Shown here one piece after another: positions 1 to 64,000 of a stretch of 64,000 nucleotides of DNA; positions within the stretch are counted from its first letter, which is position 1, and the number at the start of each line of letters is the position of its first letter. The notes beneath the pieces are model-generated. The model searched no databases, was not told the DNA's origin, and saw only the letters and a program-made list of their open reading frames with translations. The stretch covers positions 434,001 to 498,000 of the forward strand of contig NZ_CP113517.1 of assembly GCF_024360925.2 (NCBI RefSeq). Reading direction: 5' to 3'. Origin of the DNA: Methylomonas rapida. GTDB lineage: Bacteria > Pseudomonadota > Gammaproteobacteria > Methylococcales > Methylomonadaceae. The translations under genes and the position numbers were made by a program.

Positions 1-1056
1 AGTTTGGAAAATCGCAAGCAGTATCGAAAGCTGATCATGACAATGTCGCTGAATAATCCCTTGATGCAGCTTTTGATTTCGATTGCCTTGGCCGGCATGA
101 TGTATTTGGCCATGATGATCATGAAGGCATCCAGTGCTGGCGAGTTTGTCGGCTTCTTTACCGCCGCCTTTTTGCTGCCTAAGCCTATTCGAAATCTGAG
201 CGATGCCAATGCGGAGATTCTACGCGGACTAGCGGCGGCGGAAACCCTATTCGAAGTACTGGATGAACCGATTGAAAGGGATGAGGGTGATTATGAAGTC
301 GAGCGCTGTCAAGGGCGCATCGAGTTTAAAAATCTGATTTTCAGTTATGCAGGCAGTGAAACGCCGGCGCTAAAGGGGATCAATTTAACAATAGAACCAG
401 GGCAAACCGTTGCCTTGGTTGGCGCTTCCGGTGGCGGCAAAAGTTCCTTGATTAATTTATTGCCGCGTTTTTATGATTATGCCGACGGTGAAATTTTGAT
501 CGATGGCGTAGAGCTTAAGCGCTATAAATTGGATTGCTTGCGGCGGCAGATCGCCTTGGTCACGCAACACGTTACCCTGTTTAATACCACCGTTGCCAAT
601 AATATTGCCTATGGCACCTTGCAAAATGCCGAGCGCAGTCGAATCCAAAAAGCCGCGACGGATGCTTATGCGATGGATTTCATCAATAAAATGCCGCAAG
701 GGCTAGATACCGAAATCGGTGAAAACGGCGTCAAATTATCCGGCGGTCAGCGCCAGCGATTGGCGTTGGCGAGGGCTCTACTGAAAGATGCGCCGATTCT
801 GATTCTCGATGAAGCGACATCGGCTTTGGATACCGAGTCGGAGCGCTACATTCAGGCGGCACTGAATCATGTCATGAAAGGGCGCACGACGTTGGTGGTC
901 GCTCACCGGTTGTCTACTATCGAAAATGCTGATGTGATCTTGGTAATGGAGCATGGACAGATTATTGAGCGAGGCTCTCATCGCGAGTTATTGTCGCGTG
1001 ATGGGGCTTATGCCAAGTTACATAAAATGCAGTTTCAAGATGAGGATAGAGCTTGA
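1..1056 (+). CDS. msbA: MsbA-type lipid A/LPS flippase ABC transporter, C-terminal part (5' end outside window)
   Basis: This is the carboxy-terminal part (about 350 residues) of an ABC exporter with the transmembrane domain fused to the ATPase; the frame is open at base 1, so the gene begins upstream. The first 60 or so residues contain the last membrane helices. The nucleotide-binding domain follows: Walker A GASGGGKSS near visible residue 140, signature LSGGQRQR, Walker B ILILDEATSALD and H-loop VVAHRLST, all intact. The NBD and the preceding segment resemble MsbA, which flips lipid A-core across the inner membrane; related exporters with this architecture cannot be fully excluded without the N-terminus. 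The family is usually about 580 residues. The next gene is on the opposite strand. Confidence 0.8.
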   Translation, partial: SLENRKQYRKLIMTMSLNNPLMQLLISIALAGMMYLAMMIMKASSAGEFVGFFTAAFLLPKPIRNLSDANAEILRGLAAAETLFEVLDEPIERDEGDYEVERCQGRIEFKNLIFSYAGSETPALKGINLTIEPGQTVALVGASGGGKSSLINLLPRFYDYADGEILIDGVELKRYKLDCLRRQIALVTQHVTLFNTTVANNIAYGTLQNAERSRIQKAATDAYAMDFINKMPQGLDTEIGENGVKLSGGQRQRLALARALLKDAPILILDEATSALDTESERYIQAALNHVMKGRTTLVVAHRLSTIENADVILVMEHGQIIERGSHRELLSRDGAYAKLHKMQFQDEDRA

Positions 1057-1160
1057 TGGCGGCAAATCACGAGCAAAATCCAGTGGGTTTTATCTGAATC
1101 CGTGACTCCATATACTGAACTGAAGCATGCTGGCGCCGATATTGAGCCGGTCGCGGTTGG

Positions 1161-2237
1161 TTAACGGCTCAGATGCAAGCCCTTCAGGTGACTAATGCAG
1201 CGTTGTAAGGACGCTTGTTGCTGTTCGATGCTGTCACACAATGCAAATTGAGCCAGAGCGCGCGTTAAATTTTGTTGGGGCTCGGCAGTTTTGAAGTAAC
1301 GATCCCCGCTCAGGTAATCGTTGAAAAAACGCAGCCCTAATTCAAATGGAATCAGCCAAATGGCGTCATACAGATAATCGCAATCCTGGGCGCTGAAAAA
1401 ATCGCCGGATTCCCGCAGGTAATTTTGCAGAATGACGCGGCAGCGCTCCAGGTCGAAGCGATTGCTGTGCTTGTCATGGCAGCACGAACGCAGGCAATCG
1501 GCGATGTCGTAATGCAGCAAGCCCGGTTTGACGGTGTCCAGATCGATCAGGCTGACGATGCGTGTGCTGCCGGGTTCGAACAAAAAATTGTTCAGCTTGG
1601 GGTCGCCGTGTATTACCCGTTCCTGTAACGCGCCGCTGGTTTTGGCGTCTTCGAGAACATCAGTCTTGCCTTGATGGGTCTCGATGAAATCGATGCATTT
1701 TTCAAAGGCCTCATCGGATATGATCTGGAGTGGTTGCTCGATTAACCGTTTGTACTCTAGCAAATAACCCGGCGTGATATGGAAACCGGGCAGGGTGTCG
1801 TGCAGCAGCGAGGGGCATAGGTCCGCACAGAGATGATGGAAATGGGCGAGGGCAAAGCCGATTTGGCCAGCTTCATCGATATGATGAATACGATTTCTGC
1901 TCTCCGCCGGCTGGATCAGTTGCAAAGCGCGCCATAGCTGCTCATCGTCATCGAGGTAAAAAGGTTCGCCCGGTTGGGTCGGGAGCAGTTCGGGAATTTG
2001 CAAGAACACCTTTGCCGTCGGTTTTTGCTGGATATGGCGGCCTAGCTGTATCAGATTGTCCATGACCAGCTGCGGTTGAGGAAAGACTTGCGGATTGATG
2101 CGCTGGAGTACGAACTCCTGAGAATTGCTCCTGACCCGGTAGGTGTCATTGATCAGGCCGTTACCTAGCGGCTCGATAGCGAGTGCAGTCTGGTGGCCGG
2201 CAAATTGCGCGGCAACTTGTTGCAGTTTCTTGTTCAC
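1161..2237 (-). CDS. APH-fold small-molecule kinase (phosphotransferase enzyme family)
   Basis: About 358 residues. It has the aminoglycoside phosphotransferase/choline kinase fold, shown by the catalytic HGDPKLNNFLF loop and the metal-binding IDLDT motif, after an N-lobe beginning EPLGNGLINDTYRV. The nearest familiar relatives are hexosamine or N-acetylhexosamine kinase-like proteins (NahK-like), but the substrate cannot be read from sequence. The open frame reaches 2348, but that extension lies inside rdgB and is low-complexity. I place the start at the GTG at 2237, whose GTGA overlaps the rdgB stop, implying translational coupling. An adjacent GTG at 2240 is equally possible. Its pairing with rdgB suggests a nucleotide or sugar housekeeping role, which is inference. 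Confidence 0.75.
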   Translation of the reverse strand: MNKKLQQVAAQFAGHQTALAIEPLGNGLINDTYRVRSNSQEFVLQRINPQVFPQPQLVMDNLIQLGRHIQQKPTAKVFLQIPELLPTQPGEPFYLDDDEQLWRALQLIQPAESRNRIHHIDEAGQIGFALAHFHHLCADLCPSLLHDTLPGFHITPGYLLEYKRLIEQPLQIISDEAFEKCIDFIETHQGKTDVLEDAKTSGALQERVIHGDPKLNNFLFEPGSTRIVSLIDLDTVKPGLLHYDIADCLRSCCHDKHSNRFDLERCRVILQNYLRESGDFFSAQDCDYLYDAIWLIPFELGLRFFNDYLSGDRYFKTAEPQQNLTRALAQFALCDSIEQQQASLQRCISHLKGLHLSR

Positions 2238-2821
2238 CACCGGGCAAGTTGCTGACGGAGCAGGCGCAGAGCCTGGCCGCGATGGCTGAGTTGATTTTTG
2301 GTCTCGGGCGCCAATTGAGCCGACGAACATTGGTGATCTTCCAGCCAAAAAACCGGATCGTAACCGAAGCCGTTCTCACCGATGGCTTGCGGCAAGATAA
2401 CCCCTTCCCAAGCGCCCTGGGCGATCAATGGCGTCGGATCGGCGGCGTGGCGCAAATAGACCATCACGCAGATGAAGCGGGCGGTGCGTCGTTCGCTTGG
2501 AATGCCCTGCATATCATGTAACAACTTGTCCAGGTTGGCTTGGTCGGAAGCGCCAACGCCGGCATATCGTGCCGAAATCACCCCCGGCGCGCCGTTCAAG
2601 GCATCGACCACCAGGCCGGAATCGTCGGCGATGGCCGGTAATTGGCAGTGCAACGCGGCATTGCGGGCCTTGATGATGGCGTTTTCGACAAAGGTCAAGC
2701 CGGTTTCTTCGGGTTCCACCACGTTGAAATGCGACTGCGGCAAGATGTTGTCATTTTGCAAGATGGCTTGAATCTCGCGAATCTTGCCGGGATTGCCGCT
2801 GGCTAATACGATAGTAGACAT
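2234..2821 (-). CDS. rdgB: XTP/dITP diphosphatase (non-canonical purine NTP pyrophosphatase)
   Basis: 195 residues, the usual size for RdgB/HAM1. It hydrolyses XTP, dITP and ITP to monophosphates and so keeps deaminated purines out of DNA and RNA in the cytoplasm. The N-terminal SGNPGKIREI nucleotide-binding motif, IADDSGLVVDAL and the C-terminal ENGFGYDPVF and SHRGQALRLL segments are all family hallmarks. It lies 20 bases downstream of rph in the same direction, as in many proteobacteria, and its stop codon overlaps the GTG of the downstream kinase gene. Confidence 0.95.
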   Translation of the reverse strand: MSTIVLASGNPGKIREIQAILQNDNILPQSHFNVVEPEETGLTFVENAIIKARNAALHCQLPAIADDSGLVVDALNGAPGVISARYAGVGASDQANLDKLLHDMQGIPSERRTARFICVMVYLRHAADPTPLIAQGAWEGVILPQAIGENGFGYDPVFWLEDHQCSSAQLAPETKNQLSHRGQALRLLRQQLARW

Positions 2822-2841
2822 ACAATTATCAATAAGCGGGT

Positions 2842-3591
2842 TTAACGGGCGCTATCGCGGTTATCCAGGCTTTTTGCAATCTTCAAGGCTTCTTGCTGTT
2901 TTTCGAGCAATTGGCGAATGCCTGCTTCGGCTAATTCCAGCATGGCGTTGAGTTCTTCTTTTCGGAAGGCATGTCCTTCGGCCGTACCTTGTACTTCAAT
3001 GAAGTGACCTGCTTCATTCATGACCACATTCATGTCGGTTTCGGCCTGACTGTCTTCGGCATAGTCCAGGTCCAGTACCGGTACGCCATTAAAAATGCCG
3101 ACCGATACCGACGCCACCTGGCCATGCAACGGATTTTTCTTGATGCGATTGATTTTTAGCAGATGCTGTATCGCGATGGATAAGGCGACAAAGCCGCCGG
3201 TAATCGATGCTGTACGCGTGCCGCCGTCGGCTTGGATCACATCGCAATCGATGGTGATGGTGTTTTCGCCCAAGGCCTTCATGTCCATGGCTGCACGTAG
3301 CGAGCGGCCAATCAGGCGCTGGATTTCCAAAGTGCGGCCGCCTTGTTTGCCGCGTCCGGCTTCCCGGTCCATCCGGCTATGCGTCGAGCGCGGCAGCATG
3401 CCGTATTCCGCCGTGACCCAGCCTTCGCCTTTGCCCTTTAAAAAACGCGGCACGCTGTTGTCGACACTAGCCGTGCACAAAACCCGGGTGTCGCCAAACT
3501 CGACCAATACGGAGCCTTCGGCATGTTTGGTGTAATGGCAGGTAAAACGTATTTCGCGCAGTTGATCGGGAGTGCGTCCGCTTGGTCTCAT
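2842..3591 (-). CDS. rph: Ribonuclease PH
   Basis: About 249 residues; a phosphate-dependent 3'-5' exoribonuclease that trims tRNA 3' ends, working as a ring-shaped hexamer. The start [14 protein letters not shown] at 3591 matches the family N-terminus; the frame runs on to 3678 but the extra 29 residues look non-coding. Conserved segments include [38 protein letters not shown] and [18 protein letters not shown]. The gene order kinase-rph-rdgB on one strand suggests co-transcription, with an 83-base gap to the upstream kinase. Confidence 0.95.
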
Positions 3592-3674
3592 GATGATCTC
3601 GCCAGATAAAAACTGCGGCATTATACTGGCTTTGGGTGGCGAATTTTGAACTATTGACGGGCGAAATACCGGGT

Positions 3675-4571
3675 TCAAGGCGTCAGCGCCTGTTTCAATT
3701 CCTGCACGCTTTGCGGGCGGTTTTCCGGTTGAATCGCCATTGCCCAGTCTATGGCTTGCAATAAATAGTCCGGGATTTTGCGCTTATATGCCTTCGCAGC
3801 CGGTATCAGCGCGTCTTGCAACAGACGGTCGGTGGATGCCGGTGGGACACGAAAATCCAGACAAGCGCGCATGCTGGCGCCGATGGCATAAATATCGGTC
3901 CAGGGGCCGAGATTACCGTTATTGATGTATTGTTCGATGGGCGAAAAACCGGTACTCAATACTTTTGCGCGTTGGTTGTTGGTGTGGCCAGGAAACTTGC
4001 GAATCGCGCCAAAATCCAGTAGCAGCGGGTCGTTATCCGCGCGAATCAGGATATTGGCGGGTTTGATGTCCAAATGTATCAGTTGGTGCTGGTGGATGAG
4101 CTCGACGCCTTCCAGCAGTAATTTGAAGGCGGTGAGTAAAAAGCTTTCCGTGATCGGTATGACCTTTTTGTGCAGCAGGCGATCCAGCGTGATGCCGTAA
4201 TCATAGGTCATTACCATGTACACGGTCTCATGGGCCTGGAAAAAATTGATGACTTCGACGATGTTATGATGTTTCAACGTGGCCAGTACCTTGGCCTCCT
4301 CAAAAAATAGCGCGCGGCCACGCATGAACATCGTGCGGGTTTCTGCGCTATTCGGCACGACCACATTGTTCCAGGTCCGATGCGCCAGCTTTCTGGGTAG
4401 ATATTCCTTGATCGCTACTTGAACCTGATCTTCCAATTGCCTCGCCAGGTACACGGAGCTGAAGCCGCCATGCGCAAGCTCACGCTCGATCATGTACTGA
4501 TCTATAATGGTGCCCGACTGTAGATAATTCCACTGTTGTGGATACGTTTCCGGGTCGTAGTATTCGGCCAT
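3675..4571 (-). CDS. Ser/Thr protein kinase (Hanks type)
   Basis: 298 residues, soluble, with one kinase domain and no visible membrane or sensor domain. Motifs in order: glycine loop HGGFSSVY (about 34-41), catalytic lysine AIK at about 55, a candidate alpha-C glutamate near 91, catalytic loop HLDIKPAN (166-173) and DFGAI (186-190). The usual HRD arginine is leucine, so it is a non-RD kinase, which often means activity without activation-loop phosphorylation. It sits between rph and the divergent yicC. In several beta- and gammaproteobacteria a similar kinase, often with a PP2C phosphatase, is found in this yicC-rph-rdgB neighbourhood; no phosphatase is present here. Its target is unknown. 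Confidence 0.9.
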
Positions 4572-4615
4572 TGTTTGTTCGGTTTGCGGATTCTTGCCGC
4601 GATTATAGGTGAAAA

Positions 4616-5479
4616 ATGATTAGAAGCATGACTGCATTCGCTGACGGCGAAATGAATGTCGATAACTTGACCATTCTCTGCGAATTACGGTCTGTGAACC
4701 ATCGTTATGCCGATGTCGGCGTCAAATTGCCCGAGCGTTTGCGTTTTGCCGAAGCCGATGTGCGCCGGTTGGTTGCCGATAAGCTCAAGCGGGGTAAAAT
4801 TGAATGCGCTTTGAGCTATAAAAAACAAGCGGAGAGTCAAAGTTTCAACATAAATTTAACGACGGTACGCAATTTGTTGGCCGCCACCCTTGAAATAGAA
4901 GCTCAAATGACTAATCCGCGGGCGTTTTCGGCCTTGGATGTCTTGATGTTTCCGGGGGTGCAACATGAAACCGAAATCGAAAAAGAGGCCTTGCGGGAAA
5001 AGATCATTGGCTTGGTAAACGAGACGCTTGATAAACTGCTGGATACCCGCGCTCGAGAAGGCGCGCAACTGGCAAATTTGCTGGCCGATCGCTGTGAAAA
5101 GGTATTGCGGTTGGTGGAACAGGCCAATAATCGCATGCCAGAGGTGATGAGTCATTTGCGTAACAAACTGATTTCTCGGGTCAATGAATTGGTCGCGGAG
5201 CCGAACTTCGATCGCCTGGAACAAGAGTTGGTGCTGCTGGCGCAAAAACTGGACGTGGCCGAAGAGCTGGACCGTTTGCAAGCTCATGTCGCCGAAGTTT
5301 TGCGGGCGCTGAAACAAGCCGAGCCGATAGGCAGGCGCCTGGATTTCTTGATGCAGGAAATGAATCGTGAGGCCAATACGCTAGGCTCAAAATCCGCCGA
5401 TCGGGAAATGACACAAATTTCGATCGATCTTAAAGTGTTGATCGAGCAGATGCGGGAGCAAATCCAGAATATTGAATGA
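4616..5479 (+). CDS. yicC: YicC/YloC family endoribonuclease
   Basis: 287 residues, the normal family length. YicC-family proteins are endoribonucleases; the E. coli member has been linked to degradation of small RNA. The N-terminus MIRSMTAFADGEM, the segment LRSVNHRYADVGVKLPERLR, and the C-terminal RRLDFLMQEMNREANTLGSK and DLKVLIEQMREQIQNIE are diagnostic. It diverges from the kinase gene 44 bases away. In many proteobacteria yicC is followed by gmk, rpoZ and spoT; here it is followed by repeats and an accessory surface-protein gene, so the neighbourhood has been rearranged. Confidence 0.92.
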   Translation: MIRSMTAFADGEMNVDNLTILCELRSVNHRYADVGVKLPERLRFAEADVRRLVADKLKRGKIECALSYKKQAESQSFNINLTTVRNLLAATLEIEAQMTNPRAFSALDVLMFPGVQHETEIEKEALREKIIGLVNETLDKLLDTRAREGAQLANLLADRCEKVLRLVEQANNRMPEVMSHLRNKLISRVNELVAEPNFDRLEQELVLLAQKLDVAEELDRLQAHVAEVLRALKQAEPIGRRLDFLMQEMNREANTLGSKSADREMTQISIDLKVLIEQMREQIQNIE

Positions 5480-5840
5480 GGTTTCAGACTGTCCTAACCA
5501 GTCTCATTAAGCCACTATAGCCCGTGTAACACGTAAGATGTGGTCAGACCGTGTAGGGCGTATTGGCGATAGCGTAAAGCGCCGGATGAAGACAAGCATG
5601 CCCCGTTGGTTATTGCACCCTACTGTGCTTAATTTGATTGCGGTCATCCGTTTTTCTGGGTTGGCTGTGAAGTTTCGACCCCAAGCGGCCATCGGCTGTA
5701 CCGAAAACTGAAAGACTCAGCTAGTGTTTAAAGCGGTCATCAACAACAGGTTTGTGTGGGAGATAGTTTCAGGGGTAAATTATTGAGCACCATAAGAAGC
5801 CACCTCCCAAGCGAGGATTTTGAACCGCTTGAAATGTTCT
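5480..5840. other. Non-coding gap after yicC
   Basis: I see no credible gene here. A stretch near 5550-5585 (GTAGGGCGTATTGGCGATAGC followed by GTAAAGCGCC) looks like a decayed copy of a GTAGGG-type intergenic palindrome such as the one at 22099. A weak inverted repeat CAAGCG...CGCTTG lies at 5809-5832, just beyond the stop of the minus-strand HAF-repeat gene, and might act as its 3' hairpin; it has no clear T-run. Confidence 0.4.
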
Positions 5841-6793
5841 TTATTGTCGGATGTTTTTTCTACGATTAAAACCAATAAAACCAACAAGAGCAGAAGCAAA
5901 AAGCCAAATTGAAGCAGGTATTGGTACTGAGGATACTGGCGTCAGTAAATAGGCTTGACCTGACCCACTTAGCGCCACAATTTGACCAGAATCATTGATT
6001 CCAAATGCATCAACTAGGTAGCTGTTAGGTATTGTAACCAAACTACTGAGAGTAACTGGAATTGTCGAATTAGATTCCCATAATGCAGCATAATATCGAG
6101 AGCCGCCATATATAGTACCAACAATTTCTCCGTTATTATTGATGCTGCGAGCTATACCGTCGCCAAGCGATATAGGTGTTAATGAGCCGGATTGCCAAAG
6201 AGTTGCACTATTGCCAAAATATCCAACAATCTGGCCATTATTATTAATAGCGTTAGCCTCACTAACACCTCCAGTTAAGGTTTGAATTGTAAAAGGTGGT
6301 GCTGAGTTAGGTTGCAATAATGCTCCTCTAGTAGGGCTGAAAACATTCCCGACGATTTGCCCATTATCGTTTATGCCCGTAGCACCAGCATCTCCTGCAA
6401 GCGTAATAGGTGTTGTCGATCCAGGTAGCCATAATACGGCGTTACCATTGTCCATTCCTACCATTTGACCTATGCTGTTAATATCGTAAGCCAAACCATT
6501 TCCACTCGTGGTAAGGTAATTGGGCGTAGTCGATCCGGGTTGCCAAAATGCAGCATTACCGTTGGAGCTCCCTACAACTATTCCATTGTTGTTTACCCCA
6601 AGAGCTTGACTAAACACCGAACCGTCACCTAGGCTGATCGGGATTGTTGAATTGGCTTGCCAAGACACAGCTTGCCAAAGGCCACTACTGTTTTGCGCAA
6701 CCCCAACAATCAACCCATTAGCATTAATAGCCTCTGGCACCGTTAAGCTACCACCCAAAGAGCCCAATTCAGTAACGTTATAAACCGAATTAG

Positions 6794-8188
6794 GGCTCTT
6801 CCGTATTTTGCGGAGAAACCACTACATGTAGTGCTATAGTCTTTGCCTGCCACAGTGAGTTTTGCTAAGGTCGACAATTTAACGCTGGAGTATCGTGATG
6901 ACACAGTCGCTACTTCAAATACCGCTGGATATACCTGATGTTTGTATCGAAAAAGTTGAAACCACCGCCAAAGGCGAGTTCATCATCACGGTCAGTAGTA
7001 CGTTAACCAGTGCAACCTGCCATCAATGCGGCCAGAGGATCGATAAGTTTTATGGCTATGGCAGAGAAATCACCTTGCGTCATTTGTCGATTTTCGATCG
7101 GCCGGTTTGGATCAAGCTAACCCCCAAGCGCTATCGATGCCCTGACTGCCCCAAAGGTCCGACGACCACGCAACAATGTGGCTGGTATAACTGGAAAAGC
7201 CCCCATACCAAAGCGTATGAGCAGTGGATATTGCGTGAATTGATCAACAGCAGCGTGACCGACATGGACGTGAAGCACGGCATCAGCGCCGAAGCGGCGG
7301 AAGGGATTATCAATCGGCACGTGGCCCAACAAGTTGATTGGTCTGCCATCCAAGGCATTCGCTTGCTGGGACTGGATGAAATCGCTTTGAAAAAAGGGCA
7401 TCAAGATTTTGTGGTCATCGTGTCGGCTATCGATACCGAGGACCATAAGCGGATTCTGGCGGTGCTGCCCGACCGCAAAAAAGAAACGGTTAAAGCCTTT
7501 TTGCAGAATATTCCCGAGGCACAGCAACACGCGTTACAACGCGTCTGCGTGGACATGTATGAAGGGTATCGCAACGCCGTCTATGAGACATTGCCCGGCG
7601 TCGAGGTGGTGGTTGATCGCTTCCATGTCGCCAAGCATTATCGAGACGGCGCCGACCAGGTCCGCAAGGCGGAAATGAAAAAACTCAAGAATACCCTGTC
7701 TGCCGAGGATTATGCCAAGCTGAAAGGCGCGATGTGGGCTTTTCGGAAGCGCTGGATGGAACTCTCTGCCGATCAGCAAACCGTTTTGCTTTTTCTATTC
7801 CAGCAAGCCCCCATTTTGCGAGAAGTCTATATCCAACGGGAGCTTTTGACGGGTATTTTTGAGCGCCGACTCAATAAGGCTGAGGCCGAAAAAGCCTTGG
7901 ATCGCTGGATGGAGCATATCAAAGTCTTGAAGTTGAAGGGCTTTGATGCGTTTGTCAAAACCTATCAAAACTGGCGAAATGAAATCACCAACTATTTCAT
8001 TCGCCGGGAAACCAGTGGCTTTGTTGAAGGGCTTAACAACAAAATCAAAAGCATCAAACGACGCTGCTTTGGCATTTACAATACCGTCCGCCTGTTTCAG
8101 CATATCTGGCTTGATATCGAAGGGAGACGGTTGTTCGGTTATGCATAACCCTATATGTCGGGGCTACTCCGCGAAATACGGAAGAGCC
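6794..8188 (+). mobile_element. ISL3-family insertion sequence, complete, with 8-bp target duplication
   Basis: The 1395-bp element begins GGCTCTTCCGTATTTTGCGG and its other end, read inverted, is GGCTCTTCCGTATTTCGCGG, near-perfect terminal inverted repeats. The flanks carry a perfect 8-bp direct repeat CGAATTAG at 6786-6793 and 8189-8196, the usual duplication length for ISL3. It contains one transposase gene. The perfect duplication and intact transposase point to a recent insertion. Confidence 0.93.
6898..8148 (+). CDS. ISL3-family transposase
   Basis: 416 residues from the ATG at 6898 (a GTG directly precedes it at 6895; a GGAG lies just upstream). A zinc-ribbon-like N-terminus with CHQCGQR and RYRCPDCPKG is followed by the DDE catalytic region: LLGLDEIALKKGHQDFVVIV, VCVDMYEGYRNAV, VVVDRFHVAKHYRDG, and the late segment RRETSGFVEGLNNKIKSIKR carrying the glutamate. 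The length and order match ISL3 transposases. No frameshift or stop interrupts it, so it is probably active. It is transcribed opposite to the gene it disrupts. Confidence 0.95.
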   Translation: MTQSLLQIPLDIPDVCIEKVETTAKGEFIITVSSTLTSATCHQCGQRIDKFYGYGREITLRHLSIFDRPVWIKLTPKRYRCPDCPKGPTTTQQCGWYNWKSPHTKAYEQWILRELINSSVTDMDVKHGISAEAAEGIINRHVAQQVDWSAIQGIRLLGLDEIALKKGHQDFVVIVSAIDTEDHKRILAVLPDRKKETVKAFLQNIPEAQQHALQRVCVDMYEGYRNAVYETLPGVEVVVDRFHVAKHYRDGADQVRKAEMKKLKNTLSAEDYAKLKGAMWAFRKRWMELSADQQTVLLFLFQQAPILREVYIQRELLTGIFERRLNKAEAEKALDRWMEHIKVLKLKGFDAFVKTYQNWRNEITNYFIRRETSGFVEGLNNKIKSIKRRCFGIYNTVRLFQHIWLDIEGRRLFGYA

Positions 8189-8324
8189 CGAATTAGCTTG
8201 TGTGGTGTTGCCTATCGCCATTGCAATAGCAAAGACAACGAACATTGTCGATTTATTACATCCAATCATAAAAAATCCTTTCAAATAAAATTTCAGTTGC
8301 GGGGCTAATTTTCCTGTTTTCCAA

Positions 8325-9062
8325 CTAACGCTTATTCCGAATTTTGTCTATGGCGTTTATTTTTCTATCAGATTTATCTTTGTCCAAAAAACAAATCTCT
8401 GTGATTTTGGCTGTTCTAATGATCTCGTCAATAACTGGCTTATCATTAGTCAAAAAATCCTCTAGGCATTTCAGATAATCGGCACTGCTGTAGTTTCGGT
8501 GTTCATAATAACGGTTCCAACGCCCTTCTACGCCGTCATCCACCCGATTGCATTCGAAACCGCCTAACTCCTCTATGATTTTAGTAATAACAGGCACTTT
8601 CGTTTCCCATTTATCCGATCCCAAGATATTCGATAACTGGATGCAACACAAAGGAATTGATGAATTCGATTTGCCCAAAGAGTTCGGGTAATGGTCGCTG
8701 AGATAGACATGAAAACAAATGTTTGGAGTCTTGTTGTAAGTATCACCTCCAGTGTAAAAGCTAATCGATAGGTAGTTGTCATTCCCAGTAAACCAATAGC
8801 CTTGGCTTAATCGTTCGTGCGCTTTTTGACGAGGCATAAAAATAACACCGCGTTCCTTCAAAAATTGAAATAGCTCATCGTGTATTTTCAATATTCGTCG
8901 ATTGCCCAAATTATCGTCAGCATCAGGAACTAATGTTTTTCTTGCCTCAACTCCTTCATATTCATTCAGTAACATTTCAATCACCGACTCAGGCGTTGCG
9001 AAGCCGACGGCGTGTTTTTCTAGTCTTGCAAATAATGAGTCAGAGACATTAATAGTTGGCAT
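8325..9062 (-). CDS. Unknown protein with SeqA/RHH-like N-terminal domain
   Basis: 245 residues; I do not recognise the whole protein. The first 40 residues (MPTINVSDSLFARLEKHAVG, then PESVIEMLLNEYEG) resemble the short SeqA N-terminal or ribbon-helix-helix dimerisation module, often found at the front of DNA-binding or restriction-like proteins. The rest has no motif I can name, though HERLSQGYWFTGNDNYLSIS and the KVPVITKIIEELGGFECN segment look structured. The region is AT-rich against its neighbours and lies beside an IS-disrupted gene, which suggests acquired DNA. A nuclease or autoregulator role is possible but unproven. The upstream region has iterated AGAAT-type sites. Confidence 0.7.
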   Translation of the reverse strand: MPTINVSDSLFARLEKHAVGFATPESVIEMLLNEYEGVEARKTLVPDADDNLGNRRILKIHDELFQFLKERGVIFMPRQKAHERLSQGYWFTGNDNYLSISFYTGGDTYNKTPNICFHVYLSDHYPNSLGKSNSSIPLCCIQLSNILGSDKWETKVPVITKIIEELGGFECNRVDDGVEGRWNRYYEHRNYSSADYLKCLEDFLTNDKPVIDEIIRTAKITEICFLDKDKSDRKINAIDKIRNKR

Positions 9063-9075
9063 GGCACACCTTTTT

Positions 9076-9172
9076 CTAAAAAATTCAGAATTATTCTAAA
9101 GCATAGAATGCTAACTCGCAAAAGAATTTTTTAGAGTTCATAAGAATAATAAGAATTTTTAGAATTCCTTAG
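9076..9172. promoter_or_regulatory. Cluster of AGAAT inverted repeats upstream of the RHH-like gene
   Basis: Immediately upstream of the minus-strand gene starting at 9062 is an AT-rich stretch with repeated AGAAT/ATTCT units. It includes the palindromes AGAATTATTCT and AGCATAGAATGCT and several spaced copies such as AAGAATAATAAGAATTTTTAGAATTCC in pieces through 9172. Multiple spaced half-sites beside a gene with a possible RHH fold suggest an autoregulatory operator. This is inferred from position and symmetry only. Confidence 0.4.
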
Positions 9173-9553
9173 TGGCTAAGGCTTGCAAACGACTATCGAG
9201 CAGTTTTTACTTAAGATCACTCTACCCGACAAATTCTGAGTCAGTGGACTTCCCCAAAATCGTCTCCACTATAGAAAATATACTTGTAGATTATTGATTT
9301 AAATAGGCTTTATTGCTATCCCTAGCTCTTTATTAGGGGCATTGCTATAAAATATAAGGCAAGTTAGATGCAGATAACAGTCATTCAACTCTCATAAAAT
9401 TTGGACTACTGACCGTCTGGAGTTGGCCGAAACCGTAAATCGCCGATTTCAGTCAGTCTATCTCGATAGCTGACGTTCAAATTTTAAGGGATTCGATGAT
9501 GCCAAAATCGCTGCTCAAAGTGTTAGAGCAGGTTGATGGCTGAGAGTCGCGTT
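9173..9553. other. Non-coding gap, no gene seen
   Basis: The bases between the AGAAT cluster and the phosphoesterase gene hold no open frame of credible composition. Fragments look like decayed intergenic sequence. It lies downstream of the minus-strand phosphoesterase, but I found no strong terminator hairpin. Confidence 0.4.
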
Positions 9554-10348
9554 TTAGCTAATATCCGATAATGGCGCTTGCGATGAGTGAGCGATTGTTT
9601 CCACTTCCTGTTTTTGCCATCTGATCAATTCCAGGTGGCCATCCTGGTGTTCGATGATGGCAGTGCAGCTTTCGACGAAGTCGCCGGTATTCACGTATAA
9701 GAAGCCTTCGATGTCCTTGATTTCGGCGTGATGAATGTGTCCGCAAATCACGCCGTCCACGCCTTCATGCTTGAGGGTTTTGACGATGGTTTCCTCGTAG
9801 TCGGACATGAATTTCACGACGTTTTTGACCTTGAATTTGACGAAGGCGGCCAAGGAAAAGTGAGACTGCACGCCAAGAAAGCGTCTGATGGTGCGCAGGA
9901 TTCGGTTTATTTCGATCAGCCAGTCATAACCGACGGCACCCAGTTTGGCCATCCAGCGATGATGTTGGGCAATGGTGTCGTATTCATCCCCGTGTACCAC
10001 CAGGAAGCGTTTGCCTTGCTTGGTGGTATGGATGTCCGATTTCTTGATCACGATGTCGCCGAAGACATACTCGTCGTAATCCCTGACATTTTCATCGTGA
10101 TTGCCGGGCACATAAATGATTTGCGTGCCATGGCGCGCCTTGCGCAAAATTTTCTGGATCACGGTGTTGTGGTCGCGCGGCCAGTACATTTTTTTCGATA
10201 GCGCCCAAAAATCGATGATGTCGCCGACCAAGTACAGCTTGTCGCTATCGTTATGTTTTAAAAAATCCAGCAAGGTATCGGCTTGGCATTGGGTGGAGCC
10301 GATATGGAGATCGGAAATCCATATCGTGCGGTAAATCGATGTCGTCAT
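9554..10348 (-). CDS. LpxH-like metallophosphoesterase (UDP-2,3-diacylglucosamine diphosphatase family)
   Basis: 264 residues of the calcineurin-like phosphoesterase superfamily. The metal-binding motifs are complete: SDLHIG (13-18), GDIIDFW, GNHDENVRD, VVHGDEYD and CGHIHHAEIK. The pattern is that of the COG2908 branch including LpxH, which cleaves UDP-diacylglucosamine to lipid X in lipid A synthesis. Paralogues exist whose substrates differ, and its neighbour is a PhoU protein rather than lipid A genes, so the substrate is uncertain. It follows the PhoU gene by 35 bases on the same strand and may share its transcript. Confidence 0.8.
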   Translation of the reverse strand: MTTSIYRTIWISDLHIGSTQCQADTLLDFLKHNDSDKLYLVGDIIDFWALSKKMYWPRDHNTVIQKILRKARHGTQIIYVPGNHDENVRDYDEYVFGDIVIKKSDIHTTKQGKRFLVVHGDEYDTIAQHHRWMAKLGAVGYDWLIEINRILRTIRRFLGVQSHFSLAAFVKFKVKNVVKFMSDYEETIVKTLKHEGVDGVICGHIHHAEIKDIEGFLYVNTGDFVESCTAIIEHQDGHLELIRWQKQEVETIAHSSQAPLSDIS

Positions 10349-10383
10349 AATGTATCTCTCGGACTAAATCTTGCCAAAAGGGC

Positions 10384-11172
10384 TCATTGACGCAGCTGAA
10401 GTGCTTTCCCTGGAGCAAAACTGGCTCGATGCTCGTGCGCATAATCATGGCGGGAGGGCGCATTGTCGGGTGTCGAAAGCCGGCGCATGTCCACGCTATC
10501 CAGCATCAGGATTTGATATTCGGCGATATGGCGGGAAAGTCCGGCGCAACGTTCCAGTGCTTTCAGAATGCGCAGCGCGTCCAGTGAGTGATCGATGCCC
10601 GAAGAACTTCGCGTCATGATGACCAATTGATGTTCCAGGCTTTGTTGTAGCAGGGTATCGCAGTTCCAGCCATAACGCATCAGTTTGTAAGCTTGATTGG
10701 AATAGCGGGTTTCTTGAACTACCGCCATTTTGTCGAGCATGATTTTGATCATCCTGCCAATCTTGATGATGTCCGTCAATAACTCCGCATTGTCGGCGGC
10801 GCCGTGGCAAGCGAGCAGCGATTCGCTCAGTCTGGCAAAATCCGCGACTTCATTGCCGATTTTTTCCAGCGTGCCGGCCATTTTGGAAACGATCATCAAG
10901 GTGCGCAGATCGCTGGGCAGCGTCAGGCTTGCATCAAGCAAGAGATGAACTTCGTTTTCGATGCGGGCTTGATAATCATCGACTTTGCGGTCGCGGGCAA
11001 TCACGCGCAAGGCCAGGTCAGCGTCGGCGTAATCCAGTGCATGCAGGGTCTGTTCCAGCTGATACATCAGCAGTTCGGTCATTTCCAGCAGTAGGCCTTG
11101 CAAAGCGCCGAGTTTGCCGTCGAAAAGATGCAGCGGGCTTTCGGGCTCGATTTCGCTAGTCTGATTGGTCAT
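10384..11172 (-). CDS. PhoU-domain protein
   Basis: 262 residues, nearly all alpha-helical, with two PhoU-like three-helix bundles; the segments ALDYADADLALRVIARDRKVD and LPSDLRTLMIVSKMAGTLEKIGNEVADFARL in shorter form (VIARDRKVDDYQ, ISKMAG-type, EKIGNEVADFA) are typical. PhoU proteins bind metal clusters and modulate phosphate transport and Pho signalling at the membrane. No pst or PiT transporter gene lies nearby, so the partner is elsewhere. The downstream metallophosphoesterase is probably in the same operon. Confidence 0.85.
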   Translation of the reverse strand: MTNQTSEIEPESPLHLFDGKLGALQGLLLEMTELLMYQLEQTLHALDYADADLALRVIARDRKVDDYQARIENEVHLLLDASLTLPSDLRTLMIVSKMAGTLEKIGNEVADFARLSESLLACHGAADNAELLTDIIKIGRMIKIMLDKMAVVQETRYSNQAYKLMRYGWNCDTLLQQSLEHQLVIMTRSSSGIDHSLDALRILKALERCAGLSRHIAEYQILMLDSVDMRRLSTPDNAPSRHDYAHEHRASFAPGKALQLRQ

Positions 11173-11449
11173 GGGTCCTGTCCTGAATCAAGGCGCAATT
11201 AGGAATGAATCGAATTGTAGGTATTTTGCGTTACAACAATGTGACAAGGGTTCTCGATGATTCGATTCGCATGAGTCGCTGCTTGGCAAACAGCGTTTTG
11301 GGTGCTTGTGGGAGGCAATCGAGCGCCTTACACTATGATGCGTCCTCGGTATATTTGGCTTGGTCCATGCCGGTTAGGGCCTTTTGCTGGCTTGGCGCGA
11401 TACGGCAAGCCAGGCGGAATGGCTTGTAGACTTCAAAAGGAGTAATGCC

Positions 11450-11884
11450 ATGCATGAATTTTTACATCTGGTTTGCCCGGATTGTTTGGCCGTCAATCGC
11501 TTGCCAAGCGGTCGGTTGCAGCAGGAGCCCAAATGCGGGAAATGCCACCGGCCACTGTTCACTGGGCATCCCGTGGAGTTGAAAACCGGAAATTTCGATC
11601 GCCACTTATCGCGCAGCGATATTCCGTTGCTGGTCGACTTTTGGGCGGCTTGGTGCGGGCCATGCAAAATGATGGCGCCGGCCTTTTTGCAAGCCGCACC
11701 AATGCTGGAGCCTGCCGTCAGGTTGGCCAAAGTGGATACCGAAGCCGAACCGCAACTTGGTAGCCGTTTCAATGTCCGCAGTATTCCAACGTTGATATTG
11801 TTCGCGGGTGGACGCGAACTGGCCAGGCAATCCGGAGCGATCGGGGCTCAAGATATTGTGCGTTGGGTAAAGGCTCGGTTGTAA
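11450..11884 (+). CDS. trxC: Thioredoxin 2 (zinc-binding thioredoxin)
   Basis: 144 residues. The ATG at 11450 follows AAAAGGAG at good spacing; an open extension upstream is not needed. The N-terminal CPDC...CGKC pairs form the zinc site that marks TrxC, followed by a thioredoxin domain with the active site WAAWCGPCKMM and the cis-proline segment VRSIPTLILF. It is a cytoplasmic disulfide reductase, in E. coli induced by oxidative stress. It sits near a peroxiredoxin and a globin, a small redox-defence neighbourhood, with its 3' end converging on the globin gene. Confidence 0.93.
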   Translation: MHEFLHLVCPDCLAVNRLPSGRLQQEPKCGKCHRPLFTGHPVELKTGNFDRHLSRSDIPLLVDFWAAWCGPCKMMAPAFLQAAPMLEPAVRLAKVDTEAEPQLGSRFNVRSIPTLILFAGGRELARQSGAIGAQDIVRWVKARL

Positions 11885-11897
11885 CCAGTCGTTGGGA

Positions 11898-12428
11898 TCA
11901 GGCCGCGCGCCTGCCCAGTAAACCGTCGCGAGCGTTTTTGCCCATTTCCAGTAACCGATTGGCTAAATTGGCGGAAGCATCTACTTCTTGTAAGGCGGCG
12001 GTCAAATGTTCCATCGCGACGTCATAGTGACTATCGTTCGGTGCCAGTTTGAGCAAATGTCCGTGCGCTTCACACAATGGCATGGGTTTAGCGGGTTGCT
12101 CGCCGCCGATGACGTCCAGCAAAAACATAAAGTCGTTGCCGGTGACCAGGCTGGGTTTGGCATTATTTCTGGCGAAGGCGGCCATGAAGTAGGCATCCAA
12201 CAAGGTTGTCCAATCGATATCTTGATCGGCCGGCTTGAACGTCGCGGCTTTGACTAACGCTTTGAGTGGTGCGCTTTGTTCGGCCGCCGGTTTGTTGTTG
12301 AAGAAGCGATTGACCCGATAATCTCCCAGCATTTTGTCGTGGAATGCATCGACGATACGGTCGAGCACGTCCTCATTCGCAAGCGGTGCAAATTCTGGCT
12401 GTAACGGTAGGGCGTGGACGGCGTTCAT
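11898..12428 (-). CDS. Truncated-hemoglobin-like globin
   Basis: 176 residues, longer than the usual 120-130 for group I truncated globins. The core shows LDRIVDAFHDKMLGDYRVN then RFFNN, a helix B/E-like stretch, and LCEAHGHLLKLAPNDSHYDV, where the SHYDVAMEHL histidine fits the proximal haem ligand. Such proteins bind O2 or NO; the physiological role is not readable here. The extra N-terminal (about 20) and C-terminal residues have no recognised motif. It lies tail to tail with trxC, 13 bases apart. Confidence 0.7.
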   Translation of the reverse strand: MNAVHALPLQPEFAPLANEDVLDRIVDAFHDKMLGDYRVNRFFNNKPAAEQSAPLKALVKAATFKPADQDIDWTTLLDAYFMAAFARNNAKPSLVTGNDFMFLLDVIGGEQPAKPMPLCEAHGHLLKLAPNDSHYDVAMEHLTAALQEVDASANLANRLLEMGKNARDGLLGRRAA

Positions 12429-12590
12429 TGTTTCCCCTTGTTTTTGGATTTAGGTTAGCGATGTTCCGCTTGCGCCGGCGTGCCTAATGGCGATGTCTCC
12501 TGGCGCGTTCGAAAGAACAGGTTGTTTGCGAAGGTCAGTTTTCCAGTAGAAAGGGGTTTGTCAAATCGAGCGAATTTTTCTGTCGAGCAT

Positions 12591-12621
12591 AAAAAAGGCG
12601 CAGTGCCGAAGCAATGCGCCC
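12591..12621 (-). terminator. Rho-independent terminator of the peroxiredoxin gene
   Basis: Read on the minus strand, GGGCGCATTGC, loop CTTCGG, then a TGCGCC arm is followed by six T, directly beyond the peroxiredoxin stop codon at 12643. Confidence 0.88.
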
Positions 12622-12642
12622 GTTAGCTTTGTCGGCTAGTGA

Positions 12643-13245
12643 TTACAGCTTGTCAGCGTTTTTGCTCAGGTACTCGGCAACGCCCGCGGGGCTGGCGTTC
12701 ATGCCGGAATCGCCTTTGTTCCAGCCGGCTGGGCAAACTTCGCCGTGGGCTTCGTGGAATTGCAGCGCGTCGATCATGCGGATCATTTCATCGATGTTGC
12801 GGCCCAGTGGCAGGTCGTTGACGACTTGGTGACGAACCACGCCGTTTTTGTCGATCAGGAAGCTGCCGCGGAAGGCCACGCCACCAGCGGATTCGACGTC
12901 ATAGTCTTTACAGATGCTATGAGTGATGTCGGCTGCCAATGTATAACGGACAGGGCCGATGCCGCCTTGGTTGACGGGGGTGTTGCGCCAGGCGTTGTGG
13001 GTAAAGTGAGAGTCGATGGAGACGCCAATGACTTCCACGCCGCGGCTTTTGAATTCATCGATACGGTGGTCGAATGCAATCAGTTCGCTTGGGCAAACGA
13101 AGGTAAAGTCCAGCGGATAGAAGAAAACAACGGCATATTTGCCGCGAGTCGCTTCAGAAAAACTGAACGAGTCAACGATTTGGCCATCGGCCAATACTGC
13201 AGGAACTGTAAAGTCAGGTGCTTGCTTGCCAACTAAAACGCTCAT
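12643..13245 (-). CDS. Typical 2-Cys peroxiredoxin (AhpC/Prx family)
   Basis: 200 residues from the ATG at 13245, which has GGAG upstream; the 10-residue extension to 13275 is rejected. The peroxidatic cysteine lies in DFTFVCPSELIAF and the resolving cysteine in GEVCPAGWNKG near the C-terminus, so it is a typical 2-Cys enzyme, 187-200 residues in the family. It reduces H2O2 and organic peroxides in the cytoplasm using AhpF- or thioredoxin-type donors. No ahpF gene is adjacent; trxC 800 bases away may serve. It has its own strong terminator and a long, palindrome-rich upstream region. Confidence 0.93.
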   Translation of the reverse strand: MSVLVGKQAPDFTVPAVLADGQIVDSFSFSEATRGKYAVVFFYPLDFTFVCPSELIAFDHRIDEFKSRGVEVIGVSIDSHFTHNAWRNTPVNQGGIGPVRYTLAADITHSICKDYDVESAGGVAFRGSFLIDKNGVVRHQVVNDLPLGRNIDEMIRMIDALQFHEAHGEVCPAGWNKGDSGMNASPAGVAEYLSKNADKL

Positions 13246-13381
13246 TGCTTTTTCTCCAAAGTTATTTAAAAACAAACGGTTATGAGTGTGTTTGCGCCTA
13301 TCGGGTAGGGCTGTGGGCTATTCTACACTAAATTACTCGGGAATCATCCTTTGATCCTAGTAAATTTCGCTTGCGCAACTG

Positions 13382-13414
13382 ACAAATTAACGTTAATTTG
13401 TAAGCCGACGCTTA
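13382..13414. promoter_or_regulatory. Perfect 20-bp palindrome plus second inverted repeat between divergent genes
   Basis: ACAAATTAACGTTAATTTGT at 13382-13401 is a perfect 20-bp palindrome. It runs directly into TAAGCCGACGCTTA (13401-13414), a 5-bp inverted repeat around four bases. Both lie in the 243-base gap between the divergent peroxiredoxin and AP2-like genes, a position expected for an operator. The binding protein is unknown; the symmetry suggests a dimeric helix-turn-helix regulator. Confidence 0.6.
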
Positions 13415-13488
13415 CATGACTAACGGACGGTATTTGACTCAATGAGACTATCTTGTGGGCTTTATTGACTTAGATGGGTTGATGACGT

Positions 13489-14001
13489 ATGGCAAAGGTT
13501 AAACACATTACAGAACCCGATGCTTTTGGCTTTCAGGTTCGGATTGTCCGGCGCGGCAAAGAAAGTAGCCGTTATTTTTCACATAAATTGTGGGGTAGCA
13601 AAACCAAATCGTTGAAAGCGGCCATAACGTGGCGCGATCAGATGCTGGTGGTATTGAAGGGCAGCAAGACCCGCTTTTTGAAGCCGCCCAAAAACAAAAC
13701 CACCACGGGCGTGACAGGGGTTTCCAGAACCATCAAATTCGATCACCGCAAGGATAAAAGTTATTTGTGCTACACGGTGTTTTGGGTAAAAGACGGCAAA
13801 TCCCGTAACAAAACCTTCCAGGTTGGCAATGTGCAAACGGTGACGGCCGATGATGAATTGCATGCTTTTCGTACCGCGCGCTTGTTCCGGAGTTGCTACG
13901 AACATGCGATCGATCACGATGCGTATTTCGACGATAGCAAATTCGTCAACTGGAAAAAGACCCGTTTGTACGAGAACGAAAATTTGAACGCCGTTTCTTG
14001 A
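13489..14001 (+). CDS. AP2/ERF-like DNA-binding domain protein
   Basis: 170 residues, basic. The segment TTGVTGVSRTIKF, then SYLCYTVFWVKDGKSRNKTFQVGN, then FRTARLFRSCYEHAI matches the AP2-like fold found in bacteria in homing endonucleases, integrases and stand-alone proteins. A weaker related unit lies in the first 50 residues (FGFQVRIVRRGKESSRYFSH, then SLKAAITWRD), so there may be two tandem AP2-like modules. There is no nuclease motif. It may be a small transcription factor; its target is unknown. It diverges from the peroxiredoxin gene with a strong palindrome between. Confidence 0.7.
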   Translation: MAKVKHITEPDAFGFQVRIVRRGKESSRYFSHKLWGSKTKSLKAAITWRDQMLVVLKGSKTRFLKPPKNKTTTGVTGVSRTIKFDHRKDKSYLCYTVFWVKDGKSRNKTFQVGNVQTVTADDELHAFRTARLFRSCYEHAIDHDAYFDDSKFVNWKKTRLYENENLNAVS

Positions 14002-14123
14002 TGGGGGCGGTGGCCTTCGATAGTGGCTGGCTGAACGGGGTGTTCGTTCTGCCAGCTACCGATTTGCTTCTACAGTAACGCTCATGAAGGCTTGGCATCG
14101 CCCCGGCAAATGAAAGTTCTGGC

Positions 14124-14185
14124 TGTAGGAGCGACGCACAGTCGCGATAAATGGCTTCAATTCGCGACTATGCGTCGCTCCCACA
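14124..14185. repeat. Family A intergenic palindrome, copy 1
   Basis: A 62-base imperfect hairpin starting TGTAGGAGCGACGCACAGTC and ending with the inverse (GACTATGCGTCGCTCCCACA) around a GATAAATGGCTTCAATT core. The arms are about 20 bases. Related copies are at 27764, 29789, 32112, 43014 and 47322. This one lies just past the stop of minus-strand nadC and could act as its 3' structure. Confidence 0.9.
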
Positions 14186-14192
14186 ATGACTT

Positions 14193-15020
14193 TCAGAGTA
14201 ATTCGATGCGCATCGACAAGTCGATTGCGATGATATTTTTGGTCAATGCACCGATAGAAATGTAATCGACGCCAGTGTCGGCCACGCTACGGATGTTTTC
14301 CAAGCCGATGTTGCCCGATGCCTCCAGTTCGACTGCGCCCTGGGTGATCGCGACGGCGCGCTTCATGTCTTCCAGCGAGAAATTGTCCAGCATGATGCGA
14401 TCGGGTTTGGCGGCCAGTGCTTCTTCCAGTTCGCTCAAGGATTCCACTTCCACTTCAACGGGCACGTCGCTCAGGGTTCTGGCCTTGTTGATTGCGGCGC
14501 TGATCGAGCCGGCTGCGATGATGTGGTTTTCTTTGATCAACACGGCGTCGAACAAGCCGATCCGGTGATTGGTGCAGCCGCCGCATCTGACGGCGTATTT
14601 TTGCGCCAATCTCAAACCGGGCAAGGTTTTGCGGGTATCCAGCACTTTGCAGCCGGTTCCGGCGACGGCATGGGCATAACGACGCGCGGTCGTCGCGGTT
14701 GCCGACAAGGTCTGCAGCAAGTTCAGCGCCGTTCTTTCGCCCGTCAACAAAGCCCTGGCGGGGCCGCTGAGGCGGCAAAGCACAGCGTTCGCGGGTACTT
14801 CATCGCCATCATCGAAAAACCATTCGATGCCAATGTCTTGGCTGAGTTGCCAGAAAACCGCATCAAACCAGGCCAGGCCGCAAAGCACCATGTCCTCGCG
14901 TGTGGTGACTCTTGCCGTTGCCCGTGTGGTTTCCGGAATGATGCTGGCGGTGATGTCGCCGCTGCCCAAATCCTCGGCAAGATAAGCGGCAATTTCTTCG
15001 TGGGAGGGGCGTAGGTTCAT
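14193..15020 (-). CDS. nadC: Nicotinate-nucleotide pyrophosphorylase (quinolinate phosphoribosyltransferase)
   Basis: 275 residues, standard for NadC. It converts quinolinate and PRPP to nicotinate mononucleotide in de novo NAD synthesis. Family marks: EDLGSGDITASIIPE at the N-terminus, LTGERTALNLLQTLSATATT, the substrate-binding DTRKTLPGLRLAQKYAVRCG and HRIGLFDAVLIKENHI, and the C-terminal VELEASGNIGLENI and YISIGALTKN. Divergent from ampD, as is common in gammaproteobacteria, with 100 bases between the starts. Confidence 0.96.
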   Translation of the reverse strand: MNLRPSHEEIAAYLAEDLGSGDITASIIPETTRATARVTTREDMVLCGLAWFDAVFWQLSQDIGIEWFFDDGDEVPANAVLCRLSGPARALLTGERTALNLLQTLSATATTARRYAHAVAGTGCKVLDTRKTLPGLRLAQKYAVRCGGCTNHRIGLFDAVLIKENHIIAAGSISAAINKARTLSDVPVEVEVESLSELEEALAAKPDRIMLDNFSLEDMKRAVAITQGAVELEASGNIGLENIRSVADTGVDYISIGALTKNIIAIDLSMRIELL

Positions 15021-15120
15021 GATCTGTCTTGGCTGGCGTGAAACATGAGTCCATTATAAACCAACCGGGCCGGACCCTTGGCCGTGAGAAAATACCGCAA
15101 ACGTTAAATCGCTACCCGAC

Positions 15121-15663
15121 ATGCAAATCCATAATCATCGAATCGATTGCGCCAGACAGCTAAATTCCCCGAATTGCGATGAACGTCCCGATCCAGAGGA
15201 CATCACGTTGCTGGTGATTCATTGCATCAGCTTGCCGCCGGAGCAATTTGACGGTGATTATATCGATCAATTGTTTTGTAACGGACTCAACCCGGATGAA
15301 CATCCTTATTTTGCCGAAATTCACGGGCTCAAAGTGTCGGCCCATGTCTTGATCCGGCGGGATGGTTCGCTGGTGCAATATGTGCCGTTCGATAGGCGCG
15401 CCTGGCATGCCGGGGTTTCTTGGCATCAGGGGCGCGAGCGATGCAATGATTTTTCGATCGGCATCGAACTGGAAGGTTCGGTCAATCAGGTCTATAGCGA
15501 CAGGCAATATGCTCAACTGGCCGAGTTGGTGCGCGCATTGTTGGCGAACTACCCAGCCTTGAGCCGGGAGCGAATTGTTGGGCACAGTGACATAGCGCCT
15601 GGCCGGAAGTCCGATCCCGGCCCCTTTTTTGACTGGCAAAGGCTGAATGATTTATTGGTCTAG
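15121..15663 (+). CDS. ampD: 1,6-anhydro-N-acetylmuramyl-L-alanine amidase AmpD
   Basis: 180 residues, the family size. A cytoplasmic zinc amidase in peptidoglycan recycling that removes the peptide from anhydro-muropeptides. The zinc ligands are expected in LLVIHCISLPP, HAGVSW and GHSDIAPGRKSDPGP; the FDRRAWHAGVSWHQGRERCN segment is typical. It is divergent from nadC and its last 12 bases overlap the end of nudE on the other strand. In bacteria with ampC its loss affects beta-lactamase induction; no ampC is seen here. Confidence 0.94.
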   Translation: MQIHNHRIDCARQLNSPNCDERPDPEDITLLVIHCISLPPEQFDGDYIDQLFCNGLNPDEHPYFAEIHGLKVSAHVLIRRDGSLVQYVPFDRRAWHAGVSWHQGRERCNDFSIGIELEGSVNQVYSDRQYAQLAELVRALLANYPALSRERIVGHSDIAPGRKSDPGPFFDWQRLNDLLV

Positions 15664-16224
15664 GCTGGTTGGCTGGCGCTTGCGCAGGTGCTCGGCCGCC
15701 AAATACAAGGCGGCAATCGAACGCGCTTCGCTGCATTCGCCGCTGGTCAATAGACGTTCTATCTGGCTTAACGACCACGGAACCACTTCCAGTTCTTCCG
15801 GTTCGTCACCGGCTAGTTTTTCCGGGTACAGGTCTTCCGCCAGAATGATGTCTATCGTATGTTCCAGATAGGCGGGAGCCAACGAAACGGTATGCAGATG
15901 ATGCAGGCGGCGGGCCCCATAACCTGCTTCTTCCTTCAGTTCACGATTGGCCGCGTCCAGATTGTCTTCCCCAGCATCGATTTTGCCTTTGGGCAGACCC
16001 AGTTCGTAGCGATGCAGGCCGGCGGCGTATTCTCTGATCAGTAGCACGGTGTTGTGATCCAGCATGGGCACCACCAGTACGGCGCCTGATGTGCCGCTTT
16101 TGGCCAGGCGTTCGTATTGACGAAGTTCACCGCTGCTGAATTCCAGTTCCAATGATTCGATGCGGAATTGCCGCGTTTCGGCGATTACTGCGCGGTTGTG
16201 AATGATGGGCATTTTTCTGGACAT
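15652..16224 (-). CDS. nudE: ADP compounds hydrolase NudE (Nudix)
   Basis: 190 residues from the ATG at 16224, chosen because MSRKMPIIHNRAVIAETRQF matches the length and register of the E. coli NudE N-terminus; an ATG at 16260 and the open frame up to 16380 give longer but unsupported starts. The Nudix box is GKIDAGEDNLDAANRELKEE followed by AGYG. ADP-ribose, Ap3A and NADH are known NudE substrates. It diverges from yrfG; nudE and yrfG are also close neighbours in E. coli. Confidence 0.88.
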   Translation of the reverse strand: MSRKMPIIHNRAVIAETRQFRIESLELEFSSGELRQYERLAKSGTSGAVLVVPMLDHNTVLLIREYAAGLHRYELGLPKGKIDAGEDNLDAANRELKEEAGYGARRLHHLHTVSLAPAYLEHTIDIILAEDLYPEKLAGDEPEELEVVPWSLSQIERLLTSGECSEARSIAALYLAAEHLRKRQPTSLDQ

Positions 16225-16339
16225 GGGACTTGCGAGAGGGCTGATAGTCGAAAATGACATCGTAACAGAGCCGTAATGACAAAGCCTCGGCTTTTTCGCT
16301 ACCATTGAAGCTCGATATATCTCGTTGGAGAGGTCTGTA

Positions 16340-17014
16340 ATGCTCGCGTGGCCCGACATCAAAACCGTGTTATTGGACATGGATGGTACTTTGCTGGATT
16401 TGAACTTCGATAATCATTTTTGGCAGGAATTCGTGCCGCTACGTTTTGCCGAGTTGCACGGGTTGACGCTGGAAGAGTCCAAAAGGCAGCTCAAGCCCCG
16501 CTTCAAGGCCATGGAAGGCCGGCTAGAATGGTACTGCCTGGATTACTGGGGTGAAGAATTGAAGCTGGATCTCGCCGGGTTGAAGCAGGAGTTGGCGGGC
16601 TTGATCGCGGTGCATCCGCATGTCACCGAATTTCTGGAAGCCGTGCGCGGCAGTGGGCGGCGCTTGTTGCTGGTGACCAATGCCCATCGCGGCAGTCTGA
16701 GTCTGAAAATGGAAAAAACCTGTTTGCATCGGTTTTTCGATGACATCATTTCATCGCATGATTTTGGTTTGGCCAAGGAGCAGCAGGGATTTTGGCAGGC
16801 TCTGCAGGATAAGCACGTGTTTGAGAAACACAGCACGCTGTTGGTCGATGACAGTTTGGCGGTGCTGCGTTCGGCGCAGGCTTTCGGCATTGCTTATCTG
16901 GTGTCGATCAGCAGGCCGGATAGCCGGGCGCCGGTCCGGACGATTACGGAGTTTCCGGCTGTGGAGGATTTTCGGGCGATGATGCCGGGGCTGGTACCGG
17001 GCGAGGGCCTTTGA
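16340..17014 (+). CDS. yrfG: GMP/IMP nucleotidase YrfG (HAD family)
   Basis: 224 residues starting at the ATG at 16340 behind GGAGAGG. A HAD-superfamily phosphatase: motif I LLDMDGTLLDLNFDN, motif II VTNAHR, lysine LAKEQQGF and motif IV LLVDDSLAVLRSA. The WQEFVPLRFAELHGL and EGRLEWYCLDYW segments are specific to the YrfG group, which dephosphorylates GMP and IMP. Its 3' end overlaps the 3' end of minus-strand rhlB by 71 bases, so the two transcripts are complementary there. Confidence 0.9.
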   Translation: MLAWPDIKTVLLDMDGTLLDLNFDNHFWQEFVPLRFAELHGLTLEESKRQLKPRFKAMEGRLEWYCLDYWGEELKLDLAGLKQELAGLIAVHPHVTEFLEAVRGSGRRLLLVTNAHRGSLSLKMEKTCLHRFFDDIISSHDFGLAKEQQGFWQALQDKHVFEKHSTLLVDDSLAVLRSAQAFGIAYLVSISRPDSRAPVRTITEFPAVEDFRAMMPGLVPGEGL

Positions 17015-18272
17015 ATTCCCTGGGCGGCCTGCGGTCGCCACGGGGCGGGCGTTTGCCATGGGGGGCTACTCGCTCGCGCGGTTCGCGGCGTTGCGGTTTG
17101 ATGACCTCTTCGAGCAATAAGTCCGGCGTAATTGGTTCCACCGGGATTTTTTCGCCGATATAGTCCTCGATGTCCGGCATCGAGTAGGCATATTCCTCGC
17201 AAATGAAGCTGATCGCCTCGCCGCTGGCGCCGAAGCGGGCGGTACGGCCGATGCGATGCACGTAGTCTTCCACGTCTTGCGGTAAATCGTAATTGAACAC
17301 ATGCGAAACGTCGGGAATATGCAGACCGCGAGCCGCCACGTCGGTGGCAATCAACAAGTTGACCCGGTCTTCCTGAAAATCGTTGAGCAGACGCTGGCGC
17401 TTTTCTTGCGGTACGTCGCCGCTGAGCATGGCCGCCTTGTAGCCGTTGGCCTTCAGGTAATCGTCCAGTTGTTCGGCGCAGCGCTTGGTGTTGACGAAGA
17501 CGATGCTGCGTACCGGTTGGTGGGATTTCAGCAAGCCGAGCAACAGCGGAATTTTCTGCTCGTTGGCCGGGCAGAAGGCAAACTGGTTGATGGATTTGGA
17601 CGTCACTTCCTCGGTTTCGATTTTCACCATCACCGGGTTGTTCATGTGCTCGTAGGCCAGTTCGGTGACTTTGTAGGACAAGGTCGCCGAAAACAGCAGA
17701 TTCAATCGCTTTTCCGGCGGCGGCATGCGGCGCAGCAAGAAGCGAATGTCCTTGATGAAGCCCAGGTCGAACATGCGGTCGGCTTCGTCCATCACCGACA
17801 CCTGGATATTGTCCAGCGTGAAGGCGCCTTGTTTGTAAAAGTCTATGATGCGTCCCGGCGTGCCGATGATGATGTCGACATTGCCCTTGAGCTTGTCGAG
17901 CTGTTTTTGATAGTCGGTGCCGCCATAAATCAGCGCAAATTTCAGATTCAGACATTGGCTCAATAGTACGGCATCCTTGTGAATCTGGATCGCCAGTTCG
18001 CGCGTGGGCGCCAGAATCAACGCGCGCGGATTCTTGATTTTTTCGCTTTCATCGTTGATCAGGCGTTGAAAAGTGGCCAACAAAAAAGTGGCGGTTTTTC
18101 CGGTTCCCGTCTGCGCCTGGCCGGCAACATCCTTGTCCCGCAGCGCCAACGGCAGAGCTTTGTCCTGGATGGGGGTGCAGTGAATGAAACCGGCTTCTTT
18201 CAAGCCCTTGATGATGGAGTCGGACAACTCCAGATTGCTAAAACGCGTTTCCGTCAAATGTGTTTTTTTCAT
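16944..18272 (-). CDS. rhlB: ATP-dependent RNA helicase RhlB (DEAD box)
   Basis: 442 residues from the ATG at 18272. Motifs in order: Q motif IHCTPIQDKALPLAL, Walker A AQTGTGKTA, PTRELAIQIH, DEAD in VMDEADRMFDLGF, SAT, VFVNTKRCAEQL, and HRIGRTARFG. The C-terminal 60 residues are rich in arginine and proline (RREPRERVAPHGKRPPRGDR), a likely RNA-binding or degradosome tail. RhlB unwinds RNA for the degradosome. Divergent from trxA-rho as in E. coli. The tail overlaps yrfG by 71 bases. Confidence 0.93.
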   Translation of the reverse strand: MKKTHLTETRFSNLELSDSIIKGLKEAGFIHCTPIQDKALPLALRDKDVAGQAQTGTGKTATFLLATFQRLINDESEKIKNPRALILAPTRELAIQIHKDAVLLSQCLNLKFALIYGGTDYQKQLDKLKGNVDIIIGTPGRIIDFYKQGAFTLDNIQVSVMDEADRMFDLGFIKDIRFLLRRMPPPEKRLNLLFSATLSYKVTELAYEHMNNPVMVKIETEEVTSKSINQFAFCPANEQKIPLLLGLLKSHQPVRSIVFVNTKRCAEQLDDYLKANGYKAAMLSGDVPQEKRQRLLNDFQEDRVNLLIATDVAARGLHIPDVSHVFNYDLPQDVEDYVHRIGRTARFGASGEAISFICEEYAYSMPDIEDYIGEKIPVEPITPDLLLEEVIKPQRREPRERVAPHGKRPPRGDRRPPREFKGPRPVPAPASSPENPPQPETP

Positions 18273-18314
18273 AGCACGATAGGATAACGTAAAATGCCGA
18301 TAGGTTGAAATCGA

Positions 18315-18348
18315 TTGACAATTGCAGCGAGACAAAACTATAGTTTTG
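18315..18348 (+). promoter_or_regulatory. trxA promoter with 16-bp palindrome over the -10
   Basis: TTGACA (18315-18320) and TATAGT (18339-18344) are spaced by 18 bases. The perfect palindrome CAAAACTATAGTTTTG (18333-18348) covers the -10 hexamer, so a dimeric repressor or a DNA-structure effect is plausible. The start codon follows 26 bases later. Confidence 0.6.
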
Positions 18349-18373
18349 CCTTTGTAAACTATTGGAGAATGGC

Positions 18374-18700
18374 GTGAGCGACTTAGTCCTTCATGTATCA
18401 GATGCTGATTTTAGCGATGCCGTATTGAAAGCCAGCGGCCCTGTTTTGGTGGATTATTGGGCGGAATGGTGTGGCCCTTGCAAAATGATTGCCCCGGTTT
18501 TGGATGAAGTGGCCTCTGAGTACCAAGGCAAATTGACCATTGCCAAGCTGAACATCGATGAAAACCCCAAAACTCCACAACATTATGGCGTGCGCGGGAT
18601 TCCAACGCTGATGCTGTTCAAGGGCGGTGAAGTCGAGGCAACCAAGGTTGGCGCTCTGACCAAGTCCCAGCTCACTGCGTTCATTGACAGCAATATCTAG
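18374..18700 (+). CDS. trxA: Thioredoxin 1
   Basis: 108 residues, identical in length to classic TrxA. The start is the GTG at 18374, preceded by GGAGAA; the 5' extension to 18362 is not needed. The active site is [11 protein letters not shown], with [12 protein letters not shown] carrying the cis-proline. It is the main cytoplasmic protein disulfide reductase. It lies upstream of rho, as in E. coli, with a 177-base gap containing an inverted repeat. Confidence 0.97.
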
Positions 18701-18713
18701 TCAATACGTCTTA

Positions 18714-18757
18714 AATAGCCGGTCTTTTCATAAAACGTTTTGATAAGTCCGGCTATT
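18714..18757 (+). promoter_or_regulatory. Hairpin in the trxA-rho intergenic region
   Basis: AATAGCCGG at 18714-18722 pairs with CCGGCTATT at 18749-18757 around a 26-base loop. No T-run follows, so it is not a standard terminator. Rho is autoregulated through its leader in E. coli, so this could be part of a rho leader structure; that is inference. Confidence 0.45.
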
Positions 18758-18877
18758 GCGTTAGAATCTTTCGCGCCTGCTTCTTCGTATCCTCAGCTTC
18801 CGTAACTAAATCCAACAACCACGTCTGCCATAAACGGCTTCCTGCCGTTTTGCATTTCTTCTTTTCTCATAACCCTT

Positions 18878-20134
18878 ATGAATCTTACCGAGCTAAAACT
18901 TAAACAAGTCAGTGAAATTATTTCCATAGCCGAATCCCTGGGCCTCGAAGGTATCGACAGAGCCCGAAAGCAAGAGCTCATCTTTGCCATTCTGAAAAAA
19001 CAGGCAAAAAGTGGCGAAGACATATTCGGTGACGGGGTTTTGGAAATACTGCAGGACGGTTTTGGGTTTTTACGGACGCCTGGTTGCTCTTATTTGGCGG
19101 GTCCCGACGATATTTATGTGTCTCCCAGTCAGATCAGACGCTTCGGTTTGCGCACCGGCGATACCGTCAGCGGCAAGATACGGCCGCCCAAGGAAGGCGA
19201 GCGTTACTTTGCGATGCTGAAAGTGGAAAGCATCAATTTCGAATCCCCCGAGCACGCCAAGAACAAGATTTCTTTTTCCAACCTGACCCCGCTGTTCGCC
19301 AACAAACGTTTCCGTCTGGAACAAGGCAACGGCACCAGCGAAGACTTGACCGCCCGCATCATCGATTTGATCGCGCCGATAGGCAAGGGCCAGCGCGGTT
19401 TGATCGTGTCGCCGCCCAAAGCCGGTAAGACCATGATCATGCAAAGCATCGCCCATGCGATAGCCGAGAAGAATCCGGAATGTTATCTGATCGTACTATT
19501 GATCGATGAACGTCCGGAAGAGGTGACGGAAATGGAACGCTGCGTGCGCGGCGAAGTGGTTTCCAGTACGTTCGACGAGCCGGCCACGCGGCACGTGCAG
19601 GTCGCCGACATGGTCATCGAAAAAGCCCGGCGTCTGGTCGAACACAAACACGACGTGGTCATTTTGTTAGACTCGATTACCCGTTTGGCGCGGGCTTACA
19701 ACATGGTGGTGCCGTCATCCGGCAAGCTGTTGTCCGGCGGTGTCGATGCCAATGCGCTGGAAAAGCCCAAGCGCTTTTTCGGTGCGGCCCGAAACATTGA
19801 AGAAGGCGGCAGTTTGACCATCATCGCCACCGCGCTGGTGGAAACGGGGTCGCGGATGGATGAGGTAATCTACGAGGAATTCAAGGGTACCGGCAACATG
19901 GAGTTGCACCTGGAACGCAAAATCGCCGAGAAACGGATTTACCCAGCCATCAACATCAACCGCTCAGGTACTCGCCGCGAGGAATACTTGGTCGATCCCG
20001 ACGAGTTGCAAAAAACCTGGATTTTGCGAAAAATTTTGCAGCCGATGGACGAACTGGCGGCATCGGAATTTTTGTTGGGCAAACTCAAGGATTTCAAAAC
20101 CAACGCCGAGTTTTTCGATTCGATGAAGCGCTAG
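18878..20134 (+). CDS. rho: Transcription termination factor Rho
   Basis: 418 residues, the standard size (E. coli 419). RNA-binding N-terminus [14 protein letters not shown] and DGFGFLR, then the RecA-like ATPase: Walker [19 protein letters not shown], Walker [16 protein letters not shown] and the Q/R-loop region [15 protein letters not shown] hexameric RNA helicase that ends transcription. It is followed by a strong intrinsic terminator. Confidence 0.98.
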
Positions 20135-20154
20135 CCTCACTGGGGTGCAGCCTG

Positions 20155-20193
20155 AAAAGCCGATATGGGAGGCATCCCATGTCGGCTTTTTTG
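20155..20193 (+). terminator. Rho-independent terminator after rho
   Basis: AAAAGCCGATATGGGA pairs with TCCCATGTCGGCTTTT around GGCA, with the T-run continuing to 20193, about 20 bases past the rho stop. Confidence 0.92.
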
Positions 20194-20352
20194 TTGAGCA
20201 ATTGACTCATTTCAGTGGTTTAAGTCGCGTTTTAACGTGATTTGACGGTTTTTGAAGTCTAATTTCCAGTCTCCGCCGAAACCGCGGTGCTATTGTTATT
20301 GATGGCGCAAATTTGTATATTGCCCCCTCACCTTGAAAATAGGAGTACGGCT

Positions 20353-22047
20353 TTGCAAACCACCAGCAAATTTTTTATTCAATTCATCCGGCTTGCTGGA
20401 TCTTTTTGGGATTCCGAGAATAAGGCGACTATTCGCAGCTTGTCGCTGGCCCTGGTGGTTTTGACCATACTACAGATCGTCGTTTCCGTGGTGATTACGG
20501 TGTGGAGCGCGGCATTGTTCGACGCCCTCGATCAGCGCTCGATGTCTGGCCTGTTTACCCAAATCGGGCTGATCATCTTGATTTTCATCGCCAACATGGC
20601 GATCACCGCCACGCACTTGAAGGTCAAACGTCGCATACAGCTCGATTGGCGCGGCTGGCTGACCGACAAACTGATCGGACAATGGATGCACAAGGGCCGC
20701 CATTATCTGGTGACTCACATTCCTGGCAAGCACGACAACCCGGATGGACGTATCGCCGAAGACATCCGCATTTCCACCGAATACGCCATCGATCTGCTGC
20801 ATAGCCTGTTTTACAGCATTCTGTTGCTGGGTAGCTTTACCGAAATTCTCTGGAGCTTATCGGGCACGATTACGATCGATTTGGGCATTACCCAGTTTTT
20901 TCTGAAGGGGCATCTGGTCTGGCTGGCGATCATTTATGCCGCCAGTGCTTCGATATTGGGCTGGTGGATTGGCAGGCCGTTGACCAAGGCCACCGACGAG
21001 CGGCAAACGGTGGAGGCCAATTTTCGTTTTGCCCTGGTGAAGGCGCGGGAAAATTCGCAAGCCATTGCGATGATTCGCGGTGAAAGCAATGAAGTGCCGC
21101 ATTTTCATGATTTGTTCGGCGACATCGTTGCGGCCTGGCATCAGCAGACCAAGGCCTGGGAGAAAATCATGCTGTTCAGCTCCGGCTATTCGGTGTTGTC
21201 CATGGCGTTTCCCATTTTGGTGTCGGCCCCCCGGTATATTCTCGGCAGCATCAGTCTCGGTGCGTTGATGCAGTCCGCCCAATCCTTCCAGCACATGGTT
21301 TCGGCCTTGTCATGGCCCGTTGACAACATGGGCAAGGTGGCGGAATGGCGGGCGTCGGTGGAGCGGGTGCTCGGCCTGGCGAGTGCGTTGGAGCAATTGG
21401 AGCGCGAGATCAGTAAATCCGAACCCAACCGTCTGCATCTGGAAAAGAAGGCGCAATCGGTGTTGCGTTTGAACGATCTTTGCCTGTTGAGGCTGGATGG
21501 CATCGTGTGCTTGCCTTGCATCAATGAAGAAATCAAGGCGGGCGACAGAATATTGATTACCGGCAACGCATTTACCGGCAACAAATTGTTCAAAGCCATT
21601 TGCGGACTTTGGCCGTGGGGTAACGGCACGATTGAGCTTCCCGGCGAGGAAGCCATATTTTTCATGCCACCTCGACCCTATTTGCCGACCGGTACCTTGA
21701 GAATGGCCATTTGCTACCCCTACAGCGAGGATGCCTTCGGCCAGGAAGAACTGGAAAAGGCTCTGGAGCTTGCCGGTCTGAAGGGCATGATTGCGCAACT
21801 GGACGAAAGCGCGGATTGGGAAAAGAACCTGGAGCGCGAAGAACAGCAACGTCTCGGCATGGTTCGATTGTTGTTGCAAAAGCCGAAATGGATTTTGATG
21901 CAGGAAGCCTTCAGCTCGCTCGATCCTACCAGCGAGGTCGACATGATGCGATTGATCAATCAAAAACTGCCCGATTCCGCGTTGCTGACCATTACCAAGC
22001 AGCCGGCGATACAGGCGCTGCATCACCGCGAAATCAACGTTTGTTAG
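20353..22047 (+). CDS. SbmA/YddA-like ABC transporter with degenerate ATPase domain
   Basis: About 564 residues from a TTG at 20353, favoured by AGGAG at 20341 with 7-base spacing. The N-terminal half has about five or six membrane helices with FWDSENKATIRSLSLALVVL, and LDWRGWLTDKLIGQWM and RIAEDIRI as in the ABC_membrane_2 family (SbmA, YddA, eukaryotic ABCD). The C-terminal NBD fold is kept (FKAICGLWPWGNGTI is typical) but every catalytic motif is altered: Walker A is ITGNAFTGNKLF (GNK-L instead of GKS/T), the signature is NLEREEQQRL (no LSxGE), Walker B ends WILMQEAFSSLD (Q for the Asp), and the H-loop is TITKQPAIQ. The frame is intact. It may act as a non-ATPase subunit or be driven otherwise. 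Confidence 0.85.
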   Translation: MQTTSKFFIQFIRLAGSFWDSENKATIRSLSLALVVLTILQIVVSVVITVWSAALFDALDQRSMSGLFTQIGLIILIFIANMAITATHLKVKRRIQLDWRGWLTDKLIGQWMHKGRHYLVTHIPGKHDNPDGRIAEDIRISTEYAIDLLHSLFYSILLLGSFTEILWSLSGTITIDLGITQFFLKGHLVWLAIIYAASASILGWWIGRPLTKATDERQTVEANFRFALVKARENSQAIAMIRGESNEVPHFHDLFGDIVAAWHQQTKAWEKIMLFSSGYSVLSMAFPILVSAPRYILGSISLGALMQSAQSFQHMVSALSWPVDNMGKVAEWRASVERVLGLASALEQLEREISKSEPNRLHLEKKAQSVLRLNDLCLLRLDGIVCLPCINEEIKAGDRILITGNAFTGNKLFKAICGLWPWGNGTIELPGEEAIFFMPPRPYLPTGTLRMAICYPYSEDAFGQEELEKALELAGLKGMIAQLDESADWEKNLEREEQQRLGMVRLLLQKPKWILMQEAFSSLDPTSEVDMMRLINQKLPDSALLTITKQPAIQALHHREINVC

Positions 22048-22098
22048 GGAAGCGCTGATTTTGGTGTTGTGAGGATTTCGTCAAAATAACTTTCCGAT

Positions 22099-22123
22099 GT
22101 AGGGTACGCACAGCGTACCCTAC
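22099..22123. terminator. Perfect 11-bp inverted repeat between convergent ABC and hemE genes
   Basis: GTAGGGTACGC-ACA-GCGTACCCTAC lies in the 100-base gap between two convergent genes. It has no long T-run, so it may be a GTAGGG-type intergenic palindrome acting as a bidirectional 3' structure. Confidence 0.6.
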
Positions 22124-22147
22124 GCTCAATCGAGAAAATGGGCTTGC

Positions 22148-23212
22148 CTACAGGTGATATTGCGGACTCAATTCCTTCACCGCATCCACCATCGCCTTGA
22201 CGTGTTCGGGATTGATGTCCGGCAGGATGCCGTGGCCCAGATTGAAAACATGACCTGAACCCTGGCCGAAACTTTGCAGCACCTGGCCTACCTTCTCGCG
22301 TATCACGTCGGGTTGCGCGTACAGCGTGATCGGGTCCATATTGCCTTGCAAGGCAACTTTGTCGCCGACGCGGGCTCTGGCGTTACCGATGTCGGTCTGC
22401 CAATCCAGGCCAAGAGCGTCGTAGCCGGTTTCCGCCATTGCTTCCAGCCACAAACCGCCGCCCTTGGTGAACAAAATGGTCGGGATGCTTTGGCCGTCGC
22501 GCTGGGTGTGCAATAACTGGCGAACTCGTTGCGCATAGCGGAGCGAAAACTCCATGTAGTCGGCATGGCTGAGCATGCCGCCCCAGGTGTCGAATACCAT
22601 CACGGCGTCGGCGCCGGCCGCGATTTGGGCGTTTAGATAAGACGCGACCGATTGAGCCAGTTTGTCCAGCATTTGATGCATCAATTGCGGCTGCTCGAAC
22701 ATCATGCTTTTGACTTTTTGGAAGCTCTTGCTGCTTTTGCCTTCTACCATGTAGGTCGCCAGCGTCCATGGGCTGCCGGAGAAGCCGATCAGCGGCACCC
22801 TGTCATGCAGGTTGGTTTTGATCAGGCGCACCGCGTCCATCACATAACGCAATTCCGTTTCAGGGTCCGGGATGGGCAAATTGGCCACATCGGCCGCGCT
22901 GCGAACCGGATGCGCGAATTGGGGGCCTTCGCCTTCCGCGAAGGACAGGCCTAGCCCCATGGCATCCGGTATCGTCAGAATGTCGGAAAACAGAATCGCC
23001 GCATCAAAGCCGAAGCGGTCGATGGGCTGCAAGGTGACTTCGCAAGCCAGCTCCGGATTGGTGCACAATTGCATGAAATTACCGGCTTTGGCGCGGACTT
23101 CGCGATATTCGGGCAAATAACGTCCGGCTTGCCGCATCATCCACACCGGGGTGCGTTCCACGGGTTGTCTGAAGAGGGCGCGCAGAAATAAATCGTTTTT
23201 TAAAGTTGTCAT
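22148..23212 (-). CDS. hemE: Uroporphyrinogen decarboxylase
   Basis: 354 residues from the ATG at 23212. It decarboxylates uroporphyrinogen III to coproporphyrinogen III in haem synthesis. Signature 1 [16 protein letters not shown] and signature 2 [16 protein letters not shown] are both present, as are [12 protein letters not shown] and the C-terminal [18 protein letters not shown]. The length matches the family. An open extension of nine codons upstream is not needed. Confidence 0.97.
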
Positions 23213-23272
23213 CGGTCTCGTAGAGTTGTGGGCAATCAAGCAGCTAAGGATTCCGGCAAAATCACATCCCCA

Positions 23273-23345
23273 TTTTACTCCCTCGCCCTCTCCCGAGAGG
23301 GGAGGGGGCTTTTACGACACTTTCCTCTGGGTGAGGGAATAAACA
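23273..23345. repeat. Family C intergenic repeat, copy 1 (CTCTCC...GAGGGG type)
   Basis: Imperfect palindrome CCCTCTCCCGAGAGGGGAGG with GGGTGAGGGAATAA downstream. Related modules are at about 29905, 33869, 43090 and 47133. It lies between hemE and the damX-like gene. Confidence 0.75.
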
Positions 23346-23373
23346 GGGACGTTATTTTTGGCCATAACCTGAA

Positions 23374-24915
23374 TTATTGTTTGCGGCGGCTTTCCTTTTG
23401 TATCACGTTAAAGCGCTTGACCAGGCCTTGGTTGAATTCGTTCGGCATGTCGGATTTGTTATTCAGGGCATCGATGGATGACGGGAAGGAGCCATAAATC
23501 AGTACGTATCTTTCCTGACCTTCCTTGCCGATGCTGTAATACTTCAGGCTGTCGCGGTATTCGGCGTATTTTTTCAGGAAGCGACTGACCCCTTGTTTGT
23601 TCGACAATACCATGATCTGCACCGTGTAATTGCTGGCGGGCTGCGACATGATCCAGTCCAGATCGCCGCCGTCAGTTCCGGTTTTGCCGGCGGTGGGTTT
23701 TTCCGTTGTTTTGGCGGTTGCCACAGGTGTCTCCACTGTAGGGTTTTCCGCGGGTCTGGGTGGCTCGGCTGCGGGCTCAACGGCAGGCACCGATGGTGCG
23801 GGTTCGGGTATTGCAGGCAGTTTTGCCTCGACGGGTGCGGCAGGCGGTACGGGATCGGGACTTGGGGCTGGTATTGACGCGGCGGTTGCTGTCGGCGTGA
23901 TCTCGATCGTGGGCGGCGTTTCCGGTGCCGTGGGAAGATGCTCTGAGGGCAAATGCTCAGGTATCAAGGCATTGGCCGGTGTCATGCTGTGCGTGTCGAC
24001 CGTCGGCGCTTTTGTAATTTGTTCTGTAATTTTTTCTACTGACGCAATCGGGGTTGGCTCGCTGCTGGCTGGCTCCGCTTCGGCTGGTGCATCGGCGACG
24101 TTGTCTTCGAAAACCATTGGCGGTAACAGGGTATAGGCGGCAAAGCCCGCCGCGGCGACGATGACCAAAACGCCTAGCCATAAACCCAGCTTGCGTTGCT
24201 TGCCCTGATAGTGTTCGACCTTGGGCAGTTCGGCCAGCAGCTTGCCCGGAATACCTTGGGTTTGTCGGAACAACTCTTCTGCGAGTTCATCGGTGACGGC
24301 TTTGAAGGAAAGTTGAGTGCCTGGTTGTGCTGAAAGATTTTGCAGATATTCCAGGCATTGACGCTGATTGAGCGGGGGCAATTCGATCAGATGACAAGCA
24401 TCCAGGGTTTTATCGGAACTGGATTTCGTTTGAAACTCGTCGGAATTCATCGCAAAAACCAGCCTCAGACCCGGCAGAGAATAGGCAAAATCGATCAACT
24501 CCCCGATCAGTCCTGGTACCAGTTCGCCGGCGTCATCTATCGCCAGCACCACTTTTTGCTTGGCGCAGAAGGCGCGCAATGAGGACATGTCGAAACGCAG
24601 ATTGGCGCTGCTCAGGTTCAAAAACTGGCTCAGCCGAGTCATGACCGATTCGAAACTCAAGGCGGACGAGCCCGGTAGCAGGCAAATCGGCCAGACGTCC
24701 TGATGGCTATTGATCAAAGCCTGAAACAGCGTGGTCTTGCCTATGCCTTCTGGGCCGCACACTATCAAGGATTGCTGCAGATTGGTCAGCAAATGGATCA
24801 GCAGATCCAGCTTTTGCGAACGATCAGGCGTCAGCAGTATGCGTTCCGATGTCCTGTTGACGCCAAAGCTGCCAGGGCGTTTCGGGCTATAGGTCAGGTT
24901 GTCGTTATCCAGCAT
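23374..24915 (-). CDS. damX: DamX-like protein: AAA ATPase, transmembrane helix and SPOR domain
   Basis: 513 residues in three parts. Residues 1-250: an ExeA/AAA-like ATPase with Walker [13 protein letters not shown] and Walker [13 protein letters not shown]. About 245-265: one membrane helix ([20 protein letters not shown]). Then a long Pro/Ala/Glu-rich linker of about 150 residues and a C-terminal SPOR domain ([38 protein letters not shown]) that binds denuded septal peptidoglycan. It overlaps the end of aroB by 11 bases, the conserved aroK-aroB-damX order. E. coli DamX lacks most of the ATPase motif features, so this is the longer AAA-SPOR form. Confidence 0.88.
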
Positions 24916-25987
24916 ACGTGTTCAAGGTCGCTTGCAATTGCGCCAGGTCGACATTGACCGGCAACGAGGCCTTGCCGAGCGCTTGCAGCAGAATCACGCG
25001 GATTTTGCCGTCGACGTTTTTCTTGTCGACCGCCATCAAATCCACGTATTGAGCAGTCGTCATAGTTGCGGGTGGTGTTATCGGCAGATTGGCCGTCTTG
25101 AACAGGGCAATCACGCGAGCGACGTCGGCATCGTTCAGCCAACCCAGGCGCCGCGACAAATCGGCGGCAAAGCAGGTGCCAATCGCCACCGCCTCGCCAT
25201 GCAGATAATGGCCGTAGCCACTGCCGGTTTCGATCGCATGGCCGAAGGTATGGCCTAAGTTCAAGGTGGCCCGGACGCCGGATTCGAATTCGTCTTCCCC
25301 GACCACTTCGGCCTTGTTGGCGCAGGAGCGCTCTATCGCGTAGGCCAGAGCTTCCTTGTCGCGGGCCAATAACTTGGGCATGTTGGCTTCTAGCCATTGC
25401 AAAAATTCCGGATCGCGGATCAGGCCGTATTTGATCACTTCGGCCAGGCCGGCGGATAATTGCCTGTCATCCAGCGTGTCCAGCACATCGGCATCGGCGA
25501 TCACGCACTGCGGCTGGTAAAACGCGCCTATCATGTTCTTGCCCAAGGGGTGATTGACGCCGGTCTTGCCGCCGACCGACGAATCCACTTGCGCCAGCAG
25601 GGTGGTCGGAATCTGGATGAAGGCGATGCCGCGCTGATAGCAGGCCGCCGCGAATCCGCCCATGTCGCCGATCACGCCGCCGCCCAGTGCGATGAGCGTA
25701 GCATTGCGGCTAAATTTTTTCGTTAGCAACTGGTCGAAGATTTTTTCCAGATACTGCAGGCTCTTGTATTGCTCGCCGTCCGGCAGAATCACGGTTTCCA
25801 CGTGATGATCCGGCAGTGCGGCCTGCACTTTGGCCAGGTAAAGCGGGGCAATGGTTTCGTTGCTGACGATGGCGACTTGTTTGGAGCGGATGTGACGGGC
25901 CAGTAAATCCGCCTGGCCCAGTAAACCGGAGCCGATGTAAATGGGATAGTCGCGGGAGTTGTCTAGGTTAACGTGCAATACTTTCAT
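24905..25987 (-). CDS. aroB: 3-dehydroquinate synthase
   Basis: 360 residues from the ATG at 25987; the frame continues to 26218 but that part lies over aroK. It converts DAHP to 3-dehydroquinate in the shikimate pathway, using NAD and zinc or cobalt. Seen: [49 protein letters not shown], and the metal-site [12 protein letters not shown] and HGEAVAIG. Its start overlaps the 3' end of aroK by 20 bases and its end overlaps the damX-like gene. Confidence 0.97.
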
Positions 25988-26513
25988 GATTTTCCAGAGC
26001 AGCCTGATATTGCTGCAAAATGGTTTTGACCACTGTCTTTCCTGGCAGCGAGCCGGAATCGATCGTAAAGTCGGCGCACTCCAGATACAGCGGTTCGCGT
26101 TGCGCCAGCAAGGATTGCAAGCGCTCGCGCGGATTGTCGGTGCGCAACAACGGCCGTTGGGTGTCGTGTCGCGTTCTGAATAAAATTTTATCGATGGAGC
26201 AATGCAGATACACCACAAAGCCGCTGGCTTTCAAGGCTTCGCGGTTTTCCGGCTTCAACACCGAACCGCCGCCGGTGGCCATCACGATACCTTTGATCGA
26301 CGTCAACTGCTGGATTACGACCTGCTCGCGCAAGCGAAAACCTTCTTCGCCTTCGTAGGAAAAAATGGTCGGAATATCCACGCCCATGCAGTCCTCGATG
26401 ACTTTATCGCTATCATAAAACGGGCACTGCAATGCTTTGGCCAATTGCTTGCCGATGGTGGTTTTACCCACGCCCATCAGGCCGATCAAGTAGATATTCT
26501 CCAGTTTTTTCAT
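25968..26513 (-). CDS. aroK: Shikimate kinase
   Basis: 181 residues from the ATG at 26513 ([19 protein letters not shown]). The Walker [10 protein letters not shown], shikimate-binding [14 protein letters not shown] and [11 protein letters not shown] segments are diagnostic. It phosphorylates shikimate with ATP. The open frame extends 14 codons upstream without support. First gene of the aroK-aroB-damX-like overlap chain. Confidence 0.96.
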
Positions 26514-26590
26514 CGATAGCGGGTCAAGGCATGCAAAGGCAAACATTATGCCCACTTTTTGTCATGAATAAAATGCAGGGCATCTTTAAT

Positions 26591-26672
26591 GGAAAAAGCT
26601 AAAGCTTTTTCACTCCAGTCGAAATTCAGCAATTGGGGGAGTGCAATAGCTTTAGCTATTGCCCAATAGCGC
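26591..26672. repeat. Family D repeat copy 1 (AAAGCTAAAGCTTTTT and AATAGCTTTAGCTATTG hairpins)
   Basis: Two small palindromes, GAAAAAGCTAAAGCTTTTTC and GCAATAGCTTTAGCTATTGC, about 30 bases apart in the gap between pyrF and aroK. The same paired arrangement is seen at 32259-32326 and, diverged, 47235-47289. Possible 3' structure for minus-strand pyrF. Confidence 0.8.
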
Positions 26673-26726
26673 TGGCATTTTTTGCGTTCACGACATCATT
26701 CGCCGGACGAAGGGCTAGAAGTTGCC

Positions 26727-27452
26727 TTACGCAAACTGCGCCGCAATCTGCGTCTGAATCTTTTCCGCCATGGCCCTACGGTCCGCCGCATCGCGAATCG
26801 GACGGCCCACCACCAGATAATCGGCGCCGTTTTGTATGGCTTGTTCGACGCTGACCGCGCGTTTTTGGTCGTCGTCCTCACGGTTGTCGACTGGACGTAT
26901 GCCGGGCGTGATCACCAGCAGTTTTTGCCCCAATTCCTGGCGTATCATCGATACTTCCAGGCCGGACGAAACGATACCGTCGCAACCTATCTGCAACGCA
27001 CGTTTGGCGCGCGACAACACCAATTGTTCGACGTCGCAGTGAAAGCCCAGATCATCCAAATCGCCTCTATCCAGGCTGGTCAAAGCCGTGACTGCCAACA
27101 CTTTAAGGTCGCCCTTGGCCTTGGCAGCCGCTTCCATGATGGAGTCGTTGCCGTGTATGGTGGCTAAATCCACGCCCTTGTTGCTCAAGGCCTTGATAGC
27201 TCTGCCCACGGTGGCGGGTATGTCGAAAAACTTCAGGTCGACGAATACCTTTTTCTCGCGCGCTTTCAGCCATTCGATAAAGCCGAAATAATCCCCGGAC
27301 ATAAACAATTCCATGCCTACCTTATAAAAAATCACGGCATCGCCCAGTTCTTCGACCAGTGTCTTGGCCTCGTCGATGCTAGGAACGTCCAGCGCCATGA
27401 TCAGGCGTTCGCGGACGGGGATGGGTTTGCTGGAGATGAATGAATCAGTCAT
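26727..27452 (-). CDS. pyrF: Orotidine 5'-phosphate decarboxylase
   Basis: 241 residues. It makes UMP from OMP, the last de novo pyrimidine step. Motifs: LIMALDVPSIDEA, the catalytic KKVFVDLKFFDIPATV (DxKxxD), LAVTALTS, and the C-terminal LLVITPGIRP and ADYLVVGRPIRDA. Normal length. It stands alone between shikimate genes and the polysaccharide locus. Confidence 0.96.
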   Translation of the reverse strand: MTDSFISSKPIPVRERLIMALDVPSIDEAKTLVEELGDAVIFYKVGMELFMSGDYFGFIEWLKAREKKVFVDLKFFDIPATVGRAIKALSNKGVDLATIHGNDSIMEAAAKAKGDLKVLAVTALTSLDRGDLDDLGFHCDVEQLVLSRAKRALQIGCDGIVSSGLEVSMIRQELGQKLLVITPGIRPVDNREDDDQKRAVSVEQAIQNGADYLVVGRPIRDAADRRAMAEKIQTQIAAQFA

Positions 27453-27840
27453 GTAGCAGGTTCCATTGGAAGGTTGAATATGGAGAGGGATTTTAGACGA
27501 TGAAGCTCCCTCGCGTCTTGAGGAAGTTCAATTGCCGCTATTCAGAAAGGAACACCAGTTTGTTTATCTTAAAAATTAGTTGAGGCGTATTGGAACCGTT
27601 CGTGGTGAGACCGTCGAACCCTGAGCGGTTTTTCCACGCACCAACTTATTGGGTGAGCCTATCAAAACCCGTCCCTTCGACTGGCTCAGGGTGAACGGGG
27701 TTTTGATAGGCTCGACTGCGTTTTTTAGGTTTGTAAGGCGTTGGAAAGCAAAGCAAAATCAGTTGTAGGAGCGACGCACAGTCGCGCTTTAAAGCCTAAA
27801 TTCACGACTATACAGTCTCTCCCAGTGCTTTGTTTTATAG
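27453..27840. other. Repeat-bearing gap between pyrF and the polysaccharide locus
   Basis: No gene seen. Around 27655-27715 is an inverted-repeat module with GCCTATCAAAACCCGTCCC and the inverse GGGTTTTGATAGGC flanking CTTCGACTGGCTCAGGGTGA, a type of dispersed intergenic repeat common in many proteobacteria. A degenerate family A hairpin follows at 27764-27824. Confidence 0.6.
27764..27824. repeat. Family A intergenic palindrome, copy 2 (degenerate)
   Basis: TGTAGGAGCGACGCACAGTC at the left arm is intact; the right arm (CACGACTATACAGTCTCTCC) has several mismatches. It lies just beyond the end of the WecA-like gene. Confidence 0.8.
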
Positions 27841-29529
27841 CTACCGGGATGGAGAAAATACGGACAAATGCGAAAAACCCCGTTGGGTTCCAAAGGCTCT
27901 GGAGTCCAAATCGTAATCGTTCAGCAAGATGGCAAACACCATAAAGCCGCACACCAAGCCACTCAGTTTGAGTAACTTGTAAGGGCGTAACGGGAAATTG
28001 AACAAGTATTCAATCCCGTAGGCCAGGCATAACAATCTGAACAGAAAAATGACCGGAAATTGGGTGTCCGCCAGCAAGACGGTCGCGACCGCGAAAAAAG
28101 AAATCAACAGGTCCTGTGTCGAAAAGGAAAAAACTTCCCGGCGCGTTACCCGGGTGCCGATAAAAACCACCAGCATCAGGGTCGCCAGAAAACTATTGGC
28201 GATAATATCGATATAGGGATTGCCCAGCTGTTCGCTGGTCAATATGAATCCCGAAAAAGTGGCAGTAATATAAATGCATAGTTTGATCAGCGAATTGACG
28301 AAATTGGCTTTGAGCAACAGAACCAATAACGCCGACAAAATCAGGCTGGCCAGAAAAAAGAAGTCTTTTTCGGAAAACAGCGGGAATGATTTGAACATCA
28401 CGAAAATCATCGCCCATAAATACAGCAAAACCGCAAATTCGATATAGAACCGCGCTCCCCAATATAACCAGCCGAAGCGCCTTAAAATACCTTTGCGGCG
28501 GTCGCTGGCATTGATTTCAGGTCTTAGCCGCCAACCCGTTTTATCGGCTTGATAAAAAAACAGCAATATTCCGCCGCAAATCAAAGCATAGGCGCCGATG
28601 ACGGCTAAATCGCTTTGATAGCGCAGCAGAAACGCGGCCAATAAAAAGATGGACTGCAACGCATAAATGCAGGAAACGGCTTCGGCATGAGTAAAACCGT
28701 GCGCCAACAAGCGATGGTGAATGTGGCGTTTATCGGGAGAAAACGGCGATTGGCCGCTATAGATACGCTGGCTCATCACCATCAGCGTATCCAGCACCGG
28801 CAGGCCTAAAAGCAACAGGGGCAAGGCAGGATTGAGCGTGACATAGACGTTTTCGACCAGATAAATGCACAGAAACGCGGCCATGAAGCCGATGAACTGA
28901 CTGCCCGTATCGCCCATGAAAACGATCGCGGGATGGCTGTTGAAGCGCAAAAAACCCAGGATGCCGCCAATCAAGGCCAGCGCGATCAGCGCCAAATCCT
29001 TGCCGCCCACGTGCTCGGCGAAAAAGGCAATCGCGGCCAATGTCATCAACATGATGCCGGCCGCCAAGCCATCCAAGCCATCGGAAAGATTGACCGCATT
29101 GGTTACGCCCACAACGAAAATAAACGTCAAGGGATACGCAATCCAAAGAGGGGCGTCGTCCAGGCCAAAAAACGGCAGGCATCTCAAGTAAATGCCCTGA
29201 TATAAAACGAAAATAACGGCCAAGAATTGCCCGAAAAACTTCCATTTATAATTCAAGTTGAATACGTCATCCAGCAAGCCAAAAAGCACGATAATGGAAC
29301 CGCCGATTAACAAGCTGCTGAAGGGGGCGGCGAATGGCGCGAGCACGGAAACGGTGATAAGGGTGGCCAGCGACAGGCCCAGTCCGCCACATCTGGGGAT
29401 TGCTTTTTTATGAACCTTGCGTTCGTCGGGTTGATCCAGCATACCCAGGCGCCCGGCCGACTTGATCAAGACAGGCATGGATAACACGCTGATCAATGTG
29501 GCCAGAGTAAAGCTTAAGAATAATTCCAT
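27841..29529 (-). CDS. WecA/MraY-family undecaprenyl-phosphate sugar-1-phosphate transferase, extended
   Basis: 562 residues, about 200 longer than typical WecA. The first 340 residues are a multi-spanning glycosyltransferase 4 family enzyme: LDQPDERKVHKKAIPRCGG, FGLLDDVFNL, NAVNLSDGLDGLAAG, IVFMGDTGSQFIG and DKRHIHHRLL are the catalytic and lipid-binding motifs. Such enzymes start O-antigen or exopolysaccharide synthesis by linking a sugar phosphate, often GlcNAc-1-P, to undecaprenyl phosphate. The remaining 220 residues add roughly five to seven more membrane helices with no family I recognise. It is at the distal end of the polysaccharide cluster. Confidence 0.88.
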   Translation of the reverse strand: MELFLSFTLATLISVLSMPVLIKSAGRLGMLDQPDERKVHKKAIPRCGGLGLSLATLITVSVLAPFAAPFSSLLIGGSIIVLFGLLDDVFNLNYKWKFFGQFLAVIFVLYQGIYLRCLPFFGLDDAPLWIAYPLTFIFVVGVTNAVNLSDGLDGLAAGIMLMTLAAIAFFAEHVGGKDLALIALALIGGILGFLRFNSHPAIVFMGDTGSQFIGFMAAFLCIYLVENVYVTLNPALPLLLLGLPVLDTLMVMSQRIYSGQSPFSPDKRHIHHRLLAHGFTHAEAVSCIYALQSIFLLAAFLLRYQSDLAVIGAYALICGGILLFFYQADKTGWRLRPEINASDRRKGILRRFGWLYWGARFYIEFAVLLYLWAMIFVMFKSFPLFSEKDFFFLASLILSALLVLLLKANFVNSLIKLCIYITATFSGFILTSEQLGNPYIDIIANSFLATLMLVVFIGTRVTRREVFSFSTQDLLISFFAVATVLLADTQFPVIFLFRLLCLAYGIEYLFNFPLRPYKLLKLSGLVCGFMVFAILLNDYDLDSRAFGTQRGFSHLSVFSPSR

Positions 29530-29629
29530 TTTATCAATCCAATTGCGACAGAGGCTTTAAGTGTTTTTAAAGCATCCAGTTCATTCCAAAAATACCAAGT
29601 CAAACAGCCTAGAAATAATTTCCGCTTAT

Positions 29630-29730
29630 GGTTTCCATGCACTGCGTGGGAACCTGCTCAGGGACGCTCTAGCGTCCCGAACCGCAGAGCGGTTCAGGCT
29701 GCATTCCCACGCGGCGCATGGGAACGATGA
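29630..29730. repeat. Family B intergenic palindrome, copy 1
   Basis: About 100 bases: outer arms GGTTTCCATGCACTGCGTGG and CCCACGCGGCGCATGGGAAC; inner hairpins GGGACGCTCTAGCGTCCC and GAACCGCAGAGCGGTTC. Other copies at 31792-31890 and, split by an IS, 52700-54269. Confidence 0.88.
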
Positions 29731-29788
29731 GCCCGGAGGGCGGGAAGATATTTCAACCAAATCCTAAACTGCATTGAAGCCAAACAGC

Positions 29789-29850
29789 GTAGGAGCGACG
29801 CCTCGTCGCGACTTGAGAAGTCTCAATCGCGACGAGGCGTCGCTCCTACA
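29789..29850. repeat. Family A intergenic palindrome, copy 3
   Basis: GTAGGAGCGACGCCTCGTCG and its full inverse CGACGAGGCGTCGCTCCTAC flank a 17-base core, a near-perfect hairpin with arms above 20 bases. It is the CTCGTCG variant shared with the copy at 43014. Confidence 0.9.
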
Positions 29851-30054
29851 GAATATTTAAAGAGTGCTCGATCCAGTTTTCCATTCGACTCCCCGTTGGA
29901 GGCTGCAAAATCCCCCCTCTCCTTGCGGGTGAGGGGAATACATAATGTACACACCTGATTTATACCCCACTCATCCTGACCTTTTCCCGCCGGGAGAAGG
30001 AATTGGCTTACCTTTTTCGACACCCTCAGAAGTCGGGTCAGCAAAATCCGCAAG

Positions 30055-31689
30055 CTATTTTGGACCAGATTCCAAACCGGCATTCACAGGCACGATGTCC
30101 TTGCCGGGCAAATAATCCGGCAACACCGTCACCAAATCCTTCATGAAGGCCTGCAAACGCTGATCGGCCACTTCGATATCCTGCCCTTTGTCCAAGGATG
30201 TGACCAATCTGACCAATGAGCCATCGGTACGATGCAGGGTAATCGCGTCGTAGAACAAATACCATTTCACCAGGTATTCGTTGGTAATCGAGCGGCCGCG
30301 TTGCTGAAACCAATAATAGACCAGTTGTTTGTAATCGCCTTTTTCGATCACCGCGCGATTGACCATGAGCGGCGTGCCCTGAATTTCCAACTCCGGAAAC
30401 TCGCGTTGGCCAAAACTGGTAATCTGCCAGCCATCGCCGGGAATACAACTGCGCGGCGAATGCACGGACGCGCCCTTGCGCTGGGATTGATAATAAGCCG
30501 AATAAAAATTGACACTGCCCTTGCCGTCGGCCGATGCGTAATTTGCCACGACATAATCGGTCAACTTCAAGGTATCCAGATACTTTTGCTCGATATAGTC
30601 GCGCCGCCCTTGCCAGCCAGCCAGTTGCAACGGAAAGTTCAAAAAAGCCTTGCGTTGCGGAATGATTTCCTCATCGCCGCGTAAAAACTGGCCGGACACA
30701 CCCACGACCAGGATTAGCGCCAGCACGACATAGATCGACTTGTTCAAATAAAAGCCCATTTGCCCGGTCTTGCCAGGGGCAAACCATTCTTCGGGCAATT
30801 GCACCAGGTCCGTAAACGCGGTTTTTTTACCGCTGAGCCGGGAAAAAAGCCACATTTCGATGAACAGCAGCACCATGCACAATAAAAACACCGCCCAGCC
30901 TTCGAAATCGTGCAAAAAGCCCTCGGCCATTTCGGTGCCCCAATTATTGACCAATAAACCGATTACGCCGATACGGAAGCTGTTCATGAAAATGGTCAAT
31001 GGCACCGAAGACAAAAAGATCAGGACTTTTTGCCAAACCGGGCCCTTGAACAAATAAGCGCATAAAAAAGACAGGCTGGCCAGTGGGAACAAATAACGCA
31101 AACCGCTACAGGCCTCCACCACCTGCAGTTTGTAGCCACCCAGATCGATCACGTTGCCTTCCAGATACACCATGATGTCGCAGGCGCGGATAAACTCCAC
31201 GCCCAGCCAGGATGACATCAGCTGCAGCTTGGAAGACAGATTGTTGATGATGAACTGCGGGAAGGGCACCATGAAAACCAGAAAAACCAGCGGCACCCAG
31301 GCGATTTTCAAGCCGGATTTGCCAAACGCGGCGGCAAAAATGCCAACGACCGCCAGGATGAAGGCATAGTGCTGAATGGTGCGGATGGTTGCCAGTCCGC
31401 CGAGGACAAACAAAAACAGCCCCAACAGCAGAAGCCCCAGGCCGAGTAACGAAGCTTTGAAATCTTCGACAAAGCGCAATTCCCGTCGACGCATCCATAT
31501 CAAATAGACGCTGATGGCCGGGATGAAGAAGCCGTGGCTATATTCTTCGCTGCCCATCCAGATAGCGGTCATTTCGGCCAGGCTTTCGCTGAATACCACG
31601 CCCAGCAGAACGAGAGCCAAACCCCATAGCGCTAATACGAGTGTTTCAGGGTTGCGTGAGATTGAAATAGTGTCTTTTAGAGAATCCAT
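30055..31689 (-). CDS. xrtD: Exosortase-EpsI fusion, probable VPLPA-CTERM exosortase XrtD
   Basis: 544 residues. Residues 15-285: multi-spanning exosortase with the catalytic cysteine in VVEACSGLRYLFPL (C194), arginine in NSFRIGVIG (R239) and histidine in FLHDFEGWA (H260). Residues about 315-540: an EpsI domain after one membrane helix, with VHSPRSCIPGDGW (around 409-421). Exosortases are membrane transpeptidase-like enzymes that cleave PEP-CTERM tails of exported proteins. Fusion to EpsI and the VPIPA-type tail on the HAF protein in this window point to the XrtD type. It lies among polysaccharide genes, as is usual for exosortases. Confidence 0.88.
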   Translation of the reverse strand: MDSLKDTISISRNPETLVLALWGLALVLLGVVFSESLAEMTAIWMGSEEYSHGFFIPAISVYLIWMRRRELRFVEDFKASLLGLGLLLLGLFLFVLGGLATIRTIQHYAFILAVVGIFAAAFGKSGLKIAWVPLVFLVFMVPFPQFIINNLSSKLQLMSSWLGVEFIRACDIMVYLEGNVIDLGGYKLQVVEACSGLRYLFPLASLSFLCAYLFKGPVWQKVLIFLSSVPLTIFMNSFRIGVIGLLVNNWGTEMAEGFLHDFEGWAVFLLCMVLLFIEMWLFSRLSGKKTAFTDLVQLPEEWFAPGKTGQMGFYLNKSIYVVLALILVVGVSGQFLRGDEEIIPQRKAFLNFPLQLAGWQGRRDYIEQKYLDTLKLTDYVVANYASADGKGSVNFYSAYYQSQRKGASVHSPRSCIPGDGWQITSFGQREFPELEIQGTPLMVNRAVIEKGDYKQLVYYWFQQRGRSITNEYLVKWYLFYDAITLHRTDGSLVRLVTSLDKGQDIEVADQRLQAFMKDLVTVLPDYLPGKDIVPVNAGLESGPK

Positions 31690-31791
31690 TGATAAAAACT
31701 AATGTCAAGTCCATAAAAATTCCGCCGGGGCGGAATGCCCAAAAGTATCGTGTCAGGCGCTAAGGCATCTCGTTATACACAAATTTCTAAT

Positions 31792-31890
31792 GGTTCCCAT
31801 GCTCCGCGTGGGAACCTGTTCAGGGACGCTCTAGCGTCCCGAACCGCAGAGCGGTTCAGGCTGCATTCCCACGCGGAGCATGGGAACGAT
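31792..31890. repeat. Family B intergenic palindrome, copy 2
   Basis: GGTTCCCATGCTCCGCGTGG with the inverse arm CCACGCGGAGCATGGGAAC, and inner hairpins GGGACGCTCTAGCGTCCC and GAACCGCAGAGCGGTTC. This is the intact form of the sequence that the IS50-like element entered at 52717. Confidence 0.9.
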
Positions 31891-31935
31891 GCGCTCGGAG
31901 TACGGGAAATTATTTTCAACCAAATCCTAAGGCAT

Positions 31936-32064
31936 CTCGTTATACACAAATTTCGTCTATCGGCCGGGAAGTCGATAACCATTGCCAGAAATAGTGAACC
32001 CAAAGCATCCCTGTTGCCAGGATTCCTGCAATCCCCGCCCGGATGACGAGTTTGTGTATAAAGG
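31936..32064. mobile_element. Candidate MITE with Tn5/IS50-like ends
   Basis: A 129-base segment bounded by TCGTTATACACAAATTTCGT and, inverted at the right, CCTTTATACACAAACTCGTC. The shared TTATACACAA core is also in the ends of the IS50-like element at 52717 (CTCATCGTTATACACAAGT). There is no coding capacity. A diverged relative of the left 90 bases is at 44563-44660. Target duplications are not clear. Confidence 0.45.
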
Positions 32065-32111
32065 TTTACGCTTTCGGATGTCGTTTATGACCATATTACT
32101 TTGAAAGTCAT

Positions 32112-32171
32112 TGTAGGGGCGACGCACTGTCGCGATAAATGGCTTCAATCGCGACTATGCGTCACTCCTAT
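32112..32171. repeat. Family A intergenic palindrome, copy 4
   Basis: TGTAGGGGCGACGCACTGTC...CGACTATGCGTCACTCCTA around the GATAAATGGCTTCAATC core; followed by AGCTAGAACTTTCAT, as is the copy at 47322. Confidence 0.85.
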
Positions 32172-32258
32172 AGCTAGAACTTTCATGTGCCGGGGTGATA
32201 CGTCTTTTTCATGATCCGTTACTCTGAAAGTCATGGTGGACGAAGCGCCGGAACGCTT

Positions 32259-32326
32259 GGAAAAAGCTAAAGCTTTTTTACTCCAAAATCACGCTGGGAG
32301 AGTGCGATTTGCTTTAGCTATCGCAC
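32259..32326. repeat. Family D repeat copy 2
   Basis: GGAAAAAGCTAAAGCTTTTT and GTGCGATTTGCTTTAGCTAT, the same two-hairpin arrangement as at 26591. Confidence 0.75.
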
Positions 32327-32738
32327 TGAGTGCAAATCTTCCCGGCTTGCTCGGCCTGACCCGGTAGCGGTAACTTTCATTCTCCGGGGTATTGCCGTAT
32401 TTTCATGAACGTTAGGGTGGTATCCATGATGATTTTCATAATACCAAATAAGGTGTCACTTATTTAAGCAAAAATGCAACAGCGTAATTTCTCGTCGCTA
32501 GACCAGCGCAAACGCTAACATGAACCTGATTTTGGTCAAGCCTTCGATCAACTTCAGCGATAACTCAGGAATGAACATGAAATAATCCTCCAAGGATGCG
32601 GATCGGCAGCAATTACGTGGTCTGCGCTTGATGTGGCGCCGGTTCCTCTCCAGCTACGCCTGTCGATGCGGGTTATTTTGCCGCAATGCGTGATCGGGAC
32701 AGATTGATAGGCTCTCTGCTTTGCCGGAAATGCCTTCG

Positions 32739-33473
32739 CTACCGCATGCTGATTTGATCGACTTCGATCATGAACGTATGGCCGTCAACGGTTTGGATAT
32801 TATAAGTACCGTTGGGCGTGTAGACATTGCCAACAACCTCGCCATCCTGGCTTTGGGCGAAATACATTCTATAGAACTGGTTATCGTCGTCCATCGTCCC
32901 CACCCAGCTTAAGGTGCCGTCTTCCAGGGCCACCATGCTTTCCTGTTTGACCGTAAACAATCCCACGGGCAAATCCACTGCCATCTCGCCGCCTTCCGGC
33001 AGGGCGGCCAGTTCATCGGTTGGAATACTGATCTCCAATTCTTCTCTGGGAGGATCGATGACCCGTGCTTGAAAAGGGGCGTCATCGGTGAGTTGGGGTT
33101 GTGCGCTTTCGACGGCAGCCGGTTTCCTGCTGCCCTTATAGCCGGTGATATAGACCGTTTTGATGGAGGCGTTTTCTTGAATGATCGAGTAGTTATAGTT
33201 TTGCAACAACTGGCCCAGTGCCGATTTCCAATCCGCGGCGGCCAGTTTTTGATTGATCACATCGTTCTCGATGCCCGCATCGAATTTGAAGTTGATCCCG
33301 GTTTGTTGAGCGATTTTTTGGGTGACATGGGCCAGATTCTGATGGTTAATCACCATGGAAACCAACGCGGGTTGTCCGGCAAAGGACCGCTGGCTCATGT
33401 TTTCAGCCTGAATGCTAGCCGACATCGTCAGAGAAAAAATCAATATCACCGCGATGCTACGCCGGTTAGGCAT
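32739..33473 (-). CDS. Exported protein with STN (secretin/TonB N-terminal)-like domain
   Basis: 244 residues from the ATG at 33473, chosen because MPNRRSIAVILIFSLTMSAS then IQA is a good signal peptide. Residues about 40-100 (VSMVINHQNLAHVTQKIAQQ, INFKFDAGIENDVINQKLAA, ADWKSALGQLLQNYNYSI) resemble the STN fold of secretins, TonB receptors and FecR-associated proteins. The C-terminal 90 residues (MVALEDGTLSWVGTMDDDNQ to the end) look like a beta-rich domain similar to prodomains of some bacterial metalloproteases. Function unknown; it may be a periplasmic part of the polysaccharide or exosortase system. The frame stays open 113 codons upstream with protein-like composition (see separate entry). 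Confidence 0.6.
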   Translation of the reverse strand: MPNRRSIAVILIFSLTMSASIQAENMSQRSFAGQPALVSMVINHQNLAHVTQKIAQQTGINFKFDAGIENDVINQKLAAADWKSALGQLLQNYNYSIIQENASIKTVYITGYKGSRKPAAVESAQPQLTDDAPFQARVIDPPREELEISIPTDELAALPEGGEMAVDLPVGLFTVKQESMVALEDGTLSWVGTMDDDNQFYRMYFAQSQDGEVVGNVYTPNGTYNIQTVDGHTFMIEVDQISMR

Positions 33474-33812
33474 GACGCTAGAGTGCCTGTCGTGAGTGCG
33501 AGCATCTTCTTTTAAGTAAATATGGTGCTGCTTGCAAATGGCTTGTAAGGCGCGAAAAGCCCGTGGATTGGCGCCGCTTAAATGGCTTTGACAAATCAGC
33601 GCGGCTTGGCCGTTAATTATGCAAGGTTGTAGGTAATTACAGGCGGGAAAGGCCTGATACCAATGCCGTAACTCGTGAGCCAAATAACGCGCTTGAACGA
33701 CCGGTTGCGTAGCCGAGCGGTAAACCTGTTCGATGATGTCGATGGCATTCATATCTTGTCTCGATGATCGGTCAAGCGCGTCTAAAACCAGAGAACGAGC
33801 GGTTGCCGGCAA
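33474..33812 (-). other. In-frame 113-codon upstream extension of the STN-like gene
   Basis: The reading frame continues from the proposed start at 33473 to 33812. The translation includes DIIEQVYRSATQPVVQARYL and LAHELRHWYQAFPACNYLQP, which looks like a real globular helical protein rather than noise. Either the true start is at 33812 (or the ATG at 33752) and the hydrophobic stretch is an internal membrane anchor giving a cytoplasmic N-domain, or an upstream gene has fused in frame. Confidence 0.45.
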
Positions 33813-33868
33813 AACGCATGAGTCATAAGGGTATGGCCGCGGAACTTCCCGGAATTTCGATTATTACG

Positions 33869-34022
33869 CTGCCCTCTCCTCGCGAAGGGGGGGTAAAAGC
33901 CCTCTCTCCTCGCGGGAGAGAGCGGGGGTGAGGGGAATAATAGTGTAACACCTGATTTAACTCCCTCATCCTAACCTTCTCCCTGAGGGAGAAGGAACTG
34001 TATTGCTTGTTTCGACAACCTC
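33869..34022. repeat. Family C intergenic repeat, copy 3 (two units)
   Basis: CCCTCTCCTCGCGAAGGGGG, then CTCTCTCCTCGCGGGAGAGA, GTGAGGGGAATAATAGTGTA and CTTCTCCCTGAGGGAGAAGG. Fills the gap between the GT2 gene end and the STN-like gene's upstream region. Confidence 0.8.
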
Positions 34023-34035
34023 CGAACCGAGGTGC

Positions 34036-34947
34036 CTATATATTCAATCCCGTTTTAGCTTTTAAAATGGCTTTGATCGCTTCCGGATCGCGTTCCTGGC
34101 CAATCCAGCGTTCTGCTTCCAGCATTTTCAAATCCACCAGGCAACGATACCAGCATCCCTGCATGAAATGGAATGCAAAGCCTTTGGTTCCATCCAGAAA
34201 GCCAAGCTTAAAGAAATAACGATAGAAGAAATACAAAATAGGCCGTATGAAATAGGGAAGTCTGGCGTAAACCGCTGTTTTTAGCCAGCGTTTGAGTTTT
34301 GCTTGGCCGGCGGTTTGGCTATGCATGGCGTTGTCAGTAGCCATAAAACCATATTTTAAATTTAACAAATCCAGCATTTCCCGAGTGGCATAACCATTAT
34401 GCTTGTTGACCCACCAACTGACGCTGTTCAAATTGTCATCGACGATATTGCCACGCAAATGCTCGGACGTGCCGCGCTCCAATACAATGTGCTCATCCAT
34501 CCAGCGCTGTTCAATACGTCCCGTTCCCCGTCGCCACAACCGCAATACATCGATGGGATACATCGCCCCATGGCTAATCCATTGACCTAAAAAAACGTAT
34601 TTACGGCGCATGAAAAAACCACAAACGTCTGTATTTGCTTGGGTTAACGCGCTTGCTATTTCATGCTTTAGATCTTCTTCAATATATTCATCTGCGTCGA
34701 TACGCAAAATCCAATCGGTATCGATCCCTGTATTATCAAGTCCCCATTGAAATTGCGCGGCATAATTGATCCATGCATTTTGATAAAAATCAGCCCCAAA
34801 ATAGTTGGCGATTTGTTGAGTGTCATCACTAGAATAACTATCCACCACCACGATTCTGCTGACAAAGCCTTGCAAGCTTTCAATGCAGCGGCGCAGATGC
34901 AGGCTTTCATTGTAGGTCAATATGATGGCGGTAATATCCAGGCTCAT
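34036..34947 (-). CDS. Family 2 glycosyltransferase
   Basis: 303 residues. GT-A fold: N-terminal DITAIILTYNESLHLRRCIE, IVVVDSYSSDDT and the metal-binding DxD in RIDADEYIEEDL. Related to the WaaE/KdtX type that adds glucose to LPS core, with the later FFMRRKYVFLGQWISHGAMY and a C-terminal FIRPILYFFYRYFFKLGFLD amphipathic/hydrophobic patch. Sugar and acceptor cannot be told. Its start ATG overlaps the stop of the upstream acetyltransferase by 4 bases (ATGA), so both are translated together. Confidence 0.9.
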   Translation of the reverse strand: MSLDITAIILTYNESLHLRRCIESLQGFVSRIVVVDSYSSDDTQQIANYFGADFYQNAWINYAAQFQWGLDNTGIDTDWILRIDADEYIEEDLKHEIASALTQANTDVCGFFMRRKYVFLGQWISHGAMYPIDVLRLWRRGTGRIEQRWMDEHIVLERGTSEHLRGNIVDDNLNSVSWWVNKHNGYATREMLDLLNLKYGFMATDNAMHSQTAGQAKLKRWLKTAVYARLPYFIRPILYFFYRYFFKLGFLDGTKGFAFHFMQGCWYRCLVDLKMLEAERWIGQERDPEAIKAILKAKTGLNI

Positions 34948-35498
34948 GAATGTTCCTTGTTTAGAATGCGTTGTTTGATAGGTGTGGCAGGATTACCCGC
35001 TACAACAGTCCATGGTGGAACATTCCGAATCACGGTTGATCTTGCACCGACTACAGCCCCCTCTCCAATCGTAACGCCCGGACCAACGAAAACATCCGCA
35101 GTAACCCAAGCATAATTACCTATTTTAATGGGTGCGGTAATCAATGGCATATCGGTCCTCGTATAATCGTGGCTTGCAGAACATAGATAGGAATATTGGC
35201 TAACAGTTACATGAATACCTAACTCGATTTTATCTACTGAATAGCAGTCAACATAATGACTTAAACAACTATGTTTACGCATTATTAAATTCCAAGGCGC
35301 CCAAATCTTGGCTGATGGATAAGGGTGAACCCCTTCTTCAATAGTAGCGCCAAATAATCTTAATAGGAAACGTCTCCAAAAATGAAAGGGTATTGGGCTT
35401 GGTCTATATAGTGTTAGCCAAGTAATATTCCAAATTATACGAGTCAGTTTATTTGACTTGGATAATTTTTGATAAACAACACGATTTCTATCCAGCAT
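34944..35498 (-). CDS. WcaF-like hexapeptide acyltransferase
   Basis: 184 residues with a left-handed beta-helix: IGNYAWVTADVFVGPGVTIG and GAVVGARSTVIRNVPPWTVV are imperfect hexapeptide repeats, and CSASHDYTRTDMPL has the catalytic-type histidine. The N-terminus NITWLTLYRPSPIPFHFWRR is typical of the WcaF group, which O-acetylates sugars of colanic acid-like polymers. Acetyl-CoA is the expected donor. Part of the minus-strand polysaccharide operon, 4-base overlap with the GT2 gene and 19 bases after the GT4 gene. Confidence 0.88.
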   Translation of the reverse strand: MLDRNRVVYQKLSKSNKLTRIIWNITWLTLYRPSPIPFHFWRRFLLRLFGATIEEGVHPYPSAKIWAPWNLIMRKHSCLSHYVDCYSVDKIELGIHVTVSQYSYLCSASHDYTRTDMPLITAPIKIGNYAWVTADVFVGPGVTIGEGAVVGARSTVIRNVPPWTVVAGNPATPIKQRILNKEHS

Positions 35499-35517
35499 TC
35501 TCGATTATAAAAAATGA

Positions 35518-36708
35518 TTATTTTAGATGGACGCAATCAGGTTTAGAGTTATTACCTAATAACCAGTTATAAACATCAGTCATTTGATTTGAAATGAATT
35601 CCCAGCTGAAATGTGATTTTACTAATAAATTTCCATTTTCCCCCATGCTACGGAGTTCGCTGTTATGCATCCCAAAAAGATTAATTAGCCCATCTTTAAT
35701 AGAAAAAGCATTAGGATTAACCGAAATAGCAGCATTTTTGTTAAAACCAGAAGGTAAGTTGCATTGTGGTGTCATAATTACTGGGAGACCATAGGACCAC
35801 GCTTCTAAAACAGTCATTGGCAGACCTTCACTAAAAGATGGCAAAATGTAAGCATCTGCACAAAGATAGCATTCAGCTTTATCTTCGTTAAATTGAGGCC
35901 CTATGAAATGCACAAATTCAGTTAAGCCGAGCTTTTTGACTTTGTCTTTAAGGAAATCTTCATGGCTGAGTTGATCCCAGCCAGCAATAACTAAATTCCA
36001 GTTGTCCAGTTTATTAGAATCTCTTGTAAGAACAAGGGCATCAAGCAACTCCGAAACGCCTTTTTTAGGGTGTAGTCTCCCTAAAAATAATAAAATCCTT
36101 TTATCATAACCTATATTCCTTCTCCATTGAGGAATAGAATTTATCTTGTTATTTTGAGTATTGATTCCATTTGGAATGATGCAAATTGGATTTCTTAATC
36201 CATATTCACGAATCGAATTTGCTTCTTCTTCGCACAAGGCATGAATGCATGAGGCATTCTTTAAATGTTTTGCCTCATAAAAGAAAGACGCAAGCCGCTT
36301 TTTTAAATTAGAGTTCTTTAAAGCCCATGGGTCTAGCATTCCATGTGGTGATATTATATAAGGCTTATTGCTAGACTCTGCCCATTTCAAAGAAGCAATT
36401 GATGTATACATCCACAATCCATGAGAGTGTAATATATCGATTTCGGATTTTAATAAAAATTCAATTAATTTTGGCGCAAATCCAAATGAAGATGGGCCAA
36501 TTTTATTTAAGTTGTGTACGGATACAGCCCCCCATCCTCGCATATCTTCTTGAGTAAATATATCATTTAGACCTATCACATTAACATTGAAAGTATGTGA
36601 GCTATTTAAGCCTATGGCCAAGTTTCTCATTGCATCATACAGACCTCCCGAGTTCCGAGAAATAGAAGCACTCAAAAAACCTATTTTCCCCGCATTATTA
36701 ATATCCAT
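35518..36708 (-). CDS. Family 4 glycosyltransferase
   Basis: 396 residues, GT-B fold. N-terminal domain with GFLSASISRNSGGLYDAMRN and ISPHGMLDPWALKN; C-terminal domain with ILLFLGRLHPKKGVSELLDA and the EX7E-type PSFSEGLPMTVLEAWSYGLP. It transfers a sugar from a nucleotide donor to the lipid-linked oligosaccharide. The composition is clearly AT-richer than housekeeping genes in this window. Its start lies inside the 3' end of the neighbouring glycosyltransferase gene (28-base overlap). Confidence 0.92.
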   Translation of the reverse strand: MDINNAGKIGFLSASISRNSGGLYDAMRNLAIGLNSSHTFNVNVIGLNDIFTQEDMRGWGAVSVHNLNKIGPSSFGFAPKLIEFLLKSEIDILHSHGLWMYTSIASLKWAESSNKPYIISPHGMLDPWALKNSNLKKRLASFFYEAKHLKNASCIHALCEEEANSIREYGLRNPICIIPNGINTQNNKINSIPQWRRNIGYDKRILLFLGRLHPKKGVSELLDALVLTRDSNKLDNWNLVIAGWDQLSHEDFLKDKVKKLGLTEFVHFIGPQFNEDKAECYLCADAYILPSFSEGLPMTVLEAWSYGLPVIMTPQCNLPSGFNKNAAISVNPNAFSIKDGLINLFGMHNSELRSMGENGNLLVKSHFSWEFISNQMTDVYNWLLGNNSKPDCVHLK

Positions 36709-37880
36709 AATATAATATTATTTAACCAAGAAGTAGAATGTGGTGGTTTTTTTGCTGCATTATTAGCAGCCATCATAATATTTTTTGCAAAGACATCCGT
36801 GGACCATTGATCGATAATTCTACGACTCGAATTACCCATTTGTTCGATATCGCATCCGTTGGATGTGATTGTTAGCATTAAATCAGTAAGACAACTTGTT
36901 TCGTAAGGATCAAAAGTAAATCCATTAACGCCTTCAATAACCAAATCTGCAGCACAACCACATTTATTTGATACCAAAACGGGTAAACCGCTTGCCATCG
37001 CTTCATTAACTACTAGTCCCCATTGCTCTGTTGTACTCGCTTGTATATATGCATTAGCTGCGCCGTAATATATAGGTAGCTCAGGATATTGTACAAAACC
37101 TGGGAAATGAATAAACTGATTTAAACCTAAGTTAGCTACGTGGTTCTCAAGTTTATTGCGTAGCGGCCCATCACCTAAAATAACTAGATGCCAAAAATCT
37201 AAAGAATCTGTTGTGCTTTTGTATTTTGCATATGCATCAATTAGTCTAAAAAGATTTTTCTTTTCGACAAAGCGGCTGCTATTAATAAAGTAGTTACTTG
37301 GTAGGGAGTAAGACTCTCTATAATATTTGATGTCGTTTTTTACTTTTTTTGATCCTCTAGAAAAATGCTCGTTGTCAACTGTGTCATAGCCGATAAATAA
37401 GTCGTTTTTAGGTAATCCTAGTTTGTTAAGATAATCGACATGTAATGATCCGCCGCCAATTCCTGCTGAAAATAACTTTACAATACAGGTTTTAATCCAC
37501 TCTTTCCATGGCTTACGAGTTTCATCTGACTCAGTACTCGCAGACATAACAATTGCTGGTGTATTATTTTTCACGGCCCATTCGAGCGTTAATAATGCAG
37601 GTAGTGTTGACCATCCTGGGATTGCAATAACATCAGGGGATTTTTTGTTTAACGTTGCCCATAATTTAGACTTAATTTCATCGCGACTTTTTAGGTCAAT
37701 ATCTTTGTCGCTAAAGAGTGTTATATGTTCGAAAGATTTAGCTGGAGGAACTATGTCCCATGCATAAGTATTGTCAACACAAGTGTACTCAATTGCTGTT
37801 AGGTTACAAAGGGTGCTTAAGGCGTTTAATCGGGCGTGGTGATAAGGGCCAAAACGGTGAAAAGTAATTAAAAAATTCAT
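36681..37880 (-). CDS. Family 4-type glycosyltransferase
   Basis: About 399 residues from the ATG at 37880 (MNFLITFHRFGPYHHARLNA); the frame continues to 37913. GT-B fold, with NSSRFVEKKNLFRLIDAY in part and ASTTEQWGLVVNEAMASGLP then VLVSNKCGCAADLV for the nucleotide-sugar site. The short N-terminal domain and the HVDYLNKLGLPKND segment suggest a distinct subfamily. AT-rich. Sugar specificity unknown. Same operon as the flanking genes. Confidence 0.88.
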   Translation of the reverse strand: MNFLITFHRFGPYHHARLNALSTLCNLTAIEYTCVDNTYAWDIVPPAKSFEHITLFSDKDIDLKSRDEIKSKLWATLNKKSPDVIAIPGWSTLPALLTLEWAVKNNTPAIVMSASTESDETRKPWKEWIKTCIVKLFSAGIGGGSLHVDYLNKLGLPKNDLFIGYDTVDNEHFSRGSKKVKNDIKYYRESYSLPSNYFINSSRFVEKKNLFRLIDAYAKYKSTTDSLDFWHLVILGDGPLRNKLENHVANLGLNQFIHFPGFVQYPELPIYYGAANAYIQASTTEQWGLVVNEAMASGLPVLVSNKCGCAADLVIEGVNGFTFDPYETSCLTDLMLTITSNGCDIEQMGNSSRRIIDQWSTDVFAKNIMMAANNAAKKPPHSTSWLNNIILWILIMRGK

Positions 37881-37969
37881 TTTATAAACCATGTCAATGG
37901 AATAAGCAAGCATGTTTATCTGATTGATAAAATTAGATCAGAAATCTAGGAAAGTTTTCTTAATAAAGT

Positions 37970-38782
37970 TTATTTCCCAATAATATTGTTATCTATAATA
38001 AATTTTCGAGTTTCTATCCACCATTCTGCATTCGGATCCCAGGTTTCTTGCCAGCCACCCCATATTATTGCTCCGTCAGCAAATGCAAGGGCTGTCTCCA
38101 GTTGAACTCTCCAGAAAGATGCTGGTATGTATTTGTTCTTAAGTAACTTATTTGAGTCGTGATATTTTGGCCATAAAAAAACAATCACAGGTTTTCCGTT
38201 TGCAAGGCGTCTTGCTTCTTTGATCTGTGCTTTCGCATATTCTACCCAGCCATATTGATCATCATAAAATGTATAAATGGAAGGATATAGGGCATCTACC
38301 GTATCTGCTAAAGATTGAAGAGCATCATTATCTTTTTGCCAACTAATATATTCCTTACTTGTAGGCTTTTTTATTGCGCGCCAATAATCTCGCACAGGCG
38401 GTGCGCCATAATAGCCAATAAGCTTGGTGGTGCCACTTGCTTTTAAATCTTGTATAACTTTCTGGTACTTTTTAACGGATTGAGCGACTAGATTTTTATT
38501 GCCTGTTACTGGCCAACGCTCAATATCGATTACGGCTTTGTCAATTTTTGAATTATTGATTTGTCTGCTTGCATTGATAATATTGGTTAAGGCCGGGGTT
38601 TGGTTTTTATCTTTGCTTGATAATAACGCGGATTCGTATATTATCGGAATGGGGGCTATATTATAGTTTCTTAAGTCGGGCTTGTTTTTATAAAGAAATC
38701 CGTCGTATATTTTAAAATCGGCATGGGTTGAGAATGACAGGCAATACAAAATTAAGCCTATAAGAAAAGATAAATTTTTCAT
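37970..38782 (-). CDS. Secreted TIM-barrel-like protein, possible glycoside hydrolase
   Basis: 270 residues with signal peptide MKNLSFLIGLILYCLSFSTH. After it: VIDIERWPVTGN (an Asp-x-Glu pair on a beta-strand), KLIGYYGAPPVRDYW, VDALYPSIYTFYDDQYGW, KPVIVFLWPKYHDSN and GAIIWGGWQETWDPNAEWW, a strand-by-strand pattern like a TIM-barrel glycosidase, reminiscent of hyaluronidase-type folds. I cannot name a family. Its place between Wzy and glycosyltransferases suggests a periplasmic or secreted enzyme that trims or releases the polymer. Start two bases from the Wzy gene's stop, so it is in the same operon. Confidence 0.6.
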   Translation of the reverse strand: MKNLSFLIGLILYCLSFSTHADFKIYDGFLYKNKPDLRNYNIAPIPIIYESALLSSKDKNQTPALTNIINASRQINNSKIDKAVIDIERWPVTGNKNLVAQSVKKYQKVIQDLKASGTTKLIGYYGAPPVRDYWRAIKKPTSKEYISWQKDNDALQSLADTVDALYPSIYTFYDDQYGWVEYAKAQIKEARRLANGKPVIVFLWPKYHDSNKLLKNKYIPASFWRVQLETALAFADGAIIWGGWQETWDPNAEWWIETRKFIIDNNIIGK

Positions 38783-38783
38783 G

Positions 38784-40064
38784 CTAACCGCTCCTATGAG
38801 TGTTTTCTACGATTTTTTCATATTTTGCTAATATTATTGCCGCCATGAAGAACTCCATGTTTCCCAGTAGACTACCCTGTTTTAAAGATAATAAAAATGA
38901 GTAGAAAACCATTGATAACAACACGGCAGCGTACTGATTCATTTTAATGTCAAGTTTGATTTTTTTGTATGTACGGATAATAGTCTTTAGTAGAAAAATC
39001 AAGATCAATATGTAAAGACTAAAGCCGATAATACCTTCTTCTCCCAGAATTTCAAAGGGTAGGAAGTGGGGGTAAATACCTAGGATGCGCGGGTCAAAGG
39101 AGGCTGAATTTCCAAGGCCTATAAACATTTTTATTCCGCTGCGACCCCAGTGATCCAATAACACGAAGGCATTGTCAAATCGCCCGCCCATGCTTTGTTC
39201 CATCTCACTGTCTTTCCAGCGAGAACTGCCTTTCCAGAATTCATCTAATGACCATGTAACAACCCATGTTATTGATGCCAATAGAAATAAAATTGTAAAA
39301 AATCCTTTTATATTAGAAACCTTGTTCACTAATGGCCAGGTTAGCATTAGCGAAAAGAAAACACCTATTAGCTGTCCACGTGATCCAGATCTTATGATTA
39401 AAACCAAGCATAACGCGGCGATAGGCCACTTTAGAATTTTTAATATTTTTATTGAGTGTTCTTTAATCAATAATGCAGAAAAAAATACATACCCCCCTAA
39501 CTGAGCTACCGTCAATGGGTTGCCTAATTGTTCGTTTAAGTAATGACTGAATCCGCCGCGACCACCGGTGAGAACTATTCGTCTGTGAAACCATTCTACC
39601 TCGAATGCAAGCATGTATACGAGAATGCCTCCAATTATTACAAAGTAGCTTAATACGGGTTTTATGTCTTCATGTTTACTAAATAGAAGTGGATTTATGA
39701 TGAGTAATGTAATCAAGTAGGGCCAGAATTTTCGCCATAAGTCATAGCTTAAATCTATCCTGGGTGACCATTGGACAGAAATAAAGCTATACGCAAATAA
39801 GATCAATATAAGAATGGCTAACATAGGATAATTTTTAAAAGGATTTCCTCTTTTGAATCCCATCAGCAAGAAGCCAATGAGCGCGTTAACGCCAATGAAT
39901 ATGTTGATTAGCCAAGATTTTTCAATAAAAATGATTTGATTGCTTTGTGCCCACTGTTCTAAGCCATACATGCACCAAATGCCAATCATAGCGATGGAGG
40001 GTCTATTTATTGTCCCCGCTACAAGTAGTAAGCATATTAGCGAGAAGGCTGCCCAGAAAAGCAT
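38784..40064 (-). CDS. Wzy-like O-antigen/exopolysaccharide polymerase or ligase
   Basis: 426 residues with about ten to twelve membrane helices. A large periplasmic loop in the second half and the segment LCLVLIIRSGSRGQLIGVFF match the Wzy_C / O-antigen ligase superfamily, which polymerises lipid-linked repeat units or moves them to an acceptor. Polymerase is more likely because a Wzx flippase lies next to it and no LPS core genes are nearby, but ligase is possible. AT-rich. Confidence 0.82.
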   Translation of the reverse strand: MLFWAAFSLICLLLVAGTINRPSIAMIGIWCMYGLEQWAQSNQIIFIEKSWLINIFIGVNALIGFLLMGFKRGNPFKNYPMLAILILILFAYSFISVQWSPRIDLSYDLWRKFWPYLITLLIINPLLFSKHEDIKPVLSYFVIIGGILVYMLAFEVEWFHRRIVLTGGRGGFSHYLNEQLGNPLTVAQLGGYVFFSALLIKEHSIKILKILKWPIAALCLVLIIRSGSRGQLIGVFFSLMLTWPLVNKVSNIKGFFTILFLLASITWVVTWSLDEFWKGSSRWKDSEMEQSMGGRFDNAFVLLDHWGRSGIKMFIGLGNSASFDPRILGIYPHFLPFEILGEEGIIGFSLYILILIFLLKTIIRTYKKIKLDIKMNQYAAVLLSMVFYSFLLSLKQGSLLGNMEFFMAAIILAKYEKIVENTHRSG

Positions 40065-40105
40065 CTTATATCCTTTGTTGTTTGACTTGTATGGTGTGGT
40101 ATTGG

Positions 40106-41539
40106 TTATTTTATTAATTTTATTATTTGTTTTTTCTCAAGTGATATTTGTAAAATTATAAAAAAAAGTATGAAAAAAAGGCTGGTTATGTATGGTTCTT
40201 TTACTAAAAAATAATTGTTGTTCATTAGTTGCATTGTGATTGCATCTGAAAGCATATATGAAATTCCGGCAATAAAAGCCGAAGGCATTATTGAGTTTAT
40301 TGGCTTTCTAATGCTTATGCCGGCATGGAGTGATACATGTATGCATTGAACCATTGTTGAAAAAAACCTATAAATACATGTTCCTGCTGCAATCAAGTAA
40401 ATGTCCCCAAACCAAGCTAAAATGCCAGCTATCAGCATGTCGAAAATTACGTAAAGTCCTAGAGTTAATAATCGCTGTCCCCATAAACCTTTGGCTTCTA
40501 GCACTGATCTATTGATTGCTATTGTCATCAACGCTGGAATTGTCAAAATTAATGACTGGACTATTGGTACTGCATCATTCCATTTGTTTTGCCAAACAAG
40601 ATTGATGATTTCCTCGGACATTATGCACCCAATAATGCTTATCGGTATTGCTGTCATCGAAATGGATAGCAAGGTGTTGTTGTAAGATTCGTTTAAATCT
40701 TTGATGTTGTTTTTAAGCGATGACAGCAGTGGAAAAAATACGGTTTCAATTGCATAGGTAAATATTACGGAAACTGATGTTACTAGTTGAAAGCCGAAAA
40801 AATAAATGCCAAGACTTGTTGTGTCTTCAAATAAGCCAATTACAAAATATTGGCCGCTATAGCCTAGTGCAATAGCTAGGGAACCTAGCATTATCCATTT
40901 TGATTCTTTAAATATGTCTTTAAAGAAAAGCCATGTTAACGCCGATCCTTTTGGGATTTCTTTTACAAAATAAAAGCTGATTGCTGCCGTAAAAAAAACT
41001 TCAATTAGAATTGGCCATATAAAAGACATGTAGCCAAATTTCAGTATGGCGAAAACTACAGTGCTGCCTTGCCTGACTACTCCGGAAGACATGTCCACAA
41101 AGGAAACTAGTTTGAAATTATGGTCTATCAGTAGTTTTGCTCTAAATATATTGTTGATTGTTGAAAAAGGTATAGATATAGCAATCATGCTAATCATTAG
41201 GGATAATTCTTCTTGTTTGTATAACTTTGCAGCAAATGGGGCTGCAATTGTTAATAATAGCCAAGAAATAGAATTAAACAAGAAGGAAAGCTTCGTTATT
41301 GCGGGGGCTAAAGTTTTGTATTCCTCGCCTCTTTGTATAAGTATTTGTTGAGTACCACCATTTCTGAGTAATGCAGCTGAAGAGGATAATGATATGGCCA
41401 AGGCATATAAGCCGAAATCATCCTTTGTAAGAAACCAGCCTAAAACAACCTGGGCAATCAAGCTTGATAACTTACCTAATCCTGTAGATAAAAACATCCA
41501 TAGTAAAGCAAGAATTGTTTTGTTTTTTTTATTTTTCAT
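40106..41539 (-). CDS. Wzx-type polysaccharide flippase (MOP superfamily)
   Basis: About 477 residues from the ATG at 41539; a TTG at 41572 is an alternative. Twelve or more membrane helices; the N-terminal LSTGLGKLSSLIAQVVLGWF and LTKDDFGLYALAISLSSSAA fit the lipopolysaccharide biosynthesis (WzxC-like) branch of MOP exporters. It flips undecaprenyl-linked repeat units to the periplasm. AT-rich. Next to the Wzy gene, defining a Wzx/Wzy-type pathway. Confidence 0.9.
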   Translation of the reverse strand: MKNKKNKTILALLWMFLSTGLGKLSSLIAQVVLGWFLTKDDFGLYALAISLSSSAALLRNGGTQQILIQRGEEYKTLAPAITKLSFLFNSISWLLLTIAAPFAAKLYKQEELSLMISMIAISIPFSTINNIFRAKLLIDHNFKLVSFVDMSSGVVRQGSTVVFAILKFGYMSFIWPILIEVFFTAAISFYFVKEIPKGSALTWLFFKDIFKESKWIMLGSLAIALGYSGQYFVIGLFEDTTSLGIYFFGFQLVTSVSVIFTYAIETVFFPLLSSLKNNIKDLNESYNNTLLSISMTAIPISIIGCIMSEEIINLVWQNKWNDAVPIVQSLILTIPALMTIAINRSVLEAKGLWGQRLLTLGLYVIFDMLIAGILAWFGDIYLIAAGTCIYRFFSTMVQCIHVSLHAGISIRKPINSIMPSAFIAGISYMLSDAITMQLMNNNYFLVKEPYITSLFFILFFIILQISLEKKQIIKLIK

Positions 41540-41673
41540 TAAAAATAAGGTATTAAAGCCATTATTTAGCAACTAATTGTTGAGAAAGGGCATGGGTCGA
41601 TAAATTATTAATCTCTCCGATGCGTTGCATTCGTAGGTTTTTTTAAATTATTATGCTCAACCGCTTAGTTAAA

Positions 41674-42906
41674 TTATTTTGTTAATTTGTTCCTGAATTC
41701 TTCAGTTGCTTTGTTTTTTGAAAAGAAGGTTTCGAAGCTCTTTCTGATTTTTATATTGCTATTTTTTGCGGTTTCAATTGGATTATCAAATAATTTAATC
41801 AAGTTTTTGATTAATTGATCAGCTTGTGCAAGGGGGACTACCATTCCGCAATTCAATTTTTTTATGATGGTAGCCAACTCCCCATCCTCCGCGCCAATAA
41901 AAATCACAGGCCTTCCCACGGCCAAAATCCCGTAAAACTTGCTGGGTACGATCAGGCTTTCCAGCTCCGGTTTCAAGCTAATCAAATGTAAGTCGGCCAC
42001 CGACAGGCTTTCGGAGAGTTTTTCGCGCGGTTGGTAGGGTTTGAACATAACGTTGCGCAATCCTCGGTCCGCGCAGTCTATTTTCACTTGCGGCAATTGG
42101 GCGCCGCCGCCAATCAATAAAAAGACGATGTCCGGGTTGTCTTTCAGCGCTTCGGCAGCATTCAGGATGGTGGCAAAGTCATGGCTGCGACCCAAATTTC
42201 CGGAATAGCCGACCACGAATTTGCCTTGCAAACCCCATTCGCTGCGTAAGGGGTTTTGCTCATGCGGGACGGGGTGCAATTGCTCTTCGTCGGCCCAGTT
42301 GTGAATCACGCTGATTTGATTGTCGGGGACGCCTTCACGTCTTAACCGATCGGCCATTAACTCGCCGATGGCGATGTTCATTTTGGCCTGGCGTAGGGTT
42401 TGGTTTCTAAGCGCTTTCAATAGCTTGTATGGCAGGCCACGCGCCAGTTTTACGCCCAGTTCGGCAGCTACTTCGGGAAACAGGTCTTGCAGCCAGTTGA
42501 CCAGATGCGCCCGTTTAAGGGCGGCAACCCAGGCCGCGATCACGGAAATCAGCGGAGGGTCGGTTTTGGCGATGAGTGTATCGCCGGCTTTTGTCAGTTT
42601 GATTAAGGTGACAAATGCAGCGGCATAAAAACTCAGGTAGTCGATGGCGCGGCCCAGCAGGTTTTGTCTGCCAAAGCGGGTGGTGGTTACTCGGTGAATA
42701 TGCACGTTTTGCATGAGTTCTTGCGCGGGCAATTGGGCGACCGCATCGTCGTAACGTTGCCGGCTGGTGACGATGTGTATGGCGTGGTTCGGGCTATCTT
42801 TTGCCAGGCCAAAAGCCAGGTCGCTGAGCATTTGGCTGGTGGCCGAGTGATCCGGGTAGAAATACCGGTTGATGAAGATCAGTTTGGCTTGACGAGTTCG
42901 AGTCAT
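41674..42906 (-). CDS. Family 4 glycosyltransferase (WcaI-like)
   Basis: 410 residues from the ATG at 42906; an open extension to 42975 has poor composition. GT-B: FINRYFYPDHSATSQMLSDL at the N-terminus is typical of WcaI-like fucosyl- or glucosyltransferases of colanic acid clusters; KFVVGYSGNLGRSHDFATIL and LIVPSKFYGILAVGRPVIFI hold the donor site. Most of the gene is GC-normal, but the last 80 codons are AT-rich, so a compositional boundary lies inside or at the end of this gene near 41.9 kb. Fucose supplied by gmd-fcl could be the donor, which is inference. Confidence 0.9.
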   Translation of the reverse strand: MTRTRQAKLIFINRYFYPDHSATSQMLSDLAFGLAKDSPNHAIHIVTSRQRYDDAVAQLPAQELMQNVHIHRVTTTRFGRQNLLGRAIDYLSFYAAAFVTLIKLTKAGDTLIAKTDPPLISVIAAWVAALKRAHLVNWLQDLFPEVAAELGVKLARGLPYKLLKALRNQTLRQAKMNIAIGELMADRLRREGVPDNQISVIHNWADEEQLHPVPHEQNPLRSEWGLQGKFVVGYSGNLGRSHDFATILNAAEALKDNPDIVFLLIGGGAQLPQVKIDCADRGLRNVMFKPYQPREKLSESLSVADLHLISLKPELESLIVPSKFYGILAVGRPVIFIGAEDGELATIIKKLNCGMVVPLAQADQLIKNLIKLFDNPIETAKNSNIKIRKSFETFFSKNKATEEFRNKLTK

Positions 42907-43013
42907 GGTTGCATGGTCCGTTGCTGGGGTGCTGTTTTTTGGGATTTTTGTCTGTGCCGCTTTTGCGCGTGACAAATCCGGGTTATTCAGTTAGTGGTCA
43001 TATTTCATCTTTC

Positions 43014-43075
43014 GTAGGAGCGACGCCTCGGCGCGATTCCAGGGCGCTTGGTCGCGACGAGGCGTCGCTCCTACA
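43014..43075. repeat. Family A intergenic palindrome, copy 5
   Basis: GTAGGAGCGACGCCTCGGCG...CGACGAGGCGTCGCTCCTACA; the CTCG(G/T)CG variant shared with the copy at 29789. Confidence 0.9.
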
Positions 43076-43210
43076 GGAGGCGGTTGTAAAAGTTAGCTCT
43101 CCTCGCGGGAGAGGGCGGGGAATAAATAATATGCACACCTGATTTATACGCCCTCATCTCAACCTTCTCCCTGTGGGAGAAGGAATTTTTTGATTTTTAC
43201 GACGACCTCT

Positions 43211-43312
43211 TGTGAGAAATAAGCTAGGCAATGGTGGGTGCGAATTCATTCGCACTGTGCGGATAAATCTGCACCTACACCGAATACTCGCATAGGTTAT
43301 TTCATGCTCATG
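43211..43312. repeat. Direct repeat, left copy, flanking the Rpn-type gene
   Basis: About 102 bases beginning TGTGAGAAATAAGCTAGGCA and containing the hairpin GTGCGAATTCATTCGCAC. The right copy is at 44717-44818 in the same orientation, so the two bracket the gene at 43349-44281. Confidence 0.85.
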
Positions 43313-43348
43313 CCTTACTAAGGTTTAGCTTTAATGCGGTCTGTTACA

Positions 43349-44281
43349 TCATTGCTGTTGCAGCCAGCTTTGCAGATCATTCGGGGTGTCAAAATCCAGC
43401 AATGCTTCGGCTAGGTCTTCTAGTTTTTCCACGGCCATGTCCGGTAGTAATTGCAGCGTCTGCTCCACCTCTGGATTTAGGCCAAATTTTCGGCGTAGTA
43501 GGCGAGTCAACAGGGTAATGCATTCTGCTTGTCGTCCTTTTTTTTCTCCAATCTGTTCGCCTTTTTTTTCTCCAATCCGTTCGCCTTGTTCTGTCCAAAT
43601 TTGCACTATACCCATGATGTCACCTTCTTTTGTCTGATAATGCTGTTGGTATTCAATGAGTTCCTGTTCGGTAAGATCGGCATAATAGTCGATAAAATCA
43701 ATGTATTTTCGGATTTTATCGGGGTTGCTTTCATGGTGTATCAGTCCCAATTGAGCCGCCAGATAGATCGCCAGCCGATTTTGCCTTGGGTGATCCATGT
43801 TAGGCAAATTAAGACGGGCGACAATGTTGTTGCTGTCTTTGTAATCGTCCGCCGATAGCCGGTTAAGGTCGCAGCTCAGGTAGTTAAATTCCAGATAAAG
43901 GTGTCTGTCTCCGCCCAATTGCAGCGTTTTTGGCCGATTGCCGGTGTTTAGAAAAATCACAACCGGCACCACCCGGTCGGTTTTCATCAGTTCCGCCAAA
44001 TCCAGACAGTAATGCGCCAGGCGGTGAATGGAAAAACGGTTGTTCGCGCTTTCTTCTTCAAGCACAAACAACAAGGCTTCGCGCTTGCCGTTGGGCCATT
44101 CCACCAGTAACGGGGTGTCCAGTTCGCGGAAGCGGTCGCCCAGGCGGTTTTTCAGTTGTTCTTGCCTGATCGGAATGATGCGGGCTTGGGACAGGTCGTC
44201 GATTATTTCGTCCCGGGCGAAGAATTCCAGGGCTTCGCGCGGGTAGTCGAGAATCAGGTTCTTGAAGTTCTGATCGTGCAT
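43349..44281 (-). CDS. Rpn-family recombination-promoting nuclease/putative transposase
   Basis: 310 residues. The N-terminal 220 residues carry the PD-(D/E)XK nuclease-like core of the Rpn/DUF4351 group: ELDTPLLVEWPNGKREALLF and VLEEESANNRFSIHRLAHYC, with VPVVIFLNTGNRPKTL. A basic glutamine/lysine-rich linker GERIGEKKGEQIGEKKGRQA follows and a C-terminal DUF4351-like helical domain (LRRKFGLNPEVEQTLQLL). Rpn proteins stimulate RecA-independent recombination in E. coli. The linker is encoded by a 24-base tandem repeat with two A8 tracts (T8 on plus strand), prone to slippage. Bracketed by 102-base direct repeats. Confidence 0.82.
   Translation of the reverse strand: MHDQNFKNLILDYPREALEFFARDEIIDDLSQARIIPIRQEQLKNRLGDRFRELDTPLLVEWPNGKREALLFVLEEESANNRFSIHRLAHYCLDLAELMKTDRVVPVVIFLNTGNRPKTLQLGGDRHLYLEFNYLSCDLNRLSADDYKDSNNIVARLNLPNMDHPRQNRLAIYLAAQLGLIHHESNPDKIRKYIDFIDYYADLTEQELIEYQQHYQTKEGDIMGIVQIWTEQGERIGEKKGEQIGEKKGRQAECITLLTRLLRRKFGLNPEVEQTLQLLPDMAVEKLEDLAEALLDFDTPNDLQSWLQQQ
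43535..43582. repeat. 24-bp tandem repeat with two 8-T tracts inside the Rpn gene
   Basis: Two adjacent 24-base units of the form CCTTTTTTTTCTCCAATC plus GTTCG; T8 runs are at 43538-43545 and 43562-43569. They encode the duplicated GEKKGEQI-type linker. Loss or gain of one base would frameshift the C-terminal domain; loss of one unit would keep frame. Confidence 0.85.
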
Positions 44282-45020
44282 GGCTTAATCGTGCTCAAGC
44301 TTTAGCTTGCTGGGCGTTTTAACGTTGATTTTGCTGCCGGTCCTTTGCATGGTTTTCCTTTTATCGCGCGGTCAAACGTTTTTCATGTGAGCCCAAAATG
44401 CGTGATTTTGGGGGAGTGAATTATCGCTTGAGTCGGAAAGTGTGCGGAATGAAAGCATGTTTGCAATGTCCTTTGCCGGGGTTATGGTGTCTGTTGGCGC
44501 CCTGCCATTTTTTGGTGGCAAGAGTATAACAAGAAACCTTCGTTTGGCGATGCGGCTTGGCGCATCTCGTTATACCCCCCCCAATGTCGTCATATCCGTC
44601 GGGAAGCGGGTATCCAGTGCCAGGGATGGTTAACTCAAAACATCCCTGTAGCCTCACTGCCATGTGGAGCGTTGCACTCTCAGGCGTGATTTTGGAGCGA
44701 AAAAGCTTTAGGAATGTGTGAGAAATAAGCTCGACAATGGTAGGTGCGAATTCATTCGCACTGTGCGGATAAATCCACGTCTACACCGAATACTTGCATA
44801 GATTATTGCATGTTCATTGCTTAGCTTTTTCCAAGTGTTCCGGTGCTTCGTCCATCATGACTTTCAGAATCACGACGCTTTGGCTTTTTCAGCTATTTTT
44901 GGCGTTATGCTTGGTTCCTCTGCTACGATAACGTAAGAACCGAGTTTTAAATCGTATTGCTTTCTGATGAAACGGCATTGACGGCCGGTTCTGGTTTTCA
45001 ATCAAGTATTAGGAGTTCAA
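44282..45020. other. Intergenic mosaic upstream of gmd
   Basis: No gene seen. Holds a relative of the MITE-like segment (44563-44660, with an eight-C run at 44575-44582), an inverted relative of family D sequences (about 44680-44712), the right copy of the 102-base direct repeat (44717-44818) and the inverted module matching 32224-32270 (about 44820-44867). The gmd promoter must lie in the last 150 bases; no clean hexamers were found. Confidence 0.65.
44717..44818. repeat. Direct repeat, right copy, flanking the Rpn-type gene
   Basis: Begins TGTGAGAAATAAGCTCGACA and contains GTGCGAATTCATTCGCAC, about 90 percent like the left copy by eye. Confidence 0.85.
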
Positions 45021-46142
45021 ATGGAAAAGCGGGTTGCTTTAATTACAGGGATTACCGGCCAGGATGGTTCCTATCTGGCCGAGTTTCTGTTGGAAAAAGG
45101 CTATGAAGTGCATGGCATCAAGCGGCGGGCGTCGCTGTTCAATACCGAGAGGGTCGATCATATCTACGAAGACCCGCATGTCAAGGACCCCAAGTTTTAT
45201 CTGCATTACGGTGACTTGACCGATAGCTCCAATCTAACCCGCATTCTCCGCGAAACCAACCCTTCGGAAGTCTATAACCTGGGGGCGATGAGTCATGTCG
45301 CGGTATCTTTCGAGTCGCCGGAGTACACGGCTGACGTCGATGCGCTGGGTACCTTGCGTTTGCTGGAAGCCATGCGCTTTTTGGGCATGGAAAAATCCAC
45401 CCGGTTTTATCAGGCGTCCACCTCTGAGCTGTACGGCTTGGTGCAGGAAATTCCGCAAAAGGAAACCACGCCCTTTTATCCGCGTTCGCCTTATGCGGTG
45501 GCCAAACTCTATGCCTACTGGATTACCGTCAATTACCGCGAAGCTTACGGCATGTATGCCTGCAACGGGATTTTGTTCAATCACGAATCGCCGCGCCGGG
45601 GAGAAACCTTCGTCACCCGCAAGATCACGCGTGGCTTGAGCAATATCGCCATGGGGCTGGAACAATGCTTGTACATGGGTAACATGGATTCGCTGCGCGA
45701 CTGGGGGCATGCTAAGGATTATGTGCGCATGCAATGGATGATGCTGCAGCAGGAGCAGCCGGAGGATTTTGTCATCGCGACCGGCGTGCAGTATTCGGTA
45801 CGGCAGTTCATCGAGATGTCGGCCAAAGAATTGGGTATCACGCTGCGTTGGGAAGGCGCGGGCGTCGATGAAAAAGGTTACGTGGTCGAGGTGGTTGGCG
45901 ACAAGGCGCCGCAGGTGGCGGTCGGACAGCAAATCGTGGCGATCGATCCGCGTTATTTCCGTCCGGCGGAAGTGGAAACCTTGTTGGGCGATCCGACCAA
46001 AGCCAAGGAGAGGTTGGGTTGGGTGCCGCAAATCACGCTGCAGGAGATGGTCAGCGAAATGGTGGCTTACGATCTGGAGCAGGCGAAAAAACATGCCTTG
46101 TTGAAAGGGCAGGGCTACAACGTGTCGGTCAGCAAGGAATAA
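45021..46142 (+). CDS. gmd: GDP-mannose 4,6-dehydratase
   Basis: 373 residues, normal size. An extended short-chain dehydrogenase: NADP-binding [20 protein letters not shown], then [36 protein letters not shown] and the catalytic YxxxK in [12 protein letters not shown]. It turns GDP-D-mannose into GDP-4-keto-6-deoxymannose. An RBS-like AGGAG lies 8 bases upstream. Followed four bases after its stop by fcl, forming a two-gene operon for GDP-L-fucose. Confidence 0.97.
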
Positions 46143-46146
46143 TCGC

Positions 46147-47112
46147 ATGAGGAAAAAAATCTATCTGGCCGGCCATCGCGGCATGGTGGGTTCGGCGATT
46201 TTGCGCCAATTGCAGGCGCGCGGGTATGACAACGTCGTCGTGCGCACGCATGCCGAATTGGATTTGACCGATCAGGCTGCAGTACGCGACTTCATGCAGA
46301 GCGAAAAGCCAGAGCAGGTCATTCTGGCGGCCGCCAAGGTCGGCGGCATCCATGCCAATAATGAATATCCCGCCGAGTTCATTTATCAAAATCTGATGAT
46401 GGAGGCTAACATCATTCATCAGGCCTGGGCGGCAGGCTGCTGGGAATTGTTGTTCTTGGGCAGTTCTTGTATTTATCCTAAATATGCCGCGCAGCCCATG
46501 CAGGAATCCGCGCTATTGACCGGTGTGTTGGAATCGACCAACCAACCCTATGCCATCGCCAAGATCGCCGGCATCAAGTTGTGCGAGTCCTATAACCGGC
46601 AATACGGCACGGATTACCGTTCGGTGATGCCCACTAATTTATACGGCGAAAATGACAACTTTCATCTGGAAAACAGTCATGTGATTCCGGCCATGATTCG
46701 CAAGTTTCATGACGCCAAAATGGCCGGCGCCAAGACGGTGATATTGTGGGGCACCGGTAAGGCGATGCGCGAGTTTTTGCATGTCGACGATATGGCGGCG
46801 GCTTGTTTGCATGTATTGAATATGGATCAGTCAGCTTATCAATCCGTCACCGAGCCGATGTTGTCGCATTTGAATGTTGGGACCGGCGAGGATGTGACGA
46901 TAAGGGAGCTGGCCGAAACCGTGCAAAAAGTGGTGGGCTTTGACGGCGAAATCGTTTGGGATGCCAGCAAGCCCGATGGCACGCCAAGAAAGTTGATGGA
47001 CAATGCCAAGCTGCGGTCCCTGGGATGGCGGTCCACGATAGGGTTGCAGGACGGATTGCAAGCAACTTATCGCTGGTTCGTCGAGCATCAAGCCGCGTTC
47101 AAGAGCCAATAA
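46147..47112 (+). CDS. fcl: GDP-L-fucose synthase
   Basis: 321 residues. It epimerises and reduces the gmd product to GDP-L-fucose. Seen: [20 protein letters not shown] (NADP binding), [28 protein letters not shown], the catalytic [14 protein letters not shown] and [18 protein letters not shown]. Same operon as gmd. Supplies fucose to the polysaccharide genes on the other strand. Confidence 0.96.
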
Positions 47113-47585
47113 GGCTAAAAACGGCTGTCGAAAAGTCTCTCTCCTCAATCATTCCAACGGGTTTATATCCCCCTCATCCTAACCTTCTCCCGGCGGGTGA
47201 AGGGGCAGATTTGCCTTTTTAGCGAGAGCCTCGGCGAAAAAAGTTGCAGCTTTTTCCGCTCCGGAGTGCAATAGCTTCAGCTATTGCACAGACTGGCCAT
47301 GTTATTCTGAAAGACATGCTGGTAGGAGCGACGCACAGTCGCGATAAATGGCTTCAATTCGCGACTGTGCGTCGCTCCTACAGCTAGAACTTTCATTTTG
47401 CCGGGGCGATTGCCTAGCCTTCATGAGCGTTACTTCATTTGTCGCCTATTGAAGTATTGGGTGCGTATATTCTATGAGATCGAAATCCCAGTGTTCTCTA
47501 TGCTCGATTAATCAATTAGTTAGTGCGCGGTACTAGATTTCTAGCCGAATTCATCTAAACTTTGATCCCACACTGACTCTTACCC
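47113..47585. other. Repeat-bearing gap after fcl
   Basis: No gene. Contains a family C module (about 47133-47215), a diverged family D pair (47235-47289) and family A copy 6 (47322-47382). From 47400 to 47585 nothing recognisable was seen. Confidence 0.7.
47322..47382. repeat. Family A intergenic palindrome, copy 6
   Basis: GTAGGAGCGACGCACAGTCG and CGACTGTGCGTCGCTCCTAC pair perfectly around CGATAAATGGCTTCAATTCG. The best-preserved copy of the CACAGTCG variant. Confidence 0.92.
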
Positions 47586-48647
47586 ATGGCTGGCAGGATT
47601 AACGATATGGCTTTACGTGCAATGCGAGGATTGATCATTCCCTTGCTTTTTAGTGCTTCTCTCTGGGCGGATACGCTCAGGATCAATCCGAATCATCCGG
47701 ATCAATACACGGTGGTGAAGGGTGATGCCTTATGGGATATTTCGGGTAAGTTTCTTGACCACCCTTGGCAATGGCCCGAGTTGTGGCGCAACAATCCGCA
47801 GATCAAAAATCCGCATTGGATTTATCCCGGCGACACGTTGTACTTTTCCTATGTCAACGGTGTGCCGCAGTTGAGCCTGACGCCGCCGTCCGGATATGGT
47901 GTGCAACCCGATTTGACGCCCCATATTCGTGAATCCGCGATCGAGCAGGCCGTTCCGATGATTCCGAGCGATGCGATTGCGCAGTTTCTGTCGTCGCCGA
48001 AAGTGGTTTCCGCGGAAGAAATCGCCCAATCGCCTTATGTACTGGAAATTGCCGACGAACATTTGATCGCGGGCAGCGGCGATCGTATTTATGTTCGCTC
48101 GATCGAGAATCCGGAAGGCTTGGGGTATACCGTGTATCGCGAGGGCAAGCCGTATGTCAGCCCCGAGACCCAGGAAGTTTTGGGCTATGAGGCGCAATAT
48201 GTCGCCGATACCTTGGTCGAATCTCCCGGCGATCCGGCGACGCTGCGTATCACCAAATCCGATAGCGAAGTACGCCGCGGCGATCGTTTGATGTTGACTG
48301 TGGAAGGCGAGATGGCGCTGAATTATTTCCCCAGGCCGCCAGAACATGCCGTGACCGGCAGTATTCTGCGCGTCATGGGGGGAGTGTCCCGCATCGGCCA
48401 GCATGACATCGTGGTGATCGATAAAGGCGCCGCGGATGGCTTGGAAGTAGGGCATACGTTGGATATTTATAGAAAAGGGCGCGTCGTCATCGACAGGCAT
48501 CAATCCGAAGGGCCGCAAGAAGTCAAGTTGCCGGACGAATTGGCCGGGGAGTTGCTGGTATTTCGGCCTTTCGAGCGGGTCAGTTATGCGCTGGTCATGA
48601 AGGCTACGTCCGCGATCCATATTCTCGACAAGGTACAAACCCCTTGA
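47586..48647 (+). CDS. LysM-domain peptidoglycan-binding protein
   Basis: 353 residues if the ATG at 47586 is used; the ATG at 47607 gives a more compact signal peptide (MALRAMRGLIIPLLFSASLW). The LysM domain is DQYTVVKGDALWDISGKFLD, WPELWRNNPQIKNPHWIYPG then DTLYF. The remaining 250 residues have no further named domain but are conserved in LysM proteins encoded just before dprA in many gammaproteobacteria. Likely periplasmic and bound to peptidoglycan. Followed by a terminator. Confidence 0.88.
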   Translation: MAGRINDMALRAMRGLIIPLLFSASLWADTLRINPNHPDQYTVVKGDALWDISGKFLDHPWQWPELWRNNPQIKNPHWIYPGDTLYFSYVNGVPQLSLTPPSGYGVQPDLTPHIRESAIEQAVPMIPSDAIAQFLSSPKVVSAEEIAQSPYVLEIADEHLIAGSGDRIYVRSIENPEGLGYTVYREGKPYVSPETQEVLGYEAQYVADTLVESPGDPATLRITKSDSEVRRGDRLMLTVEGEMALNYFPRPPEHAVTGSILRVMGGVSRIGQHDIVVIDKGAADGLEVGHTLDIYRKGRVVIDRHQSEGPQEVKLPDELAGELLVFRPFERVSYALVMKATSAIHILDKVQTP

Positions 48648-48654
48648 GACTTGG

Positions 48655-48680
48655 AACCGCGCTTCACGGCGCGGTTTTTT
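48655..48680 (+). terminator. Terminator between the LysM gene and dprA
   Basis: AACCGCGC pairs with GCGCGGTT around TTCACG, followed by a T-run. It overlaps the most upstream possible start of dprA at 48679, which argues for a later dprA start or for a stem that also reduces dprA expression. Confidence 0.88.
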
Positions 48681-48705
48681 GCTTGAGTCATACTTTTCCC
48701 CGTTT

Positions 48706-49803
48706 TTGACAAAATCTCTGCATCCTCACCTCAAATATTGGTTGGCGCTGGCGCGTATTCCCGGCGTCGGCCCCCTCGCGGTTCAGCGTTTGCTGGCGCA
48801 TTTTTCCGTCGAACACGTTTTTCAAGCTTCGCCCGATTCGTTGAGAGGGTGCGGTTTTAGCGACAAACTCATCGAGGCTTTAAAGAATCCGCCTTGGGAC
48901 AAGGTGGCGCTGGATTTGCAATGGTTGTCGCAGCCGGAAAATCATGCCTTGACGCTGGAAGATGCCGATTATCCGGAGCAATTGAAGGAAATCGCCGATC
49001 CGCCGCCGCTGCTGTTCATCAAGGGCAACAAGGATTTGTTGCGCCGGCCGCAAATCGCAATGGTGGGTAGTCGCAATCCTTCCAATCTGGGCGTGAAAAC
49101 GGCGCTCGAATTTGCCCAGGCTCTGGCGGAAGCCGGTTTCGTGGTTACCAGCGGCATGGCGCTGGGGATTGATGCGGCGAGTCATCAGGGGGCTTTGAAC
49201 GTCGGGGGCTTTACCGTTGCAGTGGCTGGCACGGGTCTGGATAGAGTTTATCCGGCCTGTCACAAACAATTGGCTACGGAGATTGCCGCGACGGGCGCAC
49301 TGGTTTCCGAGTTTCCGCCGGGGACCACGGCCAAGGCCGGTCATTTTCCGCGGCGCAACCGCATCATCAGCGGGTTGTGCCAGGGCTTGCTGGTGGTGGA
49401 GGCCGCGCAGCAGAGCGGTTCGCTGATTACGGCCCGGTTGGCGCTGGAGCAAAACCGCGAAGTGTTTGCGATTCCGGGTTCGATTCAAAATCCGCTGGCG
49501 CGCGGTTGTAATGCGTTGATTCGGCAAGGCGCCAAATTGGTCGAGACGGTCGAGGATATTTTTGAGGAATTAGGTCAATTTAATCAAATATATAATCCCG
49601 TCGAAACGCAAATCCAGCAGACGGGGCTTGACCTGGAACAACAAAATCTATTGAAATTGATCCCGTACAGCCCGATAACGGTTGACAATTTGGTTCAGGA
49701 CAGTGGCTATGCGGTGGAAGTCGTTTCGTCGATGCTGCTGGTTCTGGAACTGCAAGGCTACATCGCCGCGGCCCCCGGCGGTAGCTATTATCGAATTCAA
49801 TAA
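48706..49803 (+). CDS. dprA: DNA processing protein DprA
   Basis: About 365 residues from a TTG at 48706; no ATG fits, and the TTG at 48679 overlaps a terminator. DprA loads RecA on incoming single-stranded DNA during transformation. An N-terminal SAM/HhH-like part (YWLALARIPGVGPLAVQRLL), the Rossmann-like domain (IAMVGSRNPSNLGVKTALEF, GMALGIDAASHQGAL, VAVAGTGLDRVYP, FPRRNRIISGL, VVEAAQQSGSLITARLALEQ) and a C-terminal winged-helix DprA domain. Start of the dprA-smg-topA cluster. Confidence 0.94.
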   Translation: MTKSLHPHLKYWLALARIPGVGPLAVQRLLAHFSVEHVFQASPDSLRGCGFSDKLIEALKNPPWDKVALDLQWLSQPENHALTLEDADYPEQLKEIADPPPLLFIKGNKDLLRRPQIAMVGSRNPSNLGVKTALEFAQALAEAGFVVTSGMALGIDAASHQGALNVGGFTVAVAGTGLDRVYPACHKQLATEIAATGALVSEFPPGTTAKAGHFPRRNRIISGLCQGLLVVEAAQQSGSLITARLALEQNREVFAIPGSIQNPLARGCNALIRQGAKLVETVEDIFEELGQFNQIYNPVETQIQQTGLDLEQQNLLKLIPYSPITVDNLVQDSGYAVEVVSSMLLVLELQGYIAAAPGGSYYRIQ

Positions 49804-49811
49804 AGGCTCTG

Positions 49812-50279
49812 ATGAAAGAAGATATATTTGATGTGCTGATCTATCTATTTGAAAACTATCTGGATGGCGACAGCGACAATTATCCCGACACCGATGTGAT
49901 TGCCAGCGAATTACTGGATGCCGGGTTCCAGCAGCCCGATGTCAGCAAGGCCTTCGACTGGTTGGAGTCTTTAGCCGAAATAGAAAGCATCACGCCGTTG
50001 GTGCCTTCGTCGTTCCGCATTTTCAGCAGTCAGGAAGAGGCGGTTTTCGATCTGGAATGCCGCGATTTCTTGTTGTTTTTGGAGCATGCCGGCATTTTGA
50101 ATCCCGCGAATCGGGAAATTGCGATCGATAGAGCGATGGCGCTGAAGGACGAAGACATCACGCTGGATAAATTGAAGTGGATCGTATTGATGGTGCTGTT
50201 GAGTCAACCGGGGGATAGTGCGGCATTTTCGCGCATGGAAGATATCGTTTACGATCTGATTCCCACTTCTTTACATTGA
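49812..50279 (+). CDS. smg: Smg family protein (DUF494)
   Basis: 155 residues, the family size. Begins MKEDIFDVLIYLFENYLDGD with DTDVIASELLDAGFQQPDVS and ends with FSRMEDIVYDLIPTSLH; all are Smg hallmarks. Its biochemical function is not established. Conserved between dprA and topA in gammaproteobacteria. Eight bases after dprA. Confidence 0.94.
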   Translation: MKEDIFDVLIYLFENYLDGDSDNYPDTDVIASELLDAGFQQPDVSKAFDWLESLAEIESITPLVPSSFRIFSSQEEAVFDLECRDFLLFLEHAGILNPANREIAIDRAMALKDEDITLDKLKWIVLMVLLSQPGDSAAFSRMEDIVYDLIPTSLH

Positions 50280-50295
50280 TTGAAACACGGACAGC

Positions 50296-52614
50296 ATGAG
50301 CAAAAGTTTAGTCATTGTAGAGTCTCCCGCTAAATGCAAAACCATCGAAAAATATCTGGGCAAGGATTTTCAGGTGCTGGCCTCGTACGGCCATGTCCGT
50401 GATCTGATTCCCAAAGAAGGCGCGGTCGATCCGGACAACGGTTTTGCGATGAAATACCAGGTCATAGACCGTAATCAACGTCATCTGCAAGAAATCGCCA
50501 AAGCCTTGAAAGGCGCCGACACCCTGTATCTCGCCACCGACCCGGACAGGGAGGGCGAGGCGATTTCCTGGCATGTGTACGAACACCTGAAGGAAAAGAA
50601 ATTATTGAAGGACAAGGATGTGCGGCGCGTGGTGTTTCACGAGATCACCAAAAAAGCCGTCACCGAGGCGATAGCTCATCCGACCGAATTGTCCACCAAC
50701 ATGGTCAACGCTCAGCAAGCGAGGCGGGCGCTGGATTATCTGGTGGGCTTCAATCTGTCGCCGTTGCTGTGGAAAAAGATACGCCGTGGCTTGTCGGCGG
50801 GGCGGGTGCAGAGCCCGGCGCTCAGGATGATCGTCGAGCGGGAAATGGAAATCGAGGCTTTCAAAACCCAGGAATACTGGTCCCACACGGCGGATGCCAG
50901 CGCGCAGGGGCAGCCGTTCAAAGCCAAGCTGACGCATTTCAACGGCGAGAAACTCAGCCAATTCAGCATCACCGACGCAGAGCGTGCCAATCAGGTCAAG
51001 CAGGCCTTGCTGGGCGCCGGCGATGGGCAATTGATCGTCGCCAAGCTGGAGAAAAAACAACGCAGTAAAAATCCGGCGCCGCCGTTCATAACCTCGACCT
51101 TGCAGCAGGAGGCCGCGCGCAAGCTGGGCTTTACCACCAAACGCACGATGATGGTGGCGCAGCAATTATATGAAGGTATCGACCTCGGCGGCGAAACCGT
51201 GGGTCTGATTTCGTATATGCGTACCGATTCGGTGAATCTGGCTGATGAGGCTGTCGCCGATATTCGCGCGTTGATTGCCGAGAAATACGGGCCTGAGAAT
51301 GTTCCCAAGGAACCGCGGCAATTCAAGACCAAATCCAAGAACGCCCAGGAGGCGCACGAGGCGATTCGGCCGACGTCGGTGCAGCGTTTGCCGGAGCAAG
51401 TCAAAAACCGTCTGTCGATAGAGCAATACAAGCTGTATGACTTGATCTGGAAGCGCACGGTCGCCTGTCAGATGATGCATGCCACGCTGAACTTGGTGGC
51501 GGTCGATTTGAACTGCGGTAGCGATAAGAACGTGTTTCGCGCCACGGGGTCTACCGTGACCAATCCGGGTTTCATGATGGTTTATCTGGAGGGCGTGGAT
51601 GACAGCAGTGAAGCGGCCGATGATCAGGACAGGTTATTGCCGCCGATGGAAGAAGGGCGGCCCGTGGTATTGAACGACATTACGGCCAATCAGCATTTTA
51701 CCGAGCCGCCGCCCCGCTATAGCGAGGCCAGTCTGGTGAAGGCGTTGGAAGAGCACGGCATCGGCCGGCCTTCGACCTATGCGGCGATCATCTCGACCTT
51801 GCAGAATCGCGAGTACGTGACGATAGACAGCAAGCGTTTTTACCCGACCGACGTCGGGCGTATCGTCAACAAGTTTTTGACCGAGCATTTCACCAAGTAC
51901 GTCGATTATGGTTTTACCGCCAATCTGGAAGACGATTTGGATGCGGTGGCGCGTGGCGAAAAAGACTGGATTCCGTTGATGAACGACTTCTGGCGGCCAT
52001 TCACGCAATTGATCAGCGAGAAGGAAGATTCTGTCCAGCGCAAGGATGTCACGCAGGAAAGCATAGACGAAAAGTGCCCCGAATGCGGTAGCCCTTTGTC
52101 GATCCGGCTGGGGCGCAATGGGCGTTTCATCGGCTGCACCAATTACCCCGCTTGTTCCTATACCCGTAATTTGGGCGAGGACAACGCGGCTGCCACGAAT
52201 GAGCCGGAAGTGGTGGAGGGACGGGTTTGTCCGAAATGTGCGTCGACATTGGTCATCAAGACCGGTCGCTACGGCAAGTTCATCGGCTGCAGCGCTTATC
52301 CGACTTGCAAGCACATCGAACCGCTGGAAAAGCCGCAGGATACCGGCGTCGAATGTCCGCAATGCAAAAAGGGTTCGATACTGAAGCGCAAGGCGCGTAG
52401 CGGCAAGATATTTTATTCCTGTTCGGAATATCCCAAATGCGATTACGCGCTGTGGGATGCGCCGATCAAGGAAGAATGTCCCGATTGCCACTGGCCGATT
52501 CTGACCTTGAAGACCACCAAGCGGCGCGGCACCGAAAAGGTCTGTCCGCAAAAGGAATGCAAATACGCAACGCCGTATGAGGGCGATCCTAACGACGTCA
52601 ATGGGCCGAGTTGA
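50296..52614 (+). CDS. topA: DNA topoisomerase I
   Basis: 772 residues (E. coli 865). Type IA enzyme that relaxes negative supercoils. TOPRIM: VIVESPAKCKTIEKYLGKDF and YLATDPDREGEAISWHVYEH; the active-site tyrosine is in LISYMRTDSVNL; also SAGRVQSPALRMIVEREME. The C-terminus has four cysteine clusters of zinc-ribbon type (KCPECGSPL, VCPKCASTL, ECPQCKKGS, ECPDCHWPI), one or more fewer modules than longer relatives. A stem AACCCGA/TCGGGTT follows at 52638-52658. Confidence 0.97.
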   Translation: MSKSLVIVESPAKCKTIEKYLGKDFQVLASYGHVRDLIPKEGAVDPDNGFAMKYQVIDRNQRHLQEIAKALKGADTLYLATDPDREGEAISWHVYEHLKEKKLLKDKDVRRVVFHEITKKAVTEAIAHPTELSTNMVNAQQARRALDYLVGFNLSPLLWKKIRRGLSAGRVQSPALRMIVEREMEIEAFKTQEYWSHTADASAQGQPFKAKLTHFNGEKLSQFSITDAERANQVKQALLGAGDGQLIVAKLEKKQRSKNPAPPFITSTLQQEAARKLGFTTKRTMMVAQQLYEGIDLGGETVGLISYMRTDSVNLADEAVADIRALIAEKYGPENVPKEPRQFKTKSKNAQEAHEAIRPTSVQRLPEQVKNRLSIEQYKLYDLIWKRTVACQMMHATLNLVAVDLNCGSDKNVFRATGSTVTNPGFMMVYLEGVDDSSEAADDQDRLLPPMEEGRPVVLNDITANQHFTEPPPRYSEASLVKALEEHGIGRPSTYAAIISTLQNREYVTIDSKRFYPTDVGRIVNKFLTEHFTKYVDYGFTANLEDDLDAVARGEKDWIPLMNDFWRPFTQLISEKEDSVQRKDVTQESIDEKCPECGSPLSIRLGRNGRFIGCTNYPACSYTRNLGEDNAAATNEPEVVEGRVCPKCASTLVIKTGRYGKFIGCSAYPTCKHIEPLEKPQDTGVECPQCKKGSILKRKARSGKIFYSCSEYPKCDYALWDAPIKEECPDCHWPILTLKTTKRRGTEKVCPQKECKYATPYEGDPNDVNGPS

Positions 52615-52637
52615 TCATTTGAGGCGATTGTCGTAAA

Positions 52638-52658
52638 AACCCGAAGGTAGATCGGGTT
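52638..52658 (+). terminator. Possible 3' hairpin of topA
   Basis: AACCCGA-AGGTAGA-TCGGGTT, 24 bases past the stop, without a T-run. May be a weak terminator. Confidence 0.5.
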
Positions 52659-52716
52659 AGCGTCGCTTAGGATTTCGTCAGAAATAACTTCCACTTATGG
52701 CTCCCATGCTCCGCGC

Positions 52717-54174
52717 TCATCGTTATACACAAGTCCCTCAAAGACTAAACTACAAGGAGACACAGAAACAGGAGAAAGGCGATGAGCAACTGGGCCGAAG
52801 AAGAAGTGCAAACTGCCAATTTGGAAGATCAACGTCTAAACAAGAGATTGGCCTTGCTATTGGAGCAATTGGGCGAGCATCCACAACTCAGTATTCCGGC
52901 GGCCTGCGGAGGCTGGAAGGAGACGATGGGAGCCTATCGCTTCTTCAATAACGCTAAGACGACATTCGAGAAGATACTGGCGCCGCATCGAGATGCCACG
53001 ATCGAGCGCATGAAGAGCAGCCCAATCGTGCTGCTGGCACAGGACACCACCGAGGACGATAAGAATATTTGCTTGGGGCCGAAGGGACTTGGCACAGTGA
53101 AAGACGTGGAGAAACACTTGCGCCGCCTGCATCCGACAGTTGCCTTTACGCCATCGCGTATTTGTTTGGGTGTCGTGAAAGCATCGTATTGGCCTCGAGA
53201 GATCCCAAGCCAAAGGAGTGAACGACTTCACAAAGGCGTAGACGAAAAAGAGAGTCGCCATTGGCTGGAAAGTTACCAGGACAGTTGCGCTTTACAGGCG
53301 CAAATGCCGGACACCCTGCTGATCAATCTTGCCGACAGGGAGGGCGATATTTACGAGTGGTTTGCCGAATACCATGACTACGCACCTGCGGTACGGGCTC
53401 AATGGATCGTACGTGCGGCGCAAAACCGAGTGTTGGCTTCGCCGGAGAACGGTACGAAATGCCTGTGGGCCGCCGTGGAGCAAGCTCCTGTATTGGGTTA
53501 CTCTGAGGTGAACGTCAAACCGCGACCGAACCGCACGGCGCGACTGGCGCATATCACGTTACGCGCCATTACAGTGACCCTCAAACCGCCTAAGCGGATA
53601 GGGTATCGGCTACCGGAACTCACCATCAATGCGGTGCTGGCACGCGAAGATGCACCACCGTCTGGCGTGGAACGTTTGGAATGGCTATTGTTGACTAGCT
53701 TGCCGATCGATTGTTTCGAACAGGCGGCAACGATCGTCATGTGGTACGCCGTGCGGTGGTGCATTGAAGTGTACTTCCATGTGCTCAAGAGCGGATGCCA
53801 GATTAAGCGACTGCATCTGGAAACCGAGGACCGACTGCTACCTTGTTTAGCGTTGTACATGGTTATTGCCTGGCGGGTATTGTTCACGCTGATGTTGGGA
53901 CGGACTACGCCGGACATGGATTGTGAAATTATCTTCGATCCACAGGAGTGGCGGGCTGCTTACATTGTGGTTAAGCTTTGCCCGCCGCCGCTTACGCCAC
54001 CTCGCTTGGGCGAAGTGATTCTCTTGGTGGCGAGCTTGGGCGGTTATCTCGGACGCAAGCATGACGGGCCGCCGGGTGCCAAAGCCATGTGGATCGGACT
54101 GCAGCGTTTGCGCGATTTTGTCATTGCATTGGAAGCTCAGCAGGTTGTCGCACAGAGATGTGTATAACGATGAG
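52717..54174 (+). mobile_element. IS4-family, Tn5/IS50-group insertion sequence with 9-bp target duplication
   Basis: The 1458-bp element has left end CTCATCGTTATACACAAGT and inverted right end CTCATCGTTATACACATCT, very like the Tn5 outside and mosaic ends (which share TTATACACA). A perfect 9-bp duplication TGCTCCGCG sits at 52708-52716 and 54175-54183. The target is a family B palindrome. One intact transposase gene inside. Confidence 0.93.
52782..54167 (+). CDS. Tn5/IS50-like transposase (IS4 family)
   Basis: 461 residues. N-terminal DNA-binding domain of IS50 type (NWAEEEVQTANLEDQRLNKR, GGWKETMGAYRFFNNAKTTF). The catalytic triad: D in VLLAQDTTE, D in LINLADREGDIYEW, and E in the RWCIEVYFHVLKSGCQIK segment, followed by HLETEDRL, the YREK-like region. 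A C-terminal dimerisation part LGGYLGRKHDGPPGAKAMW is typical of this group. Intact. Confidence 0.94.
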   Translation: MSNWAEEEVQTANLEDQRLNKRLALLLEQLGEHPQLSIPAACGGWKETMGAYRFFNNAKTTFEKILAPHRDATIERMKSSPIVLLAQDTTEDDKNICLGPKGLGTVKDVEKHLRRLHPTVAFTPSRICLGVVKASYWPREIPSQRSERLHKGVDEKESRHWLESYQDSCALQAQMPDTLLINLADREGDIYEWFAEYHDYAPAVRAQWIVRAAQNRVLASPENGTKCLWAAVEQAPVLGYSEVNVKPRPNRTARLAHITLRAITVTLKPPKRIGYRLPELTINAVLAREDAPPSGVERLEWLLLTSLPIDCFEQAATIVMWYAVRWCIEVYFHVLKSGCQIKRLHLETEDRLLPCLALYMVIAWRVLFTLMLGRTTPDMDCEIIFDPQEWRAAYIVVKLCPPPLTPPRLGEVILLVASLGGYLGRKHDGPPGAKAMWIGLQRLRDFVIALEAQQVVAQRCV

Positions 54175-54374
54175 TGCTCCGCGTGGGAGCCGGCGTCAGG
54201 GACGCTCTAGCATCCCGAACCGCCGGGCGCTTCAGGCTGCATTCCCACGAGGAGCATGGGAACGATGAGCCCGGAGTGCAGGAAATTATTTTCAGCAAAA
54301 TCCTAACCCGATAAAATCAAAATGCTAGGTTTCTTTGCGTTTAGCCCAAAATCCCATCGGTTGATTGCGGGACG

Positions 54375-54875
54375 TTATTTTTGGCTAGGCCCAGGCGATT
54401 CGGGGCGGCGCTCGTGCTCGTACTCTAGGAGAACTTCCTGCCCTGGCTGAATACCGTGTTTGTCGATAAAGCCAGCATTGACTTCCAGCATGTATTGCGC
54501 AGGTGCCGACGAGGCAGAGATCGGGCACGGGTCTTGTGCGCAGGGCGGTAAATTACGCAGCACCGAAACGATTTTGCCGTCATCGGATAAAAATATGATG
54601 TCGAGAGCTATCAGGGTGTTTTTCATCCAGACATGGCGGATGGTTTGATCGGAATGGACAAACAGCATGCCTTGGTTTTCGGCAAGGTGATTTCTGTGCA
54701 TCAGGCCCAGGGCGCGTAGCGCTTCGGTGTCGACGATTTCGATATCGATGCGGTGATCATTGGCGAACGTCGCGCTTCCCCATTGCGTGAGGTCTTGGCT
54801 CGAAGCGGATTGCACGCTCAAGCTTGTCATTAGGACGAGGAATCCGCAAAAAATGGCCGTCAGTGGAGTGTTCAT
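54375..54875 (-). CDS. DUF192 family exported protein
   Basis: 166 residues with a signal peptide (FCGFLVLMTSLSVQSASS region). DUF192 marks: IEIVDTEALRALGLMHRNHL, EN-QGMLFVHSD, HVWMKNTLIALDIIFLSDDG and KIVSVLRNLPPCAQDPCP, EVNAGFIDKHGIQPGQ. The fold is beta-barrel-like; function unknown in bacteria. Stand-alone gene, divergent from tRNA-Leu. Confidence 0.88.
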   Translation of the reverse strand: MNTPLTAIFCGFLVLMTSLSVQSASSQDLTQWGSATFANDHRIDIEIVDTEALRALGLMHRNHLAENQGMLFVHSDQTIRHVWMKNTLIALDIIFLSDDGKIVSVLRNLPPCAQDPCPISASSAPAQYMLEVNAGFIDKHGIQPGQEVLLEYEHERRPESPGPSQK

Positions 54876-54897
54876 GTCAGGGAAGATTGATTTTGGG

Positions 54898-54926
54898 TTG
54901 TTTTTGTGGGGCGGCCTTATTATAAT
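54898..54926 (+). promoter_or_regulatory. tRNA-Leu promoter
   Basis: TTGTTT, 17 bases, then a perfect TATAAT, ending 18 bases before the tRNA. Confidence 0.7.
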
Positions 54927-54944
54927 GCCGCGTTCATTTATATT

Positions 54945-55028
<84 letters not shown>

Positions 55029-55143
55029 TTTCTTTCTGTTATTCGCAGCGATCCGATCCAGCATCTTTTCCTGAGTCATGAATCCCGCTGATCGACCAGT
55101 CTCCCAATTCCAATTCTTTCTTTTTAACTTTTGAGGTAAACCA

Positions 55144-56445
55144 ATGCAAGTTTCTGTCGAGAAGACATCAGAATTAAGCCGAAAAATGACTGTTAGTGTG
55201 CCTGATGCGGTGCTTCAGGAAAAAATGGAAACTCGCTTTAAAAAACTGGCTCGAGAAGTTAAGGTTGATGGTTTTCGTCCCGGTAAAGTGCCAGTCAGCA
55301 CGGTTAAAAAGCTTTATGGCGAGCGCGTCAAACACGAAGTGGCCGGCGATCTGATTCAATCGACTTATTTCGAAGCGTTGCAGCAACAAGAATTGGTGCC
55401 TGCCGGCCATCCGCTGATCACGCCCGCGGACAAAAGCGAAGGTTTTGAGTATGTGGCTGAATTCGAAGTTTACCCTGAAATCGGTCTGGACTCGGTCAAT
55501 GGCCTGGAAATCAGTCGTCCAGTCGCTAGTGTGACCGACGCCGATGTCGAAAACATGATCGAAAAGTTGAGGCAGCAAAAGAAAACATGGCAGGTCGTCG
55601 AACGGGCCTCACAAGAAGGTGACAAAGTCACCATTCATTTCTCAGGTGTGTCTGAAGGCGAAAATTTCACCGACGGCAAGGTGGAAAATTACGCGATCGA
55701 GATCGGCGGCAAGCAGATGATTCCCGGCTTTGAAGACGAGCTGAAAGGCTTGGCCGCCGGTGAAAGCAAAAGCTTCAACATCACTTTTCCGGAAAAATAC
55801 AACAGCGAAAAATTGGCCGGCAAAGCCGCTGATTTCGAGATCGAGATGATCAAGGTCGAAGAGCCGGTATTGCCTGAACTGGATGCCGACTTCATCAAGG
55901 CCTATGGTGTAGAAGCGGGCGATGTCGTCAGTTTTCGCGCCGACGTCAAGGAAAACATGGAAAGAGAGTTGGCGCAAGGTCTGAAAAACAAGCTCAAAAC
56001 CGCCGTGTTGGATGCACTGTACGAAAACGTCAAGATCACGCTGCCCAACGCGTTGATCGATCAAGAAGTTCAAGCGTTGATGAAGCCTTATGCGGAACGT
56101 GCCGGCAAGGCCAAGTTGAAATTGGAAGATTTGAATTTGCCGCGCGATGTCTTCGAAGAACAAGCCAAGCGCCGCGTGGCATTGGGTTTGATTTTGGGCG
56201 AAATCATCCAAAAGAACGACATCAAGGTGGATGCCGATAAAGTGCGTGCCGTGATTGACGACATGGCGAAAAGTTACGAAAAGCCAGAAGACGTCGTAAA
56301 TTGGTATTATGCCGACAATAGCCGCTTAAACGACGTTCAGCAAATGGTGCTGGAAGATCAGGCCGTGGACTGGGTTGTCGAGCGTGCTCGGGTTACCGAC
56401 CAAAACGTCGGTTTTAACGATGTCATGGAACGGCAGCAAGCATAG
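55144..56445 (+). CDS. tig: Trigger factor
   Basis: 433 residues. Ribosome-bound chaperone with peptidyl-prolyl isomerase activity. N-terminal ribosome-binding domain with the signature FRPGKVPVSTVKKLYG; FKBP-like middle domain (EGDKVTIHFSGVSEGE, MIPGFEDELKGLAAGESK); helical C-terminus. GAGG lies before the ATG. Eight bases separate it from clpP, with clpX and lon after: the standard tig-clpP-clpX-lon order. Confidence 0.97.
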   Translation: MQVSVEKTSELSRKMTVSVPDAVLQEKMETRFKKLAREVKVDGFRPGKVPVSTVKKLYGERVKHEVAGDLIQSTYFEALQQQELVPAGHPLITPADKSEGFEYVAEFEVYPEIGLDSVNGLEISRPVASVTDADVENMIEKLRQQKKTWQVVERASQEGDKVTIHFSGVSEGENFTDGKVENYAIEIGGKQMIPGFEDELKGLAAGESKSFNITFPEKYNSEKLAGKAADFEIEMIKVEEPVLPELDADFIKAYGVEAGDVVSFRADVKENMERELAQGLKNKLKTAVLDALYENVKITLPNALIDQEVQALMKPYAERAGKAKLKLEDLNLPRDVFEEQAKRRVALGLILGEIIQKNDIKVDADKVRAVIDDMAKSYEKPEDVVNWYYADNSRLNDVQQMVLEDQAVDWVVERARVTDQNVGFNDVMERQQA

Positions 56446-56453
56446 GAAACTGA

Positions 56454-57086
56454 ATGATTGATCTAACTGGCATGAATACTATGGTTCCCCAGGCCGCGGG
56501 CGGTCTGGTGCCCATCGTGGTGGAGCAAACGGCGCGCGGCGAGCGGTCGTTTGATATTTATTCCCGCTTGTTGAAAGAGCGGGTTATTTTTCTGGTGGGA
56601 CAGGTCGAAGACTACATGGCCAACCTGGTCGTGGCTCAATTGCTGTTTCTGGAGTCGGAAAATCCGGACAAGGATATACACCTGTATATCAATTCGCCCG
56701 GCGGTTCCGTGACGGCAGGCATGTCGATCTATGACACCATGCAATTCATCAAGCCCGATGTCAGTACCATGTGCATCGGTCAGGCGGCCAGCATGGGGGC
56801 CTTGTTGTTGGCGGGTGGCGCGGCTGGCAAGCGTTATTGCCTGCCGCATTCACGTGTGATGATCCATCAACCCTTGGGCGGTTTCCAGGGGCAGGCATCG
56901 GACATCGCCATTCATGCCAAGGAAATTTTGTCCATCCGCGATAAGTTGAACAAGATTCTGGCGCATCATACGGGGCAGCCGTTGGAAAAAATCCAGCAAG
57001 ACACCGATAGGGATAATTTTTTGAGTTCCGAACAAGCGGTCGAATATGGTCTGATCGATAAAGTTCTGAGCAGCCGTAACGTTTAA
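56454..57086 (+). CDS. clpP: ATP-dependent Clp protease proteolytic subunit
   Basis: 210 residues. Serine protease tetradecamer working with ClpX or ClpA. Catalytic serine in [11 protein letters not shown], histidine in [13 protein letters not shown], aspartate in QDTDRDNFL. The propeptide-like N-terminus up to [16 protein letters not shown] is usual. Starts directly after tig with AGGAAA upstream. Confidence 0.98.
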
Positions 57087-57183
57087 GCCAAACTCGCCGT
57101 AATGCGGCGAGTTAATTGGGAAAGTTGATATTTTTGATATATTCTTCAGCCACTGAAGCAATGTATTACCCCGGGGTCTGTTC

Positions 57184-58455
57184 ATGAGTAGAGACAAAAA
57201 AGGTAAAGACGAAGATAAACTTCTTTACTGTTCTTTTTGCGGCAAAAGCCAAAACGAAGTTAGAAAGCTGATTGCCGGGCCGTCCGTGTATGTCTGCGAC
57301 GAATGCGTGGAGCTTTGTAACGACATCATTCGTGACGAATTGGCCGAAGACGAAAAAAGCGTCGGCAGCGGTGCCTTGCCGAAGCCAAAAGAAATCAAGC
57401 AAGAGCTGGATAATTACGTCATTGGTCAGGAAAAGGCCAAGAAAATTCTATCCGTCGCGGTTTACAACCACTATAAGCGGTTGCGCAGCAACAGCAAAAA
57501 AAGCGATGTCGAGCTGGCGAAAAGCAACATTCTGTTGATCGGCCCGACCGGCTCCGGTAAGACGCTGTTGGCGGAAACGCTGGCACGCTTGTTGGACGTG
57601 CCTTTCACGATCGCCGACGCCACGACGCTGACGGAAGCCGGTTATGTCGGTGAGGACGTCGAGAATATCATTCAGAAAATTCTGCAAAAGTGCGATTACG
57701 ATGTCGAGAAAGCGGAAACCGGTATTGTCTACATCGATGAAATCGACAAAATTTCACGCAAGGCCGACAATCCATCCATCACGCGCGATGTGTCCGGCGA
57801 AGGCGTGCAGCAGGCCTTGCTGAAGCTGATCGAAGGCACGGTGGCTTCAGTGCCGCCGCAAGGTGGACGCAAGCATCCGCAGCAGGAATTCTTGCAGGTG
57901 AATACCGCCAATATTCTGTTCATCGTCGGTGGCGCTTTTGCCGGTTTGGATAAAGTCATCAAAAATCGTACCGAAAAAGGCGGCATTGGTTTTTCGGCGG
58001 AGCTCAAACCGAAGGAGGAGAGTCAAAATGTCGGTGAGATTTTTGCCGATGTGCGCGCCGAAGACTTGATCAAATACGGATTGATCCCGGAGTTTGTCGG
58101 TCGATTGCCGGTGGTGGCCACGCTGGACGAATTGGATGAACACGCCTTGGTGCAAATCCTGACCCAGCCTAAAAACGCCCTGATCAAACAATACAGGCAT
58201 TTGTTCGAAATGGAAGGGGTGGAACTGGAGTTCAGAGAAGACTCCTTGGCGGCGATTGCGCGCAAATCCATGGAAAGAAAAACCGGCGCGCGTGGATTGC
58301 GCACCATCGTCGAAAACGTGCTGCTCGATACCATGTACGAACTGCCTTCCAGCGACAGCATCACCAAGGTCGTGGTCGACGAAAGTGTCATCAATGGTCA
58401 ATCCGAGCCGATTCTGGTGTATGAGCCGGAATTGAAGCGTGCGTCATCCGATTGA
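57184..58455 (+). CDS. clpX: ATP-dependent Clp protease ATP-binding subunit ClpX
   Basis: 423 residues. N-terminal zinc-binding domain ([23 protein letters not shown]), AAA+ module with Walker [15 protein letters not shown], Walker [11 protein letters not shown], the [10 protein letters not shown] pore loop and sensor regions. It unfolds ssrA-tagged and other substrates for ClpP. The 97-base gap after clpP lacks a clear terminator, so both are probably co-transcribed. Followed by a strong terminator. Confidence 0.98.
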
Positions 58456-58482
58456 AGCTTTCGGCGCTGATGCGTGACAAGG

Positions 58483-58514
58483 AAAGGGGCTTTACCGCAA
58501 AGCCCCTTTTTTTT
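58483..58514 (+). terminator. Terminator after clpX
   Basis: AAAGGGGCTTT, loop ACCGC, AAAGCCCC and a run of eight T; separates the tig-clpP-clpX unit from lon. Confidence 0.95.
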
Positions 58515-58532
58515 GCCGAATGGACGAAGATA

Positions 58533-58560
58533 CTTGTTTTCTCTGCGATCGCCCTCATAT
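58533..58560 (+). promoter_or_regulatory. Possible heat-shock (sigma-32) promoter of lon
   Basis: CTTGTTT, 13 bases, CCTCATAT resembles the sigma-32 consensus CTTGAAA and CCCCATNT. It lies 45 bases before the lon start codon and just past the clpX terminator. lon is a known heat-shock gene in E. coli. Confidence 0.5.
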
Positions 58561-58604
58561 ACGATTGCAGCTAAATTGCTTTCCTGCCAAAGGACACGAA
58601 TCAA

Positions 58605-61019
58605 ATGACTCAAGTAAAAAATAAAGACGATCTTATTCCTGTGTTGCCGCTTCGGGATGTGGTGGTATATCCGCATATGGTGATCCCGCTGTTCGTCGGC
58701 CGGGGAATGTCGATCGATGCGCTCGATGCCGCCATCAAACAGGACAAACAAGTACTGTTGATCGCGCAAAAACAGGCGGATATCGACGAGCCCGAGTTTG
58801 ACGATTTGTATAAGGTAGGGACGCTGGCCAATATTCTGCAGTTGCTCAAGTTGCCGGATGGCACCGTCAAGGTGTTGGTCGAGGGAACTCAGCGTTGCTC
58901 GGTCGTGCAATATCAAGAATTTGAAGGCTATTGCGCGGCGGGCGTACTCGAGCTGGAAGATCAAATCACGATCGACGAGCAAGAACTCGACGTATTACAA
59001 CGCACGGCGATCAACTCGTTCGATCAATATGTCAAATTGAACAATAAGATTCCGCCAGAAGTTCTGAATTCTCTGTCCGGTATCGATGATCCCGGTCGCC
59101 TGGCCGACACCATGGCGGCGCATATGGCGCTGAAGGTGGAAGAAAAACAAAAAATGCTGGAGATGGTCGATGTCGCCCGGCGCCTGGAAAATTTGATGAC
59201 GCTGATGGAGGGCGAAGTCGATATCCTGGAAATGGAGAAAAAGATTCGCGGCCGGGTCAAGAAACAAATGGAAAAAAACCAGCGCGAGTATTATCTGAAC
59301 GAGCAAATGAAGGCGATTCAGAAAGAGCTGGGCGAGATGGACGAAGCCAGCAACGAAGTCGAAGAGCTGGAAAAGAAAATCGAGGCGGCCGGCATGTCGG
59401 GCGAAGCTAAAAGCAAAGCCATGGCCGAGCTGAACAAGCTGAAAATGATGTCGCCGATGTCGGCCGAAGCGACCGTCGTGCGCAACTATATCGATTGGAT
59501 GGTCAGCGTGCCATGGAAGAAAAAAACCAAGGTACGCCATGATCTCAAGGTCGCCGAACAGGTGCTGGAATCCGAACATTACGGTCTGGAAAAGGTGAAG
59601 GAAAGGATTCTGGAATACCTTGCGGTACAACAACGGGTGAAACAATTGAAAGGGCCTATTCTGTGCCTGGTTGGGCCGCCGGGCGTGGGTAAAACCTCGT
59701 TGGGCCAGTCCATCGCGCGGGCGACGAATCGCAAATACGTGCGCATGGCCTTGGGCGGCGTGCGCGACGAAGCCGAAATCCGCGGGCACAGGCGGACGTA
59801 TATCGGTTCGATGCCAGGCAAGATTTTGCAGAATCTCGCCAAGATCAAAACGCGCAATCCGATGTTCCTGCTGGACGAAATCGACAAGATGGCGGCGGAT
59901 TTTCGCGGCGATCCGGCGTCGGCCTTGCTGGAGGTGCTGGATCCCGAGCAAAATCACACCTTCGCCGATCATTATCTGGAAGTGGATTTCGATTTGTCCG
60001 ACGTGATGTTCGTGGCAACGGCGAATACCCTGAATATTCCGGCGCCGCTGATGGACAGAATGGAGGTCATTCGTCTCGCAGGTTATACCGAAGACGAAAA
60101 AATCAATATCGCCACGCGCTTTTTGATTCCCAAGCAGATCAAAAACAATGGTTTGGCCGAAGCCGAGATTGAAATTACGGAGGCTGCCGTCAGGGATATG
60201 ATCCGTTATTACACGCGCGAAGCCGGCGTGCGTAGTTTGGAACGGGAAATATCGAAGATCTGCCGCAAAGTGGTGAAGGATTTATTGCTGCATAACGGTA
60301 AAGAAAAAATTTGTGTCGATAGCAAAAACCTGGATAAATATCTCGGCGTGCGTCGCTTCAGCTATGGCATGGCCGAGGATAGCGATCAGATCGGTCAAGT
60401 GACCGGCTTGGCTTGGACCGAAGTGGGCGGTGAATTGCTGACTATCGAGACGGCCGTCATGCCGGGCAAAGGCAAGCAGCAAGCCACCGGTAAGCTCGGC
60501 GACGTGATGAAGGAATCCATCGATGCCGCCATGACGGTGGTCAGGAGTCGTGCGGAAATACTGGGCATAGACAAGGAGGTTTTCCAGGGTAGCGACATTC
60601 ACGTTCACGTGCCGGAAGGCGCAACACCGAAGGATGGTCCAAGCGCGGGCATCGGGATGTGTACAGCGATTATTTCGGCGCTGACCAAAATTCCGGTCAG
60701 GGCCGATGTGGCGATGACCGGCGAGATTACGCTGCGCGGTGAGGTATTGCCGATTGGCGGTTTGAAAGAGAAGCTGTTGGCCGCGCATCGCGGCGGCATC
60801 AGGACCGTGGTGATTCCATCCGAAAACGAAAAAGACTTGGCTGAAATACCCGATAACGTCAAAAGCAATTTGACCATCAAATGCGTGCGCTGGATAGACG
60901 AGGTGTTAGAGATCGCGCTGCAAAGAATCCCTGTTCCGATTGCGGCCGCGGAAGGTCAAACCGCCGAGGGGCCCAATGGCAAAAACGAAGCGAAACCGCA
61001 GGCGGTGCTCGCGCATTAA
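58605..61019 (+). CDS. lon: Lon protease
   Basis: 804 residues. N-terminal substrate domain ([20 protein letters not shown]), coiled-coil region 190-270, AAA+ module with Walker [17 protein letters not shown] and Walker [10 protein letters not shown], and the Ser-Lys protease domain with [11 protein letters not shown] and the lysine in [15 protein letters not shown]. It degrades damaged and regulatory proteins. The C-terminal 30 residues after the protease domain are a short unconserved tail. Own promoter region behind the clpX terminator. Confidence 0.98.
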
Positions 61020-61077
61020 TTTTGAAGTCGATTCGCTGCTAAACCATGAAATTCGCGGCCTGCGGCGATTACAACGC

Positions 61078-61107
61078 TTGACATGGCTCGTGGCCCATTG
61101 ATATAAA
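61078..61107 (+). promoter_or_regulatory. hupB promoter
   Basis: TTGACA and TATAAA separated by 18 bases, about 120 bases before the hupB start codon. Confidence 0.65.
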
Positions 61108-61227
61108 GTCCCACCTTCTTGATATGAAGGTGGCTATGAATGGGAGGGGGCGAGCCTGTTGGTGCCGAAATCAAATCGCTTGTTTGCTTGAGCATAATTA
61201 ATACAACGACATCCTAAGGGGAAATAA

Positions 61228-61500
61228 ATGAATAAATCGGAACTGATCGATGCTATTGCTGCAGCATCTCATTTGACAAAAGCCGATGCCGGCCGTGCTT
61301 TAGATGGTTTTATCAAGTCTGTTGAAGAAGCGCTGAAAAAAGGCGATTCAGTAGCCTTGGTTGGTTTTGGCACCTTCGAAGTTAAAGAAAGAGCGGAGCG
61401 CAAAGGTCGTAATCCGCAAACCGGCGAAGAAATCACTATCAAGGCCGCAAAAATTCCTTCATTTAAAGCTGGCAAATCTTTAAAAGATGCGGTAAACTAG
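61228..61500 (+). CDS. hupB: DNA-binding protein HU-beta
   Basis: 90 residues, the exact HU length. [20 protein letters not shown] at the start and the beta-arm [20 protein letters not shown] identify it. A small nucleoid protein that bends DNA. The ATG follows AAGGGGAA. Located between lon and ppiD as in E. coli, here with two tRNA genes after it. Confidence 0.97.
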
Positions 61501-61513
61501 TCGCTCTTTAGTC

Positions 61514-61589
61514 GGGTGCTTAGCTCAGCTGGGAGAGCATCGCCCTTACAAGGCGAGGGTCGGGGGTTCGAACCCCTCAGCACCCACCA
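61514..61589 (+). tRNA. tRNA-Val (anticodon TAC)
   Basis: GGGTGCT/AGCACCC acceptor stem, D-loop AGCTCAGCTGGGAGAGC, anticodon stem CGCCC around TTACAAG-type loop reading TAC, T-arm GGGGGTTCGAACCCC, and CCA encoded. Confidence 0.97.
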
Positions 61590-61595
61590 GACTTA

Positions 61596-61672
61596 GGAGC
61601 GGTAGTTCAGTTGGTTAGAATACCGGCCTGTCACGCCGGGGGTCGCGGGTTCGAGCCCCGTCCGCTCCGCCA
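61596..61672 (+). tRNA. tRNA-Asp (anticodon GTC)
   Basis: GGAGCGG/CCGCTCC acceptor stem, D-arm GTTCAGTTGGTTAGAAT, anticodon stem CCGGC around CTGTCAC reading GTC, T-arm CGCGGGTTCGAGCCCCG, and CCA encoded. Six bases after tRNA-Val, probably one transcript. Confidence 0.97.
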
Positions 61673-61678
61673 AAACAG

Positions 61679-61712
61679 AAACCTCGGGCCGTACGGTTCG
61701 AGGTTTTTTTTT
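61679..61712 (+). terminator. Terminator after the tRNA pair
   Basis: AAACCTCGGGCC...CGAGGTTTTTTTT, a stem of AACCTCG with an eight-T run. Confidence 0.9.
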
Positions 61713-61768
61713 GCGTGTTCATTTTGTCGCCTGTTTGGTCAGGTTAAACGCTGTTTAAGGACAGAGCT

Positions 61769-63637
61769 ATGCTATTAGAGATTAGAGAAAAGGTGCAGGG
61801 TGTATTTGCATCGATCATTTTAGTGCTGATTTGTGTGCTTTTTGGCTTATGGGGTATCCAGAATTATTTGGGCGGCGGTAAGGAGGCCCCCGTCGTTACC
61901 GTGGGCGATAAGGATTTTTTTCAGCGCGACGTTACTCAGGCCTATCAGCAGTTTGCTCAGAACCTGGCAGGCATGAAATTCGACGAAGAAACGCTGAAAA
62001 AGCAAGCCGTGCAAAAACTGATACGCGATGAAGTGCTGTTGCAATATGCGCAAGAACAGAATTTGGTTATCACGGACGAAACCGCTAGAAATTTCATTCA
62101 ATCACTAGAATATTTCCAAAAAGACGGCCAGTTCGATAAGGGCCAGTATCAAGCGTTGCTGAGTTCGCAAGGCATGTCGTCCGATGATTTCGTCAATCGG
62201 GTGAAAAAGGCGTTGATGATGGAACAGGTGCAGCATGCCGTGGTCGAGAGCGGTTTCGTGACCAAAGCTGAAATCGAAAGCTTTTTCAAGCTCCAGAATC
62301 AAACCCGGGATGTCGAGTATCTGACGGTACCCCTGGCCTCATCCAGCGAATTGCCGGCGGATGACGAGATAAATGCCTATTATCAACAACATCAAGAGGC
62401 TTACCAAACCCCGGAGCGGGCCGTCATCAGCTATGTGGAATTATCCTTGGATGATTTGGCTAAGGATGTCAGCGCGTCCGATGAGCAATTGAAAGCCTAT
62501 TACGAAGAGCAAAAGGCGCAATACACTACGCCGGAAAGACGCAAGATCAGTCACATCCTGTTTGCGTTTGGCAAGGACAGTGCCGATGATCAACAAGCCT
62601 TGCAAAGAGCATTGAAGGCCAAGCAAGATTTGGCAAACAAGGATTTTGCCGCGTTGGCCGCGGAAGTATCCGATGACAAACTGACCGCGAAGAATGGCGG
62701 CGATCTGGGTTTGTTCAATGTCGGCGTGATGGAAAAATCCTTTGAAGAGGCCGCTAGCCAGTTGAAGCAAGGCGAAGTTTCGGAGCCGGTCAAATCCGCC
62801 TTTGGTTATCATTTGATCAAGGTGACCGAGTTGGCGCCGGGCGAGATCAAGCCTTACGAGGCGGTAAAATCGGAATTGACCAAGGCGTATAAAAAAGCCC
62901 AAATCGAAAGTCGCTTTAGTGAGCTGGGAGAAAAACTCAGCGAAGTGAGTTACGAAAATCCGGATAATCTGGATGCCGCAGCGAAGTTGCTTGGGGTGCC
63001 GGTCAAGACATCGGCGCCGTTTACCCGTGATGCCGGTGAAGGTGTTGCTGTCGATGAAAAAGTCCGCTTGGCGGCTTTTTCCGAAGATGTGTTGAAGGGT
63101 AATAATAGCGAGCCGATCGAGATTGGCAGCGAGAAATTGGTGGTTTTGCGCATGCAATCTCATACGCCTGCTGCCGCCAAGGATCTCAAGGAAGTCAAGG
63201 CGGACGTGATTGCTGCGATACAAAAAGAGAAGGCGCTGAAGCAAGTCGTGGAAAAGGCCGATAAGCTCAAGGCTGAATTGGTTGCCGGTAAGCCGATTGC
63301 GGATGTGGCTTCCGCGACTGCTTTGACGGTCAAGAAAGTGGCTGGCTTGAGTCGCAATGCTGGCGATGTGGACCCGGCCGTCAGGCAGGCAATTTTCCGG
63401 GCGGCCAAGCCGCGGGCAAATCGTCCGAGTATCGTGGTGATCGATGAGCCTGCTGGCGGTAAAATTGTCGCCAGTATCTCTCAAGTTAAGGAAGGTGTCA
63501 TGACTGAGGCCGACAAGGCCAAGCAAGTGCAGCTGGAGAAAAATATGGCGACCGCATTTGGCAGGACGCAATTCGAAGCCGTGCTGAACCAGTTGCAAGC
63601 CAACGCCGATATTACGATACGATCTCCCAAGCAATAA
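61769..63637 (+). CDS. ppiD: Peptidyl-prolyl isomerase D (SurA N-terminal domain, parvulin)
   Basis: 622 residues, the family length. A single membrane helix near residues 12-35 (VFASIILVLICVLFGLWGIQ), a SurA_N-like chaperone part, and a parvulin domain (RRKISHILFAFGKDSADDQQ, GGDLGLFNVGVMEKSFEEAA, VSEPVKSAFGYHLIKVTEL). It sits in the inner membrane facing the periplasm near the Sec translocon and helps outer-membrane protein folding. Conserved hupB-ppiD order; the tRNA terminator separates it from hupB. Confidence 0.95.
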   Translation: MLLEIREKVQGVFASIILVLICVLFGLWGIQNYLGGGKEAPVVTVGDKDFFQRDVTQAYQQFAQNLAGMKFDEETLKKQAVQKLIRDEVLLQYAQEQNLVITDETARNFIQSLEYFQKDGQFDKGQYQALLSSQGMSSDDFVNRVKKALMMEQVQHAVVESGFVTKAEIESFFKLQNQTRDVEYLTVPLASSSELPADDEINAYYQQHQEAYQTPERAVISYVELSLDDLAKDVSASDEQLKAYYEEQKAQYTTPERRKISHILFAFGKDSADDQQALQRALKAKQDLANKDFAALAAEVSDDKLTAKNGGDLGLFNVGVMEKSFEEAASQLKQGEVSEPVKSAFGYHLIKVTELAPGEIKPYEAVKSELTKAYKKAQIESRFSELGEKLSEVSYENPDNLDAAAKLLGVPVKTSAPFTRDAGEGVAVDEKVRLAAFSEDVLKGNNSEPIEIGSEKLVVLRMQSHTPAAAKDLKEVKADVIAAIQKEKALKQVVEKADKLKAELVAGKPIADVASATALTVKKVAGLSRNAGDVDPAVRQAIFRAAKPRANRPSIVVIDEPAGGKIVASISQVKEGVMTEADKAKQVQLEKNMATAFGRTQFEAVLNQLQANADITIRSPKQ

Positions 63638-63650
63638 CCGATACCCATTA

Positions 63651-63677
63651 TGACCACGATCCGCCGGATCGTGGTCA
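63651..63677 (+). terminator. 3' hairpin of ppiD
   Basis: TGACCACGATCC-GCC-GGATCGTGGTCA is a perfect 12-bp stem, 14 bases past the stop, with only a short TT after it. Confidence 0.65.
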
Positions 63678-63848
63678 TTCCCCTGAGCTTTGCAACAGGT
63701 AAATCTGTCCCTGCTTCCACTCAATTTCTCCGTTCGTCCGGAGCGCTATTCTGTTGATGTGGCGCTTTGCCCTAGTTGCGACGAAATATACCGATTTTCA
63801 TGACAAGACCTGATAGGATTTTGCTTTGATCATTGCCTGGAGGATGTC

Positions 63849-64000
63849 ATGAGCTCATCTCAAATACCTTTTTTCCGACGTTTGGTTTTTTTGCTGGCGG
63901 CGGCATTATTGGCCTTGCCTGCATTGGCCGACAAGCCGGAGAAAGGCAATTCAGGCAAGCACAAGCACAAGCCTCATCAAGAAAGACGATACGACGATTA
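63849..64000 (+). CDS. Small exported protein, 5' part only (truncated by window end)
   Basis: The first 50 codons of a gene that runs off the window. ATG at 63849 follows GGAGG. The signal peptide is RRLVFLLAAALLALPALA, then a charged stretch rich in Lys and His (GKHKHKPHQERRYDD). The composition is like RcnB-type or other small periplasmic proteins, but too little is visible to name it. Confidence 0.7.
   Translation, partial: MSSSQIPFFRRLVFLLAAALLALPALADKPEKGNSGKHKHKPHQERRYDD

Follow-up and report, generated by a model that had tools for sequence, protein, structure and literature searches.

We think it probable that a gene of Methylomonas rapida encodes a homodimeric type IV ABC protein of the YddA/BclA branch that works independently of ATP, is likely driven by protons and has kept its nucleotide-binding domain (NBD). 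The gene lies within the 64,000-nucleotide stretch analysed here (contig NZ_CP113517.1, positions 434,001 to 498,000, assembly GCF_024360925.2; hereafter the window). Its ATPase motifs are lost and the replacements conserved, its relatives are under purifying selection, the clade to which it belongs has one origin and three branches without an NBD, and its genome holds no intact member of the family. From this pattern ATP independence is likely, and proton drive, judged by sequence and by analogy with SbmA, is plausible; that the protein binds no ATP, forms a homodimer and imports its substrate are points we infer from the sequence.

The reading frame comprises 564 uninterrupted codons with a single terminal stop, and TTG at 20353 is probably the translation start; ORF calling offered a GTG at 20287 instead, which would give a product of 586 amino acids. 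The protein matches the Pfam model ABC_membrane_2 (PF06472) at 125.2 bits against a cut-off of 24.4, as expected for the membrane domain of the YddA/BclA type, and SbmA_BacA (PF05992) at 60.7 bits against a cut-off of 24. According to the accessible part of PMC12003926, the SbmA_BacA model also picks up YddA-type proteins, so this second match is weak evidence for SbmA membership. ABC_tran scored 13.5 on the window protein, below its cut-off of 25. Rv1819c (PDB 6tqe) was the top PDB match by sequence, with an E-value of 1.5e-64 over residues 62-562 and of 3.9e-99 with the family profile, and since this match runs to residue 562 the C-terminal part is an NBD over its full length.

Features of the ATPase-dead half-transporter gene, in window coordinates
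Feature	Coordinates	Strand	Basis or remark
ATPase-dead YddA/BclA-type half-transporter gene	20353..22047	+	TTG start, 564 aa
Transmembrane domain, residues 6-345 (ABC_membrane_2 / SbmA_BacA)	20368..21387	+	Pfam, alignment
H88 codon (TM2)	20614..20616	+	His in 378/378 full-length and 9/9 TMD-only clade rows, 0/18 sister rows
R93 codon (TM2)	20629..20631	+	Arg in 378/378 full-length and 9/9 TMD-only rows, 0/18 sister rows
TM3 stretch 136-150 (E136, R139, E143, D147, H150; single helical face)	20758..20802	+	
P322 codon	21316..21318	+	Pro in 378/378 clade rows, 0/18 sister rows
Nucleotide-binding domain, residues 370-562, catalytically degenerate	21460..22038	+	Alignment, PDB match
Ex-Walker A, residues 404-413 GNAFTGNKLF, one residue short	21562..21591	+	Alignment
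Ex-Q-loop, residues 437-446 FMPPRPYLPT, Gln to Pro	21661..21690	+	Alignment
Ex-ABC signature, residues 493-502 LEREEQQRLG	21829..21858	+	Alignment
Ex-Walker B and D-loop, residues 513-525 WILMQEAFSSLDP; Asp replaced by Gln, Glu and SLD retained	21889..21927	+	
Ex-H-loop, residues 546-551 TITKQP, His to Lys	21988..22005	+	Alignment

Alignment with intact relatives and with E. coli YddA revealed that the window protein has no catalytically competent set of NBD motifs. Walker A reads GNAFTG-NKLF, one residue fewer than the intact GASGSGKSTLF, and the signature SGGE is replaced by ERE[E/Q]. An earlier note, made from the sequence alone, had reported an open frame with degenerate ATPase motifs and typical fold segments, and the translation agrees with it, showing the strings GNAFTGNKLF, LEREEQQRLG, MQEAFSSLD, TITKQP and FKAICGLWPWG. 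Its statement that every ATPase motif is destroyed went somewhat too far: Walker A, the signature, the Walker B Asp and the H-loop are indeed replaced, but the Walker B Glu (E518) and the SLD of the D-loop are kept. The Q-loop Gln, which the note had not named, is likewise lost (FFMPPRPYLP).

These replacements recur in other genomes. In a close set made up of P0001 and the best 120 of 2387 homologues (P0001-P0121, 69-100% identical), N410 and K411 are present in 121 of 121 rows, Q517 in 120 and the Q-loop Pro in 118, and the H-loop position is K, N or R in 120. Three collections were not filtered by Walker A pattern, namely 330 listed database relatives, the 121 close rows and 80 loci from a scan of named genomes (L112-L191, the best 80 of 537 stretches encoding a relative). 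At the Walker A position, none of the 330 has a canonical P-loop (P0158 shows that pattern elsewhere in its last 260 residues) and neither does any of the 80; each of the 80 has H88, R93, H150 and P322. We also aligned 378 full-length clade rows, 351 of them distinct over residues 20-560, leaving out the fragments L013, L038, L042, L053, L058, L059 and P0133 as well as L001, a duplicate of the window protein. One Walker A residue is missing in all 324 listed full-length database proteins and all 54 genome loci among these rows, so that G404-L412 spans nine residues in 378/378 as against ten in 58/58 intact rows, and no row of the 378 is canonical; since rows were called dead or intact by their Walker A pattern, with a second degenerate lineage (lineage B) set aside by name, this contrast holds partly by definition. 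A state unique to the M. rapida strain was rejected, as the homologue, order-genome and named-genome searches all returned relatives. The replacement of the motifs is a conserved state, neither chance nor decay nor a peculiarity of one strain.

The dead proteins form a single clade. In a quick tree of the transmembrane domain (TMD) with 92 rows, 42 dead and nine TMD-only members grouped with an SH-aLRT of 100 and with no intact row among them. A more careful tree of 58 rows, from which 34 long branches and near neighbours had been dropped, again gave a single origin (support 100/99), which was recovered in 100% of 200 bootstrap trees, and placed intact proteins (L211, L215 and L220) as the sister group. 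SbmA and its orthologue L094 stood on a separate long branch in this tree, and an AU test did not reject a joint clade of SbmA with the dead proteins (p-AU 0.214); independence from SbmA was accordingly dropped as a given. L094 itself, from genome G305, is an SbmA orthologue in a Methylococcales genome, 54% identical to E. coli SbmA.

Members of the clade are found in Methylococcales, in a small number of other Gammaproteobacteria and in many Alphaproteobacteria. The best 80 of the 537 named-genome stretches come from records named Methylomonas, Methylobacter, Methylovulum, Methylicorpusculum, Methylomicrobium, Crenothrix, Methylococcaceae and Methylococcales, and some carry only the name 'uncultured proteobacterium'. 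The wider clade was found by searches with the divergent relatives L065 and L063, from which the best 120 of 2157 and of 1711 matches were taken; the listed sources are Magnetospirillum, Paramagnetospirillum, Novispirillum, Caenispirillum, Rhodospirillales and Alphaproteobacteria, with a few MAG labels from other phyla. Because all three protein sets are the best 120 of 2387, 2157 and 1711, they are a census of near relatives and not a random draw. At 1e-15, matches turned up in 204 of the 311 genomes searched within the order, a count that takes in distant intact and lineage B relatives. In even draws the clade is rare: among 369 genomes across the class it comprised the window's own protein, L063, L064 and the TMD-only L065, and among 398 genomes across the phylum, where 29 matches were inspected by motif, only the own genome and G821.

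Members lacking an NBD appear in three separate places on the tree. One group consists of L065 and P0122-P0126, the latter 374-398 residues long; a second of L092 and L093, which are uninterrupted over 407 and 395 codons and occur as additional copies in two congeneric genomes; and the third is L057, a 385-codon member in G160. Holding all TMD-only members together was rejected by an AU test (p-AU 0.001), as was holding L057 with L092 and L093 (2e-5), the latter test having been picked after the tree was viewed. L057 may itself be decaying, as it occurs in a single genome and its second coupling loop has diverged. Near the TMD-only genes the only NBD-like match of weight was an ABC ATPase gene, situated downstream of L065 at a distance of 4.8 kb; it is a separate gene with an intact P-loop, which we take to be a LivG-type subunit.

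The membrane domain of the clade bears residues of its own. Beyond the invariant H88, R93 and P322 (see the table), Q265 is found in all 378 full-length rows listed and H150 in 376, and neither occurs in any of the 18 sister rows. Among the nine TMD-only rows, H88, R93 and P322 are kept in all nine, Q265 in eight and H150 in seven; in the paralogues L092 and L093 a D replaces E143 and a Y replaces H150. By helix angles derived from the sequence, which are a poor substitute for a structure, E136, R139, E143, D147 and H150 form one stripe along TM3, with E136, E143, D147 and H150 at 146-174 degrees from the hydrophobic face. By the same measure the angle between H88 and the hydrophobic side of TM2 is only 88 degrees, so an inward orientation of this residue is not clear. 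The intact sister group already has E136, R139, E143 (13 of 18 rows, with D in 5) and D147 (17 of 18). Most of the acidic stripe is therefore no special mark of proton drive, and E143, at one point regarded as a gain of the clade, was dropped as such once the sister group was added.

For SbmA, the accessible part of PMC13316013 describes a ladder of six glutamates (E193, E203, E269, E276, E287 and E378). Alignment with SbmA and YddA places E136, E221 and E331 of the window protein opposite E193, E276 and E378, and YddA has the same three glutamates; opposite E203, E269 and E287 stand I146, a T and R232, so that only half of the ladder is present. I146 is flanked about one turn away by E143 and H150. 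This mapping is soft, because the match to E378 is absent from the larger alignment, where SbmA has a gap, and because our alignment departs at E269 from PMC13316013, which in the part available says of YddA that it lacks equivalents of E203 and E287 only. The coupling loops are 38 and 73 residues long, equal to those of intact relatives, as compared to 28 and 65 in SbmA. Together the residues and loops would fit another proton path on the same fold, though not as proof of one. The description of the gene as of the SbmA/YddA type can thus be narrowed: the protein is like YddA, BclA and Rv1819c, but it is not SbmA proper, a candidate identity that we rejected on the three of six ladder glutamates and the full-length coupling loops.

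We picture the origin of this protein as follows. The ancestor of the clade would have lost one P-loop residue and the Lys-Ser/Thr of Walker A, and on the same stem the membrane domain would have gained H88, R93, P322 and H150. The dead NBD would have been retained, probably as a dimerising scaffold or as a gate resting on the coupling helices, and transport would be driven by a substrate gradient or, more likely, by protons. By analogy with SbmA, the proton route might be formed by the ionisable TM3 stripe (E136, E143, D147 and H150) near H88 of TM2. The earlier suggestion of an ATP-independent intermediate with a vestigial NBD fits the clade-wide P-loop deletion, the purifying selection, the branches that lack an NBD and the new conserved TMD residues. 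More tentatively, the clade could be a living intermediate between primary and secondary transport in which the P-loop died first, an ion path through the TMD (H88, E143, D147 and H150) took over, and the dead NBD was long kept as a scaffold before separate lineages discarded it; the discards would then repeat what has been proposed as the step that gave rise to SbmA. Even SbmA itself may have this clade as its stem.

The word vestigial perhaps undersells the domain. In the 121 close rows (P0001 and the best 120 of 2387), mean entropy is 0.30 in the ex-motif columns versus 1.06 in the other NBD columns, and just 7 of 181 NBD segments are less variable than the ex-Walker A. The contrast is weaker in the 203 other rows (1.11 in the ex-motifs versus 1.68 in the rest), where the ex-H-loop is not special, 108 of 187 segments being lower. 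We read the pattern in the close rows as that of a folded NBD that may have acquired a new structural or regulatory duty. The low variability of the ex-Walker A would also suit a passive facilitator, a channel or a non-transporting sensor or receptor on the ABC fold, working without energy coupling and with a regulatory NBD that would bind another ligand through the re-conserved GNAF[TS]GNK loop. We consider this joint alternative unlikely, though it fares best of those weighed: the TMD gates are present and the coupling loops full length, and the members without an NBD in three branches mean that an NBD ligand is not essential everywhere.

Less probable still is that the NBD binds nucleotide in an unusual manner, for example through K411 shifted by one place, with ATP binding and little hydrolysis driving the cycle. 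A Lys stands at 411 in 322 of the 378 clade rows, the Walker B Glu is retained in 347, the D-loop is mostly kept and the signature is partly kept outside Methylococcales; the Q-loop Gln persists in 142 rows and the H-loop His in 66. Against such binding, the loop is one residue short and without the Lys-Ser/Thr pair in every row, the Walker B Asp survives in only 9, and members with no NBD exist. Given that the other motifs are partly kept outside the close rows, we infer that the P-loop was lost first and the rest lineage by lineage.

The earlier note had also raised the possibility that the protein is half of a heterodimer with an active partner encoded elsewhere. A dead subunit paired with an intact ABC half-transporter supplying a working ATP site would not be unusual in general, degenerate sites being common among heterodimeric type IV ABC exporters, and the genome does encode other ABC proteins (two weaker matches). 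Nevertheless, an ABC_membrane_2 protein was found only once in this one-contig genome, with no intact family partner, which makes pairing with an intact relative unlikely. Similarly, 22 of 25 genomes of the genus, the own genome included, have one such protein, and the extra copies in the other three are TMD-only (G180 and G163) or dead (G192, whose second copy is locus L165 as matched by contig and coordinates). With homologues standing alone at the loci examined, we regard the heterodimer as very improbable.

Selection on the gene family is purifying. Over 49 pairs the TMD has a median dN/dS of 0.018 and the NBD one of 0.057; these are the pairs with usable dS out of 1378, and they share species and are not independent. 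Decay in sister strains, which would have pointed to a pseudogene, is thus not borne out for the gene or its close relatives; one other genome, G072, holds a broken copy (L053), an NBD fragment interrupted by a TGA and lying next to part of a GH5 gene. A decaying pseudogene is not supported and has almost no chance of being right, for although there is that broken copy, 107 of the 311 genomes of the order lack a match at 1e-15 and the NBD changes at roughly three times the rate of the TMD, the frame is open, dN/dS is low among relatives, the state is conserved across a clade of old and single origin, and no order-genome match listed has an internal stop.

Among known systems, YddA, BclA and Rv1819c share with the window protein their domain order, length and coupling-loop lengths, and the sister group of the clade consists of intact members of this family; the window clade differs in a P-loop one residue short and in its replaced catalytic motifs. 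BclA is treated in the accessible part of PMC12003926 as ATP-driven and in need of ATP hydrolysis. With SbmA and BacA (SLiPT) the protein shares the TMD fold family and three aligned ladder glutamates and, if our reading is right, would likewise work without an ATPase, but it keeps a whole-length NBD and its coupling helices, and only some of its relatives are NBD-less. Heterodimeric ABC exporters with a degenerate site resemble it in their replaced Walker, signature and H-loop residues; they have an intact partner site, whereas the window genome has no intact family member. On their own, the membrane domains of MsbA and LmrA perform proton-coupled transport, as stated in the accessible part of PMC4979069, and the preferred explanation would likewise have an ABC membrane domain working without an ATPase and coupled to protons. 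LmrA-MD and MsbA-MD, however, are laboratory-cut constructs, whereas the state of the window clade is natural and conserved.

In the part available, a 2026 paper (PMC13316013) proposes that a YddA-like ABC transporter gave rise to the proton-driven SbmA once its TMD and NBD had separated; it also notes instances of YddA in which TMD and NBD are encoded by separate genes, and that part names no transporter to which a dead NBD is still joined. The strings 'degenera' and 'Magnetospirillum' are absent from the main text of PMC12003926, and our search by title and opening of the abstract, outside which most subscription literature fell, returned no description of an ATPase-dead YddA/BclA clade. The clade supplies forms with a dead NBD and, beside them, relatives sharing the fold that are either intact or NBD-less; cultured methanotrophs carry some of these, so that the conversion of a primary into a secondary pump could be assayed side by side. 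If our reading is true, many proteins whose annotation calls them ATP-binding peptide or B12 transporters use no ATP.

In the window the gene follows what we take, by sequence, to be trxA and rho and precedes a convergent gene that is presumably hemE. Among the best 80 of 537 named loci, the 68 with at least 1.8 kb upstream have rho directly upstream in only 14 cases, mostly in Methylomonas records; trxA-rho was therefore rejected as an operon partner and looks like plain synteny. An exo-beta-1,3-glucanase-like GH5 gene lies directly downstream in 50 of these 80 loci (L112-L191); of the 71 loci that extend 700 nt or more past the transporter gene, 49 have it in the same orientation, with gaps of -44 to 276 nt. 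Its product matches PF00150 at 54 bits and exo-1,3-beta-glucanases in the PDB at an E-value of 2e-55, and the printed sequences have no signal-peptide-like start. They contain NEP and GEW motifs. The GH5 gene is absent from the window and has no orthologue in the window's genome, where the best match is 28% identical, and among ten wider loci (L223-L232) it is present in a single one, from a genus relative; as a general operon partner it was rejected on these grounds. It remains a lead for part of the Methylococcales, in many of which the cytoplasmic GH5-like neighbour hints at a beta-glucoside substrate.

Some listed relatives carry the label 'vitamin B12/bleomycin/antimicrobial peptide transport system ATP-binding/permease protein', which their motifs do not support. 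Finally, lineage B (L043, L044, L045, L047-L052, L060 and L091), found in other genomes of the order, is a separate second ABC_membrane_2 lineage with a degenerate NBD. Its motifs differ from those of the window clade, with for example GPSEEAK at Walker A, Arg in place of the Walker B Glu and no H-loop, and its sister L046 is intact.
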